From positions 1-64,000 of the forward strand of contig QZKV01000156.1 of assembly GCA_003599575.1 (NCBI GenBank): 64,000 nucleotides of DNA, read 5' to 3'. Below are positions 1 to 64,000 of this stretch, in pieces. Both the position numbers and the translations under genes were made by a program. This DNA comes from Desulfobacteraceae bacterium (lineage in GTDB: Bacteria; Desulfobacterota; Desulfobacteria; Desulfobacterales; Desulfosarcinaceae). Numbering within the stretch: the first letter of the stretch is position 1; the number at the start of each line of letters is the position of its first letter. Under the pieces are notes generated by a model. That model did no database searches. It saw only the letters and a list, made by a program, of their open reading frames with translations, and was not told where the DNA came from.

Positions 1-774
1 TATATCGGTCACACCCATGACGGCATTCATATTGGCGCCGTCGGCGTAGACCAGCCCGCCCTTGGCATGGACGATGTCGGCCACACGGCGGATGTGTTTT
101 TCGAACAGCCCCAGTGTGTTGGGATTGGTTACCATGATTCCGGCGGTCTGATCGTCCATGCGATCGGCCACCGCCTGCGGTTCCAGTATGCCGTCGGGAC
201 CGGAGGGCACCGACACGGCGGAAAATCCGCACAGCCTTGCGCTGGCAGGGTTGGTGCCGTGGGCCGTGTCCGGGATCAGGATTTTGCTGCGGGGGGTGCC
301 CTGCGCGGCGTGATGAGCATAAAAAATAAGCATGCCGGCCAGCTCGCCCTGCGCGCCGGCGGACGGTTGCAGAGAAACCGCTTCCAGGCCTGTGATCTCG
401 GCCAGCCAGCGTTCCAGGTCGAACATGAGTCGCAAGAGACCCTGGCTTAATTCTGCCGGAAGCAAGGGGTGGGCGCTGGCGATGCCCGCCAGGCCGGCCT
501 GGCGTTCGTTGGTTTTGGGATTGTACTTCATGGTGCACGAGCCCAGCGGGTACATGCTGCTGTCCACGCTCAAATTCCATTGGCTCAGGCGGGTGTAATG
601 GCGCACGATCTCCGGTTCGCTCAGATCGGGCAGATCCGGTCCCTCGCCGGACAGCGACGCGTCCAGCGGATGGGAGGGAACATCGCGCGACGGCATGGAA
701 AAAGCCGTGCGCCCGGCCGCGCCCATTTCCCACAACAAGGGTTCACTGAGGATCGTTCCGGTGGTTTCGGTCAT
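1..774 (-). CDS. gcvPB: Glycine dehydrogenase (decarboxylating) subunit 2, P-protein beta, partial
   Basis: C-terminal-type subunit of the two-subunit P-protein of the glycine cleavage system. It decarboxylates glycine with PLP and passes the aminomethyl group to lipoyl-GcvH. Only the first 258 residues are in the window; the frame runs off the left edge. Seen in the translation: the family stretch PLGSCTMKYNPK, then LQPSAGAQGELAG and IPDTAHGTNPASA, then YADGANMNAVMG at the edge. The PLP lysine would lie beyond the edge. The ATG overlaps the gcvPA stop (ATGA), so the two subunits are translationally coupled. Identification is firm. Confidence 0.95.
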   Translation of the reverse strand, partial: MTETTGTILSEPLLWEMGAAGRTAFSMPSRDVPSHPLDASLSGEGPDLPDLSEPEIVRHYTRLSQWNLSVDSSMYPLGSCTMKYNPKTNERQAGLAGIASAHPLLPAELSQGLLRLMFDLERWLAEITGLEAVSLQPSAGAQGELAGMLIFYAHHAAQGTPRSKILIPDTAHGTNPASARLCGFSAVSVPSGPDGILEPQAVADRMDDQTAGIMVTNPNTLGLFEKHIRRVADIVHAKGGLVYADGANMNAVMGVTDI

Positions 775-2111
775 GCGGTCGCCTCCTTGACCAGAAAATC
801 GAGGTCCTCTTTGCTGCCGGTTTCGGTTGCGCACAACACGTAGTGATCGGGCAGTTCCGGATAGAACCGCGCCAGCGGCAGTCCGGCGATGATCTTGCGG
901 TCCAGCAGACGCCGATAACAGCCGGACGGCAGCCGCACGACGAATTCATTGAACACCGGCGCGCTGAAGGGTACGGTCACACCGGCCGATTGCAAGGCGC
1001 TTTTTAAATAGCCGGCCCTGTCATAATTGAGCCGGGCCAACTGCCGCAGGCCGCTGCCGCCCAGGGAGGCCAGGTACATGGCCGCGGCCGTGGCGCATAA
1101 GCCCTGGTTGGTACAAATATTGGAAGTGGCCCGTTCGCGGCGGATGTGCTGTTCGCGCGTGGACAGGGTCAGCACAAAACCACGCCGGCCTTCCGCGTCG
1201 ACGGTTTTGCCGACCAGCCGGCCGGGCATGTTGCGGGCGTGTTGCATGCGGCAGGTAAAAAGCCCCAGGCCGGGTCCGCCGAACGAACGCGCCATTCCCA
1301 GGCTTTGCCCCTCGCCGCAGACCAGATCTGCGCCCTGTTCTCCCGGTGAGCGGTACAACCCATAGGCCAGCGGTTCCGTGAAGGCCACGATCATCAACGG
1401 CGCGCTTGCGGCGCCGGTATGCACCGTCCGGTCCAGGGTTTTGAGATCTTCGATGCAGCCGAAGAAATTGGGCGACTGCACCGCTACGGCGGCCAACTCG
1501 TCCGGCTGGCTCAAGGCCGACAGGTCGGTGCGGCCGTCGGAACCATAGGGCAGCAGGACGATTTCGAAGCCGGCAGGCCGAAAATAGGTTTCCACCACCC
1601 GGCGGTAGAGCGGGTGGATCGCCCGGGAGAGGGCCACGCGCCGCCGCTTGGTCAGCCGGATGGCCATCAAAAGGGCTTCGGCCAGGGCCGAGGCGCCGTC
1701 GTACATGGAGGCATTGGCGACCTCCATTCCCAGCAGGCGGCAGATGAGGGTCTGATACTCGTAAATGGCCTGCAGCGTGCCCTGGCTGACCTCCGCCTGG
1801 TAGGGGGTGTAGGCGGTGTTCAGTTCGCCCCGGCGCAGCAGTTGTTTAATGGTTTCGGGGATGTAGTGATCGTAACTGCCCGCACCCAAAAAGATCTTGA
1901 AGGCCGGGTCCACGGCCGTGCCCGCCGCCAGCGCTTCCATATGGCGATCCAGTTCCCATTCGCTGAGCGCCGGGGGGAGCTCCAACGGACCGCGGCGGCG
2001 GCAGTCCGAAGGAATATGAGCGAAAAGGTCATCCAGGTCTCGTGCTCCCACGGCCTTCAGCATGGTTTGGATATCCGCACCGGTGTGGGGCAGGTACCGC
2101 ATTGATTTCAT
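771..2111 (-). CDS. gcvPA: Glycine dehydrogenase (decarboxylating) subunit 1, P-protein alpha
   Basis: N-terminal-type subunit (446 aa, normal length) of the heterodimeric P-protein; it works with GcvPB in glycine decarboxylation. Recognised from the N-terminal MRYLPHTGADIQTML, the GSYDHYIPETIKQL segment, and YTPYQAEVSQGTLQAIYEYQT, all characteristic of GcvPA. The start ATG overlaps the gcvH stop (ATGA), and the next internal ATG is codon 4. The order gcvH-gcvPA-gcvPB with 4-nt overlaps shows one operon. No gcvT or lipoamide dehydrogenase gene is adjacent. Confidence 0.96.
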   Translation of the reverse strand: MKSMRYLPHTGADIQTMLKAVGARDLDDLFAHIPSDCRRRGPLELPPALSEWELDRHMEALAAGTAVDPAFKIFLGAGSYDHYIPETIKQLLRRGELNTAYTPYQAEVSQGTLQAIYEYQTLICRLLGMEVANASMYDGASALAEALLMAIRLTKRRRVALSRAIHPLYRRVVETYFRPAGFEIVLLPYGSDGRTDLSALSQPDELAAVAVQSPNFFGCIEDLKTLDRTVHTGAASAPLMIVAFTEPLAYGLYRSPGEQGADLVCGEGQSLGMARSFGGPGLGLFTCRMQHARNMPGRLVGKTVDAEGRRGFVLTLSTREQHIRRERATSNICTNQGLCATAAAMYLASLGGSGLRQLARLNYDRAGYLKSALQSAGVTVPFSAPVFNEFVVRLPSGCYRRLLDRKIIAGLPLARFYPELPDHYVLCATETGSKEDLDFLVKEATA

Positions 2112-2506
2112 CCTTTCAACGTGGCCACATAAGCCTTGCGGTCCATGAGTTTGTTGTACTCTCCGGGGTCGCTTGGTTTGATTTTGATCATCCAGCCGCC
2201 CGTATACGGCTGATGGTTGACCAGTTCGGGACGGTCCTCCAGATCGGTATTAAGCGCCGTCACCTCGCCGCCCATCGGCATGAACAGTTCGGATACGGCC
2301 TTGACCGATTCCACCGATCCGAACTCTTCGCCATGTTTCTTGTGACTTCCTTTTGCGGGCAGTTCCACATAAACGATGTCGCCCAATTGATCCTGAGCGT
2401 AGTCGCTGATGCCCACGACAAACTCCTTTCCCTCGGGCCGGGCCCATTCGTGGTCTTTGCTGTAACGCACGTCGTCGGGAAAATTGAGCTCATCGATCTC
2501 TTTCAT
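2108..2506 (-). CDS. gcvH: Glycine cleavage system H protein
   Basis: Lipoyl carrier protein of the glycine cleavage system, 132 aa, normal length. It shuttles the aminomethyl group between P, T and L proteins. The lipoylation motif ESVKAVSE is present with the modifiable lysine at residue 69, and the N-terminal YSKDHEW is typical. The start was placed at 2506 because a strong Shine-Dalgarno (AAAGGAGG) lies just upstream; an open frame extends 19 codons further without a ribosome site. First gene of the gcv operon here; gcvT, often next to gcvH, is absent. Confidence 0.96.
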   Translation of the reverse strand: MKEIDELNFPDDVRYSKDHEWARPEGKEFVVGISDYAQDQLGDIVYVELPAKGSHKKHGEEFGSVESVKAVSELFMPMGGEVTALNTDLEDRPELVNHQPYTGGWMIKIKPSDPGEYNKLMDRKAYVATLKG

Positions 2507-2714
2507 GCAATGCCTCCTTTGTCGTCGGATGGTTGGCGTTGTGCCGGATCTTGCCCAAAACACGGGACGCTGAAATTTTCCCTATGGTAATCATGTAGCT
2601 CGCGGAAGACAGTGGGAAAACGCACGCTGTCGAACTTTTTTGCAAGCAGCGGCAAAGTTGTTGAGAAGCACATTGGACGCTATGGATGTATAGTGGACCG
2701 ATCTCAAAATGCAA

Positions 2715-2755
2715 ATAAAAAACCCCCTATCCGGCCGTTGGGGCGTACCAGGGGG
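2715..2755 (-). terminator. Rho-independent terminator of the ABC/GldG operon
   Basis: On the minus strand CCCCCT and AGGGGG can pair across a 21-nt loop and are followed directly by a run of six T. It sits about 90 nt after the DUF4340 gene stop and before gcvH, separating the two minus-strand operons. The rest of the 2507-2843 gap shows no gene; I could not place a convincing gcv promoter in it. Confidence 0.7.
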
Positions 2756-2843
2756 CGGTGATGGGGTGCGGATATCCATGCGGGACCGTGGGATCACCGC
2801 CGGTCAGGAACTCGCGCGGCTTAACTTTAAGAACCTTTGCGGG

Positions 2844-3836
2844 CTACTTTTTCTCCTCTTCAATGCCCAGCAGACGGTTCAGATCCTTCTCGATGTTTTT
2901 GATGCGCGTCTGGTTCAGTAAAAACGCCTGCGTCATGGTCGATGCGGTGGCCGGCATCTTATCGGCATTTTCATCCAGCTTGGGGTGCACCGATAGGCTG
3001 TACTCCTCTTCGGCGCGTTTGAAGGAAATGGTCCAAAGGGCTTCCCCGAGTTGCGTTTTGGCCTGATCTTCCAAAAAAGCGTCGCAGTCCAAATGGTCGA
3101 TTGCGCTGAGCAGTTGATCCACACTGTTTTGATCCGCCGCACGGCCGCCGTCGTCCCGCCATTCGGTGGCGGGCGGTTGGGCCGGCGGCTGGGCGGGCGT
3201 TTCGGCTTTCTCCGTTTCAGGCGGTGTTTCCGGCTGACGGCTTTCTTTTTTGACCAGCGCCAAGGTCTTTTGGCCTTTCTTGAGCGTGAGGCCCGTAATG
3301 CTCTGCTTGTCTATGGCGAATATGGTTTTGTCCCTCAGGCTGTCGATGCTTTGATCAAAGGTGCGCTCCAGTTGTCCGCGCGCATGGTACACCCTGGGAT
3401 CGCCTTCCAGCACGACGAAAGTATGCTGGTAGGTGGGGGCCGCCTTGCCGATCGAAAACACGCGCACGGGCGACCCGTCGCTGAAAGCCTGCACAAAGAT
3501 CTTCTCGCCCGCGGCCAGGCCGTAGCGCTCATAATTGCCGGACTCCGACACCAGGGCCGTGAGCGTCAAATCGGACAGCGAATTGACCATGTTTTTCACC
3601 TTGGCGCTATCGGCGGGGTAGCCTTTGGGCTCGATGACCCAGCGATCGTCTTTTTTGACCAGTTCCAGCGGTGCGTTTTGCTTATCCGTCAGCACCAGGC
3701 GGTTGATTGCGGCATTTTCGAGCTTGGACGGCTGGGGCAACTTTTCGCCGTCCTGATTGAGGGAGCGGGTCGACAGGTACAACACCAGCGCCGCGATCAC
3801 CCCGATGAGAAGGATATATTCTTTTTTGAGCTTCAT
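2844..3836 (-). CDS. DUF4340 domain-containing membrane-anchored protein
   Basis: A 330-aa protein with one N-terminal membrane segment (about residues 6-22) and an extracytoplasmic body matching the DUF4340 pattern (LVLTDKQNAPLELVKKDDRW, repeated beta units). Residues 200-224 form a Pro/Glu/Ala-rich linker inside the domain. A good ribosome site (GAGGAAAGG) precedes the ATG. It is the last gene of an operon with an ABC ATPase, an ABC-2-type permease and a GldG-like protein; DUF4340 proteins are regularly found in such clusters. Biochemical role unknown; probably an accessory of the GldG-like membrane complex. Confidence 0.8.
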   Translation of the reverse strand: MKLKKEYILLIGVIAALVLYLSTRSLNQDGEKLPQPSKLENAAINRLVLTDKQNAPLELVKKDDRWVIEPKGYPADSAKVKNMVNSLSDLTLTALVSESGNYERYGLAAGEKIFVQAFSDGSPVRVFSIGKAAPTYQHTFVVLEGDPRVYHARGQLERTFDQSIDSLRDKTIFAIDKQSITGLTLKKGQKTLALVKKESRQPETPPETEKAETPAQPPAQPPATEWRDDGGRAADQNSVDQLLSAIDHLDCDAFLEDQAKTQLGEALWTISFKRAEEEYSLSVHPKLDENADKMPATASTMTQAFLLNQTRIKNIEKDLNRLLGIEEEKK

Positions 3837-3865
3837 GGCCTTTCCTCGTCAAATGGTTAAAAGGT

Positions 3866-3940
3866 CGATTCGTCGAATCGGTGAGCTCCTGCGGATAGGA
3901 CGTACTGCATGTTTAACCGGTTTAACGATTCGATGAATCG
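3866..3940. repeat. Pair of near-identical 15-bp palindromes
   Basis: CGATTCGTCGAATCG (3866-3880) and CGATTCGATGAATCG (3926-3940) have 6-bp arms and differ only in the 3-nt centre, 60 bp apart start to start. The second overlaps the last codons of the GldG-like gene and the first lies in the short gap before the DUF4340 gene. Function unknown; could be mRNA processing or stabilising hairpins, or protein-binding sites. Confidence 0.6.
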
Positions 3941-6147
3941 CCTGTTTTGCGAACCTCAAACATGCGCTGGATTTTCTTGGCGTGCGCATGGCGCCGTGTC
4001 CAGACCAGCAATCCAAAGAGGATCACCGCAATCGGCAAGCCTGCGATATTGAGGCTTTTGATGATGTTTTTGGTCTCCGGGCCGGTCGGATCCAGGGGAT
4101 TGAAGCTCTGTTCCTTGCTGCGCATGACGGCCACATCCTCACGACCGTTCAGGGCGTCGATCATGTTCATCACGAACATGGTATTGGGGCTTTGCCCGTT
4201 TTCATCCATCAGTTGATCACCGATCATCTTGGATGAGGCCATGACGAATATCTTGGCCGGTGCGCTCTGCTCGCGGCGCATGCCCTCGCCCCGAATCAGG
4301 GAAACATCGCCCGAAGGCCTGCCGCCGTCCGGTCCGGTTTGGGCATCCGTCTGCTGATCTTGCGCGGTGTTTTCCTGGGGCGTGGCCGGCTTTTCCGGCA
4401 TGGGCTGACCCTTGAAGTAGCTCTCGAAAGAACCTTCCAGCAGGTAGGCCAGGGGCCGCCGGGCCATTTCGTCCGCTGCGGGCGGCTGAATGAACATCGG
4501 ATTCAAGATGATGCGGTCGCGCATCTCCCAGGAGCGCTCAGAGGATGAAAAAAGTTTGTAGGCCTCGATCTTCTGTTCGGAGACACGTTTGTCATTCAGC
4601 TCAAGGGGTGAAATTTCCAAAGCGATCAAGCCCTTGATGTTCTTCAGGTATTCCAGTTGACTGGTAATGTTGTTCTTTTCGATGATCGGCGCAAAGTAGA
4701 TGGGTTGCTCGCCGCCGCCCTGCTGAGGGGATCTGCGCTGGCGATAACTCTTTTCATCCATGACGATGGCTTGCTTGATGCGCACGCCGTAATGCTCCAG
4801 CAATTTTTCCAGGCCGGTATCCAGGGGAACATACGTCGGCATCTGGTTGGCCATAAACGGCTGGTTCTGCGCCTGTTTTTGTTCGAAGGCATCCACAAAC
4901 AGCGCCAGATTGGTGCCGCGCATCAGCGCCTGGTCGATCTGATACAGGGCGTAGTCGGACAATTTTTCAGTCGGTCGCGCGATCAGAAGGCATTTAAGGC
5001 CATTGGGAACAGGGTCTTTTTCCAGGTCGATGGCTTTGACGGTATAGGTCTTGTTCAGCAGATTGCCCAGCCGATCCAGCGACCCATCCTGCGGCCCCAG
5101 TGGGTTGCCGCCGCCGATGTCCAGAGTGCCGTAATCGGCCAGATAGCCCAGTTCCTCATTGATGTTAATCAGGCGGTCGAGGTTGGTGTTGATCAAATCC
5201 TCGAGTTGATCGAGCGCGGTCAGTTGGTACTGTTCGCCGAAGATGGGCAGGCGCATCACATGCAGCAATGGAATTTCGCGGGTCTTGTCTTTGTATTGCA
5301 GCAGCATGCCGATGATGCCTTCGCCCGCGGCGATGTTGGACTTGGCAATATCCGGCCATTTCAGATGCATCAGCTTGGAGGTCCGTAACCGTTCGGTTTC
5401 GGCCGCCTCCGCACTGGGATCGATGCGCTTGAATTCCAGTTTGTTGTAATTTCTCGTATTCAGTCGCCCGATCATCTCCTTGATGCGCTCCGGATATTGA
5501 TCCAGCTCCTGCAGTCCCATGAAAGGGGCCACTTTGTAGATGGAGGAGGATAGGACCAGGTCCACCTTGATCTTGTCGTCCAAAGCGAGCAGGGCGCTGA
5601 CTTTGTGATTGAGCTTTTGTATGGCCGTCGTCAATTTGTACTCAAGACCCTCGGTGGAGGTGATCGTGGGGATGCGTTCGATGATATCGCCGTGAATGAT
5701 CACCAGCCCCATGTAAGCCTGCTTGAATTTAAGTTCATCTTGTTCGAGGATTTGAATCTGCACCGGATGGATACCGTAATCGCGGGCCGTCTGCTGATTG
5801 CTGTGGGCCGTTTCGCTGATGCCTTCGGTTTCCGCGCTGACATTGTAAAACTGGACCTGGAAGTATTTTTTGTTGTTCTGCGCGTACTCGCTGAGAAGAT
5901 CGTGCAGGTACAGCTCGGTGGTGTTGTGCGGCGCAGGCAGGTCCCTGGTGAAGAAAACCTTGACGGTCAGCGGTTCGGTCAGCGTGCCGGCCACCTTCTT
6001 GCTGATGGCGGAAAGCGAGTAGGTTTTGTTGGTGGTCAAATCGGCTCTGAAGAAAAAGCTTACCCCGGCCAGATTGATCAACACGACGACCAGTGCGTAG
6101 AGTGCGAATTTGATGTATTTGGCGTATTTTTGTGCGTTCGCGTTCAT
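3922..6147 (-). CDS. GldG-like ABC transport system extracytoplasmic protein
   Basis: A 741-aa protein of the GldG / ABC-type uncharacterised transport family. It has one N-terminal membrane segment (about 13-33), a large extracytoplasmic region beginning with the family pattern LTTNKTYSLSAISKKV, a Gln/Pro/Asp-rich linker near residues 590-620, and a C-terminal membrane segment (about 700-716) with a positively charged tail. The start has an AAAGGAAG ribosome site. It lies 15 nt after the permease gene. In Bacteroidota GldG belongs to the gliding machinery, but homologues are widespread in non-gliding bacteria, so a general envelope role is more likely. The substrate is not known. Confidence 0.85.
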   Translation of the reverse strand: MNANAQKYAKYIKFALYALVVVLINLAGVSFFFRADLTTNKTYSLSAISKKVAGTLTEPLTVKVFFTRDLPAPHNTTELYLHDLLSEYAQNNKKYFQVQFYNVSAETEGISETAHSNQQTARDYGIHPVQIQILEQDELKFKQAYMGLVIIHGDIIERIPTITSTEGLEYKLTTAIQKLNHKVSALLALDDKIKVDLVLSSSIYKVAPFMGLQELDQYPERIKEMIGRLNTRNYNKLEFKRIDPSAEAAETERLRTSKLMHLKWPDIAKSNIAAGEGIIGMLLQYKDKTREIPLLHVMRLPIFGEQYQLTALDQLEDLINTNLDRLININEELGYLADYGTLDIGGGNPLGPQDGSLDRLGNLLNKTYTVKAIDLEKDPVPNGLKCLLIARPTEKLSDYALYQIDQALMRGTNLALFVDAFEQKQAQNQPFMANQMPTYVPLDTGLEKLLEHYGVRIKQAIVMDEKSYRQRRSPQQGGGEQPIYFAPIIEKNNITSQLEYLKNIKGLIALEISPLELNDKRVSEQKIEAYKLFSSSERSWEMRDRIILNPMFIQPPAADEMARRPLAYLLEGSFESYFKGQPMPEKPATPQENTAQDQQTDAQTGPDGGRPSGDVSLIRGEGMRREQSAPAKIFVMASSKMIGDQLMDENGQSPNTMFVMNMIDALNGREDVAVMRSKEQSFNPLDPTGPETKNIIKSLNIAGLPIAVILFGLLVWTRRHAHAKKIQRMFEVRKTGDSSNR

Positions 6148-6162
6148 TGCTTCTTCCTTTGG

Positions 6163-6864
6163 CTACTTTTCTTCCATGACCAGATGGGTAGCGTATAACC
6201 CCAAAAAGACGATGCTGACGAAATAGAGGATATCGCGTGAGTCGACGATCCCCTTGGCGATGTTTTTAAAGTGGGCATCGGCACTGATATAGGCGATCAC
6301 ATCCAGAAGGAACTGCGGGAAGAAAAAGAGCATTTGATCGACAATCGCCAGCCCCACGCAGACCACCATGGCTACAATGCAGGCCACGATCTGGCTGCGC
6401 GTCAGCGCCGAAGCGAACAGGCCGATGGCGGCGTAGGCCCCCCCAAGGAAAACGGCGCCGATGTACCCGCCGATGGCGGCGCCCCAATCCAGATCACCGA
6501 CAAAGCTGATGAAGATCGCATAAGAAAGCGTGGGAAGCAAAATCGCCGCCACGAATGCCAGGGCAGCCATGAACTTGCCCACGATGATATCGCGAAAGGT
6601 GACCGGCAGTGTGAACAGCAGTTCCCAGGAGCCCACGTTGAGCTCCTCTGAAAACAGGCGCATGGTGATGATGGGCACCACCAGCGCGAATAAAAAAGGC
6701 AGCAGATTGAAAAAACGTCTTAAATCCGCCTGGTCATAGAGAAAGAAAGAAGAGAAAAAGAGCCATCCCGTTACGATCAGAAAGATGGCGATGACGATAT
6801 AGGCAATCGGCGAAATGAAGTAGTCTTTGAACTCTTTTTTGAATATGAGCACGGCTTGGCGCAT
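6163..6864 (-). CDS. ABC transporter permease, ABC-2 / GldF type
   Basis: A 233-aa integral membrane protein with about six hydrophobic segments, typical of the ABC-2/GldF permease family. The conserved N-terminal pattern (FKKEFKDYFISPIAYIV) and the LFSEELNVGSWELLFTLPVT cytoplasmic motif are visible. The ATG lies 1 nt beyond the stop of the ATPase gene and has a GGGAG ribosome site inside that gene's end, so it is co-translated with it. It forms the membrane channel of the transporter with the ATPase and GldG-like protein. Confidence 0.9.
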   Translation of the reverse strand: MRQAVLIFKKEFKDYFISPIAYIVIAIFLIVTGWLFFSSFFLYDQADLRRFFNLLPFLFALVVPIITMRLFSEELNVGSWELLFTLPVTFRDIIVGKFMAALAFVAAILLPTLSYAIFISFVGDLDWGAAIGGYIGAVFLGGAYAAIGLFASALTRSQIVACIVAMVVCVGLAIVDQMLFFFPQFLLDVIAYISADAHFKNIAKGIVDSRDILYFVSIVFLGLYATHLVMEEK

Positions 6865-6865
6865 A

Positions 6866-7804
6866 TCAATTCTCCCTGGTCAACTCTCGGAATATGGATT
6901 CAAGGGTTTGGTTTTCACGGATCAATTCCACCAGGATCCAGTCGGTGGCCTTGATGGCCGCATACAGGTCGGCGCGGATGTCGTCTGCCGAAGCGCAGAG
7001 CACATTGAATCTGGTCAACCCCGGGTCCTCGCCGTTCGCGGCGGTCACATCGTTCACACCGCGCACCGCTTTCAAGCGGGCGCATACGATCCCGGCGTCA
7101 GCGCGCAATAAACCGATTTGGATGCGGTTTGCGTGGTTCCCGCGGGCCGTCAGCTCCTGCGTGCCGCCGTCGGCGATGATGCGGCCTTTGTTGATGATGA
7201 TGACACGGTCGCAGGTGGCTTCCGCTTCGCTCAGAATGTGCGTTGATAGAATGACGGTTTTGCGTTCGCCGATCTTGCGGATGATTTCCCTGATTTCCAC
7301 GATCTGGTTGGGATCGAGTCCGGAGGTCGGCTCGTCCAGGATCAGGATTTCCGGATCGCTCATCATGGCGTGGGCCAGCCCGACCCGCTGTTTTAATCCT
7401 TTGGACAGCGTATCGATGGTTTTATGCATGATCTCGCGCAGCCCGCACATGTCGGCCAGCACGGCCAGCCGGTTTTTCCTGGCGTCGCCCTCAAGGCCGC
7501 GAACCCGGGCCACATGGTCCAGGTAATCGTAGACGAGCATGCTTTTGTATAGAGGCGCCGATTCGGGCAGATAACCGATGAGGCGCTTGATTGCCAGGGC
7601 ATCCTGGTGAATGGAGAAATCCTTGACGCGGATGTCGCCGGCCGATGGAGGGAAATAGCCGGTCAGCATTCGCAGCGTGGTTGTTTTTCCCGCACCGTTG
7701 GGCCCCAGCAACCCGACAATCTCGCCCCCTTTGATGTCAAGATCGATGTGGTCCACGGCGCAAAAGCCGTCGTAGTATTTGGTCAACCCCTCAACATGAA
7801 TCAT
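6866..7804 (-). CDS. ABC transporter ATP-binding protein, GldA type
   Basis: A 312-aa ABC ATPase. Walker A is GPNGAGKT (residues 34-41), the signature is the variant LSKGLKQRVG, and Walker B is ILILDEPTSGLDP. The C-terminal ~80 residues form the extra domain seen in GldA/CcmA-type exporter ATPases. A strong ribosome site (AAGGAGGAGG) precedes the ATG. First gene of the four-gene operon, transcribed from the promoter at 7966-7994. Confidence 0.92.
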   Translation of the reverse strand: MIHVEGLTKYYDGFCAVDHIDLDIKGGEIVGLLGPNGAGKTTTLRMLTGYFPPSAGDIRVKDFSIHQDALAIKRLIGYLPESAPLYKSMLVYDYLDHVARVRGLEGDARKNRLAVLADMCGLREIMHKTIDTLSKGLKQRVGLAHAMMSDPEILILDEPTSGLDPNQIVEIREIIRKIGERKTVILSTHILSEAEATCDRVIIINKGRIIADGGTQELTARGNHANRIQIGLLRADAGIVCARLKAVRGVNDVTAANGEDPGLTRFNVLCASADDIRADLYAAIKATDWILVELIRENQTLESIFRELTREN

Positions 7805-7965
7805 AAGCCTCCTCCTTGGCTGTTCCGAATGGTGCTGGTCTTGCCCTGGTTACAAACATGATGCAACGGGTTTTGCAGAGCGGCTGTGGGAGTGGCAGTC
7901 AGGCAATACGCCTGTTGCAAGCCGCCGCGATGCTCAAGCGCCTGTGGGCTAGCTCCGGAACGGGT

Positions 7966-7994
7966 TTAATAATTGAAAACAACGCCCATGTCAA
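7966..7994 (-). promoter_or_regulatory. Sigma-70 promoter of the ABC/GldG operon
   Basis: On the minus strand TTGACA is separated by exactly 17 nt from TATTAA. This gives a predicted transcript start near 7959 and a leader of about 155 nt before the ATPase ATG at 7804. Nothing else is recognisable in the 7805-8105 gap. Confidence 0.7.
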
Positions 7995-8105
7995 CCCACT
8001 GAAATTTGTCAAATAGTAGCATCATCGCGTCTTTCAATCGGCAAATCTTCGGATTCGTCTGGCTTGTCGGGCTGTTGGTTGATTCAAAGATGCAACCGGG
8101 GAAAA

Positions 8106-8396
8106 TCATCTATTTTGCGAAACCTCATACCAAGGCCCTTGGATGCGCGAGGTTTTACAGCGCGGGCAGCGGCTGGGAGGAGAGAGGCGCCGGCGGTCTT
8201 TAAACTCGTATCCGCATCCTTCGCAGCGGGCCGGCCGCACGCGGAGACGGCCGCCGCGGCCGGCCACCGATTTGGCGATATGGGGCAGGTGAATGACGGT
8301 TTCCTTCTCGCGGATGCCCAGGGCCTGAGAGATGGCCACAACATCCATGGGTTGTCGTTCCAGCAAGGCAATGATCTGTTGTCGGATGGTTCCCAT
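8106..8396 (-). CDS. HTH domain / zinc-ribbon protein (COG3357-like predicted regulator)
   Basis: A 96-aa protein with an N-terminal winged-helix-like half (residues 3-45, IRQQIIALLERQPMDVVAIS) and a C-terminal zinc ribbon with cysteines 58, 61, 77 and 80 (CEGC and CPRC). This is the layout of a small predicted transcriptional regulator family. The start at 8396 is 7 nt after the phosphatase stop, without a clear Shine-Dalgarno, so reinitiation is likely; an in-frame ATG at 8438 would overlap the phosphatase gene. The target is unknown. Confidence 0.75.
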   Translation of the reverse strand: MGTIRQQIIALLERQPMDVVAISQALGIREKETVIHLPHIAKSVAGRGGRLRVRPARCEGCGYEFKDRRRLSPPSRCPRCKTSRIQGPWYEVSQNR

Positions 8397-8403
8397 GCGC
8401 GGT

Positions 8404-8886
8404 TTATATTTTCTTGCCGATGGATGTGAACACGTCATCGAGTTCTTCGACCAGGGCTACAATGCAAGGACGCATAATTTCAATGCACAGCAAGTAGGAC
8501 TCGAGCGGGCCGCCATAGGGGTCTTCCACCTCCGACCCCTCGAGTGCGGGACCGAAATCGGTCAGCAGTTTTGCATGCGATTTGCTCCAGCGCAGCATCC
8601 GGCGGACCACATTCAGGTGATATTGTTCCATGGTCAGGATGAAGCCCGCGCGGCGTACCATGTCGCGATCGAGCTGGCGTGCCCGATGATGGCTGATATC
8701 GATGCCCAGGCGGGACATGGCCTCGACCGCCATAGGCGCTGCCTGGTGACCGTGAATTGCGTTGGTTCCGCCGGAACTGACCGAGATGCGGTTTTGCAGT
8801 TTCGGCGGCATGAGATGGCGCAGCAGTCCGGCGGCCATGGGGCTGCGGCAGATATTGCCCGTACAGACCATGAGAATTTCGAACAT
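8404..8886 (-). CDS. Low-molecular-weight protein-tyrosine phosphatase
   Basis: A 160-aa phosphatase of the arsenate reductase/LMW-PTP fold. The P-loop CTGNICRS carries the catalytic cysteine (C8) and arginine (R14), and the general acid is in the DP motif (D122-P123) followed by a tyrosine-containing segment. It could dephosphorylate tyrosine kinases of envelope polysaccharide export or other proteins; no such kinase is nearby. It forms an operon with the HTH/Zn-ribbon gene and is divergent from the response regulator gene. Confidence 0.9.
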   Translation of the reverse strand: MFEILMVCTGNICRSPMAAGLLRHLMPPKLQNRISVSSGGTNAIHGHQAAPMAVEAMSRLGIDISHHRARQLDRDMVRRAGFILTMEQYHLNVVRRMLRWSKSHAKLLTDFGPALEGSEVEDPYGGPLESYLLCIEIMRPCIVALVEELDDVFTSIGKKI

Positions 8887-9042
8887 CGGATGGATCCTTT
8901 ACCTGATGTTGGGTTTTGTTCTCTTCAACCGGCCGCTGCCGCGCCCTATCTCTTGTAATTCAGGCTTTCCGACCTGTCAACGCGCCAATCCCCTGAATAC
9001 GGTTGGACAGCAACGTTCAAATCGCACTCAACCTGATCTTCC

Positions 9043-9071
9043 TTGATCTTTGTGCCATGCTCTATTATATA
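9043..9071 (+). promoter_or_regulatory. Sigma-70 promoter of the NtrC-like regulator gene
   Basis: TTGATC, 17 nt, TATATA. The predicted start near 9078 leaves a leader of about 195 nt before the ATG at 9273. The -10 box is inside a perfect palindrome (9059-9075). The 8887-9272 gap holds no gene. Confidence 0.6.
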
Positions 9072-9075
9072 GAGC
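9059..9075. promoter_or_regulatory. Palindrome over the -10 box, candidate operator
   Basis: GCTCTAT-TAT-ATAGAGC is a perfect inverted repeat with 7-bp arms. It covers the plus-strand -10 box and also contains TATAAT on the minus strand, facing the phosphatase operon. A dimeric regulator bound here could control both directions. Inferred from symmetry and position only. Confidence 0.45.
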
Positions 9076-9272
9076 TCTATGCCGATACCGGTCCGCATGC
9101 GGGTCCAGCGTTACCTCTTGAGCCGGAGTTTACCTGAAAAGCGGCTCATCAGGAAAAAATCATGCGAGCCACTCTGCGCCCAGGTACCAATGAAGTGCGT
9201 GGTGTTTCAAGTCTTAGCGTTAACCCGATTACCTTTGTTCCCTGGAATTTCATATTGCTATTGGAGTCAAGC

Positions 9273-10418
9273 ATGAAGCCCTGTCGCATTCTTTTTGTCG
9301 ACGACGACAAAGATATACTCATGATGGTGGAACAGTACCTTCAAATGCAAGGCTATGATATCACAACAGTAAGCAGCGGTCTGAAAGCCCTGGACGTGGT
9401 CAAGGACCGGGATATCGATATCATTTTCACCGATTACAAGATGCCCGAATTCAACGGCCTGGAATTGTTGGCGGCCGTAAAAAAATACAAGCCCGAAATC
9501 GAGGTGATAGTCGTTACCGGATACGGTTCCATGGAATCGGCCATTCAGGCGATGAAATTCGGCAGCTATGATTATCTGCAAAAACCTTTCAAGCTGGACC
9601 ACCTCAAACTGATCATCGACCGGATTACCGAAGAAAAAAAAGTGAAGGACAAATCCAGTTTGATCCGCAAGCGCGGCCGGGAACGCCACAAGTTCGAGGG
9701 ATTGGTCGGCATCAGCGCCCGCATGCAGCAAATATATGAATTGATTGAGACCGTCAGCCGCCAAAGTCCCATGGTGCTGATTCAGGGCGAAAGCGGTACC
9801 GGCAAGGAACTGGTGGCGCGTACCGTTCATCAGCTCAGCGATCGCCGTCAAAACGCCTTTGTGCCGGTCAATTGCAGCGGCATCACCGAAGGTCTGCCCG
9901 AAGCGGACGTGGTCCCCCATGTCACCGCCCTGATGCAGAAAGTGCATGGCGGTACGATTTATCTGGATGAAATCGCGGAGTTGGCGCCCTCTTTGCGGCT
10001 TTCCATTCTGCAGGCGCTGGAAGCCCGCCAGAATGATAAGGAAAACCTCACCCGTGTCATTGCCGCTACCAGCAAAGAGTTGTCCGATGTAATTGCCAGT
10101 GGCGCGCTGAAGAAAGATTTCTTCGACCTGCTCAACGCCGTGGTGATCCGCATGCCGCCGCTGCGCGAACGTCCTGAAGACATCTGCCTGCTGATCAACC
10201 ATTTCATTCACCAGGCCTGCGCCAAACACAATCGGCGCATCATCGGCGTTTCGCCCGATGCCCTGGATATACTGATGCGTTATTTCTGGCCCGGCAACCT
10301 CATCCAATTGCAGAACGTCATAGAGCGGGCATTGGCCCTGGGCGTCGACGAGGCGATTCAGCCCGCCGACTTGCCGGCGGAGATCCAGACTTTCTCGACC
10401 ATCTCCAAGATGAGTTAG
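9273..10418 (+). CDS. Degenerate NtrC-family response regulator (no GAFTGA, no HTH)
   Basis: A 381-aa protein with an intact receiver domain (acidic residues 10-12, phospho-acceptor D54, T82, K104) and an AAA+ sigma-54-activator domain. Walker A GESGTGKE (172-179) and Walker B GGTIYLDEI (226-234) are intact. Between N200 and Walker B only about 25 residues remain, so the GAFTGA loop that contacts sigma-54 is missing. The two arginine-finger positions read K and L (LKKDFFDLL, 280-288), and there is no C-terminal Fis-type HTH. The start at 9273 was chosen over an upstream frame because of the TTGGAG ribosome site. It probably acts by protein-protein contacts, not as a standard sigma-54 activator. 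Confidence 0.88.
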   Translation: MKPCRILFVDDDKDILMMVEQYLQMQGYDITTVSSGLKALDVVKDRDIDIIFTDYKMPEFNGLELLAAVKKYKPEIEVIVVTGYGSMESAIQAMKFGSYDYLQKPFKLDHLKLIIDRITEEKKVKDKSSLIRKRGRERHKFEGLVGISARMQQIYELIETVSRQSPMVLIQGESGTGKELVARTVHQLSDRRQNAFVPVNCSGITEGLPEADVVPHVTALMQKVHGGTIYLDEIAELAPSLRLSILQALEARQNDKENLTRVIAATSKELSDVIASGALKKDFFDLLNAVVIRMPPLRERPEDICLLINHFIHQACAKHNRRIIGVSPDALDILMRYFWPGNLIQLQNVIERALALGVDEAIQPADLPAEIQTFSTISKMS

Positions 10419-10460
10419 AAGTGGTTTCACAGCCTCCCCGGGAACACGATATCTGCGTTG

Positions 10461-10516
10461 CGGCGAAGCGGCCGATCTGAATATGACCTATATTCCTCCG
10501 GTCGGCCGCCTCGCCG
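10461..10516. repeat. Large nested inverted repeat
   Basis: CGGCGAAGCGGCCGA (10461-10475) and TCGGCCGCCTCGCCG (10502-10516) pair at 14 of 15 positions, and inside the loop GAATAT (10479-10484) pairs with ATATTC (10490-10495). It lies between the response regulator and radical SAM genes. No T-run follows, so it is not a standard intrinsic terminator. Confidence 0.65.
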
Positions 10517-10572
10517 CGCCTTGATCCGATGCCAGGTTAAAGGCTTTGAAACCGCTTCCCTGATAATCTTCT

Positions 10573-12225
10573 ATGCCCGACATTCTTCTTATCCAGCCGC
10601 CCATCGAGGATTTCTATTTTACGGCCAAACGCAGCCTGCCCTATGGATTGGCCGGCATTGCGGGGGCATTGCGGCAGGCCGGCTTCAGCGTGGCCCTGCT
10701 GGATGCCCTGGCCACGCCCAAAAGCCGCGTCCTGCCGTGGCCGGATGAAATGGCTCATTTGCATCCCTTTTTCGGCCGCTCCGATCGGTCACCCTTTGCC
10801 CTTTTCCATAAGTGGCGTCATTTCGGGTACAGCCTTGAGCACATCGCAAGGCAGTCCAAAGCATCGGGCGCTTTTCTGATCGGCATTTCCTCCCTTTTCA
10901 GCGCTTACGCGGAAACGGCGCTGGCGACAGCCGCGGTTGTCAAGGCAGCCTGTCCCCGGGCGCTCGTCGTGCTCGGCGGACATCATCCCAGTGCGCTGCC
11001 CGGTGAGGTCATGCGGTATCCGGCCGTGGATTACGTCCTGCGCGGCGACGGCGAAGTGGGATTGCCCCCGCTGGCCCGGGCCCTGCGCGACGGCAGCGAG
11101 CTGCACAGCGTTCCCGGTCTGGTGCGGCGCCGGCCCGACGGGTCTTTGCATCAAAATCCGACCGCATTCGCGGCGGACTTGAACCGCCTGCCGATGCCCG
11201 CTTTCGACCTCCTCGATTGGGGCTTCTACCGCCGGGCAGACCGGTCCTCCGCGGCGATCAGTGCCGGCCGGGGATGCCCGCAACGCTGCACCTATTGCGC
11301 GGTCAACACCGCCGGCGGCCACGCTTACCGCTGTCGCAGCGTGGCCGGCGTGCTGGCCGAACTGGAAGAGATCGACCGGATCGCCCCGCTGGGCTTTATC
11401 GATTTTGAGGATGAACATCTGTCCCTTGACCGTAGCTGGTTTATAGATCTGCTGACGGCCATCCAGCACCGTTTTGCGCAGCGGCGCATCGAACTGCGCG
11501 CCATGAACGGTCTGTTTGCGCCCAGTCTGGATGAAGAACTGATCGGGCGCATGCAGCAGGCCGGTTTTAAAACACTTAACCTGGCCTTGATCACCACCTC
11601 CGCGGCCCAACTCAGGCGCTTTCAGCGCCCTGACCTGAGCCAGGACGTGGATCGGGTGCTGCATCTGGCCGGCCGGCGGAAAATGAATGCCGTGGTCTAT
11701 CTCATGGTGGCGGGGCCGGGCCAAGATCCCTATGCCGGGGTGGCCGACTTGCTTTTTCTGGCACAGCGGCGGGTATTGGCAGGCGTTTCGGTCTTTTACC
11801 CGGCACCCGGAAGCCTCGATTATGAATGGTGTGCGCGCCACGGCCTGCTCCCGTCCGCCTTCCGCCTGATGCGCGCCACGGCGCTGCCGCTCGCGCACAT
11901 CACCGATCGCATCCAAACGGTAACCCTGCTGCGCCTGGGCCGGGTGCTCAATTTCATGAAGCATCTGCTCGATGCCGGCATCGGCCTGCCGGTCCCCGAC
12001 CGGCCTCCCGCGGTCTTGCCGGCTAAAGTCGAACGCCTTGCGCTGGGCCGAATTTTGCTGGCCGCCTTTTTACACGACGGCATCATCCGCGGTCTGGATG
12101 ACGAAGGCAGGATTTACCCCCATCGCATCGACACGGGTCTGACGCGCGCGTTCCTCGACGGACTGGCCGGAGTCCAACTTAAGGGAGCTTCATCGGCCGG
12201 CAGTTTTCTCCCGCCGAGCCGCTGA
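10573..12225 (+). CDS. B12-binding-type radical SAM protein
   Basis: A 550-aa protein with an N-terminal cobalamin-binding-like Rossmann region (about 1-175, with LPYGLAGIAGALRQAG and VVLGGHHPSALP) and a radical SAM TIM barrel whose cluster motif CPQRCTYC has cysteines 235, 239 and 242. The histidine motif DxHxxG used for base-off B12 binding is not seen, so actual cobalamin binding is doubtful. Members include methyltransferases and ring-forming enzymes; the substrate cannot be read from the sequence. It stands alone, after a long hairpin, without tailoring-enzyme neighbours. Confidence 0.85.
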   Translation: MPDILLIQPPIEDFYFTAKRSLPYGLAGIAGALRQAGFSVALLDALATPKSRVLPWPDEMAHLHPFFGRSDRSPFALFHKWRHFGYSLEHIARQSKASGAFLIGISSLFSAYAETALATAAVVKAACPRALVVLGGHHPSALPGEVMRYPAVDYVLRGDGEVGLPPLARALRDGSELHSVPGLVRRRPDGSLHQNPTAFAADLNRLPMPAFDLLDWGFYRRADRSSAAISAGRGCPQRCTYCAVNTAGGHAYRCRSVAGVLAELEEIDRIAPLGFIDFEDEHLSLDRSWFIDLLTAIQHRFAQRRIELRAMNGLFAPSLDEELIGRMQQAGFKTLNLALITTSAAQLRRFQRPDLSQDVDRVLHLAGRRKMNAVVYLMVAGPGQDPYAGVADLLFLAQRRVLAGVSVFYPAPGSLDYEWCARHGLLPSAFRLMRATALPLAHITDRIQTVTLLRLGRVLNFMKHLLDAGIGLPVPDRPPAVLPAKVERLALGRILLAAFLHDGIIRGLDDEGRIYPHRIDTGLTRAFLDGLAGVQLKGASSAGSFLPPSR

Positions 12226-12335
12226 GACGCAGGGCGGATGTTTGTAGCCTGCCGCGCTGCGGCTTTGCGCGAAGCATTCCTCAGAACGAATTTTGCGTGG
12301 AGGGCAGCCAGGCGCACCATCGACAGGCCATGTTT

Positions 12336-12400
12336 TGCGGGTTCACGGCGCGATCGTTGCGGGGGATTGCTAACTTGCCCGAGGTATGCGGGTTCACGGC
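12336..12400. repeat. 14-bp direct repeat in a gene-free stretch
   Basis: TGCGGGTTCACGGC occurs at 12336-12349 and again at 12387-12400, 51 bp apart. The stretch 12226-12444 between convergent genes contains no supported gene. Function unknown. Confidence 0.55.
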
Positions 12401-12444
12401 CAACCGGCCCAGGGGCGAACGGACAAAGGGCCAAGGAACCGGGG

Positions 12445-13008
12445 TCAAGCTTGCGGGCCAACCACCCTGCCGAGATGATCGGTTAGTTGCGCGGGCTCGA
12501 AGGTCAGATACGCGAACAGGCGGTCTTCAAGCAGTGTGGTCTGCTCCCATACGTTCAGAAGCCATTGTTTGTGCTCGGCGGTTTTGGCATAACGCGCCAG
12601 GATGTAGTCCATGCGGTCGTCGAGGGGAACGATCCGGTCGTGGAGCACGCGTTTATCGGCATAGTTGACGACTTCGGCTTCATTGGGGGTGTCACCGGCA
12701 AAATAGGCATCCAGAATGACATGCTGCCGGACGATGTGGCCCACTTCGGGATACCCGAGATCGGTCAGATATTCGCCGCCCGTGCGGGAGTGATTCTCGC
12801 CGGTTTTAAAGCTGCGCGGTTTGGTGATGTCGTGCAACAGGGCCGACGCGTCCACCAGGGGCCTGTTCAGGCTTAGGCCGGCCGCCAGCAGCCCATCGGT
12901 GAGCAGCAAGGCAACGCGGCATACCAGTTCCGAATGGGCCAGAATATGGTCCGGCATCTGCATTTGGGCCAACATGCGCAGGCACTCTTCACGCTCGGGA
13001 AGACGCAA
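12445..13008 (-). CDS. HD-domain phosphohydrolase
   Basis: A 187-aa protein of the HD superfamily. The metal-binding pattern is visible: H25 (AHSELV), the HD pair H59-D60 (LLHDITK), H73 and D100. The start is a TTG at 13008 with a strong GGGAGG ribosome site. Small HD proteins hydrolyse phosphate esters, often of nucleotides; the natural substrate is not predictable. It stands alone and is divergent from the 2-oxoglutarate dehydrogenase operon. Confidence 0.82.
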   Translation of the reverse strand: MRLPEREECLRMLAQMQMPDHILAHSELVCRVALLLTDGLLAAGLSLNRPLVDASALLHDITKPRSFKTGENHSRTGGEYLTDLGYPEVGHIVRQHVILDAYFAGDTPNEAEVVNYADKRVLHDRIVPLDDRMDYILARYAKTAEHKQWLLNVWEQTTLLEDRLFAYLTFEPAQLTDHLGRVVGPQA

Positions 13009-13201
13009 CTTTTCCCTCCCATGTCTCAGTGGGCGATTTAATGAATCACCTTATACCCGAGGCCATGCCTTTTCGACAAGGCATTATGTCATCCGTTCAA
13101 TCGAATCTTTGCGGCCGGGCGGGCACCTCTCGATTGAAAACCAATCTTGGCTCGGGACTGAATTTTATACAGCCGGAATTGCCCATAGGCGCCCCTTTGC
13201 A

Positions 13202-13230
13202 TTGACACACCGGGGCCCTTTACTTATCAT
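13202..13230 (+). promoter_or_regulatory. Sigma-70 promoter of the odhA/odhB operon
   Basis: A consensus TTGACA is followed after 17 nt by TATCAT. The predicted start near 13237 gives a leader of about 100 nt before the E1 gene. No other feature is seen in the 13009-13340 gap. Confidence 0.72.
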
Positions 13231-13340
13231 TTTGCATCGCGTTCTTGCCTGTTCGATGCGCTTCATGACGCCAGGGAAGAACGGCTGGCGGCAGGCGTAT
13301 CCGCACCATCCCTTGCGAAACCCTTCAGAAGAACGGCACC

Positions 13341-16079
13341 ATGCAAATACCCGAAACCTTAAACCTCAGCTACCTCGAGGACCAATATCGACGATACAAA
13401 TCCGACCCGCAGTCAGTGGGCCGGGATTGGCAGTTTTTCTTTCAGGGCTTCGATATCGGTCTGCAGATACGCATTCCTCCCGCAGGAGAAACCCAGCGGG
13501 AGGCCGTCGAGGCGGGCGAAGGGCTGGTCGGCGAGCTGATCCAGCGCTACCGCCACCTCGGTCATCTGCTGGCCTGCATGGATCCGTTGAGCGAATGTCC
13601 GACCGAGCATCCCTTGCTGGATCCGGGCGCCGTGGGGTTGCGCGATGAACATCTTGAGCGTGTTTATGCAACCCCGCAACTATCCTTCATTGCTCAGGCC
13701 AGCCTGAAAGAGGTCGTTCAAATTCTCAAGCAGACCTATTGCCGCACAGTTGGGGTGGAGTTCATGCACCTGCAGGATCCCGAAGAGCGGCAATGGCTTC
13801 AGGAACGCATGGAGCCGGTGCGCAATCACCCTGCCTTCACCCCCGCGGAGCAGCGCCATATCCTGGAAAAACTGACCCAGGCGGCTATGTTCGAGAATTT
13901 TTTAAACAAGCGCTATGTCGCCGTGACCCGCTTTTCCTTGGAAGGTGGCGACGGCGTCATCCCCATGCTGGATGCTCTTTTCCGCAAGCTGGCGCAAATG
14001 GAGTGCCGCGAAGTGATCCTGGGCATGGCCCACCGCGGCCGCCTCAACGTGCAGGCCAATATTCTCAATCGACCGGCGGAAGAGATCCTGGCCGAATTTG
14101 AAAACTGCTATGACAGCAGCCAACTGGTCGGCGCGGGAGATGTAAAATACCATAAAGGATACCTGGGCGAAATCGAGCTGGGGGCCGATGGCCGTATTCA
14201 AGCCCTTCTGGTGAGCAATCCCAGCCATCTGGAAACCGTCGATCCGGTGGTGCAGGGCGCGGTGCGCGCGCGCCAGGAACCGCTGGGCGAACTGGGGCGG
14301 CGCAAAGTCGTAGCGTTGCTGCTGCACGGCGATGCGGCTTTTTCCGGCCAAGGGGTGCTTGCCGAAACGCTCAACCTGAGCCAACTCAAGGGATATGGTA
14401 CGGGCGGCACCCTCCACCTGGTCATCAACAACCAGATCGGTTACACCACCCTGCCCGATGATGCGCGCTCCACGCGCTACAGCACCGACCTGGCCAAGAT
14501 GCTGATGGTGCCGATTTTTCACGTCCACGGTGAAGATCCCGAAGCGCTGGTGCACGTCATCCGCCTGGCCGCGGAATACCGCTTCGCCTTTGGCAAGGAT
14601 GTGGTGGTGGACGTGGTCTGCTACCGGCGCTACGGGCACAATGAAGGCGACGAACCCTACTTCACCCAGCCGACCATGTATGACCGTATCCACCGCCGGC
14701 CCTCACTGCACAAGCTGTACGCCCAACAACTGACGCAAGCCGGTATCGTCACGGCCGAGGAGCTGGCCGGCCTGGAAAATGAATGCACCCGAAAATTGGA
14801 ATCGGCCTATGCGGCGGTGCACGGCAGCGCTTGTCCTTTCCCGGAAATGCGCTTTTTCAAAGGCTGGGATGAATTGACCGGCCATTACACCCACGCTCCG
14901 GCGGATACGGCCGTGCCGGCGGAGGAGCTCAACGCCCTGGCCCGGAATCTCTACCGGGTTCCGGAAGGCTTCGCCCCCCACTCCAAGATCAAGCTGCTGC
15001 TGCGGCGGCGCTTGGAAGCGCTTGAAAAGGGCAGCGGCATCGATTGGGCCAATGCGGAGGCACTGGCCTTCGCCACTCTGCTGGCCGAGGGATTCCCCAT
15101 ACGGTTGAGCGGGCAGGACAGCGCCCGGGGGACTTTCAGTCAACGGCACAGCATCCTGTACGATCGCAAAACAGGCCGTCCCTACGTGCCTTTGCATCAT
15201 GTGGACGCGACAGCCCGCTTCGATGTGTACGACAGCCCTTTGTCCGAAGCCGGTGTTCTGGGTTTCGAATACGGCTATGCCATGACCCATCCCCACGGAT
15301 TGATCCTGTGGGAAGCCCAGTTCGGGGATTTCATCAACAACGCCCAAGCCGTGGTCGATCTGTTCATCGCCAGCGGCGAAGCCAAGTGGCAGCGCTTGTG
15401 CGGTTTGACCCTGCTGCTGCCGCACGGCTGGGAGGGTCTGGGCCCTGAACATTCCAGTGCGCGCCTGGAGCGGTTCCTGCAGCTGTGCGCCGACGACAAC
15501 ATGCAGGTGTGCGATGTGACCACGCCCGCGCAGTATTTTCATTTGCTGCGCCGCCAGGCCAAGGTGTCCTACCGCAAGCCGCTGGTGCTGATGACCCCCA
15601 AAAGCCTCCTGCGCCACCCGCGCGCCGTATCAACGCTGTCCGACTTCACCCAGGGAACTTTCCGGGCGGTCCTGGATGATCCGCTCAAGCCGGAGAAGGC
15701 GACCAAAATGCTCTTCTGCAGCGGCAAGATATACTACCAGCTCCTGCAGCGACGGGAAGACCTCGCTACCGGCGACATCGCCATCATCCGCCTGGAACAA
15801 TACTATCCTTTTCCCCACGACCAACTCAAAGCCGTGCTGGCGAACTACCCCAAAGCCGAAGCCTGGGTTTGGGTTCAGGAGGCGCCTGCCAATATGGGCG
15901 CATGGCAGTTCGTGCGGCCTTATCTGGAATCCCTTGTGGGCCGTCCGCCGGCGTATGTCGGACGCAAACCGTCCCCCTCCCCGGCCACCGGCTTTCCGAA
16001 CATATACAAACTGGAGCAGGCCGCTATCTCCGATCAAGCGATAGGACCGTACGACACGGGCAGCGGTATCGCCAGCTAG
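13341..16079 (+). CDS. sucA: 2-oxoglutarate dehydrogenase E1 component
   Basis: Thiamine-diphosphate-dependent E1 that decarboxylates 2-oxoglutarate and succinylates the lipoyl group of E2. At 912 aa it has the full length of bacterial OGDH E1. Seen: N-terminal E2-binding segment (LSYLEDQYRRYKSDPQSV), GMAHRGRLNV near residue 228, the ThDP region GDAAFSGQGVLAE near 330 followed by LVINNQIGYTT, and the C-terminal LPHGWEGLGPEHSSARLERF. The ribosome site is weak (AGAAG). It is followed by the E2 gene; E3 is not adjacent. Strict anaerobes of this group often use ferredoxin-dependent 2-oxoglutarate oxidoreductase instead. Confidence 0.95.
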   Translation: MQIPETLNLSYLEDQYRRYKSDPQSVGRDWQFFFQGFDIGLQIRIPPAGETQREAVEAGEGLVGELIQRYRHLGHLLACMDPLSECPTEHPLLDPGAVGLRDEHLERVYATPQLSFIAQASLKEVVQILKQTYCRTVGVEFMHLQDPEERQWLQERMEPVRNHPAFTPAEQRHILEKLTQAAMFENFLNKRYVAVTRFSLEGGDGVIPMLDALFRKLAQMECREVILGMAHRGRLNVQANILNRPAEEILAEFENCYDSSQLVGAGDVKYHKGYLGEIELGADGRIQALLVSNPSHLETVDPVVQGAVRARQEPLGELGRRKVVALLLHGDAAFSGQGVLAETLNLSQLKGYGTGGTLHLVINNQIGYTTLPDDARSTRYSTDLAKMLMVPIFHVHGEDPEALVHVIRLAAEYRFAFGKDVVVDVVCYRRYGHNEGDEPYFTQPTMYDRIHRRPSLHKLYAQQLTQAGIVTAEELAGLENECTRKLESAYAAVHGSACPFPEMRFFKGWDELTGHYTHAPADTAVPAEELNALARNLYRVPEGFAPHSKIKLLLRRRLEALEKGSGIDWANAEALAFATLLAEGFPIRLSGQDSARGTFSQRHSILYDRKTGRPYVPLHHVDATARFDVYDSPLSEAGVLGFEYGYAMTHPHGLILWEAQFGDFINNAQAVVDLFIASGEAKWQRLCGLTLLLPHGWEGLGPEHSSARLERFLQLCADDNMQVCDVTTPAQYFHLLRRQAKVSYRKPLVLMTPKSLLRHPRAVSTLSDFTQGTFRAVLDDPLKPEKATKMLFCSGKIYYQLLQRREDLATGDIAIIRLEQYYPFPHDQLKAVLANYPKAEAWVWVQEAPANMGAWQFVRPYLESLVGRPPAYVGRKPSPSPATGFPNIYKLEQAAISDQAIGPYDTGSGIAS

Positions 16080-16098
16080 CCCCTATGCGGAGAGTAAA

Positions 16099-16125
16099 GC
16101 GGGCACACGGGCTAACGGGTCAACG
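16099..16125 (+). repeat. 8-nt periodic tract before the E2 gene
   Basis: Consecutive 8-nt units GCGGGCAC, ACGGGCTA, ACGGGTCA and a partial ACG follow each other just upstream of the sucB ribosome site. A very similar tract occurs at 51668-51691 upstream of the RND adaptor gene. Confidence 0.55.
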
Positions 16126-16142
16126 ACCAATAAGGAGCATCC

Positions 16143-17453
16143 ATGGCCATCGAGGTTAAAATTCCCAATGTGGGGGAATCGGTGCAGGAAGCCGTTCTGA
16201 CCGAGTGGTACAAGCAGGACGGGGACGTCGTGGAAAAAGACGAACCGCTGTTTGTCATCGAAACCGATAAGGTCACCCTGGAGGTGACGGCCGAGGCCGG
16301 CGGGACGCTGTCGATTCTGGTGGCCGCCGGTGAAATCGTGGCCGTGGGCACCGTTGTGGCCAAGATCGAGGCCTCAACTGAAAAGCCCGCCGCGCGGGCG
16401 GAAGCGGCCCGGCCACCACAGGAGCCGCAAAAGCCAAGGGCCCCGCGTGCGCCCGAAGAGGCCGAGCCCGCCGCTGCGCGGGCCGTTCCCGAAACCAGGA
16501 AGCCCCCCCGGCCGGAACCCGAACCCGCCCCGCAAGCCCCGCCAGCCTCTCCGCAATCATTGCGCGGGGCTGGTGCGCTCCCGCCGTCGGTGCGTCGCCA
16601 AGTGGCCGAAAAAGGCTTGAATTTGGCCACCATGAAGGGCAGCGGCCCCGCCGGCCGCATCACCCCTGGCGATGTGCTGCTCGCCCTTGAACGCGCCCCG
16701 GGCGGTGCTCCCGAAGAATTCGCCGTGCCGGCGGAAACAGGGCGCGCGGCCGTGCCGGCGGAAGTGCGCAAGGCGCTGTCGCCCATTCGCAAGCGGATTG
16801 CCGCGCGGTTGCTGGAAGCCAAACAGAATACAGCCATGCTCACCACCTTCAACGACATCGATATGCACAACTCCATGGCGCTGCGCAGCCGGTACAAAGA
16901 GATATTCAAGGAGAAATACGAGGTCTCCCTTGGCTTCATGTCCATTTTTGTCAAGGCCTGCGTGGCGGCCCTGATGGAATTTCCGCAGGTCAACGCTTTT
17001 ATCGACGGCAACGACATCGTCTACCACAACTATCAGCACATCGGCGTGGCGGTCGGGTCGCCGCGCGGCCTGGTGGTGCCGGTCCTCCGCCACGCCGAAC
17101 GGATGACCTTCGCTCAAATCGAAAAGGCCATTATCGACTACGTGGCCAAAATCAGGGAGAATCGGCTGGAACTGGCCGATCTGGAAGGGGGCACCTTCAC
17201 CATCACCAACGGCGGGGTCTTCGGGTCGCTGCTCAGCACACCCATACTCAATATGCCGCAAAGCGGCATTCTGGGCATGCACCGCATTGAAAAGCGGCCG
17301 GTGGTGATCGATGATGAGATCGTCATTCGCCCCATGATGTACGTGGCCCTGAGCTACGATCATCGCATCGTGGACGGCCGCGAGGCGGTCACCTTTCTTA
17401 AACGGATCAAAGAACTGGTGGAAAACCCGGAACGGCTTCTGCTTGAAGTTTAG
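16143..17453 (+). CDS. sucB: 2-oxoglutarate dehydrogenase E2, dihydrolipoyl succinyltransferase
   Basis: A 436-aa E2 that transfers the succinyl group from lipoamide to CoA. One lipoyl domain (residues 1-76) has the modified lysine K43 in [10 protein letters not shown] Pro/Ala/Glu-rich hinge follows (about 80-138), then the E3/E1-binding domain (about 141-178, [20 protein letters not shown]). The catalytic domain ends with YDHRIVDG, containing the catalytic H407 and D411. A good ribosome site (AAGGAG) precedes the ATG, 63 nt after sucA. The pair clearly encodes an OGDH complex; E3 must come from elsewhere. Confidence 0.95.
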
Positions 17454-17622
17454 CCTGTTGAAGACTTCGCCGGGGACGTGTGGGTTCAACAGAGATTGGG
17501 AGAGACATTCAATTTTTCTTTCCTTCTTGCCGGATCGATCGGCAGTTGGTACTTAAGACCGCGTTTGAAGTGCCACTATTGAGTTGAAGTTGTCTTTGGA
17601 TATTCGACCGGAAGGAGAAATT

Positions 17623-19062
17623 TTGAAGATCCCATCTGTCCACGCCTTGCACTCCATTTTCAATCCACGCGCTTTTGCCGTGATCGGCGCTTCGGATACA
17701 CCCGGAAAATGGGGCCATCGGATGATCGATCGGCCCCTGAAGACCGGATTTCAGGGTGCCATTTACCCGATCAATCCGGCCAAAAAAGAGATCCTGGGGC
17801 TGACCGCTTATCCCACAATTTCCGCTGTACCGGCGGAGATCGATATGGCCGTTTTGACGACCCCGGCCGCCTCCGTCCCGGCGCTGCTGCAGGAGTGCAT
17901 CCATAAAGGCGTCAAAGGCGCCGTGGTGATCTCGGCCGGGTTTGCCGAAACCGGTGAAGCCGGGCGGAAACTCGAACAAGAGATCGTGGCCGTGGCCCGC
18001 GCCGGCGGTATCCGTCTGGTGGGACCCAACTGCATGGGCATTTTCAGCGCATCCGCCCATCTAAGCCTCTGCTTTCCGATCGCCCCCAAGGCCGGTTCCA
18101 TCGCATTTGTCTCTCAAAGCGGTACATTTGGCGTTTCGATTGCCCAGGTGGCCGCCGCCCAGGGCTATGGCCTGAGCAAATTCGTCAGTATCGGCAATCA
18201 AGCCGATCTCGGTGTGGCGGACTATCTGGAATACCTCGCCGAGGATGCGCAAACCAACGTGATTGCCCTGTACGTCGAAGGGTTCAAGGATGGGGAGCGT
18301 TTCTTCGATGTCGCCCGCCGGGTCATCAAGAAAAAACCCATCATCGTTTACAAGGCCGGCCGTTCTGAGGCCGCCGAACGCGCCGCCCTGTCGCATACCG
18401 CTTCGGTGGCCGGCAGCGCCGTTGTGTTCGACAATATTTGCAAGCAAATCGGCGTGCTGCAGGTTCACGAATCCTTTCACCTGTTCGAAATGGCCCAGGC
18501 CCTGGCCGGACTGCCCGTCCCCCAAGGAAACCGCGTGGCCATACTGGGCAGCGGCGGCCAGGGGGTCGTGGGCACGGATGCCTGCGTCGCGCTGGGCATC
18601 GATCTGCCGCAATTGGACGCCGGGACCGCCGCCGCCATCACCGCCTTGCTGCCGCCGCATGCCCCTAAACCGAGAAATCCGGTCGATTTTGCGGGGGCCA
18701 CGCGGACGGCCATGCAGGAGGCGGAAATCATCGAGCAATTCCTCAAGCTGGACTACATTGACGGCGTGATCAGCAATGTGCCGGTCAGTCCCCAACTGTG
18801 GGATCACCATCTGGTGATCGACCGCCAGGCCAAAACGCACGCGCCGCATGTCCAGGTGGCCATCCAAGGCGGCGAGCGGTATGCAGCGCTGCCCAGAAAA
18901 TACGGCAAGCCCATCATATGCCTGCGCTTTGCCAATCTGGAGCATGACACCATGGAAGAGATCCTCGGCGAAGGGGGCATCCCGATCTACAGCTCCCCTG
19001 AACAATGCGCCCGTGCAATGCATGCGCTGGTGCATTACGGGAGGGTGCGCAGAAGGAATTAA
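17623..19062 (+). CDS. Acyl-CoA synthetase (ADP/NDP-forming), alpha subunit type
   Basis: A 479-aa CoA-binding/ligase protein resembling the alpha subunit of ADP-forming acetyl-CoA synthetase. The N-terminal CoA-binding Rossmann domain begins FNPRAFAVIGASDTPGKWG; the catalytic phospho-histidine lies in AALSHTASVAG. A TTG at 17623 with a strong GGAAGGAG ribosome site is the best start; another in-frame TTG at 17584 has none. There is no ATP-grasp beta gene next to it; the nearest is at 24504. It could share that beta subunit or convert an unusual acyl-CoA. Followed by an SDR gene. Confidence 0.85.
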   Translation: MKIPSVHALHSIFNPRAFAVIGASDTPGKWGHRMIDRPLKTGFQGAIYPINPAKKEILGLTAYPTISAVPAEIDMAVLTTPAASVPALLQECIHKGVKGAVVISAGFAETGEAGRKLEQEIVAVARAGGIRLVGPNCMGIFSASAHLSLCFPIAPKAGSIAFVSQSGTFGVSIAQVAAAQGYGLSKFVSIGNQADLGVADYLEYLAEDAQTNVIALYVEGFKDGERFFDVARRVIKKKPIIVYKAGRSEAAERAALSHTASVAGSAVVFDNICKQIGVLQVHESFHLFEMAQALAGLPVPQGNRVAILGSGGQGVVGTDACVALGIDLPQLDAGTAAAITALLPPHAPKPRNPVDFAGATRTAMQEAEIIEQFLKLDYIDGVISNVPVSPQLWDHHLVIDRQAKTHAPHVQVAIQGGERYAALPRKYGKPIICLRFANLEHDTMEEILGEGGIPIYSSPEQCARAMHALVHYGRVRRRN

Positions 19063-19127
19063 TGCCGTGCAAGTACGGTCAAAGTCCATATCGGAATCGA
19101 AAACGGTAGCAAAGGAAAGGAATCACC

Positions 19128-19928
19128 ATGAGCGGACGTTTGGAAGGTAAAGTTGCGGTAATCACGGGTGGCACGAGCGGTATCGGGGCGGCCACGGCCG
19201 AAGTATTTGCCGGAGAAGGAGCCAAGGTCGTCATTGCCGGCCGGTCGGAAGAAAAGGGCGCCAGGCTTGCGCAGAAACTGGGACAAAATGTGATCTACCA
19301 GCGCGCCGATGTCACCAGGGAAGAAGATATCAAGGCCTTGATCGATTTTACCACGCAGCGCTTCGGGCGCATCGATTGCCTGTTCAACAATGCCGGCGGG
19401 CCCGATCGCGGCAATTTGGAAACGGTGACCACGGATGATTTTGTCTACAGCATGAAATTGCTGCTGGGCAGCGTGGTCTTCGGCATCAAGTACGCGGCAG
19501 CGGTGATGAAACCCCAGGGCTACGGCTGCATCATCAACAATTCCAGCATCGCGGCCCATCGCAGCGGCCAGGGCGGTTATCTCTACAGCGCTGCCAAAGC
19601 CGGGGTGGTCCATATCACCAGGCTGGCCGGAGTTCAGTTAGGCCCGTACGGCATCCGCGTCAATTCAATTGCGCCGGGCGCCATCGCCACCCCCATTTTT
19701 TGGGGCGGCTCCCAAATCGCCAACACCCTGGACGACGAAGCCAACCAGCGCAAGATGGAAAAGCTCAAGCGCAATTTGGCCAATGCCACGCCCCTGCCCA
19801 GATCCGGCTTGGATAAAGACATCGCTCATGCCGCGCTCTTCCTGGCCAGCGATGAGGGCGGTTTCGTCAACTGCCACGATCTGGTCGTGGACGGCGGGCG
19901 CACGTCGCTGTTTCATGAGAAGAAGTAA
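19128..19928 (+). CDS. SDR-family oxidoreductase
   Basis: A 266-aa short-chain dehydrogenase with the nucleotide-binding TGGTSGIG (13-20), NNAG (87-90), the catalytic S140 and Y153-x3-K157, and a C-terminal GGFVNCHDLVVDGG. Probably uses NAD(P)H on a hydroxy/keto compound. The insert around NTLDDEANQRKMEKLKRN before the C-terminus is typical of several catabolic SDRs. It has an AAAGGA ribosome site and lies 65 nt after the acyl-CoA synthetase alpha gene, suggesting a shared acyl or hydroxyacyl pathway. Confidence 0.9.
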   Translation: MSGRLEGKVAVITGGTSGIGAATAEVFAGEGAKVVIAGRSEEKGARLAQKLGQNVIYQRADVTREEDIKALIDFTTQRFGRIDCLFNNAGGPDRGNLETVTTDDFVYSMKLLLGSVVFGIKYAAAVMKPQGYGCIINNSSIAAHRSGQGGYLYSAAKAGVVHITRLAGVQLGPYGIRVNSIAPGAIATPIFWGGSQIANTLDDEANQRKMEKLKRNLANATPLPRSGLDKDIAHAALFLASDEGGFVNCHDLVVDGGRTSLFHEKK

Positions 19929-19990
19929 TCCGGCGCCGGATTGAAGCTGCCCGTACAGTCGACGATCACCTCCGAACACAAGCAGGAACA

Positions 19991-21358
19991 ATGGCCCACC
20001 AACCCAACCAGTTGACCGGCGAGATATTGCATGGGCCGGTCCTGCCTCTGTTGCTTCGCCTGGCGAGTCCGAATGTTCTGGCCTTTCTTATTCAGTCCTC
20101 GGTAAGCATTGCGGAAATCTGGTATGTGGGCAGACTTGGAACGTACTCCCTGGCCGGATTGGCCCTGGTCTTTCCGTTATTCATGTTGATGCATATGATG
20201 TCGGCCGGATCGCTGGGCGGGGCGGTAGCGTCGGCGGTGGCGCGCGCGATCGGCCGGGGCGCCATCGCGCGCGGCCAGGCGATCATATGGCACGCGCTTG
20301 TATTGGCCCTTCTCGGGGCCGCAATGTTCAGCACGGCATACTTCGGGTTCGGCGATGCCGTCCTCCGGGCGCTCGGCGGCCGGGCCGGTGTGCTGGTTGA
20401 GGCCAAATCCTATGCCGGGGTGATCTTTACAGGCTGCGCACTGTTTTGGATCGCCAATATACTTGCCAGTGTCTATCGCGGCATGGGAGCGATGAAATAC
20501 CCTGCTGCGCTGATGGTGCTGGGTGTCATCATCCAGATCCCCCTGTCCGGGGCTCTGATTCTGGGTTGGGGGCCATTTCCGCAGATCGGCATCATGGGCG
20601 CCGCGGTATCCGCGGTCTCCTCGGCCCTGATCGGATCGACGCTGCTCTTGATCCCGCTCATTTTCGGCAACCCGCTGGTCAAGCTGCGTGTTGGTTCGTT
20701 CCGGCTGGAGCTGGCCATCTTCAAGGAAATACTCAGGGTCGGATTGCTGGCCTCGGTTTCGCCCATTCTCAGCGTGTTTTCGATTTTGTGCATTACCGGT
20801 CTGGTTGGCCGGTTCGGTCCGGCCGCGCTGGCGGGGTACGGCATTGGAACGCGGCTGGAGTTTCTGCTGATTCCCCTGATATTCGGCATCGGCGCTGCTT
20901 TAACCTCAATGGTGGGCGTGAATATGGGGGCCGGAAAGTTGGCGCGGGCCGTGCGGATCGGCTGGACAGGGGCGGCCACGGCGGGCTTGCTCTCCGGGGT
21001 CGTGGGGGCGGCGGTGGCCGTGCACCCTGCCTTGTGGGTCGGTTTGTATACCCATGATCCAGCCACCTTTGAAGTAGGGGCCGCTTATCTGAGAATCGTG
21101 GGCAGCGTCTATGCTTTTCAAGGCATCGGCCTGGCCCTTTTCTTCGCATACCAGGGAACCGGCACGGTCTTCTGGCCTGTCATTGCGACCATCGTAAGAG
21201 TCTTCGTCGCGGTCGGAGGCGCGGCAGTGGCTGTGCTGGTTCTGGGGTGGGGGATCACCGGCCTGCTCTTCATGACCGCCCTCGGCATGCTGTTGTACGG
21301 GGTTATTACCGCGCTCTCCGTGCGACTGGGCGCCTGGGGCCGAGGGTTGACTTCCTGA
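19991..21358 (+). CDS. MATE-family efflux transporter
   Basis: A 455-aa membrane protein with about 12 hydrophobic segments and the two-fold internal repeat of the MATE (NorM/DinF) family. N-terminal markers are VLPLLLRLASPNVLAFLIQS, VGRLGTYSLAGLAL and SAGSLGGAVASAVARAIG; the second half repeats the pattern (AGYGIGTRLEFLLIPL, GVNMGAGKLARAV). Substrate unknown; drug or metabolite/cation antiport is the usual role. It starts 62 nt after the SDR gene on the same strand. Confidence 0.92.
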   Translation: MAHQPNQLTGEILHGPVLPLLLRLASPNVLAFLIQSSVSIAEIWYVGRLGTYSLAGLALVFPLFMLMHMMSAGSLGGAVASAVARAIGRGAIARGQAIIWHALVLALLGAAMFSTAYFGFGDAVLRALGGRAGVLVEAKSYAGVIFTGCALFWIANILASVYRGMGAMKYPAALMVLGVIIQIPLSGALILGWGPFPQIGIMGAAVSAVSSALIGSTLLLIPLIFGNPLVKLRVGSFRLELAIFKEILRVGLLASVSPILSVFSILCITGLVGRFGPAALAGYGIGTRLEFLLIPLIFGIGAALTSMVGVNMGAGKLARAVRIGWTGAATAGLLSGVVGAAVAVHPALWVGLYTHDPATFEVGAAYLRIVGSVYAFQGIGLALFFAYQGTGTVFWPVIATIVRVFVAVGGAAVAVLVLGWGITGLLFMTALGMLLYGVITALSVRLGAWGRGLTS

Positions 21359-21451
21359 AGGATAGTGACGAATACTTTGTTCCCGCCCTGCGCCGCAGGT
21401 GCTGTGTGGTAAAAATGATTTGCAGAGAAATTCTACGCAGAAAGAAAGCCA

Positions 21452-22066
21452 ATGGTTCCCGATAGAAAACCGCGTTGCCCATGGCCGAGCGAAGATGCAG
21501 TGATGCTGCGCTATCACGATGAGGAATGGGGCGTTCCGGTGCACGATGATGTGAAATGGCTGGAATACCTCATCCTGGATCTCTTTCAAGCCGGCTTGTC
21601 ATGGAAGACCATCCTGCACAAGCGCGAGGGGTTCAGAAAAGTCTTCCACCATTTCGATCCCCAGCGTGTCGCGCGCATGTCCGAAAAGGAGATTGCGGCC
21701 GCTTGCGGCAATCCCGCGATCATTCGCAACCGCATGAAAATACAGGCCGCGGTTCGCAATGCCGGCCTGTTGCTGGATGTGGCCGGACGGCATGGCTCAT
21801 TCAGCGACTTCATCTGGTCGTTTACCGACGGCAGGACCATCCGCAACGCCTGGACCTCCATAGGTGATATTCCGGGCCGCACCGCTTTGTCCGATGAGCT
21901 CAGCGCGGCTCTCAAGCAAGCCGGGTTTTCGTTTGTGGGCAGCACCATATGTTACGCCATCATGCAATCGGGCGGTATGGTCAACGATCATCTGGTGAGC
22001 TGTTTCCGCTACGGCGAGCTGATCGCAGATGATTCCGGATCGCCTGGGCACCCTGCGTTGTCGTAA
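21452..22066 (+). CDS. tag: DNA-3-methyladenine glycosylase I
   Basis: A 204-aa Tag glycosylase that removes 3-methyladenine from alkylated DNA. The N-terminal pattern RCPWPSEDAVMLRYHDEEWGVP and the LDLFQAGLSWKTILHKREGFRKVF helix region are diagnostic. The C-terminal MVNDHLVSCFR supplies the second half of the zinc-binding set (H and C), together with the N-terminal C9. Located between two transporter genes; no operon partner in repair is seen. A second, unrelated 3-methyladenine glycosylase of the MPG type is encoded at 34197. Confidence 0.94.
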   Translation: MVPDRKPRCPWPSEDAVMLRYHDEEWGVPVHDDVKWLEYLILDLFQAGLSWKTILHKREGFRKVFHHFDPQRVARMSEKEIAAACGNPAIIRNRMKIQAAVRNAGLLLDVAGRHGSFSDFIWSFTDGRTIRNAWTSIGDIPGRTALSDELSAALKQAGFSFVGSTICYAIMQSGGMVNDHLVSCFRYGELIADDSGSPGHPALS

Positions 22067-22122
22067 GCAGCAGTTCACCTTAATTCAATTGACGAAGTGG
22101 ATAATGGCTAATGGAGTTTTCG

Positions 22123-22563
22123 ATGCCGTCCAATGGTTATGTTTTCGGCTCCCTGCTGGTCGGGGGCCTGCTTTCGATTTACCTGCCCATGAACAGCCTG
22201 GTTTCCAGGTACCTGGGCTCGGCCATAACGGCCAATATCACCTTCTTTTTCATGGCCCTGGTCACTTCCGTGCTTCTCTTTGGCCTGTGGGGGGAGTACG
22301 CAACGCTTTCCAGACTCGGTTCGGTTCCGCGTTACTTGTATCTTACCGGGTTTGTCAGCGCGTTCATTGTCCTGGCCACAACGTTTCTGATCCCCAAAAT
22401 CGGCGTCCGTAAATTTTTCATACTGACCATCAGCGGGCAGATCCTCACGGCGATGATCGTCAGTCACTTCGGACTGCTGCAAACTCCCCAGGACCCGATT
22501 GCCCTGAAAAAGATCATCGGCGCGCTGCTGGTTATCGGGGGGGCGGTGATCTCGACCCTTTAA
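22123..22563 (+). CDS. DMT-family transporter (DUF606/YdcZ type)
   Basis: A 146-aa protein with about five membrane helices and the family pattern GGLLSIYLPMNSLVSRYLGS near the N-terminus and KKIIGALLVIGGAVIS at the C-terminus, as in YdcZ-type half-size drug/metabolite transporters. The ATG at 22123 has an ATGGAG ribosome site; an in-frame ATG at 22111 would add four residues. Half-size DMT proteins dimerise. Substrate unknown. Confidence 0.85.
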   Translation: MPSNGYVFGSLLVGGLLSIYLPMNSLVSRYLGSAITANITFFFMALVTSVLLFGLWGEYATLSRLGSVPRYLYLTGFVSAFIVLATTFLIPKIGVRKFFILTISGQILTAMIVSHFGLLQTPQDPIALKKIIGALLVIGGAVISTL

Positions 22564-23034
22564 ATGCGCTGCGACTCCGTCAGCGCCCCCGTGCGGCCCA
22601 AGCGCCTTGGGGCGGCCGGCACCGACGCCCTGCGGAATCGCAGGCCAAACCCCGGAAGCACAGGAATGGCAGAACCCTGTTCATCATTGCCGAAAAGGAG
22701 GAGGTCTGTTAACACTACCTGCCCTGGCTGGCCGGAAACCCAAACACGAATTCCGAAAACTCGAACGACGACGATCCGATGATCAAAACGCCACCGCAAT
22801 TCTCAGTGAACCGGGTGAAATATCCTTTCTTTGGGCAACTGCCCGTCTTCGTTTCCGAACACCATTTCCCGGCCGATGAACGCGGGCCGGGGGGGGCGCC
22901 GGCCGAATCGCCAGCCCACCCGTTGGCAATCTTTCAGCAATGGGTCTTTCAGGGCGGGCCATCCGGTTGGCGTATGGGGGTGTTGCGGTTTTTATGCAAG
23001 CGGGCGCTTAAGATTCTGCAGGAGGCATTGGCCT
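22564..23034. other. Gene-free stretch with one GC-rich hairpin
   Basis: No coding signal that I can support. CCCAAG-CGC-CTTGGG (22597-22611) can form a short hairpin soon after the DMT transporter stop, but no T-run follows, so termination is uncertain. Open frames crossing this stretch into the synthetase gene look non-coding and lack ribosome sites. Confidence 0.5.
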
Positions 23035-24507
23035 ATGGTGGAAGTGTGGAAGCAGACGGCGGGAACCGACTATGAGCGCATCTTTAATCCGAAAAAAATC
23101 GCCATCGTGGGTGTTTCCCAGGAAGGTATCGGGTTCGGCGCAGGCATCTTCAATTCCCTGCGACTGATCGGCTTTGAGGGGCAGATCTTTCTCGTGAACC
23201 CAAAGGGCGGCAGCTTGAACGGCGAGACCATCCATCGAAGTGTCGAGGCGATACCGGGCGACATCGATTTTGCCATCATTGCCGTGGTCGCCCGTGCCGT
23301 ACCGGAAGTGCTCGACGCGTGCCGAAGAAAAGGCGCGGCCGGTGCGGAGATCTTCTCCTCCGGCTTCAAGGAGCTGGGCACCGAGGAAGGCCTGGCCCTG
23401 GAACGGGAGATCGTCGCGGCGGCGGCCAAAGGCATTCGCGTCATCGGACCGAACTGCTTTGGCATTTACTGCCCCAAAAGCGGCCTGACCGTTCTGCCGG
23501 GTCCCGATCTTTCGCGGGAAACCGGGCCGGTGGCCTTTTCGTCCCAAAGCGGCGGCATGGCCGTGGACTTCGCCAATGCCGGCAAGTCGGTCGGCCTGAA
23601 ATTCAGCAAGGTGGTCAGTTTCGGCAACGGGGCCGATCTGCGCGAAGCCGAACTGCTCGAGTACTTTCGGGACGACCCCGAAACCGGCATCATTGCCATG
23701 TACATCGAGGGCATTCAGGACGGCGACCGTTTTTTCGCGGCTCTCAAGCGCACCTCCGCCAAAAAGCCCGTGATCGTAAACAAGGGCGGGCTGTCGGCGG
23801 CCGGCAGCCGGGCCGTGCGCAGCCACACCGCCTCCATGGGCGGCCGCCGCGAGATCTGGCACTCCATCCTCAGGCAGGCCAATGCCGTCCAGGTCGGCGA
23901 TATGTCTGAAATGGTTCAGGCCTGCCTGGCCTTCACCCTGCTGCCCGCGCGCTCTTTTCGCAACGTCACCGTCGTCGGCGGCGGCGGGGCGCTGGGCGTG
24001 GCGGCCGCCGATCTGGCCGAAATCCACGGCGTGCAGATCCCTGCCTTTGCCGACAGCCTGGCCCGGCGTATCGACGACCTGCTCCCCAGGCCCGGATCGA
24101 GCCCCGGAAATCCCGTCGATGTGGCCAATCCGTTCGTGCCGCCCAAAACCCTCAAAGAGATCCTGCGCCTGGCTGCCACGGACGAACGTATCGATCTGCA
24201 GATTTTTACATCCCTGATCCATCACTACAAAAACATGGCAAAAATGCTGGGCAAACCGATCAAGGAGGTGACCCCCTACCGCGAACTGGCCGACGTCTTT
24301 CGGGAGGTGATGGCCGATACCGGCAAACCCATTGTCGTTATCCTGTCCAACCCCAAAAGCGGCCTGGACCACCTTGACGTGGTCGAGATGTTTGCAGATG
24401 CACGCCACGCTTTCATCGAACGTGGAATTCCGGTATTTGGAAGCCTGAAAGAAGGATTGAGAGCCCTCGAGCATGTCAACATTTACTACGAAAGGAAGCG
24501 ATCATGA
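23035..24507 (+). CDS. Acyl-CoA synthetase (ADP/NDP-forming) alpha subunit
   Basis: A 490-aa alpha subunit of an ADP-forming acyl-CoA synthetase (acyl-CoA + ADP + Pi to acid + ATP + CoA, or the reverse). The CoA-binding domain starts FNPKKIAIVGVSQEGIGFGAG; the catalytic histidine is in VRSHTASMGG. The start at 23035 is supported by an AGGAGG ribosome site; a longer open frame upstream is not coding-like. Its stop overlaps the beta-subunit ATG (ATGA), so the pair makes a heteromeric enzyme for substrate-level phosphorylation or acid activation. Confidence 0.92.
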   Translation: MVEVWKQTAGTDYERIFNPKKIAIVGVSQEGIGFGAGIFNSLRLIGFEGQIFLVNPKGGSLNGETIHRSVEAIPGDIDFAIIAVVARAVPEVLDACRRKGAAGAEIFSSGFKELGTEEGLALEREIVAAAAKGIRVIGPNCFGIYCPKSGLTVLPGPDLSRETGPVAFSSQSGGMAVDFANAGKSVGLKFSKVVSFGNGADLREAELLEYFRDDPETGIIAMYIEGIQDGDRFFAALKRTSAKKPVIVNKGGLSAAGSRAVRSHTASMGGRREIWHSILRQANAVQVGDMSEMVQACLAFTLLPARSFRNVTVVGGGGALGVAAADLAEIHGVQIPAFADSLARRIDDLLPRPGSSPGNPVDVANPFVPPKTLKEILRLAATDERIDLQIFTSLIHHYKNMAKMLGKPIKEVTPYRELADVFREVMADTGKPIVVILSNPKSGLDHLDVVEMFADARHAFIERGIPVFGSLKEGLRALEHVNIYYERKRS

Positions 24508-25199
24508 ACAAAACCGATGCCGTCCAAATCATCCGCGCGGCGCTGCAGCAAGGACGCAAGACCCTGTCCGAATACGAAGCCAAGCAAGTGCTGGCCGCCT
24601 ACGGCATACCGGTCACCCGCGAGATTCTGGTGACGGAGCGCAGCGCGCTGTCCGCAAGCTTGGATGAAATCGGGTTCCCGCTGGTGATGAAAGGCTGCTC
24701 GGCCGAAGTCGCCCACAAGACCGAAAAGAATCTGGTGCGGGTGGATATCCGCAACGAGCAGGAAGCCCTTTTGGCCTTCGATGAAATCACCGCCGCCATG
24801 AACGGCAGCGGCGGCGCCGTGCTGGTGCAGGAGATGGTCGGCGGGCGCAGGGAGCTGGTCATGGGACTGACCCGCGACCCGCAGTTCGGCCCGTGCGTCA
24901 TGTTCGGGCTGGGCGGTATCTTCACCGAAATTCTAAAGGATATCTCCTTCCGCAAAGCGCCTCTGGAAAAGCGTGATGCGCTGGAGATGATGCAGGACAT
25001 TAAAGGCCGTGCCATCCTGCAGGCCGTACGGGGAATGCCTGCCGCCGATACCGACGAGCTGGCGGATATGCTGATGCGCATCGGCACGATCGGATTGGAT
25101 ATGCAAGAGGTCGCCGAAATCGATCTTAATCCGGTGATCCTTTCCGGATCGAAGCCCATCGCGGTGGACGCGTTGATCGTGCTGCAGGCCGGCCAATGA
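24504..25199 (+). CDS. Acyl-CoA synthetase (ADP-forming) beta subunit, ATP-grasp
   Basis: A 231-aa ATP-grasp (ATP-grasp_5) subunit that binds nucleotide and exchanges phosphate with the alpha-subunit histidine. Visible: TLSEYEAKQVLAAYGIPVTRE, FPLVMKGCSAEVAHKTEKN, LVQEMVGGRRELVMGL and the C-terminal EIDLNPVIL metal-binding segment. Length is normal for a stand-alone beta subunit. Coupled to the alpha gene by a 4-nt overlap. It may also serve the orphan alpha subunit encoded at 17623. Confidence 0.93.
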   Translation: MNKTDAVQIIRAALQQGRKTLSEYEAKQVLAAYGIPVTREILVTERSALSASLDEIGFPLVMKGCSAEVAHKTEKNLVRVDIRNEQEALLAFDEITAAMNGSGGAVLVQEMVGGRRELVMGLTRDPQFGPCVMFGLGGIFTEILKDISFRKAPLEKRDALEMMQDIKGRAILQAVRGMPAADTDELADMLMRIGTIGLDMQEVAEIDLNPVILSGSKPIAVDALIVLQAGQ

Positions 25200-25320
25200 A
25201 GGGTGGCTGTTCGTACCTGCTAGTGCAGCGGTATGCGGCTCGCCGCCAATGAACGCCGCGTCCGAAAAAACGAGTCATGCGTGCGGGTACCGGTGATTCA
25301 TCTGGTTTCCGAAAATCGGA

Positions 25321-27090
25321 TCAGGCCGCCATATCCACCGGCATTCTCAATCCTTGGGCCTGCTTTCGGACCACCCGGGCATAATAGCTGTCCTTGCGGA
25401 TCAGTTCGGCATGGGTGCCCTGTTCCATGATGCGGCCCTCTTTGATGACCAGGATGCGGTCGGCCGCGGCGATGGTTTGCAGGCGGTGGGCGATGACGAA
25501 GGTGGTCCGGCCGGCCTTGAGGGTCCGCAAGGCTTGCTGCACCAGCAGCTCCGATTCGGCATCCAGGGAGGAAGTGGCTTCGTCCAGGACCAAAATGGGG
25601 GCGTTTTTAAGCAAGGCGCGGGCGATGGAGATGCGCTGGCGCTGCCCGACCGACAGGCATTTGCCGCCTTCTCCCGCCATGGTGTCATAGCCCTGGGTCA
25701 GATTCTGGATGAAGTCATGGGCGTTGGCGGCCTTGGCGGCGGCGATGATTTCCTGCATGGAGGCCTCCGGACGGCCGTAGGCGATATTGTTGCGCAGGCT
25801 GTCATTGAACAACATGGTGTCTTGCAAAACGAAGGCGATCTGGTGGCAGAGCGACTCCCGTTGGATCTTGCGCACGTCCGTTCCATCGATATAGACGGCC
25901 CCCGAGCTCGGATCGTCGAAGCGCTGCAGCAGCGAAAGCAGTGTGCTTTTGCCGGCTCCGCTTGGCCCCACCAAGGCGATCGTCTCTCCGGCAGCCACCT
26001 CGAGCGTGATGTCGTGAAGCACCGGTGTGTCGTTTTTGTAACCGAATGCGACATTTTCGAACCGCACTTGGCCCCGCACGCTGCTCAGCGCAATCGCATC
26101 GGGGGCATCTTTGAGAGGGTTGGCCGCATCCAGAAATTCGAAGATGGCGCTCAGGTACACCGATGCCCGGCGGAACATCTGGTACGACCCGGTCAGTCCC
26201 TGCATCGGGCCGAACAGGCCGCCGATATAACCCAGAAAAGCCACCACCGTGCCCACGGTGGCCTGTCCCTTGATAACCAGGTACCCGCCGTAAGCGGCAA
26301 TGGCCACGCGCCCGCAATTGACGATCAGGCTGTTCACCGCCTCAACCGAGGTATCCCGCACAACACCGCGCATGACGATCCGGTTGGTGTCGTATACGCC
26401 GTGCATGAACTGGCGGCGCTCGGCTTTCTCGCGGGTAAAGCTTTTGACGGTGGCGATACCGGCCAGGACTTCATGGAAATGGCCGAAAATGCGTGTCCAG
26501 CGGTTCATGATGATGTTTTCGCGGACCGTTTGTTCTTTGGCCGCCCATACCCCGATCAACGTGGGCAACGGGCAAAAACCCAGAGCCAGCAGGAAAAGAC
26601 GCCAGTCGAGCATGACCATGGCGCCCAGCGACAGGACCAGGTAGATCAAGTTGGGCAGCACCCGGCTGGTAAACTCCCCGAAGGCATCCATGTAGCCGCC
26701 GATGCCCCGGTTCATTTTGGTAATGATGCCGCCAACGCTGCGGTTTCTGAAAAAAGACAGCGGCAGGGAACACAGACAATCCACCACGGCGTGCTGGAGG
26801 TTGTTGTTCACGCCGATGCGCACCCGCCAGAACGTCCAGTTCAACAGACCGCCGATCAGACAGCGGGCCAGCACCAGAAACACCAAACCGGCCACGGCCA
26901 TCAGCAAGGTGTTCAATTCCCGGCCGAAGCCCAGGGCATCGAACAGGGATTTCATCAACAGCGGTTCGGCCGCGTTCATCGCCGCCATGAGAATGGTCAA
27001 TGCAAAAACGGCTAGAATACCTTTCCAGTATTGCGCCATGTAAGGAATCGTTTTTCGTGCGCGCGCAAGTGAGCTGTCAGCAGCAGCCAT
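25321..27090 (-). CDS. ABC exporter, fused permease/ATPase (MsbA-like)
   Basis: A 589-aa half-exporter: six membrane helices in the first ~330 residues, then an ABC ATPase. Walker A is GPSGAGKS, the signature reads LSVGQRQRIS (V in place of the second G of LSGGQ), Walker B is ILVLDEATSSLDAES and the H-loop is FVIAHRL. Closest in type to lipid A or multidrug exporters; no lipid A gene is adjacent. The ATG has a GGGAGG ribosome site. It is preceded by a sigma-54-type promoter (27145-27160), so expression may depend on RpoN. Confidence 0.92.
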   Translation of the reverse strand: MAAADSSLARARKTIPYMAQYWKGILAVFALTILMAAMNAAEPLLMKSLFDALGFGRELNTLLMAVAGLVFLVLARCLIGGLLNWTFWRVRIGVNNNLQHAVVDCLCSLPLSFFRNRSVGGIITKMNRGIGGYMDAFGEFTSRVLPNLIYLVLSLGAMVMLDWRLFLLALGFCPLPTLIGVWAAKEQTVRENIIMNRWTRIFGHFHEVLAGIATVKSFTREKAERRQFMHGVYDTNRIVMRGVVRDTSVEAVNSLIVNCGRVAIAAYGGYLVIKGQATVGTVVAFLGYIGGLFGPMQGLTGSYQMFRRASVYLSAIFEFLDAANPLKDAPDAIALSSVRGQVRFENVAFGYKNDTPVLHDITLEVAAGETIALVGPSGAGKSTLLSLLQRFDDPSSGAVYIDGTDVRKIQRESLCHQIAFVLQDTMLFNDSLRNNIAYGRPEASMQEIIAAAKAANAHDFIQNLTQGYDTMAGEGGKCLSVGQRQRISIARALLKNAPILVLDEATSSLDAESELLVQQALRTLKAGRTTFVIAHRLQTIAAADRILVIKEGRIMEQGTHAELIRKDSYYARVVRKQAQGLRMPVDMAA

Positions 27091-27144
27091 GAGAATTCGC
27101 CTCCCGGAGTCAGTACAGTTTCAATCCAAGACCGCACGTATAGG

Positions 27145-27160
27145 CAACGGTCGTGCCATG
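27145..27160 (-). promoter_or_regulatory. Sigma-54 promoter of the ABC exporter
   Basis: On the minus strand TGGCACGACCGTTGCC matches the -24/-12 consensus (TGGCACG, 4 nt, TTGC) with the required GG-N10-GC spacing. The predicted start near 27135 leaves a leader of about 45 nt. The site is intergenic and correctly oriented. Confidence 0.65.
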
Positions 27161-27361
27161 CCGTTGGCTTTCTGCTCAGCAACAGGCTAAGTAAGAAGCG
27201 CCGTTTGATGCGCCCTCACGGGCGTTGTGCAGGGACTTGAAAAATGCAGGATTGAATTCAGCACCTGGATGGCTGTAAATAGGGTAGGCGTGGTATGGCC
27301 CGGCGGCATCGATTTTGCCATACTTTTCGGTTCATATTTCATCCGCAAAGGAAAAACGACC

Positions 27362-28516
27362 GTGCAGCGTAAAAACATCAACAAAATGGTCCTGCTGATA
27401 CTGGTATTTTTGATTTCAGCGGTTTTCTTGGCCATGATCCGTCATTTTATCATGGCGCTCCTGCTGGCTGGAATTTTTGCTTCAATGGCTCAGCCGGTCT
27501 ATCGTAAAATCACCCGGCTGAACGGCGGGCGGCCCCGCTTGGCCTCCTTGTTGACATTGCTGCTGTTTGTGCTGGTCGTTTTGCTCCCGCTGTCCGGACT
27601 GGTAGGCGTCATCACGGCTCAGGCGGTGAAAGTAGGCCAATCAGTCACCCCTTGGGTGCAGCGGCAAATCGCTGAACCGGGCGCTCTTGTGCAATACTTT
27701 AAAGATCTTCCCTACTACGAGCAGATCGCGCCCTATCGTGAAGATATCTTTCGCAAAGCTGGCGAACTGGCCACCAACATCAGTGGTTTTCTGATCGACA
27801 GCCTGTCGGCGGGAGCCATCGGTACCGTCAACTTCATCTTCTTGTTTTTCATTTTCCTCTATATCGGGTACTTCTTTCTGATCGACGGCCGGGCCCTGCT
27901 GGACCGCATGCTGTACTACCTGCCTCTGGAGGATCATAACGAAAAGCGCCTGCTGGACAGATTCACTTCGGTCACGCGGGCGACCCTGAAAGGCACGGCC
28001 GTGATCGGTGTGCTGCAAGGCAGTCTTGCCGGCGTGGCGTTTGCCGTGGTGGGCATCGATGCGGCGGTTTTCTGGGGCACGGTCATGTCGATCTTATCGA
28101 TCATCCCCGGCATCGGCTCGGCCCTGATCTGGGTGCCGGCCGCAGTCATCCTGGCCGCCTCCGGGGAATATATCAGGGCCATTGGACTGACCCTGTTCTG
28201 CGCCGTGGTGGTCGGCAGCCTGGACAATGTGCTGCGGCCCCGGCTGGTCGGCAAAGACACCCAGATGCACGATGTGATGATTTTTTTAGGCACCCTGGGC
28301 GGTCTGGCGCTGTTCGGGCTGATCGGTTTCGTGATCGGGCCGATCATCGCCGCTTTGTTTGTTACCATTTGGGATATCTATGGAGAAGCCTTCCGGGATA
28401 TCCTGCCCGTGGTCAATAAAGACCGGTTGACGAAGAGCGCGCCCGAGCAGGAGATATTGGAACCAGGGAGCCCCAAAAGAAACGATGCCGTCGGACAGAG
28501 AACCCCCCCTGATTGA
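27362..28516 (+). CDS. AI-2E family transporter (PerM/YdiK type)
   Basis: A 384-aa membrane protein with about eight hydrophobic segments and the AI-2E family marks: the N-terminal pair of helices (LILVFLISAVFLAMIRHF), the central amphipathic domain, IIPGIGSALIWVPAA, and the C-terminal GGLALFGLIGFVIGPIIAALF. The best start is GTG at 27362 with an AAAGGA site; the frame stays open to 27227 but the added stretch looks unlike the family. Members export autoinducer-2 or act as ion/solute carriers; the substrate is unknown. Divergent from the ABC exporter. Confidence 0.88.
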   Translation: MQRKNINKMVLLILVFLISAVFLAMIRHFIMALLLAGIFASMAQPVYRKITRLNGGRPRLASLLTLLLFVLVVLLPLSGLVGVITAQAVKVGQSVTPWVQRQIAEPGALVQYFKDLPYYEQIAPYREDIFRKAGELATNISGFLIDSLSAGAIGTVNFIFLFFIFLYIGYFFLIDGRALLDRMLYYLPLEDHNEKRLLDRFTSVTRATLKGTAVIGVLQGSLAGVAFAVVGIDAAVFWGTVMSILSIIPGIGSALIWVPAAVILAASGEYIRAIGLTLFCAVVVGSLDNVLRPRLVGKDTQMHDVMIFLGTLGGLALFGLIGFVIGPIIAALFVTIWDIYGEAFRDILPVVNKDRLTKSAPEQEILEPGSPKRNDAVGQRTPPD

Positions 28517-28589
28517 TTTAACCCTTTCCCAGAAGTACGGCTTTGCTGAAAACCATCTTATGATTGTTCATGGTGAGGTTTGCCTCCAT

Positions 28590-29663
28590 TCAGCGGACCG
28601 GCGCAACATCGTAGCCGCGGGCGCGCAGCAGTTGTATCAACCCGTTTGGGCCGGCCAGATGCAGGGCGCCCACGGCGATAAAGCTGTTGCCTTGCTGCAG
28701 ATAGGGGATCATGCGCTCAGCCATACGGTGGTTGCGCTGGTCATTCAGGCGAAGCACAAATCGCTGGACGGCCGGCGTGTCGCCCCGGGCGGTGTAGGCG
28801 GCCGCCAGTTCGGCCACCTTTTGCAAGTCATCAGCCGCATAGGCCCGGATCAGTTGATCGAATAGACGGGGCAGTTGGGGCAACTGCTCGATGGTCATCT
28901 TTAAAAGGGCGATCTGGTCATCAAGAGAAAGTTCTTCGAAAATCGCCAACTGCTCCCGAGCGCTTTCCAGTCCGCCGGTAGGTTTCCCGGCGGCTTGAGA
29001 GCGCTGGTAGAGCACCAGGTCCAAAATAGGTTCGCCGCTGGGTTTGGGCATGCTCAGCAGTGCCATCGCCACCCAGGGTTTGAGATTGCGCACCACCATC
29101 TCCGGGATTGCATATTCGCTCATCGCCTTCACGACCCGGTTGTAGAGATCCCGGCCCAGCAGGGTTTCCAGATCTTTCCCGTCGATGATCAGCATCTCGG
29201 CCCCCAAAGCGAGCAGGACGTCGCCGTCCATCTGCATCTCCATAACAAAGCGCTCGGAAAGGTCCAATGCCTGCTGCACGGCGGGGCGAAGGCCCACCAC
29301 ACGCGGGTCGGCGCTGTGAATGGTGCCCAGCAGATAGCTGGGCGCCGTCCCCCTGCGGCTGATGCGCCACAGCATTCCCCCACCCAGCGGCGTCGAAGAA
29401 TCCGAATATTTGGCGGCGGATGGTTCGAGCTGCGCGTCCACAACAGCGCGACGAGCGGGGACCTTGCTGGCGGGATTGACAGATGAAGATGACGGGGCCG
29501 TTCGGATCGGCGCCTGCGAGGTCGGGCCGTCGGAAAAATGCCAATGCCCCTGCTCGTCTTTCCAGCGGTAGATTTCAGCAGGACAGGGAAGTACCGGAAG
29601 AAGCAAATGGGGGAGGAGAAACCAAAGCACTAGGCCATGCAGGAAAGACTTCGGGGAACACAT
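28590..29663 (-). CDS. DUF4124-TraB/GumN fusion protein, secreted
   Basis: A 357-aa protein with an N-terminal signal peptide (about 1-29), a short DUF4124 module (EIYRWKDEQGHWHFSDGP), a low-complexity linker, and a TraB/GumN domain (about 95-357: LWRISRRGTAPSYLLGTIHSADPRV at its start, GNSFIAVGALHLAGPNGL near its end). The conserved GTIH and GALHL histidine motifs of this fold are intact. TraB/GumN proteins are thought to be metal-dependent hydrolases or proteases. Convergent with the AI-2E gene. The combination points to a periplasmic enzyme with an added binding module. Confidence 0.85.
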   Translation of the reverse strand: MCSPKSFLHGLVLWFLLPHLLLPVLPCPAEIYRWKDEQGHWHFSDGPTSQAPIRTAPSSSSVNPASKVPARRAVVDAQLEPSAAKYSDSSTPLGGGMLWRISRRGTAPSYLLGTIHSADPRVVGLRPAVQQALDLSERFVMEMQMDGDVLLALGAEMLIIDGKDLETLLGRDLYNRVVKAMSEYAIPEMVVRNLKPWVAMALLSMPKPSGEPILDLVLYQRSQAAGKPTGGLESAREQLAIFEELSLDDQIALLKMTIEQLPQLPRLFDQLIRAYAADDLQKVAELAAAYTARGDTPAVQRFVLRLNDQRNHRMAERMIPYLQQGNSFIAVGALHLAGPNGLIQLLRARGYDVAPVR

Positions 29664-30044
29664 CGTGGGTAAACCTCAAAGCGATGACGGCGCCACTATA
29701 TCAAAAGCGCCCTAGAGGGGCTTCATACTGGGGATGGGTCTTTATATCAAGCCGTTTGTGCCCGCAGTGTGGTTGGATTTAACCTGGCTGGTAATCCGCA
29801 ATATTCAAGTGAGGCAGGTAGTGCGTGCGTGCTACTAGGCCTCGACAATTGAGCAGAGCTGTGTTACTGTGTTACTGTGCTTGCCAGCGGCGCCGGACAA
29901 AACTCCAAAACCTGAATTGTCCGGCGGCATGACGGCGGTAAAAGGCTCCCCCGCGCCTTCGAAACGGACATGTCCCCGTTCAATGATGTCCACTTACCGC
30001 CCGCATGGCCGCTGCATCGATCGGCGCAAAGGAAGATAGCATTG
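29664..30044. other. Divergent gene-free stretch with a 10-bp-arm inverted repeat
   Basis: CGCCGGACAA (29891-29900) pairs perfectly with TTGTCCGGCG (29917-29926) across 16 nt. It lies between the minus-strand TraB gene and the plus-strand small gene. No T-run follows, so an operator or RNA hairpin is as likely as a terminator. A short tandem TGTTACTG is also present near 29865. No gene is recognised in the rest. Confidence 0.55.
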
Positions 30045-30263
30045 ATGATCGTCCAGGCGGACACCCTTTATCTGCCCATTCTCAGTCCCGCCCGCGTTGA
30101 AGTGGGCAGCCGGGCCTTGATCCTGCATCGCGCCCCTCCCCGGCAAAGCGGGCGGCCGCAGATTATCCCCGATCCCCGCCCGCTCGGGCGCATCCATTAT
30201 ACGGTCTACGGCGCAACATCCGCGGAACAAAGCCTGGGCCGGGTCATCGATCTGTATGCCTGA
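30045..30263 (+). CDS. Small hypothetical protein
   Basis: A 72-aa frame starting MIVQADTLYLPILSPARVEVG and ending EQSLGRVIDLYA, with an AAAGGAAG site about 11 nt upstream. I do not recognise a family. It lies just before the cysteine desulfurase gene on the same strand. Codon use is compatible with coding, but the evidence is only the start signal and frame; it may be spurious. Confidence 0.4.
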   Translation: MIVQADTLYLPILSPARVEVGSRALILHRAPPRQSGRPQIIPDPRPLGRIHYTVYGATSAEQSLGRVIDLYA

Positions 30264-30355
30264 GCCGGAATCCCGGCGCCAACCCATTTCCTCAGCGCGT
30301 CAAGTAAAACGCAATTTTTCCATACGTGCTTATTTTCCGTCCGGGAGGAAATCTT

Positions 30356-31501
30356 ATGCTTCAACCGATCTATCTCGATTATAACGGCACCACGCCGCAT
30401 GCTCCCGAAGTGATCGAGGCCATGCGGCCCTTTTTGGAAATCGATTTCGGCAATCCCTCCAGTTCCCACTGGTACGGCATCAAACCCAGACAGGCGGTCG
30501 AGACGGCCCGGCGGCAAGTGGCCGGCCTGCTGGGCTGCCGGCCTACGGAACTCTTTTTCACTTCGGGCGGCACCGAATCCAATAATCACGCCATCCGCGG
30601 CATGGCGCGGGCCTTGAAGCACAAAGGCCGGCACATCGTTACCAGCGCTTTCGAACATCCGGCGGTCCTGGAGGTCTGCCGCTATTTGCAGACCGAAGGC
30701 TTCGACACCACCTATGTTGCCGTGGACGGCCAGGGCATGGTCGATCCGGCGGCGGTCGAGGAGGCGATCCGGCCCGACACGATCCTGATCAGCATCATGC
30801 ATGCCAACAACGAGGTGGGCACGGTGCAGCCCATTGCCGCGATTGCCTCTGTGGCGCGGCGGCACGGCATTGTCATGCACACCGATGCGGCCCAGTCCCT
30901 GGGCAAGATTCCGGCGGATGTCCAAGAACTGGGCGTGGACCTGCTTTCGGTGGCCGGTCACAAGCTCTATGCCCCCAAAGGCATCGGCGCGCTCTTTGTG
31001 CGCCAGGGCATCACGCCGGAGAAATTCTGCTTCGGCGCGGCCCAGGAAAAGGGCCGGCGGGCCGGTACCGAGAACGTGCTTTCGATCGTCGGTTTGGGCA
31101 CGGCCTGCGAAATTGCGGCCCGCGATCTGGCGGCCCATATGGCCCATATGCAAACCATGCGCGACCGCCTGCACCAGGGCATCGCCGGCCGTCTGGCGGA
31201 TGTGCGCCTCAACGGGCACCCCGACCGTCGCCTGCCCAACACGCTTAGTTTGTCTTTCAAGGGCCTGGAGGCCGACCGCCTGCTGGAGGAGATCGGTCTT
31301 TCGGTGGCCGCTTCGGCCGGAGCGGCCTGTCATGCCGAAAACATCGAGCTGTCCCATGTACTTGCGGCCATGCAGGTGCCCCTCGAATGGGCCAAAGGTA
31401 CCCTGCGTTTTTCGACCGGCAGGATGACGACTGCGCAAGAGATCGACCGGGCCGTCGATATCGTGGCGAAAGCGGTGATGCTGTTGCGACATTCGGGATA
31501 G
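30356..31501 (+). CDS. Cysteine desulfurase, NifS/IscS family
   Basis: A 381-aa PLP enzyme that takes sulfur from cysteine for Fe-S cluster or thio-cofactor assembly. The PLP lysine is K203 (VAGHKLYAPKG), the PLP phosphate-binding GGTESNN is at 71-77, H101 stacks on PLP, and the persulfide cysteine is C325 (AGAACHAEN). The start at 30356 has a GGAGGAAA ribosome site. No iscU/nifU scaffold gene is adjacent, so it could be a tRNA- or cofactor-dedicated paralogue. Confidence 0.93.
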   Translation: MLQPIYLDYNGTTPHAPEVIEAMRPFLEIDFGNPSSSHWYGIKPRQAVETARRQVAGLLGCRPTELFFTSGGTESNNHAIRGMARALKHKGRHIVTSAFEHPAVLEVCRYLQTEGFDTTYVAVDGQGMVDPAAVEEAIRPDTILISIMHANNEVGTVQPIAAIASVARRHGIVMHTDAAQSLGKIPADVQELGVDLLSVAGHKLYAPKGIGALFVRQGITPEKFCFGAAQEKGRRAGTENVLSIVGLGTACEIAARDLAAHMAHMQTMRDRLHQGIAGRLADVRLNGHPDRRLPNTLSLSFKGLEADRLLEEIGLSVAASAGAACHAENIELSHVLAAMQVPLEWAKGTLRFSTGRMTTAQEIDRAVDIVAKAVMLLRHSG

Positions 31502-31601
31502 CCTGAAAAGCCGGCTGGCAAGTTCTCCTGCTTCCTGATTTCGTGTTGCGGATTTTAAATCAATGCCGTTCCGATTCAGGCAGGCCGCGTCGATGTGTGC
31601 C

Positions 31602-33290
31602 TCATGGAGTTTGATAAACAGGGGTTGCCGCTCGCACCTCCCGCGGCGCGACCGCAAACAGGCTGCGCTGGCCGCTGAAGCCCTTCAGCACCTGCTCGAA
31701 ACGCCGTTGCACCTGAACCACGCCGTCCACCAGGTTCAGCATGGGCTCCGACAGGATCACTTCGCCCGGACGGGCTTCGCCCTGAATGCGCTGGGTTAAA
31801 TTGACCTCCGCCCCCACAATGCCGTATTTGGCCCGATCCATCGAGCCGATGTTGCCCACAATGGCCGGACCGGTGTTCAGGCCGATACCGATCGCCAGAT
31901 CGGGAAGACCGTCGCTGGCCATCGTTGCATTGACCCCGGCCAGTTCCGCTTGCATCTGAAACGCGCAATTCAGAGCGGACAGAGCCGCTTTGGAAACGTC
32001 CGTTGCCAGGGGATCGAAAAAAGCCAGCAGACCGTCGCCGATAAAATCGACCACTATGCCTTCATGTCCTTTAATGATGGCGATCATGCGGGCGAAATAG
32101 TGGTTGAGCAGCAAAATGGTCGCTTCGGGGGTGATCTGCTCGGACAGGCGCGAAAAACCGCGGATGTCCGCCATCAGGATGACCACCTGGCGTTTTTGCC
32201 CGCCCAAATGCAGCGACTCCGGCCGGCTCAGCAATCGTTGCGCCACTTCCCGATCCACATAGCGGCCGAAGGTGTTGCGGATGAGGTCCCGTTCACGCAA
32301 TCCCGCTATCATTTGATTGAAGGCTTCACCCAATTGCGCGAACTCGTCGCGGGTGCGCACGCGTACGGTCATGCCGTAGTTGTCCTGCGCGATCAGCCGG
32401 GCTACGGCCGTCAAGGTTCGGATGGGCCTGGCAATGCCCAACGCCATCACGAGGCTGACGGCCAGGCCCACGGCGATGCCCAGCAGGGCGAATTGAACCA
32501 TCACGCGCCGGATGTCATCGACAAAGCCGAGCTGGGCATCCAGGGATTTGGCAATGACGAAAGAGGGCGCTCCCCTTGCCTGCTGGCCCTCGATCTTCAG
32601 GAACAGATAGCGTTCACCGGCGATGCGATGGATTTCCGGCAAGGTGCTGGAGAGCCGGTCGATAGTCGCTTCGGAAAGAGCCTGGCGTTCGGCTGCCGAT
32701 CGTTTGAAAGCAGCCCCTTCAAAGATCAGGATCTCGAGCCCATGCAGCAGGGCGATATCGGCGCGGCTCATGGTGCGGATTTTCTGCAGATCTTCCGCCG
32801 ACCATTCCATGCCCACGAAAATGGACCCCAGGACCTCGTTGCGGCTTGGCGGGCCGATCAGCAGGGGAAAGGTGATGATCTGATGGTAGCGATCACCGTG
32901 CCGGATAAAAGCGTGCCCGACCCGGCCTGACAAACCGGCCTTCAAAGGGGAATCGGTGGACAGAATTTTTTCTATATCCGGCCCCAGGGAATGGCTGCCG
33001 CGGATTTGGCCTTTGTGATCGGCGATGCTGAGCAGGGACAAATGGGGAAAACTGGGCATGATCTCGGTGGCCACAATGTCATCGCTGGTCAACCGGTCCA
33101 GGGTGGCGTCGGTCACGATGGTGCGCACCAACTCGTTGCTGCCGGCGGCGAGGGCCAAACCGGTCAGACGCCGGCTGCGTTCTTCGATCAGATTGATCAC
33201 CAATTCCCGGGTGGTTTGCAAATCTTCCTTGATGACGGCCACCGCCCGTGCTTCGATCCTGTTTTGCAGCACAAAAAACGTGCCCGCCAA
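31602..33290 (-). CDS. Membrane adenylate/guanylate cyclase with HAMP domain
   Basis: Class III cyclase. Counting from the TTG at 33290, a periplasmic sensor region (about 10-235) is followed by a membrane helix (about 240-262), HAMP (RPIRTLTAVARLI...), a short coiled linker (NTFGRYVDREVAQRLL) and the catalytic domain with the metal aspartates in MADIRGFSRLSE and FIGDGLLAFF. The first membrane helix (KYKLALSIAAIVSGVLAGTF) begins upstream of the TTG; the frame is open into the preceding gene but holds no ATG, GTG or TTG there. The true start is probably non-canonical (ATT at 33371 or ATC near 33390). It follows the cupredoxin gene directly. Confidence 0.88.
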   Translation of the reverse strand: MAGTFFVLQNRIEARAVAVIKEDLQTTRELVINLIEERSRRLTGLALAAGSNELVRTIVTDATLDRLTSDDIVATEIMPSFPHLSLLSIADHKGQIRGSHSLGPDIEKILSTDSPLKAGLSGRVGHAFIRHGDRYHQIITFPLLIGPPSRNEVLGSIFVGMEWSAEDLQKIRTMSRADIALLHGLEILIFEGAAFKRSAAERQALSEATIDRLSSTLPEIHRIAGERYLFLKIEGQQARGAPSFVIAKSLDAQLGFVDDIRRVMVQFALLGIAVGLAVSLVMALGIARPIRTLTAVARLIAQDNYGMTVRVRTRDEFAQLGEAFNQMIAGLRERDLIRNTFGRYVDREVAQRLLSRPESLHLGGQKRQVVILMADIRGFSRLSEQITPEATILLLNHYFARMIAIIKGHEGIVVDFIGDGLLAFFDPLATDVSKAALSALNCAFQMQAELAGVNATMASDGLPDLAIGIGLNTGPAIVGNIGSMDRAKYGIVGAEVNLTQRIQGEARPGEVILSEPMLNLVDGVVQVQRRFEQVLKGFSGQRSLFAVAPREVRAATPVYQTP

Positions 33291-33363
33291 AACGCCCGAT
33301 ACAATCGCGGCAATCGAGAGCGCAAGCTTGTACTTGAAAGGAAAACGCCACCCGTTGGATGGT

Positions 33364-34068
33364 TTAGTAATCGCTGAATTCGAATTCGGGGGGATAGGAC
33401 CTGCCCTCCTTGTTTTTATGTTCTTCCATCTCTCTCAGGAGCTTTGTGCTTTGCATGCTGAGTGCAATGGAAACGGTCTCGCGCGCCACTTCGACTTTTT
33501 GGGCGGTTTTACCACCCAAAATGTGCCAGCCCCTGAGCTGATAGGTGCCGGGCGGGACATCGGCGATGCGAAAACGGCCCTTGTCGTCCGTCAAGGCGAA
33601 ATAGCGGTTGGGCACCACAAAGATATCGGCGACCATCTTCTGGTGAATATCGCAATAGATCGGGTGCGGCCCGATCTCCTTGAATTCAATCTCTCTGGCT
33701 TCTCCGGTGCCGTAGCGGCCGAGGTCGAAAGATTCCTGCGCATGGGGTGAAAAAACATTGTGTTGAAACACATCCGAATTGGTAAAGCGGACCTTCTGTC
33801 CGATGATGACCGGAAGCAGCCGGGGGATGAATTCTTTGCTGCGCTGGTCTAATGTGACTGTACCGGCATGCGTTTTCACGGGGCCTTCCAGGTATACGAT
33901 GGCCTGCGCCGAACTTTTCAAGGGCTTGCGGCCGGATTTATCCAGGATGGTGACCTGCCCGGTGAGGTCGCCCGCAGTTGCCTCAGCCGCCACCGTCCAC
34001 ACCAGTACGGCGATGAAGGCAACCATGATGGTTCGCTTGCTGGTTGCGCTGGGTTGCATGCCTACCAT
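33364..34068 (-). CDS. Secreted cupredoxin (plastocyanin-like) protein with carboxypeptidase-regulatory-like fold
   Basis: A 234-aa exported protein with a signal peptide (about 10-33) and a type I copper-like domain. The ligand set reads H103 (QHNVFS), C139, H142 and M145 (YCDIHQKM), as in plastocyanin-like proteins. A carboxypeptidase-regulatory-like beta domain (about 157-205, DDKGRFRIADVPPGTYQLRGW) follows. Could carry electrons or bind copper in the periplasm. The first ATG lies inside a possible -10 box (TTGACT, 16 nt, TATATG), so codon 4 or 15 may be the real start. The next gene is the cyclase, which may sense a signal related to this protein. Confidence 0.85.
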   Translation of the reverse strand: MVGMQPSATSKRTIMVAFIAVLVWTVAAEATAGDLTGQVTILDKSGRKPLKSSAQAIVYLEGPVKTHAGTVTLDQRSKEFIPRLLPVIIGQKVRFTNSDVFQHNVFSPHAQESFDLGRYGTGEAREIEFKEIGPHPIYCDIHQKMVADIFVVPNRYFALTDDKGRFRIADVPPGTYQLRGWHILGGKTAQKVEVARETVSIALSMQSTKLLREMEEHKNKEGRSYPPEFEFSDY

Positions 34069-34196
34069 ATAAGTCCGAATAGCATTGAGTCAAATGGGCG
34101 AGCGCCATCTTATCAATGGCATGTTGCGACCCGAACCGGGCTGTTCAATCAACTTAATATCGATCGGCGGATGGACACCAGGCTGGACTTGATGAA

Positions 34197-34748
34197 TTAC
34201 TTTCTGGAGACATAAGGATTGTCGCGTATATAGAATCGCAGGGGCTTTTGCACCCAATCGCCGGCATAGGCAACCCCCACGCGCGGCTTTGCGACGATCG
34301 TGATGGGTCGGGCATCGAAACTTGCCGCGATGTAGAGTGTATCGCCGGTCAAATCATGGCCGTTCAGAAGCCGGTCGATGTGCATGGCCTTGCACAGCAG
34401 GCCGGGTCCCTGGGTGCGCCCGGTAACATGCTGTACCGGTTCAACGGCCCGCAGCAGGACAGCCGAGCCGTGCCCCGGCGCTTCGGTCACCACGTTCATG
34501 CAGCAATAGATCCCGTAGATCAGGTAAATATAGGCGCGCCCCGGAGGCCCGAACATCACCTGGTTGCGCGGCGTCGGGCCTTTGGAGGAATGTGAGGCCC
34601 GATCGTGCGGTCCAAGGTAGGCTTCCACCTCCACGATCTTGCCGATGCGCGCCTTTCCAGCGGTTTTATGGACCAGGAGTTTGCCCAGCAAGTCCCGGGC
34701 CACCAGCACCGTGTCCCGATCATAGAAAGGTTGAAGCAGCTTTTGCAT
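34197..34748 (-). CDS. mpg: DNA-3-methyladenine glycosylase II, MPG/AAG type
   Basis: A 183-aa alkyladenine DNA glycosylase. Family marks: VARDLLGKLLVHK, IVEVEAYLGPHDRASHSSKGPT, MFGPPGRAYIYLIYGIYCCMNVVT, and VLLRAVEP. It removes alkylated purines such as 3-methyladenine. Single gene between the cupredoxin and chemoreceptor genes. The window also encodes the structurally unrelated Tag enzyme, giving two routes for the same lesion. Confidence 0.94.
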   Translation of the reverse strand: MQKLLQPFYDRDTVLVARDLLGKLLVHKTAGKARIGKIVEVEAYLGPHDRASHSSKGPTPRNQVMFGPPGRAYIYLIYGIYCCMNVVTEAPGHGSAVLLRAVEPVQHVTGRTQGPGLLCKAMHIDRLLNGHDLTGDTLYIAASFDARPITIVAKPRVGVAYAGDWVQKPLRFYIRDNPYVSRK

Positions 34749-34851
34749 GCGCTGGTTTGCTGTTGCCTTTCCTTGAGAGGGTCATTTTGGCAACCTGTTG
34801 CATAAGGGCATCGGCCGGTCAACGGCAAACCGGAATTGCGGCCGGGGCGGT

Positions 34852-36540
34852 TCACACCTTAAAGCGGCCCGTCAGTTGATTGAGTTGGTCCGCCAACCGG
34901 CGCAACTCCAGAGCGCTGGCGTTTACCTGGGAGCAGCGGCCGGAGATATCACCGATGCCTTGATTTATATTGGCGATATCCCGGGCGATATCCACCGAGA
35001 CGGCTGAGCTTTGAGCGACATTGCGATTGACTTCCTGCATGCCGTCCGATGCCTGGATGACATTGGCGGCGATCTCTTTGGTCGTGGTGGACTGCTCCTC
35101 CGTGGCCGATGAAATCGTGGAGACAATCTCGTTGATGTCGTTGATGATTTTGGAGGTTGCGCTGATCTGATGTACGGTCTCCTCCGTGGAACCTTGAATA
35201 CCCTGGATCTTGCCTTTGATTTCCTGGGTCGCCAGGGCGGTCTGCCTGGCCAGCTCCTTGATCTCGTTGGCTACCACCGCAAATCCTTTTCCGGCCTCAC
35301 CTGCCCGGGCCGCCTCGATGGTCGCATTCAGGGCCAGCAAGTTGGTTTGCTCCGAAATTTCGGTGATCACTTCGGTGACTTTGTTGATCGAGCGCGCGGC
35401 TTCGCCCAATTGATCCATTTTCAGGGTGGTGTCCCTGGTCTGTAGAACCGCTTCCTGAGTAATGGTGCGGGCCTTTTCGCTGTGTTTGGCGATCTCGGCA
35501 ATGGTGGCGTTCATCTGATCGGCGGCTGAAGAGACCGAAGTCATATTGATGGCTGCTTGCTCCATGGCCGCGGCCACCGAGCTGATATTGGAACTCATCT
35601 CTTCGGCGGCGCCCGCAACGGCATCGGAACGACTGGACACCGCATCGGCCCCGCTGGTCATCTCTTCGGAAACAACGCTCATCGTTTGGGCCGAGTGCGC
35701 CAGTGTGTGGGCGTCACCCTTGATACGGCGCACGATATCTTGAAGTTTTTCCACAAACGTGTCGAACCATTTCGAGAGCTCGCCCACTTCGTCGCGCAAT
35801 TGAACATTCAGCCGCTTGGTCAAATCGCCATCGCCTTCGGCAATATCCTTGAGTCCCTCCACGGCCGCATGGATCGGACGGGTGATGGATAAACTGATCA
35901 GCAGCGCCAGCAGGATGCCGGTCAGGAAGGCCGCGGCAACAATGCCCAGGAGCCACATGATGGTCCGGTTGTAGGTGGCTTGGGCCTCGGTGCTGGCCCT
36001 TTGGGCGATGGCCAGATTTATTTCGGTCAGCTGATCGAGATTGTCACGCATCTGGTCGAAGCGTTCCCGGGCAGCACCCAATGTCAGGTCCAGGGCCAGC
36101 CGGCGGCCTTCGCGCGAGTCGGTTTTACGGCCTTCAACCACCTGCCGGGACAATTCCAGCCAGGCTGAGTGGCCCTTGTCGTATTGGCCCATTAACGCCC
36201 GCTCTTTATCCGTGGCCGGCAGGGCCTTGAATTGTGCCCACCGCTCTCTGGATTGCTCCAAATTGGTTTCATACGCCTCGACCAGCTGCTTGAAGGCCTC
36301 CGTGTCCGTATTGGTAAAGATCATGGAGCGTTCCGCCACCAACAACTGGTGCAGATCGCGGTCTGTTTCCAGCAGATAATCGATACTGGGCAGGCGAACT
36401 GCGAAAATATCCTGAAGGTGCCCGTTGATGTTATGAACGCTGATGTAGCAGGTCAAACCAATGCCGCCGATAAACAGGAGCATTGATGTGAAGCCAACAG
36501 CCAGTTTTTGCCGGATTTTCAGATGTCTGAACCATTGCAT
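34852..36540 (-). CDS. Methyl-accepting chemotaxis protein with 4HB sensor
   Basis: A 562-aa chemoreceptor: first membrane helix about 14-36, periplasmic four-helix-bundle sensor (about 37-190), second helix about 193-220, HAMP (about 221-275), and a cytoplasmic signalling coiled coil with the conserved hairpin tip [22 protein letters not shown]. Methylation-type helices flank the tip. No C-terminal CheR-binding pentapeptide is seen. It starts 8 nt after a gene for a separate secreted Cache protein, so that protein is probably its ligand-sensing partner. No other che or flagellar gene is in the window. Confidence 0.93.
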
Positions 36541-36548
36541 GGCTTCAC

Positions 36549-37109
36549 CTATTCAACTTTCTCCACATCGATCCCGAAGGTAATAGCGCCGATCACCTGT
36601 TCACCATCCCAAACCGGAACAGATACCTGCACCAGGTAAGCCTGCGCACTGTCATCGAATTTGACCTGATCCACAAAAGTGGCACCGCTGGCGTTGTTGA
36701 ATGATTGCTGAAATTTGGCTTCGTCGCCCTGCCAGTAGTCCGAAGTTTTTTCCGACATGGCCACGTTGGCGCCCTGGTTGTCCATTACGAAGATCTCGGA
36801 AAAATAGGGGGTTGTATTTTGAAGCGATTGCAGGAAGCGGCCGCATTCCGATTCCATTAGCGCCTTCATGTTTTCGGCCAGGCCGGGAGTGGCGCGCCAT
36901 TTTTCATCGATGGCTTTAATCTGATCCAGGCTCTTGCCTTTGGCGTTCTCTGCTTGGACCGCGCGGATGATAACCGGGTGCTTGCCGTAATCGGCCAACT
37001 TGCTGACGGCCAGAGCCTTTACCTTCTGGGGAGCTTCTTCCGCGGCTCCCAAGGAAATAGTGCCAAACATCAGAACGCCTGCCAAAAGAAACATCCATAG
37101 TGTCTTCAT
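36549..37109 (-). CDS. Secreted single-Cache-domain protein
   Basis: A 186-aa protein with a signal peptide (about 1-23, cleavage near SLGAAE) and one Cache-type sensor fold (about 40-183). Typical features: FSEIFVMDNQGANVAMSEKTSDYWQGDEAKFQQ, and the C-terminal YLVQVSVPVWDGEQVIGAITFGIDVE. It has no transmembrane signalling region, so it is a free periplasmic sensor or binding protein. The ATG at 37109 was chosen for its AAAGGAG site; a hairpin at 37126-37146 lies next to it. The chemoreceptor gene follows by 8 nt. Confidence 0.85.
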   Translation of the reverse strand: MKTLWMFLLAGVLMFGTISLGAAEEAPQKVKALAVSKLADYGKHPVIIRAVQAENAKGKSLDQIKAIDEKWRATPGLAENMKALMESECGRFLQSLQNTTPYFSEIFVMDNQGANVAMSEKTSDYWQGDEAKFQQSFNNASGATFVDQVKFDDSAQAYLVQVSVPVWDGEQVIGAITFGIDVEKVE

Positions 37110-37125
37110 GATCATGCTCCTTTGG

Positions 37126-37146
37126 GCACAAAAAATCGCCTTGTGC
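37126..37146 (-). promoter_or_regulatory. Leader hairpin next to the Cache-gene ribosome site
   Basis: GCACAA and TTGTGC pair across 9 nt immediately upstream of the AAAGGAG ribosome site on the minus strand. The hairpin could modulate translation of the Cache protein. Based on symmetry only. Confidence 0.4.
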
Positions 37147-37185
37147 ACCGGTTTAGAGGTCCGTGAGTGCTGGTCAGTGACCGAA

Positions 37186-37201
37186 TGCAACTATTCGCCC
37201 C
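37186..37201 (-). promoter_or_regulatory. Possible sigma-54 promoter of the Cache/chemoreceptor operon
   Basis: On the minus strand the -12 element reads TTGCA and a GG is placed exactly 10 nt before the GC, but the -24 element (GGGGCG) is a poor match to TGGCAC. The predicted start is near 37175, about 65 nt before the Cache-gene ATG. Confidence 0.3.
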
Positions 37202-37202
37202 A

Positions 37203-37246
37203 GCCTCCGTAAAAGCCGCACGGAAATGCGGCGATTTTCAGGAGGC
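37203..37246. repeat. Nested 44-nt hairpin
   Basis: Three stacked helices: GCCTCC with GGAGGC outside, AAAA with TTTT in the middle, GCCGCA with TGCGGC inside, and a 6-nt loop. Each joins the next through 2-nt internal loops. On the minus strand the inner stem is followed by TTTTAC. It lies about 95 nt upstream of the Cache/chemoreceptor operon. Could be a terminator, attenuator or small structured RNA. Confidence 0.55.
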
Positions 37247-37748
37247 CTGAAAAGCTCAGGCAAATTGGGACAAACCTGTTTACCCATACTCCCATATATC
37301 GGTAGGATGGATGAAGACTTGAGCGGGCTAAACCAGAACCTCTTCTGTCCGGTTCAAGCGCGCCTCAACGCGGGTCTTGAGCTGCCCGGCAGCTCTGCCG
37401 CAACCGCCTTCGATGCACAGGCACTGTGTGTTGAGCGCCCTTTTCAGCCGGTATGGCCTGCGTCCGGTAGGGCCGGCAAAACTGAAGTCCGTGCTGGACC
37501 CGCCGGCGTTACAGGCGTCGCCCCTTTGCTCGAATATGGGCCGGGCGTTGCGGGTGGGGGTGAAGACGGCACTATCCACCTTAAACAGCTGCCGCCCAAA
37601 CAGGGATCAACCGAGACAGCGGCTCTCTAAGAGGGAATTTTAAAGTGCAGCCTGCAAGGGGAAAAAGAAGAGAGAGGGTGCGGCCGTGAATACCACCGGA
37701 CTTGAATGGTTTCTCAGTGGCAACTGGCTGGAAGCAGGCGGACCCTGA
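37247..37748. other. Gene-free stretch
   Basis: About 500 bp between the Cache/chemoreceptor leader and tatA. Open frames on both strands exist but match no family I know and lack ribosome sites. It may hold remnants of a decayed gene. Nothing else is supported. Confidence 0.5.
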
Positions 37749-37931
37749 TCAGGACCTCTTGTCGTCTTCGATTTTATCCGGACCCTTGGCGTCTTTTTCG
37801 CTGGTGGCGTTGCGGAAATTGCGAATGGCTTTGCCCAGGCCCCCGCCGATTTCAGGCAGTTTGCCGGCACCAAAGATGATCAGGATGATCACAAGAATGA
37901 TAATCAGTTCGGGTATGCCGATACCAAACAT
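37749..37931 (-). CDS. tatA: Twin-arginine translocase subunit TatA/TatE
   Basis: A 60-aa TatA-family protein. [29 protein letters not shown] shows the single membrane helix, the hinge F-G-A-G-K-L-P, and the following amphipathic helix ([13 protein letters not shown]), then a charged tail. It oligomerises to form the Tat protein-export pore for folded, often cofactor-containing proteins. A GGAG ribosome site precedes the ATG. No tatB or tatC is adjacent. Confidence 0.95.
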
Positions 37932-38001
37932 TTTATTCTCCTACCATGAGGTTCGAATGGTCCATTTTTGGTTACCGCCCGCAGATGCACAGGTCCCGCA
38001 T

Positions 38002-38403
38002 CTACTCGCATGTCAGATCATCAGGTCCAAGTTCTTCTAAAAGGCGGCGAAATTCCTTGGAACGCAGATAGCTGTCAATGGCACCCTGATACTCGATCCA
38101 TGCATGCCAAGCCTTGAGCCAGTCGTGGTTGTGCCAATACGCCTCCGCGTCGCCTTTTCCCTGCAAACGTTGAATATAGTCGGTATACTCTTCGGCGCAA
38201 CTGAGGCAAAAACGATAGGGTGTTTTCGGATCCTGTTCTCGCGGATACATTCCCAGGGGCGCGCTGCAGCGCTCGCATTTGGACGGACAATGGGTGCACT
38301 GAAACACCTTGCGCACGGCCATGATCTTTTGCTTACGCAAAACTGCAGCCCTTTGCTCGGCACTGAGTTTCAGCTTGTCGTCCAGCGAAATGACCTTGGT
38401 CAT
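38002..38403 (-). CDS. Cysteine-rich hypothetical protein
   Basis: A 133-aa protein with two putative metal-binding Cys sets: C36, C39, C43 and C46 (CTHCPSKCERC), and C66 with C69 (CLSC). The rest is helical and rich in Trp/Tyr (HNHDWLKAWHAWIEYQG). It probably binds zinc or an Fe-S cluster. Not recognised beyond that. It lies 70 nt upstream of tatA on the same strand and may be co-transcribed. Similar small proteins occur in related anaerobes, by general impression only. Confidence 0.72.
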   Translation of the reverse strand: MTKVISLDDKLKLSAEQRAAVLRKQKIMAVRKVFQCTHCPSKCERCSAPLGMYPREQDPKTPYRFCLSCAEEYTDYIQRLQGKGDAEAYWHNHDWLKAWHAWIEYQGAIDSYLRSKEFRRLLEELGPDDLTCE

Positions 38404-38770
38404 GGGCTTTCCTTAAAAAATCCGGTATTTTTAAATGCAGCGAAATATATCACCCCGTCCGGAGGGTGTCAATCAAACCGATCGCCGCAATCGCCGCAAT
38501 TGTTCGTGATCAGATTCAGTTGGCGTCCGCTCTTCCCGGCAAACATTTGAATCCCGATGACCTCAACTTCGGGTCGGCGTCGCTCATCGTTGTCGTATCG
38601 GACTTTTGAGAATGTTTGGGGCCTTTAAACGTGAGACTTGCTGTTGTATGGCGGTATCGGCTGTGTTAAGGTCCGGATTTGATTCCGATAGGATGGTTCA
38701 AGGGCTTTGCAGGAGTGGTTTCCCGGAAAACCCGCAACCGCTTCGAGTCCCTTCACGCAAGGATGATACG
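38404..38770. other. Divergent gene-free stretch
   Basis: Separates the minus-strand Cys-rich protein gene from the plus-strand MetE-like gene. It must hold divergent promoters, but no clear -35/-10 pair could be placed. An upstream extension of the MetE-like frame to 38606 looks non-coding. Confidence 0.5.
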
Positions 38771-39859
38771 ATGGCGTTCTCTTCCTTAAAACCCGCCGGG
38801 CGCGCGATGCTCATCGGCAGCCAACCGCTCAATGATCATGTCGAAGCCACGCGCCTGATTTTGCGGCATGTGCCTGAAATACCCAATTGGGTTCAGCTGC
38901 CGGTGTTCAAGCAGGAGGGTATGGTGGCACAGTTTGCGTCCGGTCTGCCGGGGCTGGTATTTGGCGAAGAGCGCCTCCATGTCGAATCGGCCGGACACCT
39001 CTTCGAGGAAGAGCTGCTTCATTTTTACGAGGAGTACCTTGCCGCGGCGGAGCAGAGCGAGGGATGGGAGGCAAGTCGTTTTGCGCTCACCCGCGATACT
39101 GCGGGCGGTTTTTTCGTCCTGCTGGAGATGTTGAGCAGCAGGACGCATCCCCTGTTCGCGGTCAAGGGCCAGATCACCGGACCGGTTACCTTTTGTACGG
39201 CGCTGGCCGATCAGGATCGGCGTCCCGTCTTCTACCACCACGCACTTCGCGATGCGGCCGTCAAAATGCTGGCCCTCAAGGCCGCCTGGCAGGTAAAGCG
39301 GCTGGCTTGCCTGGGCGCGCCGGTTATTCTCTTTATCGATGAGCCGGCCCTGGCCGGCTACGGATCATCCGAGTTGATCAGCATTTCGCGCGAGGATATC
39401 ACAAGCTGCCTGCAGGAAGTAATTGATGCCGTCCACCTGCAGGGCGGCCTGGCCGGCGTGCATGTGTGCGCCAATACGGATTGGGCCCTGTTGCTCGAAT
39501 CGGCGGCCGATATTATCAATTTTGATGCTTTCGGCTATTTCGAAAAATTCGTGTTGTATGCCGACCGTTTGAAAAGCTTTCTGGAGGGCGGCGGCTGCCT
39601 GGCCTGGGGACTGGTGCCGACCTCCCAGCCCGATCAGGTCGCGGCAGCCACGGTGGAGACCCTCTGGGCACAATGGCGGCACTATAACCAGCGCCTGGCG
39701 GCCCTGGGGATCGATACGGCCGTGGTGCGCAACCAATCGTTTATAACGCCCAGCTGCGGAACGGGATCGTTGCCTGCGGAGTTGAGCCGCAAGGTGTTGG
39801 AGCTGACCCGCGAGTTGTCCCAACGGGTGCGGGCGTCATCAAGCGCCGAAGCGGGTTGA
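38771..39859 (+). CDS. MetE-core / uroporphyrinogen decarboxylase-like methyltransferase homologue
   Basis: A 362-aa TIM-barrel protein of the UroD/MetE superfamily. Zinc-ligand-like residues of the MetE C-terminal domain are present: H231-x-C233 (GVHVCANTDW) and C329 (TPSCGTGS), with D252 in INFDAFGY. The N-terminal folate-binding half of MetE is absent, so it is a core-type protein, similar in layout to folate-independent methionine synthases or methyl-thiol/corrinoid methyltransferases. The start at 38771 has an AAGGATG site. Exact methyl donor and acceptor unknown. It stands alone before the MoxR/VWA genes. Confidence 0.75.
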   Translation: MAFSSLKPAGRAMLIGSQPLNDHVEATRLILRHVPEIPNWVQLPVFKQEGMVAQFASGLPGLVFGEERLHVESAGHLFEEELLHFYEEYLAAAEQSEGWEASRFALTRDTAGGFFVLLEMLSSRTHPLFAVKGQITGPVTFCTALADQDRRPVFYHHALRDAAVKMLALKAAWQVKRLACLGAPVILFIDEPALAGYGSSELISISREDITSCLQEVIDAVHLQGGLAGVHVCANTDWALLLESAADIINFDAFGYFEKFVLYADRLKSFLEGGGCLAWGLVPTSQPDQVAAATVETLWAQWRHYNQRLAALGIDTAVVRNQSFITPSCGTGSLPAELSRKVLELTRELSQRVRASSSAEAG

Positions 39860-39958
39860 CGCCCTTTGCATGGGCTCGAAACTCGGCAGGTTTGGCGGGT
39901 CTGGATAAACTCGGCCGGAATCGGCATCAGCTAACAAAGGAGATAGAGGAACACGACT

Positions 39959-40792
39959 ATGGGGAAAACTTTCAGCGGTGCTTCCCGCTATGTTCTGGAT
40001 TCGGAACTTGCGCAAATCGTCAATGTATCCATGGCTCTGGAAATGCCCTTGCTGCTCAAGGGGGAGCCGGGAACGGGCAAAACCATGCTGGCGCACGCCA
40101 TCAGCGAAAGCGTTGGGATGCCCCTGCTGGTCTTGAACGTCAAATCCAGCATGAAGTTGGTCGACGCGCTTTATCAGTACGATACCCTGACCCGTTTGAA
40201 CGACAGCCGGTTCGGCGACTCCAACCGTGATGTCAGCAACATCGAGGCCTACATCCGCATGGGTAAAATCGGTCAGGCGTTTGTATCGGACCTGCGTACG
40301 GTGCTGCTCATCGATGAAATCGACAAGGCGGATACCGATTTTCAGGACGACATGCTCGATGTGCTCGATCAGATGGAGTTCGACATTATCGAGATCGACA
40401 AAACCATCCGGGCCACGCACCGGCCCGTCATCATCATCACCTCCAACGCCAAAAAGGATTTATCCGATCCTTTTCTGGGTCGCTGCAATTTCCACCACAT
40501 CGCTTTTCCCGACCCCAAAATGATGCGCAAGATCATGGATGTCCATTTCCCCGGCATCAGCGAGGAGTTGGCCGAAAATGCCATCGAGGCCTTTTACCGG
40601 TTGCGCCAGGTGGAAGGAATTGAAAAACGACCGGCCACCCGCGAACTGATCAATTGGATTCGGGCATTGCAGAGCGATCCGGATTTCAGCCCCAAGCGTC
40701 TGGCCAAAAACGAACTGCCTTTTTTGGGAGTTTTGTTCAAGAAAAGCCAGGATTTTGAACAGGCCAGCCGGGTCCAGCGCAGGCGCATCTAG
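39959..40792 (+). CDS. MoxR-family AAA+ ATPase
   Basis: A 277-aa AAA+ protein of the MoxR/CoxD type. Walker A is GEPGTGKT (35-42), Walker B VLLIDEIDKAD (about 110-119), followed by sensor-1 IITSNAKKDLSDPFLGRC. These ATPases act as chaperones that insert metal cofactors or assemble enzyme complexes together with VWA proteins. The ribosome site is AAAGGAG 14 nt or more upstream. The VWA/CoxE-like gene follows on the same strand. No carbon monoxide dehydrogenase or other obvious client enzyme is in the window. Confidence 0.92.
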   Translation: MGKTFSGASRYVLDSELAQIVNVSMALEMPLLLKGEPGTGKTMLAHAISESVGMPLLVLNVKSSMKLVDALYQYDTLTRLNDSRFGDSNRDVSNIEAYIRMGKIGQAFVSDLRTVLLIDEIDKADTDFQDDMLDVLDQMEFDIIEIDKTIRATHRPVIIITSNAKKDLSDPFLGRCNFHHIAFPDPKMMRKIMDVHFPGISEELAENAIEAFYRLRQVEGIEKRPATRELINWIRALQSDPDFSPKRLAKNELPFLGVLFKKSQDFEQASRVQRRRI

Positions 40793-40948
40793 GATGCTCG
40801 GCATTGGTCACAGCGCAGCCCTCGGCTGTTGACGCGCCCCGGCCAATAGGGTCTTTCAAGTCCGGCGTTGAGACAAATAGGAATAACCATTTGGCTCCAA
40901 AGCACGATTCAGCCATTCACGAATCGACCACTTAACGGTTTAACGAAC

Positions 40949-42148
<1,200 letters not shown>

Positions 42149-42178
42149 CGCTTTTGGCGTGTCGCTGGATATGGTTGC

Positions 42179-43312
42179 GTGTGGATGAGTAAGCGTACAA
42201 AATCTACCTACCTTCTCTTGTTGCTGCTGGGCGCGGTCGTCTTGGGCATGCTCTATTTCGGATTCAGGTTGAAAGGGTTTCGTCCCGCCAACAGCGTCCG
42301 TTGGGCCGCGGAGGGTCCCGGCATCTCCTTTGAACAGTACGGAATCGCCTATACCGATCCGATCGATATGGCTTCGGCGGGAGAGCGTGGTTTCTCGCTG
42401 GAAATCGCCATTCAACCCGAAAAGATCGGCGGTGGATTTCATTTTGTGTTGCTGGCCCATGACGGCGATGATGCCCGCCAGCTTCTCATCGGTCAATGGC
42501 GATCCACGTTGATCGTCATGCATGGGGCTGACTATGAGAACCGGCGCAAAACCCCCAAGATCATCGTAGATATCGGCAAGTCGCCCGATAAAGCCCTTTT
42601 GGTCAGTATTGCTTCCGGAGCAAAAGGAACCCAGCTCTTTTTGAACGGCGCGCTGAAAAAAGAAAATCCCGCCCTGCGCTTGCAATGGCCCGCATCCGAT
42701 CAGGGCGCAGGCGCTCGGCTGGTTTTGGGAAATTCCGTTTACGGGCACAGTTCCTGGCGCGGGGCGATTGCCGGATTGGCCGTCTACGCGCACAGGTTGA
42801 GCCCCTTTCAAGTGAGACGGCATTACGCGGGTTGGCGTGAACGCGGCGATTTTGGTTTCGCAAAGCCGGACGCGCCGGAGATGCTGTTTTTATTGGATGA
42901 AGGCACAGGCGAGCTGGCCCGCGATCAATCGGGAAATGGATATCACCTGACCGTGCCGGCCTACATGAGGATCCTGAAAAAGGAAGTTCTTCTCCTGCCC
43001 TGGCATATGGGCAGGGCCCAGTGGAATTATGGCAAGGATGCCATCCTCAATTTCATCGGCTTTTGGCCGCTTGGCTTTCTGGTTGCCGCAGCGTTGGACC
43101 GCGGCCGCCGGATCAGGGAATACTACCGGCCGGCAGCGATTTTGATTTGTTTCATGTTCAGCCTTTCCATCGAAATGGGACAGGTTTGGATCCCTTCGCG
43201 TTCCTCAAGCCTGTTGGATCTGATTTTAAATACGTCGGGCGCCGGGGTGGGAACCCTGCTGTTTGCCAGGCAGCGAAGATGGTTTGCGCTGAATTTTTTC
43301 GGTGAGCGATAA
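42179..43312 (+). CDS. LamG-like / VanZ-family membrane protein
   Basis: A 377-aa fusion: an N-terminal membrane helix (about 9-29), an extracytoplasmic concanavalin A/LamG-like domain (about 40-225, with the typical SFLEIAIQP-type strand and a ...GAIAGLAVYAHRLSPFQVRRHY end), and a C-terminal VanZ-type membrane domain (about 285-370: DAILNFIGFWPLGFL, SIEMGQVWIPSRSSSLLDLILNT with the conserved E, Q, R, S, D and N positions, then a final GAGVGTLLF helix). It is 31 nt after the CoxE-like gene. A surface carbohydrate-sensing or teichoplanin-like modification role is possible but unproven. Confidence 0.8.
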   Translation: MWMSKRTKSTYLLLLLLGAVVLGMLYFGFRLKGFRPANSVRWAAEGPGISFEQYGIAYTDPIDMASAGERGFSLEIAIQPEKIGGGFHFVLLAHDGDDARQLLIGQWRSTLIVMHGADYENRRKTPKIIVDIGKSPDKALLVSIASGAKGTQLFLNGALKKENPALRLQWPASDQGAGARLVLGNSVYGHSSWRGAIAGLAVYAHRLSPFQVRRHYAGWRERGDFGFAKPDAPEMLFLLDEGTGELARDQSGNGYHLTVPAYMRILKKEVLLLPWHMGRAQWNYGKDAILNFIGFWPLGFLVAAALDRGRRIREYYRPAAILICFMFSLSIEMGQVWIPSRSSSLLDLILNTSGAGVGTLLFARQRRWFALNFFGER

Positions 43313-43370
43313 AGGCCGCAAGGACGATTGCGGGCGGGTTGTAGTTGGATCCAACCAGAAGAAGAAATGG

Positions 43371-43409
43371 AAAGCGCCTTGTTCCCCTTCAAGGAGAACA
43401 AGGCGCTTT
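43371..43409. terminator. Bidirectional terminator hairpin
   Basis: AAAGCGCCTTGTT (43371-43383) and AACAAGGCGCTTT (43397-43409) are perfect 13-bp arms around a 13-nt loop. It lies between convergent genes (LamG-VanZ, plus; thiolase, minus). A T-rich tract follows on the minus strand, so it should terminate the thiolase operon and possibly the plus-strand transcript. Confidence 0.8.
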
Positions 43410-43441
43410 GGTTTATCTCAAATATTTCTTCTTACGGACCG

Positions 43442-44650
43442 TTATCTTTGCAAGTTCTCGATGACCGTGGCCACACCCAGCCCGCCGCCGCAGCAGGAGC
43501 TGAAGAAGCCGTAGCGGCCGCCGCGCCGGATCAACTCGCGCATGGCGAACATGCAGACCCGCGCGCCCGATGCCCCATTGGGATGACCAAAGGCAATGGC
43601 GCCGCCCAGGGGATTCCATTTGCTCATATCGACCTTATCGCCGGTCTGATTTTCGAGCTCTTTCACAACGGCCAGGTTCTGAACGGCAAAGGCCTCGTTG
43701 CATTCCATGACATCCATCTGTGAGAGCTTCAAGCCGGCGCGTTTCAGCGCGATGGGCACGGCGTAGGCCGGTCCGATGCCCATGATCTTGGGATCCACGC
43801 CATAGTCGCCGCCGGCCAGCCATTTGGCCATGGGCGTATACCCCAACTCTTTGGCTTTCTCGGCCGTCATCATCAACACCATAGCGCCGCCGTCGTTTCG
43901 GCCGGAGGCGTTGCCGGCCGTGACCGTGCCGTTTTTATCGAAGGCCGGCGGCAGTTTGGCCAATCCTTCCAAAGTGGTATCGGCGCGGGGATGTTCATCG
44001 ACCTTGAAAACCCTTTCGGGTGTTTTGCGCGTGGCCGGAAAAATCACCGGCACGATTTCTTCATCGAAATACCCGGCTTGCATGGCTGCCTTGGCGCGCA
44101 TCTGGCTGTTGTAGGCGAATTCATCCGAAGCTTGCCTGGGGATATTGTAGATCTTCTGCAGGTTTTCGGCGGTGATTCCCATGCCTATCGCCTCTTCCGC
44201 AACCGGCGACAGCGTAACTCTCAGCGGCATGGGCGGAATCAGTTTGTAAGGCTCTGTGGACATCGAAAATTTGGCTGGAATCTGACTGTAGGCTTCACTG
44301 CCGCCGGCGATGATCACATCGGCGTGGCCGGCCAGAATCTTCCATGCCGCATGGTTGATGGAATCGATGGCCGAACCGCATTGCATCTCAACGTAGGAGG
44401 CCGAAGTTTCGTAGGGCAGTCCTGCATCGAGGGAAGCCCAGCGGGCGGGATTGACCGCGGTCGAACAGTGGGCGGCAATGCCCATCATCACGGTGTCCAC
44501 TTTACCCTTTTCGAGGATTTTGGTTTTAGCCAGTAATCCTTTGATGGCAATGCTGGCCAGTTTGGAGGCCGGGAAATCTCTCAACGATCCGCCCATACGG
44601 CCGAATGCGGTACGCACACCATCTACGATGACTACTTCTCTCTGGGGCAT
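43442..44650 (-). CDS. Thiolase (acetyl-CoA C-acyltransferase)
   Basis: A 402-aa thiolase of the biosynthetic/degradative family. Catalytic cysteine in VEMQCGSAID (about residue 90), the second active site CNEAFAVQ, the GHPNGASGAR histidine loop, and the C-terminal CCGGGLG. It cleaves or condenses acyl-CoA and acetyl-CoA. The ATG has an AAAGGAG ribosome site. Last gene of the minus-strand catabolic cluster. Confidence 0.94.
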   Translation of the reverse strand: MPQREVVIVDGVRTAFGRMGGSLRDFPASKLASIAIKGLLAKTKILEKGKVDTVMMGIAAHCSTAVNPARWASLDAGLPYETSASYVEMQCGSAIDSINHAAWKILAGHADVIIAGGSEAYSQIPAKFSMSTEPYKLIPPMPLRVTLSPVAEEAIGMGITAENLQKIYNIPRQASDEFAYNSQMRAKAAMQAGYFDEEIVPVIFPATRKTPERVFKVDEHPRADTTLEGLAKLPPAFDKNGTVTAGNASGRNDGGAMVLMMTAEKAKELGYTPMAKWLAGGDYGVDPKIMGIGPAYAVPIALKRAGLKLSQMDVMECNEAFAVQNLAVVKELENQTGDKVDMSKWNPLGGAIAFGHPNGASGARVCMFAMRELIRRGGRYGFFSSCCGGGLGVATVIENLQR

Positions 44651-44742
44651 TTTGTTTCTCCTTTACGCATGTATTTTGAAGTTCATCCCACAATCGACAA
44701 CGGGATACCAAAGCTAGACTCAGCGCGATCGTCGGCATGCCG

Positions 44743-44759
44743 CCGGACTTGAGGTCCGG
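44743..44759. repeat. Short perfect hairpin
   Basis: CCGGAC-TTGAG-GTCCGG, 6-bp arms, in the gap between the thiolase and Fe-S protein genes. No T-run. Could be an mRNA processing hairpin. Confidence 0.45.
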
Positions 44760-44818
44760 GGCTGCTGGTCAAATCCGGTTTGCAGCGCTGCCGGGCAGGC
44801 CTCGGCGGCAATTCAGGT

Positions 44819-45922
44819 TCAATCCGATTTCGCCGATCCGGGCATAGACAGCGGAATCAGCGTGGTGCCCCTTAATTTGGCCGTCCGGGTCATCAGCTTC
44901 CTGCCGTTGGCCGGAGGTTTGATACATTCGGACTCCGGCTTGAGCACCATTTCGATCGCGCCGCCGGGGCAGGTCGTGACGCATAATCCGCAGCCGATGC
45001 AACGATCCTTATTGACCACGGCAACATCCTCCCGGATGGACACGGCACCCATCTGGCAGCGTTCCAGGCAGATTTCACATGCCGTGCAGTCAGCGGTGTT
45101 CACCTTGGCCCCGAAATCGTTATAAACCGATTCGGCCGGTTTGGGAAGCTTGCCCAGGGTCCGAAGCACGCCGCAACAATCTCCGCAGCAATTGCACATG
45201 CCGCCCGGGTTGATCATGTTGGCCGGCTGATTGACCAGGCCGGCTTTCTCGGCCGCGTCCAGAACGGCCAGGGCTTCTTCCTGGTTGATGTAGCGGCCCA
45301 ATTTATTTTCCACGTAATAATCGGCATGCGATCCGAACGACAAGCACACCTCCACGGGCCTGGTGCAGCCTTTGTCGATCAATTTTTGCTGGATGCGGCA
45401 GATGCAATCGGATACGGCGATCACCTCCTTGGACTTGATTATTTCGCGGGCTTGCGCATAGGGCGCTACCTGATGAACCGCTTGAACCGATCTTTGAACC
45501 GGTATGGTCCGCAGGGGAATGATGTTTTTGCCCGGCCTGAAATCCAGGAGGCCTTCATCAAAATAGGTTTCCATCATTTCGGCGAGGCCGCGATCCATAT
45601 TTTTCAACTGAAACTCATAGGCACCGATCACGAAGGGCACAGCGGCATAAGCGTTCTGGTGCGCTGCCCGTTTGCGGAACAAAAGTCCCTTGCAGGCCAT
45701 GCGCTCGAGCAGCAGGGCGGTGGTTTCGGGATCACGGCCGGTGCGCTCGGCCACGGCCGCGGGCGCCTCGAGCATCATGGTCAATTCCAGAAACAGAGCA
45801 GCTTCCTCTTCGGTGAAAAGCCGTTGCAGGATTTTCATCTCGACGCCGGAAGCGGTGGCCGGATAACCAACCGAATATTGATCGAGCTGCTCACGAAGCC
45901 GGTCGTAAATGCGTGCGGTCAT
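44819..45922 (-). CDS. [4Fe-4S] ferredoxin-like protein with winged-helix N-terminus
   Basis: A 367-aa soluble protein. The N-terminal ~110 residues look like a winged-helix domain (IYDRLREQLDQYSVGYPATASGVEMKILQRLF). A middle region holds CICRIQQKLIDKGC, a CNCCGDCC set and a Cys-rich stretch, and the C-terminus carries two ferredoxin motifs, CTACEICLERC and CIGCGLCVTTC. So it binds at least two [4Fe-4S] clusters. It may pass electrons to or from the acyl-CoA enzymes of the cluster. An AGGAGG site precedes the ATG. Family function unknown. Confidence 0.85.
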   Translation of the reverse strand: MTARIYDRLREQLDQYSVGYPATASGVEMKILQRLFTEEEAALFLELTMMLEAPAAVAERTGRDPETTALLLERMACKGLLFRKRAAHQNAYAAVPFVIGAYEFQLKNMDRGLAEMMETYFDEGLLDFRPGKNIIPLRTIPVQRSVQAVHQVAPYAQAREIIKSKEVIAVSDCICRIQQKLIDKGCTRPVEVCLSFGSHADYYVENKLGRYINQEEALAVLDAAEKAGLVNQPANMINPGGMCNCCGDCCGVLRTLGKLPKPAESVYNDFGAKVNTADCTACEICLERCQMGAVSIREDVAVVNKDRCIGCGLCVTTCPGGAIEMVLKPESECIKPPANGRKLMTRTAKLRGTTLIPLSMPGSAKSD

Positions 45923-45954
45923 AAAACGCCTCCTGCGGCGTTATCAAGAACGGA

Positions 45955-46758
45955 TTATACCTTCATTCCCGGCATATTGAGAGAAGCGGTGTTGCCGCCG
46001 TCTACGGGCAGCGCCTGGCCCGTGATGTAACTGGCTTCATCGCTGGCCAGAAACAGTATGGCCGCAGCGACCTCATCCGGTCTGCCGTACCGGCGCAGTT
46101 CGCAGCGGCTGCCCAGTTTTTCGAACTTGCCTTTCTCCCTGGCATAATCGAATACCGGTTTGGTCATGCCGGTCTCGATCAATCCGGGGCACACCGCGTT
46201 GACGCGGACATTGAAACCGCCCAGATCGCAGGCCGATGTCATGGTGAAGTTGATCAGGGCCGCTTTGCTGGCGCTGTAGGCATTCCCGCCGGCGCCCGAG
46301 CGGATTCCGGCCACGGAGGCGGTATTGACAATGGCCCCCTGCTTGCTTTCGATAAGATGCTTGGCCGCATGCTTGGTCATGAACACGGCGCCCAGCATAT
46401 TGACCGAGTAAACGCGCTGCCAGTCCTCACCCTCCCAATCCTGCGGGCCGCCGTACTTTCCCGTAATACCCGCGTTATTGCAGACGATGTCGAGACGTCC
46501 GTAAGTTTTAAGGGTCAGGTCCACCAATGCTTTAATTTCGTTTTCGACCGCCACATTGGTCTTTTGGGCAATGACCTCGGCGCCCTCCGCCTGGGCGAGT
46601 TCCAGGGTCTCCTGCAAAGCGCTTTCCTGCAGATCCGCCAGTGCGAGTTTGGCGCCCTCCCGGGCAAAAAGAATGGCTGCGGCCCGGCCGATGCCGCTGG
46701 CGGCACCCGTGATGATGGCAATCCTGCCCTCCACCCGGCCGGTTCTGTTCTTGCTCAT
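45955..46758 (-). CDS. SDR-family oxidoreductase
   Basis: A 267-aa classical short-chain dehydrogenase: TGAASGIG (17-24), NNAG (94-97), catalytic serine (S148) and Y161-x3-K165 (AYSASKAA), and a C-terminal SYITGQALPVDGG. Likely a hydroxyacyl-CoA or alcohol dehydrogenase in the same pathway as its neighbours. Ribosome site AAGGAGG. It lies 32 nt upstream of the Fe-S gene and 303 nt after the dehydratase gene. Confidence 0.92.
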   Translation of the reverse strand: MSKNRTGRVEGRIAIITGAASGIGRAAAILFAREGAKLALADLQESALQETLELAQAEGAEVIAQKTNVAVENEIKALVDLTLKTYGRLDIVCNNAGITGKYGGPQDWEGEDWQRVYSVNMLGAVFMTKHAAKHLIESKQGAIVNTASVAGIRSGAGGNAYSASKAALINFTMTSACDLGGFNVRVNAVCPGLIETGMTKPVFDYAREKGKFEKLGSRCELRRYGRPDEVAAAILFLASDEASYITGQALPVDGGNTASLNMPGMKV

Positions 46759-46819
46759 AGGTGCCCTCCTTATGCAATCAGCTGCGTCTTGTCTGTTTTC
46801 CGACGATTCAAAAACCCTT

Positions 46820-46851
46820 TATCATGAACATCCCCTATCATGAACATCCCC
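46820..46851 (-). repeat. Perfect 16-bp tandem duplication
   Basis: TATCATGAACATCCCC is repeated twice without spacer in the gap between the SDR and dehydratase genes. Too short to be a minisatellite; could be a recent slip duplication or a doubled binding site. Confidence 0.6.
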
Positions 46852-47008
46852 GCAAAAGCCTGGATAAGATGCAGGCACCCCATCCAAGCGCCCGAGTAGG
46901 TCCGGTTTTCTTTGTTAAAATTCAAACTTTCGCTCCGGGGCGCGCCAGTCTGACCGGCGGCAGATTGGTGCCAAGGCCGGTTTGAACGGTACAGGGGGTG
47001 AAAGGCTG

Positions 47009-47037
47009 CACCCCGGTCCGAAAACAGGGCCGGGGTG
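47009..47037 (-). terminator. GC-rich hairpin after the dehydratase gene
   Basis: CACCCCGG and CCGGGGTG are perfect 8-bp arms around 13 nt, 25 nt after the dehydratase stop on the minus strand. No T-run follows; partial termination or mRNA 3'-end protection is possible. The rest of the 46759-47061 gap shows only the tandem repeat. Confidence 0.45.
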
Positions 47038-47061
47038 TGCCGGGCGTTGATGCTTGCGGGC

Positions 47062-48558
47062 TTATTTTTTCGTTTTGGCGAACACATCGGGGTCGCCGCC
47101 GCTCATGCCGGCGATATGCCTCACCAGCTTCTTGCGGGATTCGATATCGTACTGGGTCGTGATGGCGATCTGCTCCATAATCGGCGATCCGCCGCCGTGG
47201 TAATTGCCCACGCTGCTGATGCCGCCGGTCGCTGAGCAGAGCATATCGCCCAGGTAGCGCCAGAACTGTGCCTGATCTTCCACCGGCATGTCGGGGTTGC
47301 GCTGGGTGTATTTGAGCAGCAGATCTTTTGTTTCCGGATTTGCGAAATCCGCCTCATGCGGGAAGGTCGCCACGACGCCGCCGGCGATGTCGCAAAGGAT
47401 TTCGGCTTCGCGGTACACCGCCTCGCCGGTCAAGCAGCGGCCCACGTTGCAGTAGATGGAGTGGGGGATATACGAACCCGGTCCGTAGGGCATGAAACCG
47501 ATGCCCGGAATATAGACTTCCGGTTTGCCGAGGTCGGAGGCGGTATATCCGGCCGCGTAGCCCAGCTCGGTGGTCATGATGATCTCAGCCAGTTTTTCCC
47601 GGACATGCGGGGCTTTGTGCACGTTGTTCACTTCGGCGGCCAGGGCGGCGGTGCCCAGGATGACGTCGCCGATGGCCGGTTTGCAGCCCGAGTAGGAGTG
47701 GCGGTGAAAAAGGGCGAACAGCAGGGCCAACACGCCGCCATGCTGATATTCTCCGGCCAGAAAGACCCTGTCCCAGGGCACGAAGCAATTGTCGAAAATC
47801 ATGTAAGAGTCGGTTGAGCCGGGGACGAATCCACGTTTAAAATACTTTCGGGGACGCAGATTGTGAATGGTGACGACCTGCTTCAAGCCATCCCAATCCC
47901 CCGGGACGGCGAATGACACTGCATAATCCTTGTCTTCCTTGCGCAGGGCGCGCGTGGGGACCACCAATACTTCGTCGGCTACCGAGGCTTCGGAGATGTG
48001 CAGTTTGCATCCTTCTACGACGATGCCGTCCTTGAGTCGTTCCTTGATATAGACATAGGAACCCGGGTTGGGTTGATCGGCCGGGCGCAGCATGCGGTCG
48101 CCCTTCACGTCGGTTTGGGCTGCACAGCCGATCATATCTTCGCTCTGGAAGCGGGCCAGCCATTTTTTGAAATTCTCATGGTACTGGGTGGCCCCGTTGT
48201 TCATCTTGTCCGCTTCATAGGAGACATTGTAAATGGCATTGGTCGAGTCAATGCCCATACAACGCTGGATGCAGCCGCCCACCTTCTGGCAGAGCATGCG
48301 GGTCATATCCTGTTTCTTGTGCAGGTCATCGGTGTTTTGATGGATGTGGTTGAAGCGGTTGATCCGTTCCCCGGTCAGATGGGAGATGGCGGTGCACAGC
48401 CCCTGATTCTCGGGTTTGAGAGCCTCCTCATAGGTTGTGCCGATCGTGTTGATGCAATCCATCTGAAGCTCATCCGCCCGATCGATCCGTTCGCCGTCGA
48501 AATAGACGTTACGCTTCATTTTGGATAAGGCGTTGATATAGTCTTGCTTGGTCCTCAT
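47062..48558 (-). CDS. 4-hydroxybutyryl-CoA dehydratase-like / 4-HPA 3-hydroxylase-family Fe-S flavoprotein
   Basis: A 498-aa enzyme of the AbfD/HpaB fold. The [4Fe-4S] ligand set of 4-hydroxybutyryl-CoA dehydratase is kept: C96-x3-C100 (CIQRC) and H285-x6-C292 (HRHSYSGC), matching C99, C103, H292 and C299 of the Clostridium enzyme. FAD-contacting regions are also similar. It should perform a radical dehydration of a 4-hydroxyacyl-CoA; whether the substrate is 4-hydroxybutyryl-CoA is inferred. The ATG has a GAGGAGG ribosome site. Part of the cluster with TetR, SDR, Fe-S protein and thiolase. Confidence 0.88.
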   Translation of the reverse strand: MRTKQDYINALSKMKRNVYFDGERIDRADELQMDCINTIGTTYEEALKPENQGLCTAISHLTGERINRFNHIHQNTDDLHKKQDMTRMLCQKVGGCIQRCMGIDSTNAIYNVSYEADKMNNGATQYHENFKKWLARFQSEDMIGCAAQTDVKGDRMLRPADQPNPGSYVYIKERLKDGIVVEGCKLHISEASVADEVLVVPTRALRKEDKDYAVSFAVPGDWDGLKQVVTIHNLRPRKYFKRGFVPGSTDSYMIFDNCFVPWDRVFLAGEYQHGGVLALLFALFHRHSYSGCKPAIGDVILGTAALAAEVNNVHKAPHVREKLAEIIMTTELGYAAGYTASDLGKPEVYIPGIGFMPYGPGSYIPHSIYCNVGRCLTGEAVYREAEILCDIAGGVVATFPHEADFANPETKDLLLKYTQRNPDMPVEDQAQFWRYLGDMLCSATGGISSVGNYHGGGSPIMEQIAITTQYDIESRKKLVRHIAGMSGGDPDVFAKTKK

Positions 48559-48688
48559 TTTTTCCTCCTCATCCGGGTATACCGGGGCAAAAGATTGATG
48601 GAAGTTGAAATTTCAGTCGGAGAAATCTAAATGCGGCGCGCGCCACATTTTAAAGCCTCACCCGATTACCTTTTCAATTCCAGGCAAA

Positions 48689-48717
48689 CCATTAACAGGA
48701 GGCATGTGGCCTGTCAA
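48689..48717 (-). promoter_or_regulatory. Promoter of the dehydratase gene
   Basis: On the minus strand TTGACA is followed after 17 nt by TAATGG, a good -35 with a weak -10. The start would lie near 48682, about 125 nt before the ATG. It is adjacent to the candidate TetR operator. Confidence 0.45.
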
Positions 48718-48726
48718 CAAACAAAC

Positions 48727-48736
48727 CGAACGTTCG
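48727..48736. promoter_or_regulatory. Candidate TetR operator
   Basis: CGAACGTTCG, a perfect 10-bp palindrome within AACCGAACGTTCGTT, of the type bound by many TetR repressors. It is 10 bp upstream of the -35 box of the dehydratase promoter and downstream of the TetR gene end, in the 48559-48874 gap. Confidence 0.5.
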
Positions 48737-48874
48737 TTCTATTTTTTTCGGCCCACCCCGGGCTGAGGGCGCTCCGGGTTTCGATCTCTCTAACATGCGC
48801 GGAAATATTCGCCCTGTGGGCAGAGGGGAGGCCGGTGATTCAGCCTGAATTCGGTTGCGATCGGAAGCAGGGTC

Positions 48875-49558
48875 TTATTTTTGAGTCAGGAACTCCTTTA
48901 CAAAATCCAGGATGAATTCGGCGTACTGGTCCACCGTAATGCTTCTTTTGACATACTTGTAGCGCTTAAGATACCAATCCTGAAGCATGGCCTGGATGAT
49001 GCTGGCAGTTAACTGGCTGTCGCGTTTGGAAAAAACGCCGTCGGCCTGTCCCTGCGAGATGATATGTTCAAAGACCCTTTCGAGGCTCAGATCGCTGGCC
49101 ACCGCTTTGTCCCGTTCGACCTTGTTCAGGTTTTTGGCTTCCATGAAGGAGAAATAATACCATGGCTGCATGGCCTCGCTGAGATACAGGTGCGTTACAA
49201 TGGCCGCTTTGAGCTTGCCCCATGGCGTTGGCTCTTCCTCCACGCGCTCTTTTAATATTCTCTCCGAAATGGAGCGGCGCTGGTTCTGGAGCATTTCCAC
49301 CAGTTCGTCTTTGCTGGAAAAATAGGTATAGAGTGCGCCCATGCTCAATCCGCTTTCCCGGCTCAGATCGCGCATGCTCATGGCCTTAAACCCCTTGCGG
49401 TTGCTGATCCTCAAAACCGCACCAAAAATTTTCTCCAGGTTCTTGACCACGGTTTTCTCTTTTTTGACCCGCATGGTCTCGCGGTTCTCGGCGATGGTTT
49501 CCTGATAGATATCCTTTTTGGAAATGGTGACGATCTTGTTGAATTCAGCGTAGGTCAT
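48875..49558 (-). CDS. TetR/AcrR-family transcriptional regulator
   Basis: A 227-aa regulator with an N-terminal extension, then the TetR HTH (about 62-81: MRDLSRESGLSMGALYTYFS) and a helical ligand-binding region (about 95-227). Acyl-CoA-responsive TetR proteins are frequent in beta-oxidation clusters, so it probably represses the downstream dehydratase/SDR/thiolase genes. The start was placed at 49558; upstream frame to 49864 is open but not TetR-like and has no ribosome site. No strong Shine-Dalgarno is seen even at 49558, so the start is less certain than the identity. Confidence 0.85.
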   Translation of the reverse strand: MTYAEFNKIVTISKKDIYQETIAENRETMRVKKEKTVVKNLEKIFGAVLRISNRKGFKAMSMRDLSRESGLSMGALYTYFSSKDELVEMLQNQRRSISERILKERVEEEPTPWGKLKAAIVTHLYLSEAMQPWYYFSFMEAKNLNKVERDKAVASDLSLERVFEHIISQGQADGVFSKRDSQLTASIIQAMLQDWYLKRYKYVKRSITVDQYAEFILDFVKEFLTQK

Positions 49559-50004
49559 GGATGTAACCGAATCTTTCTGTTTCAATGGTTTGACACCTGG
49601 ACGCATCAGCAGAAGAGCCCTGTTTGCCCTACGGCGTTTCGTATTGATGGATTGGATTTTTGGCACATCCCGACCGATGGGGGGTTCGGGGAAATGTCGC
49701 ATCATAGCCCGTTTGCGGGAAAATTCAAAGCTTTTGTTACATCCGGCCGATGTCCCGGCGGTCGCCCAACAGTTTTGGACAAGCGGTCTGATCATGGCTC
49801 GCTCCGCCCAATGCCGGAGGAAGATCGTCCCGATAATCGTTGAAAATCGGCGTTTACCCGGCATATAGTCCCAAGATTCAAACCGGAAGCATCACCGCTC
49901 TTCCAGATTTCAAAATTTCTGGCGTGGATTACAGACCCTGGGACCACTGTAACTTTTTAATCGGTGGGTGCTCTTATAGGCCAAAACGATCGGAAGATTG
50001 ATTT

Positions 50005-50016
50005 CCAAGGCCTTGG
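50005..50016. repeat. 12-bp perfect palindrome
   Basis: CCAAGGCCTTGG in the 49559-50211 gap, about 20 bp before a larger palindrome and about 195 bp upstream of the TolC gene. Possible regulator site. Confidence 0.4.
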
Positions 50017-50037
50017 TTGTTTGTTCCGATGCGGTTG

Positions 50038-50069
50038 TTTGCTTCGTCAAGTTGACTTGATGAAGCAAA
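50038..50069. promoter_or_regulatory. 32-bp near-perfect palindrome upstream of the efflux operon
   Basis: TTTGCTTCGTCAAGT (50038-50052) and ACTTGATGAAGCAAA (50055-50069) are 15-bp arms with one mismatch and a 2-nt centre. Very likely a regulator-binding site or cruciform controlling the TolC/RND operon at 50212-56134. I could not place a clear -35/-10 pair around it. The 49559-50211 gap holds no gene. Confidence 0.6.
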
Positions 50070-50211
50070 GCCTGAAAAAGAACTCCAGATCTTGCGGCGA
50101 TAGACCACCGCAGCATGAAAACAGGCGTTTATGGACCCCGGACTCCGGCCGGCACGGCTTTTAGGACTTTAACGGCGAGCGGCCTGAATGTCAAAGAATA
50201 GGAGAATGCCT

Positions 50212-51591
50212 ATGAAGTCGCTTAGATGCAGGGCATCGCATTGCTGGATGGCGCTGCTGGCAGGGGTTACGGTTTTGTGGATACCTTTAGGTGCCGGGGC
50301 TGGTGACGATCATCCCTCCCTTAGCATGACCGAAGCAATCTCTACCGCCTTGCAGCACAATCCTCAGGTGCAAGCCGTCCGCCATCAGGTGGATGCGGCC
50401 ATTGCCCAGGTCACGATGGCCCGCTCGGGGCTGCTGCCCCAACTCGATGCATCGGAAAGCTTCAACCGCACCACCAGCCCCTTGTGGTCCTTCGGCACCA
50501 AGCTGAACCAAGGGGTCATCACGGAGCAGGATTTCATACCCGACCGCCTCAACAATCCCGACCCCATCAACAATTTCCGTACGGCCCTGACCCTGACCTG
50601 GAGCCTGTTCGACGGCGGCCGTACCTGGATCGGGTGGCAGCAGGCGCGGCGCAACGAGCAAGCCGGAATCCTGGCGCTCAAACGCACTCAGCAGAGCATT
50701 ATCGCTCAAACCGCCATTGCGTATATGAGCTGCCTTTTGGCCGAAGAAAATCTCAGCGTGGTGGTTCAAGCCTTGGACACGGCGCGCGCGCATCAGAAGG
50801 TCGTGGAGGATCGCCAACGCAGCGGGATGGCGGTCAAAAGCGATTTGTTGCGGGCTCAGGTGCGCATTGCCGATCTGGAACAACAGCGGCTGCAGGCCCA
50901 CAGCCAAGTGCGTGTCGCACTGGCCATGCTTGGCGCGGTGATGGGAAAACCCGAGCAGGTGCCCGCGAATGCCCGGTTGGCGCAGCCCTCAGAGTACGGC
51001 GCGATCCAGGGAGAATTGGACGAATGGATCCGGCGGGCTTTGCATGAACGACCCGATTTGGAGCAACTGGCGATCCAGCAAGAGATCGCCCGCCAGGAGG
51101 TGGCTCGGGCGCGCAGCGGTCATCATCCAACCCTGGCCCTGCAGGGCGAATATGAAATCAACACCGAATCATTTGATGATTCGAAAGACAACTATACCGT
51201 TGGGGCCGTGCTGCGCATGAACTTGTACAGCGGGCAGCGCATTTCAGCCCAAATCGCGGAAGCCAAAGCGACCCTGGCGAAAATCAAATCCATGCAAACC
51301 GGTCTGGAACTGGGCGTGCGTGTGGATACGCAAAAAGCGTTTTATCAGGCCCACAGCGCACGGCAAAGCATTCAAGTGGCCCAAACAGCTGTCGATCAGG
51401 CCCAGGAGGGGTTGCGCATCGTCACCAACCGTTATGAAAACGGCCTCTTACCGGTCGTCAGCCTGCTGGACGCCCAGGTTGCACTCCAGCAGGCCCAAAC
51501 ACAGCACTTCAGAGCCTTGCACGACTATCAGGTCGCCCGCATCTCTCTATCCCTGGCCAGCGGAGTGATCGACCAATCCGTTTTCCCGTGA
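50212..51591 (+). CDS. TolC-family outer membrane efflux protein
   Basis: A 459-aa outer membrane channel. Signal peptide about 1-32, then two OEP repeats with the typical start LSMTEAISTALQHNPQVQAVR and NRYENGLLPVVSLLDAQVALQQAQTQ in the second half. The ATG at 50212 is best because of the AGGAG site; an ATG at 50188 is also open. First gene of the tripartite efflux operon. Confidence 0.92.
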   Translation: MKSLRCRASHCWMALLAGVTVLWIPLGAGAGDDHPSLSMTEAISTALQHNPQVQAVRHQVDAAIAQVTMARSGLLPQLDASESFNRTTSPLWSFGTKLNQGVITEQDFIPDRLNNPDPINNFRTALTLTWSLFDGGRTWIGWQQARRNEQAGILALKRTQQSIIAQTAIAYMSCLLAEENLSVVVQALDTARAHQKVVEDRQRSGMAVKSDLLRAQVRIADLEQQRLQAHSQVRVALAMLGAVMGKPEQVPANARLAQPSEYGAIQGELDEWIRRALHERPDLEQLAIQQEIARQEVARARSGHHPTLALQGEYEINTESFDDSKDNYTVGAVLRMNLYSGQRISAQIAEAKATLAKIKSMQTGLELGVRVDTQKAFYQAHSARQSIQVAQTAVDQAQEGLRIVTNRYENGLLPVVSLLDAQVALQQAQTQHFRALHDYQVARISLSLASGVIDQSVFP

Positions 51592-51667
51592 CCCGTTGAC
51601 CCATTCGCTCGTACTCCAAGGGCCGCAGCCAAGGGCTATGAAACCCGGCGGCCCGGGGCAACAGCCG

Positions 51668-51691
51668 ACGGGCCAACGGGCTGACGGGCCA
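51668..51691 (+). repeat. 8-nt periodic tract before the adaptor gene
   Basis: ACGGGCCA, ACGGGCTG and ACGGGCCA in tandem, followed by a partial unit, between the TolC and adaptor genes. Same unit type as the tract at 16099-16125. Confidence 0.6.
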
Positions 51692-51716
51692 ACGATTATA
51701 CCAGACGGAGTTCGCC

Positions 51717-52880
51717 ATGAAACCCATGACCATCCAAACCATCCTGCTCTTAGGAATATCCGCGGTCCTCACCGCCTGCGGCAATGACATCAAACCCGGT
51801 ACGACCGCACCCGGCGCCGCCCAGACCATCAAGGCGCCGGTGGCGGAGGCGCACATCAGCCAGACGCCTTTTCTTTACGAGGCCGTAGCCACGATCAATG
51901 CCCGTACGGCGAGTACGATTTCGGCCAAATTGATGGGCACCGTGCAGGCCCTGCATGTGCAGGAAGGCACCCTGGTCCATAAGGGCGACCTGCTGCTGAC
52001 CATCGATCCGCGCACGGTAACGGCTCAGCTCGAGCAGGCCCAAGCCGGGTTGAGGGAAGCCCGCCGCGCGGAAGCATCGGCCGTTTCGGCGCGCGATGCC
52101 GCCGCCGCCGCGGCTGAACTGACCGCAGCCACCTACCGGCGGTACAAGCAGCTGTTGGATGACAATTCCGTCTCCCGGCAGGAATTTGAAGAGGTCGAAT
52201 CGCGCGGCCGCCAGGCCAAGGCCGCCTTGGCCCAGACCGAAGCCATGATCGAAGCCGCCCGTTCACGGGTGCAGCAGGCTGAAGCGGCTTCGCGGCAAGC
52301 CGGGTTGGCCCAAAAAGACGCCCGGGTGCTTGCACCCTATGACGGCCAGGTGGTTGCCAAAATGATCGCGGAAGGGGATCTGGCCACCCCCGGCGCCCCC
52401 TTGCTGATCCTCGAACAAGAGGGTGTGTTTTGTGCCGACCTGGTGCTTCCCGAGCGTCACATCCAATCGGTCAAACTCGGCATGCCGGTCAAGGTGCAGG
52501 TGCCTGCCCTGAATAACCTTGGGGTCACCGGCGAAATCGGTCGTATCATTCCGACGGCCGACACTCAGAGCCGTAGCTTTGAAATCAAAGTGGCCATGCC
52601 CGAAGGTCTGGATCTCAAATCCGGCATGTTCGCACGGGTCTTTCTTCCCATCGGCGGAACGGGCATTTTGCTGGTGCCCCAAACCGCCGTGGTGAACGAA
52701 GGCCAGCTCACCGGCCTCTTCGTGGTGGGCCCGGACGGGATCGCGCGTTTTCGCTTGGTGCGCACCGGCAAGCATTATGGCGAGCAGGTGGAGATCTTTT
52801 CCGGGTTGCAGGAAGGCCAGAGGTTTGTGTCGGACGTGCCGGTTACGCTCAAGGACGGAATGAAAGTGGAGGGCGTCTGA
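51717..52880 (+). CDS. RND efflux periplasmic adaptor lipoprotein
   Basis: A 387-aa membrane-fusion protein. A lipobox (LTAC, C21) marks an inner-membrane lipoprotein. Barrel-sandwich halves flank an alpha-hairpin ([24 protein letters not shown] and [22 protein letters not shown]), followed by beta-barrel and membrane-proximal parts. It links the TolC channel to the RND pump. Its TGA overlaps the permease ATG by 1 nt. Confidence 0.93.
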
Positions 52881-55800
52881 TGAAGCCAGGCATCGGAACC
52901 GCAGGAAAAATCGCCCGGTTTTTTATCGATTCCAAGTTGACCCCGCTGCTGATCATCGCCTCGATGCTGCTGGGCATGGCCGCTGTTCTGGCCCTGCCGC
53001 GCGAGGAAGAGCCGCAGATCATCGTGCCCATGATCGATATCTTTGTCCAGATGCCCGGCGCGGACGCCAAAGAGGTGGAACAGCGCATCACCGGTCCGAT
53101 GGAGCGGCTGCTGTGGGAAATACCGGGCGTGGAGTATGTCTATACCACCTCCGCGCCGGGCATGAGCATGGCCGTGGTGCGTTTCTATGTCGGTGAAGAG
53201 GAAGAAAGGGCCATCGTGCGCCTTCAGTCCAAGCTGATGGCCAATTTCGACCGCATTCCCTGGGCCGTCGCACCGCCGCTGATCAAGCCGCGCTATATCG
53301 ATGACGTGCCCATCCTGGCGCTGACCTTCTGGGGTGAACCGGGCCAGGGCGCCGACCATTATATGCTGCGCAGGGTGGCTGCGGAGATCGCAACCGTGGT
53401 CAAAAGCGAGCCGGACGTATCGATCACCACGCTCATGGGCGGCACGCCGCGGAAAGTGCGGGTGCTCTTCGATCAGGTGCGCCTGGCGGCGGCCGGCATT
53501 GACTTGAATACGGCCGCCAATCTGCTGCAAGCCTCCAATCAGGCCGCGCATGCGGGCCGATATCCTTCCCAAGGCGGCGAGGTGACCATTTATGTGAGCG
53601 GCTTCTTACAGACCAGGGAGGACGTCGAACGGGTGGTGCTGGGTATTTTTGGCGGCCGCCCGGTCTACGTTCAGGATGTGGCCACGGTCAGCGACGGGCC
53701 GGCCGAACCGGATCAATACGTATTTTTCGGCACCGGACCGGCCGCCGCGGAAAAGCAAGTTCAAGACCAGGGCCTTTTCCCGGCCGTCACCTTGTCCTTG
53801 GCCAAGCGCAAAGGCGCCAACGCCATCGATGTGGCCGAGCGGGTGCTGCATCGGATCGACCAGGTGCGCGGCAGCAAACTGCCCGATACCATCCACATGA
53901 CCATCACCCGCAACTATGGTGAAACCGCCGAAGAAAAATCCAACGAACTGCTCTACCACATGGCCATCGCCGTCATATCGGTGACCTTGTTGATCTGGCT
54001 GACCCTGGGGCGAAGAGAATCGGGCGTGGTGGCCCTGGCCATCCCCGTCACCCTGGCCTTGACCATGGCCACCTTTTATCTCTACGGCTATACGCTCAAC
54101 CGGATCACCTTGTTCGCGCTGATCTTTTCGATCGGCATCCTGGTGGATGATGCCATCGTGGTGGTGGAAAATGTCGTGCGCCACTACCGTTTGCCGGAAA
54201 ACAAGGAGCGCAGCCGTATGGCGGTGGCCATCCAGGCCGTGGACGAGGTGGGCAATCCGACCATTTTGGCCACCTTGGCGGTCATTGCCGCCATTTTGCC
54301 CATGGCCTTCGTCGGAGGACTGATGGGGCCCTATATGCGCCCTATTCCGGTAGGGGCCTCGGCCGCGATGGTCTTCTCCCTGCTGGTGGCATTCATCGTC
54401 ACGCCCTGGGCGGCCGTACGCCTGCTCAAGGGCAACGGTCACGGCGGCGGCGCGCATGATCCGCTGAAAGAAGACTGGAGCACGCGGCTGTACCGCAGGG
54501 TAATGGATCCGCTCATCCACATTCCGCGCTGGCGCTGGCTTTTTCTGATCTCCGTGGTGGGGCTGTTGCTGCTCGCCATGGCCATGGTGGCATTCAAACT
54601 GGTGGAAGTTAAAATGCTGCCGTTCGACAACAAAAGCGAGTTCCAGGTGATTATCGACATGCCCGAAGCGGCTACCTTGGAAAGCACCGCCGCAGCAGCC
54701 AGGGAAATGGCCGATTACCTGGCAACCGTCAATGAGGTGACCGATTATCAAGTCTATGTAGGAACCGGGGGGCCGATCAACTTCAACGGTCTGGTGCGTC
54801 ACTACTACCTGCGCCAGACCCACTACCAGGCCGACATTCAGGTCAATCTGGCCGGCAAAGACCGGCGCGCGCAACAAAGTCACGCTATTGCCAAGCGCGT
54901 GCGCCCGCCCCTGGTCGCGATCGCCGATCGGTACAAGGCCCGTGTCAAAGTGGTCGAAGTGCCCCCCGGTCCGCCGGTGCTCTCCACCCTGGTGGCCGAA
55001 ATTTACGGCCCGGATTATGCGCGCCAGCGCGAACTGGCCGCACAGATCATGCAGATTTTCGAAGAAACCGCAGGCGTCGTGGATGTGGACTGGTTCATGG
55101 AAGAGGCCTATCCGCGCTATCAAATGGCGATCGATCGCGAACGGGCGGCCCTGCACGGCATCAGCGTCATGCAGATCGCCGAAACGCTCCAAACGGCCCT
55201 GCAAGGCCGCCAGGTCGGTTTGCTGCATCAGCCCTTTGAGCGGGAAGATGTGCCGGTCGTCGTGCGCCTGCCTCTGGCCGACCGGGCCGACATCCAGCGC
55301 CTGCAAGGCATCAAGGTGCGTGCGCCCGGCGGCGATCTGGTCTCTTTATCTTCGCTGCTGCAGACGCAAAAGACACCCGAAGACAAAAGCATCTATCACA
55401 AGAATCTGATGCCCGTGGTTTATGTTTTGGGCGACGTGGCCGGCGTGAAGGAAAGCCCGGTGTATGCGATTTTGGAGATGCGCAAGAAGATCGCGGCCAT
55501 CGAACTGCCCGAAGGATACGAGATTGAACAGTTCACCGCCGCCGTGCCGGGCAGCGACCGCCGGTTGGCCATGAAGTGGGACGGTGAATGGCATATCACC
55601 TATGAAGTCTTCCGCGATCTGGGGCTGGCATTCGGGGTGGTGCTGATCCTGATCTTCGTTCTGGTGGTCGGCTGGTTCCAATCCTTTTCAACGCCGCTGG
55701 TGATCATGGTGGCCATCCCGTTTTCGCTGATCGGCATTCTTCCGGCCCATTGGGCCATGGGCGCTTTTTTTACAGCCACTTCCATGATCGGTTTTATCGC

Positions 55801-56134
55801 CGGCGCCGGCATCGTGGTGCGCAACTCCATCATCCTGGTGGACTTCATCGAGTTGCGCCTTAGAGAAGGCATGCCATTGGACCAGGCAGTGATCGATGCC
55901 GGCGCGGTGCGCTTCCGGCCCATGATGCTCACCGCCGCCGCCGTCGTGGTGGGAGCCTCGGTGATTCTCTTCGACCCCATCTTTCAGGGATTGGCAATTT
56001 CCTTGATGGCTGGAGAGATCGCTTCACTGCTCTTTTCGCGCATGACCGTGCCCATTCTTTATTTTCTGGACAAACGCTGGGAATTCGCACACGGACATAC
56101 GGTAGCCAAGAAGGGGGGCACGTCCGAAGAATAG
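52880..56134 (+). CDS. RND efflux permease subunit
   Basis: A 1084-aa AcrB-type proton-driven pump with 12 membrane helices and two large periplasmic loops. The proton-relay aspartates in helix 4 are present ([17 protein letters not shown]), as are the N-terminal helix with [12 protein letters not shown] and the family end [12 protein letters not shown]. Somewhat longer than AcrB (~1049). With the adaptor and TolC it forms a full tripartite exporter; substrate range unknown. Confidence 0.95.
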
Positions 56135-56352
56135 GTTATCAGACAGGCACACTCTGCCTGTACCGTATCCATTTCGAAATTCGAAGCCTGAATTCCAGAA
56201 CCCATCCAAAACTGGAATGGCCTGGAAAAGCCATGCTCTCCCACAGAATCCACAAAATTGGCGCGTTCCATTCCCCATCCCACCAGGGTGACAAAAAGGA
56301 GCGTCTGGCTAATATTATACGGCAGATTCTCACCTGAAACTTTGGAAGGGGT

Positions 56353-58470
56353 ATGATCATTCGCGAGGGGGAAAATTGCTGGCTCAAGACCCGGGCCGAG
56401 CGGATCTCTTTTTTAGTCGATGCCGCCGATTACTTTGAAGCCTTTGTCCGCGCCGTCCAACAGGCGCGCCAAACGATCTACATTGCCGGATGGGATTTTG
56501 ACAGCCGCCTCGTGCTGAATCGGCGCGGCAAACTTCCCCATGACATTCCGCCGCTGGGTAAGTTTCTCAGCCAAACCGCCAGAGGGAACCCGGGGTTGCA
56601 GATTTATGTGTTGTCCTGGGATTTCCCCTTGATCTATTGGCGCGAACGCGAGTGGTGGCCGGTGGTTCAATTCGGCTGGAAAACCCATCGCCGGATCCAT
56701 TTCTATCTGGATGATCAACATCCCATGGGGGGCGCCCAACATCAGAAGTTCGTGGTCATTGACGACAACCTGGCCTTCTGCGGCGGCGTTGATCTGACCA
56801 ACAGCCGTTGGGACACGGCCGCCCATCATCCTGAAGACGGCCGCCGCAAAAATTCCAGCAGCGCCCATTACGAGCCGTTTCACGATATTCAGATGGCTGT
56901 CAGCGGTGGGACCGCCCGGGTCCTGGGCGGGCTGTTTCGCTCCCGCTGGCGGGGCGCCACCGGCAAGGAAGTGCCGGCTCCCCGCGAGGACCGGCCCAGG
57001 GCCCGGTGGCCCGCGTCATTGTCAGCGGATATCGGAGAATCCGCCGTAGCAGTGGCGCGCACGTTGCCCGCTTACAAAGGCCAACAAGCCGTGCGCGAGG
57101 TCGAGCGGCTGTACCTCGATGCCATCGAGTCGGCCGAGCGTTGGATTTATATCGAGAACCAGTACCTGACCGCGGAGAAGATCTGCCAGCAGTTGTCCCG
57201 GCGCCTCGCGCAGCCCAATGGCCCGGAAGTCGTGATCATCATGCCGTCCAAAGCCAGCGGATGGCTGGAACAAAGTACCATGGACGCCATCCGCCGGCAC
57301 AATCTGAATCTTCTCTTCCAGCAGGACCGCCACCGCCGGCTGGCGGTGTTTTGGCCTTCGGTCGGCCCGGAGGCCGTGCCGGTCTACGTGCATTCCAAGA
57401 TCCTGATCGCCGACGACCGGCTGGCCATCGTCGGTTCCGCCAACCTGAGCAACCGCTCGATGGGATTTGATTCCGAGTGCTGCCTGGCGGTCGAAGGCCC
57501 GCCTGCCAGCCGGACGGCAGCGGCCCTCGACCGATTTCGCCATCGCCTGTTGGCCGAGCACTTGGGAAGATCGATGGAAGAGGTGGCCGCCGCGTGCGCC
57601 AGCGAGAACTCCCTGATTCGGGTGATTCACCATTTGGGAAGCCCGGAGCGCTGTTTGAAGCCGCTCGACATGGATGTCGCGCCGGTAGTGGACGGCACCG
57701 CCTGGGTTCCGGATCCCTCGTTTCTCGATCCGGAAGAGCCGTTTGAGTTCGACCTGGTGATGGACCGCTTTGCGCGTGATTCCAAACCGCGCGCCCGAAC
57801 GGTTCAGTTGATCAAGATCTCGGCTATGCTATTCGTGCTGTTGGCCATTGGGGCCATCTGGCGCTGGACCCCCCTGGCCGGCTGGCTGACCATCGAACGA
57901 TTGGCGCAGTGGGCCGGTTTGCTTGAGAATACACCCTTGCTGATGGTCATGGTGATCGGCGCTTACGTTTTGGGCGGGTTGATCTTTGTGCCGGTCACCC
58001 TGCTGATCGGCGCGACGGCGTTGATCCTGCCCGCCTGGCAAAGCTTCGTATGCGCCATTTCCGGGTGTGTCTTGAACGCCTGGGCCACCTACTGGGTGGG
58101 GCGTGGGCTGGGAAAGCGCGCGGTGCGGCGGTTGAGCGGAAAACGCCTCAACCGCCTGAACAAGTACCTGGCGCGCCGTGGAATCCTGGCCATCATGATG
58201 GTACGCAACCTGCCGATCGCGCCGTTTACGGTTGTCAATATCGTAGCCGGGACCACCCGTATCAAGCAGATTCATTTTCTGCTCGGCACAGCCCTGGGCA
58301 TGTTGCCCGGCATTTTGGTGATCACTGTTTTTACCGGGCAAGTGCTGGAAGTGTTCAAGAATCCAAGGTGGCCCAACTTTCTGGTCGTGGGCGCAGTGGC
58401 GGCCCTTGTGGCAACCGGGCTTTGGTGGATGCGCAAACGGGTGCATGATAAAAACTCGGTAACCCCGTGA
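56353..58470 (+). CDS. Phospholipase D-like / VTT (DedA-type) fusion protein
   Basis: A 705-aa protein. Two HKD motifs make one PLD active site: H130-x-K132-x4-D (HQKFVVIDD) and H347-x-K349-x4-D (VHSKILIADD). After about residue 470 a membrane VTT/DedA domain follows (VLGGLIFVPVTLLIGATAL, MVRNLPIAPFTVVNIVAGTT), with about five helices. It probably acts on phospholipids, as a cardiolipin synthase-like transferase or phospholipase, with a lipid-scramblase-type domain. Located alone after the RND operon. Confidence 0.9.
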   Translation: MIIREGENCWLKTRAERISFLVDAADYFEAFVRAVQQARQTIYIAGWDFDSRLVLNRRGKLPHDIPPLGKFLSQTARGNPGLQIYVLSWDFPLIYWREREWWPVVQFGWKTHRRIHFYLDDQHPMGGAQHQKFVVIDDNLAFCGGVDLTNSRWDTAAHHPEDGRRKNSSSAHYEPFHDIQMAVSGGTARVLGGLFRSRWRGATGKEVPAPREDRPRARWPASLSADIGESAVAVARTLPAYKGQQAVREVERLYLDAIESAERWIYIENQYLTAEKICQQLSRRLAQPNGPEVVIIMPSKASGWLEQSTMDAIRRHNLNLLFQQDRHRRLAVFWPSVGPEAVPVYVHSKILIADDRLAIVGSANLSNRSMGFDSECCLAVEGPPASRTAAALDRFRHRLLAEHLGRSMEEVAAACASENSLIRVIHHLGSPERCLKPLDMDVAPVVDGTAWVPDPSFLDPEEPFEFDLVMDRFARDSKPRARTVQLIKISAMLFVLLAIGAIWRWTPLAGWLTIERLAQWAGLLENTPLLMVMVIGAYVLGGLIFVPVTLLIGATALILPAWQSFVCAISGCVLNAWATYWVGRGLGKRAVRRLSGKRLNRLNKYLARRGILAIMMVRNLPIAPFTVVNIVAGTTRIKQIHFLLGTALGMLPGILVITVFTGQVLEVFKNPRWPNFLVVGAVAALVATGLWWMRKRVHDKNSVTP

Positions 58471-58477
58471 TCCAAAA

Positions 58478-58714
58478 TCAGCCCTTCCGGGCCGCATAGC
58501 ACCTGCGTTCGATGTAGGTACTGCTTTCCTCATCGTACACCGCTTCATTTTCATGGATGAGCCGGGGCGGTCCTTCCCATGCGCCGCATGCCAGCACAAC
58601 AGGATCTCCCAGGTTGAAGGGCTGTCCGCACGCATGGCAGGTTTTTAAAACCATCAATTTTTCGCGATCGATGATCGTTTTCAAATGGCCTCGATCGCTC
58701 ACGTTCATGTTCAT
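58478..58714 (-). CDS. Small Cys-containing hypothetical protein
   Basis: A 78-aa protein with CHACGQPF (C26, C29) and later single cysteines C43 and C72 that could complete a zinc site. The ATG at 58714 has an AAAGGA ribosome site; five more codons upstream are open. Family not recognised. Convergent with the PLD-VTT gene, with only 7 nt between the stops. Confidence 0.65.
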   Translation of the reverse strand: MNMNVSDRGHLKTIIDREKLMVLKTCHACGQPFNLGDPVVLACGAWEGPPRLIHENEAVYDEESSTYIERRCYAARKG

Positions 58715-58983
58715 GACCAATCCTTTCAACGCAGGCCCGCGACTTTTCTGCCGGCCGGCGGCTTTACCCGGGGTGATGTGAGAGAAAATAGGGTCGTGCC
58801 CGTCTCAATTAGGGTATCCACCCCATAAAGCGGTGACCCCCTTTTGACGGATGTCCTTTTTGCTGCGTTTTCCTTATAAACCGCCTGCGCACGAGCTTCG
58901 CAACTTCCCATCGGTCCGGCTGCTTCAACGGCTGCCGGACAGCCCACCAACGGCGCAGCCCGGTTTCCGCCCAACGGGCCGGT

Positions 58984-60414
58984 TCATTTCTTCAGCACGA
59001 TGTAGAGCGTTCCCGCACCGCGCCTGACCAACAGCAGCAGGCTATCTTTGCCTGATTGCTGAATGAGGTTGTTGAAATCGCTCAGCGTTTCAACCGGCTT
59101 GCGGTTGATCTCCTTGATGAGATCGCCCCGCTGAAGGCCGCTTTGGGCGGCCGGGCTGTCCGGCACCACCTGAACGACCACCACCCCTTTTTCATCGGAC
59201 TCCAAACCCAGGCGTTGAGCCAATTCCGGGGTAAGATTTTGAACGGTCATGCCCCATTTCTCTTCGGGTTGCTGCCCCTCTTGTCTTTCGCGCTCAGCTG
59301 TGCTGTCCGGGAGGGTTCCCAGCGTTACGGGGATGGTCTTCGTATCGCCATTGCGGATGACCGTAATGTCTACTTTGCTGCCCGGGGGAGTTCCGGCAAT
59401 CATCCTGGACAGGGCATGGGCCTCTTTCACCTCGCGTCCATTTACCTGGACAATCACATCGCCGCGTTTCAGACCGGCTTTGGCGGCCGGGGCATCCGTG
59501 ACGACATCGGACACCAGAACACCCTCCGTAGTTTTAATGCCCAGGGAATCGGCCAGTTCCTTGTTCAGATCCTGAATCATGACCCCCAGCCAGCCGCGGA
59601 TAACTTTACCCTTTTTCAGTTGCGGCAAAAGCTCGACGGCCAGGTTGATGGGGATTGCAAAGCCGATACCCTGTCCTTGGGCCACAATGGCGGTATTGAT
59701 GCCGATGACCTCGCCATCCATATTGTACAAAGGGCCCCCGCTGTTGCCCGGATTGATGGCTGCGTCGGTTTGCAGAAAATCGTCATAGGGTCCGGCTCCG
59801 ATGATGCGGCCTTTGGCGCTGACGATCCCGGAGGTCACCGTGTGCCCCAATCCAAAAGGATTGCCCACGGCCATGACGCCTGAGCCCACACGCGTATCAT
59901 TGGAGTTTCCCAGCCGGGCGGCCTTGGGAAAGTCTTTATCCGGTTTCACCCGAATCAGCGCCAGATCGGTCTGCGGATCGCTGCCGACCAGTTTGGCATC
60001 GTATTCCTTGTCATTTTCCAGGCGCACTTTGATTTCCGTAGCCCGCGCGACCACATGATGGTTGGTTAGGATCAATCCGTCGGATGAGATGATAAATCCC
60101 GACCCGAGCGCATTGGCCCGGCGCTCCCGTTCCGGAAGACCCCCGAAAAAACGCTCGAAGAACTCGTCACCGAAAAAGTCCCGCAAGGGGTTGTCCTGGG
60201 GCATGCCCGGGTGGCCGCGCTCCATGCGGATGACTTGCGTGGTGGAGAGGTTGACGACACTGTGTTTGACTTCCTCGGCCAGATCGGCCAGGTCCAATGC
60301 CTGCCGCCCGATTGCGCAAGCCGGTAGAAGAAGGAGCAATACGAGTATGCCAATGAACTTGAACGCTCGCCATGCGGTGTCATGGCCGCTGGCGCTGTGC
60401 CGAAATAGACCCAT
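58984..60414 (-). CDS. Periplasmic serine protease, DegP/DegQ (Do-like) type
   Basis: A 476-aa trypsin-like protease/chaperone of the envelope. Catalytic triad H120 (LTNHHV), D150 (DPQTDLALIRV) and S225 (GNSGGPLY), then two PDZ domains (about 280-370 and 385-476). The N-terminal hydrophobic stretch ends with LLPAC, a lipobox-like site at C33, so it may be a membrane-anchored lipoprotein and not a free DegP. The start at 60414 was chosen for the AGGAGG site; the frame extends 63 codons further without one. Confidence 0.94.
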   Translation of the reverse strand: MGLFRHSASGHDTAWRAFKFIGILVLLLLLPACAIGRQALDLADLAEEVKHSVVNLSTTQVIRMERGHPGMPQDNPLRDFFGDEFFERFFGGLPERERRANALGSGFIISSDGLILTNHHVVARATEIKVRLENDKEYDAKLVGSDPQTDLALIRVKPDKDFPKAARLGNSNDTRVGSGVMAVGNPFGLGHTVTSGIVSAKGRIIGAGPYDDFLQTDAAINPGNSGGPLYNMDGEVIGINTAIVAQGQGIGFAIPINLAVELLPQLKKGKVIRGWLGVMIQDLNKELADSLGIKTTEGVLVSDVVTDAPAAKAGLKRGDVIVQVNGREVKEAHALSRMIAGTPPGSKVDITVIRNGDTKTIPVTLGTLPDSTAERERQEGQQPEEKWGMTVQNLTPELAQRLGLESDEKGVVVVQVVPDSPAAQSGLQRGDLIKEINRKPVETLSDFNNLIQQSGKDSLLLLVRRGAGTLYIVLKK

Positions 60415-60574
60415 TGTGACCTCCTGAAACTTTGGTTTAAGTTGATCCGCCCTAAAGAGTTGCGCTTCGCTGCAGGCATAACGCAGGGCAGCCTTCACCA
60501 AGTAAGATGGGAGAGTGCCGGTAGTTGGCCTGGAAGAGATTTCGAGGAGCGAAAAAATGTATGGGACGAATGCA

Positions 60575-60603
60575 AGTATAGCTTTGCCCCCGCAATCCGT
60601 CAT
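60575..60603 (-). promoter_or_regulatory. Promoter of the protease gene
   Basis: On the minus strand ATGACG, 17 nt, TATACT: a fair -35 and a good -10. The start would be near 60568, about 155 nt before the ATG at 60414. No sigma-32 or sigma-E consensus was recognised. The remainder of the 60415-60945 gap has no supported gene apart from the terminator at its end. Confidence 0.4.
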
Positions 60604-60835
60604 TTTGCAGATGCCTTCCGCCGACCGGGTCTTTCCATTTCAATTGTTTATAAGGCTTTACGGGCTGGATGAGGAGTCGGTCGGGGCAGTAGTTTGAAAA
60701 AGAGAACACCCCATTTTCGGCCCCCGGCAGACCTTTAAGCAGCTTCAATGCGATGGTCCGGTCGCATCCGTTTACCAAGGCGAACAGGTGGGGCATCGGA
60801 AATGCAGGCGTCCGACCTCAGGCCCAGCGCATGAA

Positions 60836-60870
60836 AAAAGCCGCCCAAGCGATGGCTGCGGGCGGCTTTT
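60836..60870 (-). terminator. Terminator of the acyl-CoA dehydrogenase genes
   Basis: GCCGCCC (60840-60846) and GGGCGGC (60860-60866) form a GC-rich stem around 13 nt, with A- and T-runs on both sides, so it works for minus-strand transcription and possibly both. It lies about 75 nt after the dehydrogenase stop at 60946. Confidence 0.85.
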
Positions 60871-60945
60871 AGGTGAAAATTGTCGATCCGCTTCACTGTT
60901 GCGATGTCGTCTTTTGCGGGCAACAGGTCAGGGGCAAGCGTGCGC

Positions 60946-62112
60946 TCAAGTCAGGTCTTTGGCCGTATAGTTCAACAGTTCTCGGGCGATGACCAGGCGC
61001 TGGATTTCGCCCGTGCCCTCGTAGATGTCGGTGATGCGCGCGTCACGGAACCATTTTTCGACCAAGTGGTCCTGGCTTGCCGCCATGGCGCCCAGGATTT
61101 CCAGAGCCAATTGGGCGCCCCGGCGGCTCACATCACCGCCTTTTTGCTTGGAGACGGAAGCTTCCAGGTTATTGGGTTTACCCTTGTCGGCCAGCCAGCC
61201 GGCCCGTAAGGTGGTCAGGGTGGCCGCTTCCAGTTCGGCTTCCAGTTCGATCATCTTCTGCTGCACGGCCGAGCGTTTATGCTGGCCGACTTCCCAGTCG
61301 ATCGTGACCCCTTCTTTTTCCAGGGCTTCATTGACGAAATCACGACAGGCCATGATGTTGCCGATGCCCATGGCGGCAACCCCGGGCCGCGTCAGGTTGA
61401 AGGTTTTCATCAGCCCTTTGAACCCGCCGCCGCCTTTTTTGACCGTCTCGTCCAGACCCAGGAGGTTTTCCCTGGGCACGCGACAGTTTTTAAGCACAAA
61501 GGCCGCCGTATCGCTGGCGCGGATGCCCATTTTCTTCTCTTTTTTGACCACTTCGAAACCCGGTGTGCCTTTCATGACCACGAAGGCCTTGATGCCGCCG
61601 CGGCCGGCCGATTTGTCAATAGTGGCCCAGACCACCGAACCCTCGGCGCGGATGCCGGTGGTGACGAAAATCTTCTCGCCGTTGAGCACCCATTCCTCGC
61701 CCTCCAGTTCGGCGGTTGTTTCGATGGCTTTGGAATCCGAACCGCAGCCCGGCTCGGTATTGGCCATGGAGAGGCGGGTTCTGGCCCAGCGTTTTTTTTG
61801 CTCGTCCGTGCCGGCGGCGGTCACGGAAGCATTGCCCAGCCCTGTAATGGGAACTTTCAAGCGCATCATGTCGCCCCAGGTACGGTGCATCAGCATCAAC
61901 ATGTAGAAGACGGTCAGGCCGGTGCCGTCCTTGCCGCGGTCCGCCACCATCTTGTCGATATGGGCGAAATCCTTGGCTTCGGGGAATTCATCCGGGGGAA
62001 GTTCCTCTTCGTTTTCGTCATAGTAGCGGGCGTATTTGCGCAGCACCAGGCCTTCCCGGCGGATCTCCCTGATGATCTCCTGTTCTTTTTCATTCAAAGT
62101 AAAATTGACCAT
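60946..62112 (-). CDS. Acyl-CoA dehydrogenase
   Basis: A 388-aa FAD-dependent acyl-CoA dehydrogenase. FAD/substrate motifs: RLSMANTEPGCGSDSKA, EEWVLNGEKIFVTTG, and the C-terminal DIYEGTGEIQRLVIARELL, where the glutamate of YEG is the usual catalytic base of this type. It is more like short/medium-chain or glutaryl/benzylsuccinyl-type enzymes; the exact chain length cannot be read. Ribosome site CGAGGAG. Second gene after the paralogous dehydrogenase at 62260. Confidence 0.93.
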   Translation of the reverse strand: MVNFTLNEKEQEIIREIRREGLVLRKYARYYDENEEELPPDEFPEAKDFAHIDKMVADRGKDGTGLTVFYMLMLMHRTWGDMMRLKVPITGLGNASVTAAGTDEQKKRWARTRLSMANTEPGCGSDSKAIETTAELEGEEWVLNGEKIFVTTGIRAEGSVVWATIDKSAGRGGIKAFVVMKGTPGFEVVKKEKKMGIRASDTAAFVLKNCRVPRENLLGLDETVKKGGGGFKGLMKTFNLTRPGVAAMGIGNIMACRDFVNEALEKEGVTIDWEVGQHKRSAVQQKMIELEAELEAATLTTLRAGWLADKGKPNNLEASVSKQKGGDVSRRGAQLALEILGAMAASQDHLVEKWFRDARITDIYEGTGEIQRLVIARELLNYTAKDLT

Positions 62113-62139
62113 TATTGGACTCCTCGTTCAAAGGGGTTT

Positions 62140-62258
62140 GTTGGGTTCGTTGGGTTTATTGGGTTTGTTGGGTTTATTGGGTTCGTTGGGTTCTTGTTCG
62201 GGTCCGTCAACTCAATAAACTCAACAAACTCTATAAACCCAATAAACTCCGACAACCC
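62140..62258. repeat. Two 9-nt tandem arrays in inverted orientation
   Basis: Six units of the type [GA]TTGGGTT[CT] (62140-62193) are followed, after 15 nt, by five units of the complementary type AAC[TC]C[AT]A[TC]A (62209-62253). Together they could fold into a long imperfect hairpin. They fill the 62113-62259 gap between the two acyl-CoA dehydrogenase genes. Not a CRISPR: units are 9 nt without spacers. Confidence 0.8.
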
Positions 62259-62259
62259 G

Positions 62260-63372
62260 TTAAGCCGCTGCAACGCCTTCCAGAAGGGAGAGGGTTCGTG
62301 CATTTCTCAACCACATCTCCAGGGGCAGATCGCGGATATAGCCGTGCCCGCCGAAAATCTGCACACCGTTATCGGCGATCAGAACGCAGTTTTTATTGGT
62401 GTAATGCTGGGCCAGGGTGGTGGCCTTGGTGGCATCGCCGTGCTGATCCAGCTGGCTGGCCGCCTTCCATATCATCCAGCGCATGGATTCGATCTCCGTG
62501 TGCATATCGGACAGTTTAAAAGCGATGGCCTGCTTTTTGGCGATCGGTTCGTCAAAGGCGATGCGCTGTTTCGTGTAAGGAACGGATGTATCCAGAACCG
62601 CCTTGGCCAATCCGACGCACAGGGCGCTGTTGGCCACGCGCAGGGTGTTGATCAGGCGGCGCCCGTCAATGCCCTCAGCTCCGCCCAACCGGTCGGCGTC
62701 GGACACAACCACATCCTTCAGCGTCAATCGGGAAAATGGCACCGCTCGTAGTCCCATGACCCTTTCGGGTTCGGCTTCGATGGTCAATCCAGCGGCATCC
62801 CTTGGAACGATGAAGGCGCCGAGATAAGCCAAACCGGTTTGACTGCCGGTTTTGGCGAGCACCAGAAAATGGTGGGCGGTATGCCCGAAAGCAACCAGCC
62901 GTTTTCGGCCGTTGAGCACCCACTCAGCGCCCTTTTTCTCGGCTATGGTGTGCATGTCGGTGCAATCGAAAGAAAACTGAGGTTCATGAACCGCCGCTGC
63001 GGCCGGGGTGAATTGGTCGCCCCCGTACTGCGGCAGGTATTTCTTTTTTTGATCGGCCGTGCCGAAGTCGATGAGCGGGTGAATGAAGGCGGACGGCGCC
63101 ATGATGGCGGTCGCCAAAGAGGCGCAGCCATAGGCCAACTCCTCGCAGATCAGCACTGACGTCATCGTCGCGCGTGACATGCCGATGCCGCCGTAGGTTT
63201 CCGGAACCGCGGCGTTGGCAAGCCCCATCTCCCAGGCCTTGTTCAGTATGTTCTTGGGCACTTCAGCGTCTTCATCGCAATCCCGGGCGATATCCCGCAG
63301 TTCTCGGGATGCGAATTCCTTAGCTGTTTTCACGATCAGTTCTTGTTCCTTGCTGAGTTCAAAAGTGATCAT
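62260..63372 (-). CDS. Acyl-CoA dehydrogenase
   Basis: A 370-aa paralogue of the next gene (same fold, different subfamily). Contains PETYGGIGMSRATMTSVL, EWVLNGRKRLVAFG and the C-terminal QIFGGHGYIRDLPLEMWLRNART. The catalytic-base region reads TLSLLEG in place of YEGT, so the base may be this glutamate or elsewhere. Ribosome site GGAGGATGA precedes the ATG. First gene of a two-dehydrogenase unit ending at the terminator near 60850. Confidence 0.92.
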   Translation of the reverse strand: MITFELSKEQELIVKTAKEFASRELRDIARDCDEDAEVPKNILNKAWEMGLANAAVPETYGGIGMSRATMTSVLICEELAYGCASLATAIMAPSAFIHPLIDFGTADQKKKYLPQYGGDQFTPAAAAVHEPQFSFDCTDMHTIAEKKGAEWVLNGRKRLVAFGHTAHHFLVLAKTGSQTGLAYLGAFIVPRDAAGLTIEAEPERVMGLRAVPFSRLTLKDVVVSDADRLGGAEGIDGRRLINTLRVANSALCVGLAKAVLDTSVPYTKQRIAFDEPIAKKQAIAFKLSDMHTEIESMRWMIWKAASQLDQHGDATKATTLAQHYTNKNCVLIADNGVQIFGGHGYIRDLPLEMWLRNARTLSLLEGVAAA

Positions 63373-63524
63373 TCATCCTCCAGGTTGGTGAGTGGTTGGA
63401 TGGCCCATGAATGTTGGCACCTCCGTGGGGCCCATGCTGATGATCGAAGCTGTCGGGACGCATCTTTTGGCACGGCCTGCACAATTTGGTCCGAACACTG
63501 CAGAATTGCAAGCCAAAAATGTGG

Positions 63525-64000
63525 TCAAACAGGTTCACGGCAGCCGGATATCCCGGACAGCATTTGCCCTGCCCAAACCGGCAAAGGGTCGGCCGTCCAC
63601 ACGCAGCGGCCGTTTCGAACGACGGCCACTTGCCGGAAAGGATCGTCTCTAAAGGAGTTATCCAGGAGCCTGGCTTCATCCGCCAGGAGCAAGGCCGCAG
63701 CCGCATGTTGCATGCTTCTGGGAATGCGGCTGTGGATCTTTGCAGCCGGTACGCCATGCCCGCCCTGCGAAACCCTCTGCCAGACGCGGGCCTCATTGAG
63801 GTGGGCCGCCGCCAGATGAATGTAGACCAGAATGACCTGATAGCCCAGCCCCTTGGCTTTGGCGATAAAATCGACCTTGGAAGGATGTGAGAACACGGTT
63901 TCGAAGCAGAAACTCGTTCCCTGCTGCAACAGCGTGTTGCGGATTTTTTCAGCGAGTCCGGCCGCTTCGTAGCTGACCGATTCTGGATTTAGGGGCTGGA
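63525..64000 (-). CDS. Zeta-toxin-family-like kinase, partial
   Basis: The 3' part (about 158 residues) of a gene that enters from beyond the right edge. ETVFSHPSKVDFIAKAKGLGYQVILVYIHL resembles the zeta-toxin/UDP-GlcNAc-kinase-like P-loop fold, where FETV(L/F)S follows the nucleotide site and R-x3-R residues come after (HLNEARVWQRVSQGGHGV). The Walker A region lies outside the window. Could be the toxin of a toxin-antitoxin pair or a housekeeping kinase; the antitoxin gene, if any, is not visible. Confidence 0.7.
   Translation of the reverse strand, partial: QPLNPESVSYEAAGLAEKIRNTLLQQGTSFCFETVFSHPSKVDFIAKAKGLGYQVILVYIHLAAAHLNEARVWQRVSQGGHGVPAAKIHSRIPRSMQHAAAALLLADEARLLDNSFRDDPFRQVAVVRNGRCVWTADPLPVWAGQMLSGISGCREPV

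Follow-up and report, generated by a model that had tools for sequence, protein, structure and literature searches.

The window, that is, the whole stretch of 64,000 nucleotides analysed here, carries at positions 9273-10418 of the forward strand the coding sequence of a truncated NtrC-type response regulator of 381 amino acids, referred to as Q, whose start at 9273 is favoured by its orthologues over a longer alternative at 9162. The protein begins with a receiver domain (residues 6-115, positions 9288-9617; Pfam PF00072, 1.9e-28), in which the phospho-acceptor Asp D54 (9432-9434) and K104 are present and the expected acceptor Asp, Thr and Lys are all found. It continues with an AAA+ core (residues 145-297, 9705-10163) that matches the sigma-54 interaction family PF00158 over residues 145-292 (1.3e-28) and includes an intact Walker A motif, GESGTGKE (residues 172-179, 9786-9809; G172-K178), and a Walker B motif, YLDE (residues 230-233, 9960-9971), with the acidic pair D232/E233. 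An AAA+ lid domain follows (residues 298-373, 10164-10391; PF25601, 3.6e-23), and the protein closes with a conserved C-terminal end, DLPAEIxTFSxISKM (residues 366-381, 10368-10415), which matches the start of the canonical lid-HTH linker and in which a helix is predicted at residues 369-380. All of these features lie on the forward strand, and the Pfam matches of Q include no DNA-binding domain.

The best PDB sequence match of Q is NtrC1 of Aquifex aeolicus (1ny5, 4.2e-70). An AlphaFold2 model of Q (mean pLDDT 80.3, pTM 0.62) has the same entry as its best structural match (Z 26.0, 348 aligned residues, 35% identity), and the accompanying rmsd of 19.3 A is taken as a different domain arrangement in the model. 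The FleQ AAA+ domain superposes on the model at 2.4 A across 227 residues, and Brucella NtrX and VpsR are also among the structural matches.

Q is flanked by a low-molecular-weight phosphatase gene on the opposite strand and by a gene for a B12-binding radical-SAM protein (10573-12225, forward strand), the latter without an NCBIfam match at 1e-30. Only 154 bases separate the stop codon of Q from the start of this next gene, which leaves little room for a hidden HTH. The reverse-strand region upstream of Q (3922-8886) holds ABC-transporter genes (ABC_tran; ABC_transp_aux with DUF7088), a PF0610-like protein and the phosphatase, and several of these genes recur near Q in genomes of the window's family (f1). 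A search for -24/-12 sigma-54 promoters returned 36 loose matches in the window against a chance expectation of 41.4, and none in the interval 8887-9272; the idea of such a promoter at the Q gene was accordingly dropped.

Distribution and ancestry of the truncated form

Orthologues of Q with 56-90% identity were found in 10 of 10 genomes of the same genus and in 12 of 14 of the same family. In an order-level profile search of 389 genomes, 55 contained a match at the cut-off; on the basis of open-frame length and sequence reading, 48 of them were assigned the truncated form and 7 canonical forms only. The 48 comprise 28 genomes in f1 and 20 distributed across seven other families. Sequences were read for 45 of these truncated forms, the remaining three being the Q proteins of G318, G321 and G327. 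One f1 copy (L187, genome G306), whose C-terminal end diverges from the family past approximately residue 366, was excluded from the tree and the counts for this aberrant end. A phylum-wide set of 395 genomes gave 14 matches: besides G000, the truncated form was found in G517 alone, while 7 were read as canonical and five (G426, G493, G521, G547 and G571) were called canonical from open-frame length alone.

In a tree of 70 rows, the 45 truncated proteins (44 from the order plus that of G517) form one clade with support of 100/100, which fits a single origin of the truncated form. Two subclades can be distinguished. Subclade a (19 rows; support 97/87) is drawn from families f8, f15, f17, f20, f30 and f56, and subclade b (26 rows; 97/90), which holds the Q of the window, consists of 24 f1 proteins together with those of G069 (f46) and G517. 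Long branches lead to L032 and L030. L016, being near-identical to L015, was omitted from data sets A1 and A3 and retained in the tree and the counts.

Lost and retained residues

The closest canonical paralogue in the window's genome (L002) shares 51% or 48% identity with Q in two comparisons. Relative to it, Q is short of 11 residues in loop 1, including GAFTGA, and of 7 in loop 2. The residue survey covered the 45 truncated proteins, each from a separate genome, and 25 canonical or outgroup proteins as comparators. Loop 1, whose deletion junction in Q falls at 9920-9921, is 10-12 residues short in 45/45 truncated proteins and of full length in 25/25 comparators; the distance from the switch Asn (N200) to the Walker B Asp is 32 residues in Q versus 43 in every comparator. 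GAFTGA occurs in none of the 45 truncated proteins, while the strict motif is present in 23 of the 25 comparators. The second deletion (junction at 10034-10035) removes the 7 residues of loop 2 ahead of sensor I, a shortening seen in 21/26 proteins of subclade b; loop 2 is of full length in 11/19 of subclade a.

Single positions have changed as well. At sensor I the canonical Asn is replaced by Ser (S267, 10071-10073), and Asn is kept in 12/45 truncated proteins, 11 of them in subclade a. The two arginine-finger positions are occupied by Lys (K280, 10110-10112) and Leu (L286, 10128-10130); Arg is found once in 45 at each (L227 for the first, L170 for the second), compared with 25/25 comparators. 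L227 also has a full-length loop 2 and therefore looks like an intermediate. At sensor II, where all 25 comparators have Arg, Q has Ile (I344, 10302-10304), and the truncated proteins have Ile in 44 cases, Thr in one and Arg in none (0/45); the near uniformity of this Ile argues for selection over drift. An HTH is likewise found in 0/45, and Q itself ends soon after the AAA+ lid, ahead of the point at which its canonical relatives carry this domain.

Several functional residues are retained. The receiver set of three Asp, Thr and Lys is complete in 45/45 truncated proteins, as is the Walker A Lys, and the Walker B Asp and Glu and the switch Asn are kept in 41, 42 and 35 of the 45, respectively. 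The last three residues are present in all 26 proteins of subclade b, and in 15, 16 and 9 of the 19 proteins of subclade a. The preliminary description of this gene, which had reported an intact receiver, intact Walker motifs, a missing GAFTGA segment between N200 and Walker B, Lys and Leu at the arginine-finger positions and no C-terminal DNA-binding helices, is borne out on each of these points; the loop 2 deletion and the substitutions at sensors I and II add to the losses it had listed. The homologues that it had proposed to look for were found: loop 1 with GAFTGA and the HTH are absent from 45/45 truncated proteins.

Selection on the Q genes was estimated in f1 from 12 chosen, partly overlapping pairs (Nei-Gojobori), which gave a median dN/dS of 0.055. 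By domain, the medians for the same pairs were lowest in the receiver (0.027), followed by the lid (0.062) and the AAA core (0.092); dS was partly saturated, with finite values for 10 of the 12 receiver pairs. By this sequence-based measure, the Q family in f1 is under strong purifying selection. When Q and a canonical paralogue were compared in the same four genomes, receiver pN/pS was 0.063 in Q versus 0.128 in the paralogue, and AAA core pN/pS was 0.173 versus 0.100. These ratios indicate that, in Q, relative constraint has moved to the receiver at the expense of the AAA core.

The loss of so many catalytic residues could be read as a sign of a decaying gene or of an assembly error, such as the frameshift that the preliminary description had considered. 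Such an explanation is scarcely credible for a protein with 45 homologues from 45 genomes that all lack loop 1 and the HTH, with a complete receiver set in each of them and with strong purifying selection in f1; decay or frameshift was rejected on account of the conserved clade, the selection and the intact receivers. A frameshift is very unlikely in particular, because the same parts are missing from homologues in separate genomes. The suggestion that the protein has been re-purposed rather than left to decay is thus upheld by the conserved clade and the purifying selection.

Genes adjoining Q and its full-length relatives

In subclade a, Q is directly preceded, on the same strand, by a gene for a receiver-less sigma-54 activator, referred to as B. 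This arrangement was found in 17/17 testable loci, of which 14 are complete in the fetched sequence, one (L168) has a contig-cut B fragment and two (G112 and G053) were established by coordinates; L171 and L174 start close to a contig end and lie outside the 17. At the loci where it was measured, the B-Q gap is between about -1 and 134 nt, and the stop and start codons overlap in L172 and L176. Eighteen B proteins were aligned, 14 from beside truncated Q and 4 from beside canonical forms; the contig-cut B of L168 was left out of A2 and A4, and those of G112 and G053 were used in neither the alignments nor the trees. All 18 have GAFTGA, both finger Arg residues, the sensor II Arg and the HTH core without variation. 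Judged by their motifs, Q and B are complementary, Q being an input without an output and B an output without an input.

B1, a clade with support of 99/99, unites 13 of the 14 complete B genes that adjoin Q, and the copy at L057 is placed elsewhere. A B1 profile scored at least 610 bits in 15 of the 389 order genomes, all 15 of which have a truncated Q, and the next score was 565.6; as the profile was built from the 13 Q-adjacent genes themselves, this co-occurrence is independent for G140 and G229 only. The Q-adjacent B proteins of G112, G053 and G038 score 533-555 bits, within the range of flagellar B proteins. Two B-type genes are present in 14 of the 19 subclade-a genomes, and in 11 of these 19 a B gene that does not adjoin Q lies within about 5 kb of fliF on one contig. 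In our own reading, B appears FleQ-like, both by its HTH and by the place of its flagellar homologue beside flagellar genes. FliF was tested with PF08345; the other flagellar gene names and the terms FleQ-like and FlrC-like are sequence readings. A gene read from its sequence as helicase-like (c6, about 760-795 residues) lies divergently upstream of B at nine loci in families f8 and f30 (L162-L164, L167, L172, L173 and L175-L177).

Wider context was available for 17 canonical loci. In nine of them (L178-L181, L229 and L231-L234) the full-length regulator adjoins and lies upstream of B, and at L230 it stands beside a contig-cut B. The remaining seven (L184, L185, L189-L191, L228 and L235), to which the canonical paralogue of the window's genome belongs, gave no B within the fetched sequence. 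The canonical rows nearest the truncated clade (L178-L180, L229-L231 and L234) are all B-adjacent, in a part of the tree that is weakly resolved. At L229, L231 and L234, a protein of about 1,160-1,220 residues with HDOD, PAS, histidine kinase and receiver domains adjoins the canonical regulator and is a candidate for the ancestral kinase. Several canonical clusters also carry a CheX-like gene, an extra response regulator, another activator, or flgB-, flgC-, fliE- or fliF-like genes.

In subclade b, none of the 26 Q genes has a B at or above 450 bits in its fetched flanks, whose length varies between a few hundred bases and about 9 kb (in the window, 9-15 kb) and some of which are cut by a contig end. 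In G000, a B gene (567 bits; next activator 387) lies on contig C8 at 12834-13814, about 5 kb from fliF. Two f1 genomes, G012 and G017 (each 95% complete), keep Q although no FliF and no B above 500 bits turned up in them, so that Q there seems not to need B; the same result was obtained for the less complete genomes G008 and G021. G004 and G007 have FliF and gave no B above 500 bits. The flagellar B was considered as an obligate partner in the window's family and found no support, since G012 and G017 keep Q with neither FliF nor B found.

These observations also bear on the suggestion that Q serves as a phospho-dependent scaffold or signalling partner of a target other than an activator, for example the radical-SAM protein at 10573-12225 or a chemotaxis-type target. 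The lack of a linked B in the window's subclade, the Q-bearing genomes in which FliF was not found (G008, G012, G017, G020 and G021) and the receiver as the most constrained domain of Q are consistent with it, as is the position of the radical-SAM gene, which directly follows Q in 16 f1 loci and L186. Across the 49 genomes examined, however, the radical-SAM gene was found in 40: it is present in 13 of 16 genomes without Q, and no copy was found in 6 of the 33 that have Q (G012, G016, G018, G040, G104 and G112, three of them in f1). A functional link between the two genes was rejected on these counts, and their proximity is probably positional. A scaffold would, moreover, have no obvious need for an ATP pocket, yet the pocket is strictly kept in the window's subclade. 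A scaffolding role is considered unlikely.

Possible modes of action

Q shares a receiver, AAA+ core and lid with NtrC1 of A. aeolicus (1ny5) and other NtrC-family response regulators, and differs from them in lacking GAFTGA, the arginine fingers, the sensor II Arg and the HTH. According to the available part of PMC7175178, loop 1 is the contact to sigma-54, the fingers serve the neighbouring site in trans, and the sensor residues presumably read the nucleotide. Q would be unable to engage sigma-54 via loop 1, to complete the ATPase site of a neighbour, to read nucleotide via sensor II or to bind DNA through an HTH. With all of these parts gone, it most likely acts via protein contact.

At a probability of roughly 45%, Q is a phospho-controlled, probably ATP-binding and non-hydrolysing regulatory subunit that contacts an intact sigma-54 activator, along the lines of HrpR/HrpS or FleQ/FleT. 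With its receiver chemistry intact, Q would receive phosphate at D54, and its AAA+ domain would act as a non-hydrolysing, probably ATP-binding interaction module. Q would then join or cap an intact sigma-54 activator and set its activity, the contact and its sign both being presumed. In subclade a, the partner would be B, encoded just upstream, and contact is well motivated there. In the window's family, where the same reading is inferred by homology, Q would probably act on another of the genome's many activators, which is the weakest step of the proposal. Contact with an activator is favoured by the joint pattern of a receiver set and Walker A Lys kept in 45/45, each finger in 1/45 and the sensor II Arg in 0/45, and by the strict conservation of the ATP pocket in the window's subclade (26/26). 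The single clade, the purifying selection in f1, the shift of constraint toward the receiver, the upstream B of subclade a with its invariant motifs, the B1 co-occurrence and the known heteromeric activators also speak for it. On the other hand, the pocket is less well kept in subclade a, precisely where B adjoins, which disfavours a uniformly ATP-loaded subunit, and the 26 subclade-b genes have no linked B in their fetched stretches, with Q kept in G012 and G017 where no B was found. The proposal of the preliminary description that Q is a phospho-dependent binding partner or an oligomer subunit has thus become likelier through the adjoining, complementary B of the sister subclade, and it finds no such linked activator in the window's own family.

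A tentative but quite possible version of the contact reading is a split sigma-54 response regulator, in which Q would provide the phospho-input and a dead, ATP-binding AAA+ domain, and the receiver-less B would provide ATPase activity, sigma-54 contact and DNA binding in trans, the two forming a mixed AAA+ ring under a two-component signal. In the window's family, Q would have outlived B and been re-wired to another partner.

Once incorporated into a ring, a Q subunit would inactivate two sites, its own and the one that follows, and may for that reason have an inhibitory effect. As a phospho-switched anti-activator, Q would titrate or poison activator rings in a dominant-negative manner and be dispensable for activation. 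With both fingers and sensor II absent, the interfaces on either side of Q are predicted to be dead, given the motif roles outlined in the consulted part of PMC7175178, and a trans-acting negative regulator of activators, HrpV, is described in an excerpt of PMC4145663. Co-inheritance of Q with one activator gene in the sister subclade, however, fits an enabling subunit equally well, and the sequence does not reveal whether the effect is activating or inhibiting; a purely inhibitory role is somewhat doubtful.

The two-protein activators of Rhodobacter sphaeroides (FleQ/FleT) and Pseudomonas syringae (HrpR/HrpS) resemble the proposed Q/B pair in that two activator-family proteins act jointly. 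Heteromeric activators mentioned in the sources, as far as excerpted, are HrpR/HrpS, FleQ/FleT and the VnfA paralogues (PMC9542535, PMC4145663, PMC7277832), and such activators are described there as rare (PMC9542535, PMC4145663). In the same excerpts, HrpR/HrpS and FleQ/FleT are listed as functional activators without a regulatory domain (PMC9542535, PMC4145663), and FleT is said in the available text of PMC3162934 to lack both regulatory and DNA-binding domains, whereas Q has its receiver and has lost its catalytic contacts. A partner encoded alongside, as in heteromeric pairs, is found at all 17 testable subclade-a loci and at none of the 26 of subclade b in the fetched stretches, so that, unlike these pairs, Q in the window's family is not linked to a partner.

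FlgR of Helicobacter and Campylobacter and CtcC of Chlamydia are built of a receiver and an AAA+ domain, and like Q have no DNA-binding domain. Most GAFTGA-less NtrC-type regulators carry an HTH. Those on record (Caulobacter and Rhodobacter NtrC, NtrX, VpsR and HupR) share with Q a deleted or defective loop 1, as the consulted parts of PMC10274813 and PMC3162934 describe, and they bind DNA, whereas Q additionally lacks the HTH, fingers and sensor II. The absence of a DNA-binding domain from FlgR and CtcC is noted in the available text of PMC3162934, which counts both among the functional sigma-54 activators that have GAFTGA or a tolerated variant of it; Q has neither. One GAFTGA-less protein, Rhodobacter capsulatus NtrC, needs ATP binding rather than hydrolysis according to an excerpt of PMC10274813, and its existence lends some plausibility to Q as a GAFTGA-independent regulator at sigma-70 promoters, similar to that protein. 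Such regulators work through DNA binding at promoters, however, and with an HTH in 0/45 truncated proteins this role is very improbable for Q.

Single losses of these kinds are already known: the excerpted sources record activators that have no GAFTGA as well as others that have no DNA-binding domain (PMC3162934, PMC10274813), and a survey of Desulfovibrio vulgaris counted 37 activators, 25 with an exact GAFTGA and 12 with substitutions (PMC4641369, in the part available). No description of a conserved activator family that has lost all of loop 1, the fingers, sensor II and the HTH was found in the open-licence literature, as far as its text was available, which is weak evidence that the joint loss is new here. 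If Q does act by contact with an activator, a receiver-bearing dead subunit would serve as a natural experiment on the number of live subunits required in an activator ring, and would also probe the relay of phosphorylation between subunits; as paired and unpaired versions of Q exist in sister families, the idea is open to comparative testing.

For annotation, genes named from a sigma-54 interaction domain should be treated with caution, since they may encode proteins unable to activate alone. The Q gene itself was missed by a simple gene caller at four loci (L041, L043, L046 and L055), probably because of long antisense frames. A 387-residue open frame (9267-10430, reverse strand) runs antisense to the whole Q gene, and further long antisense frames occur elsewhere within the window; they look like an effect of codon bias.
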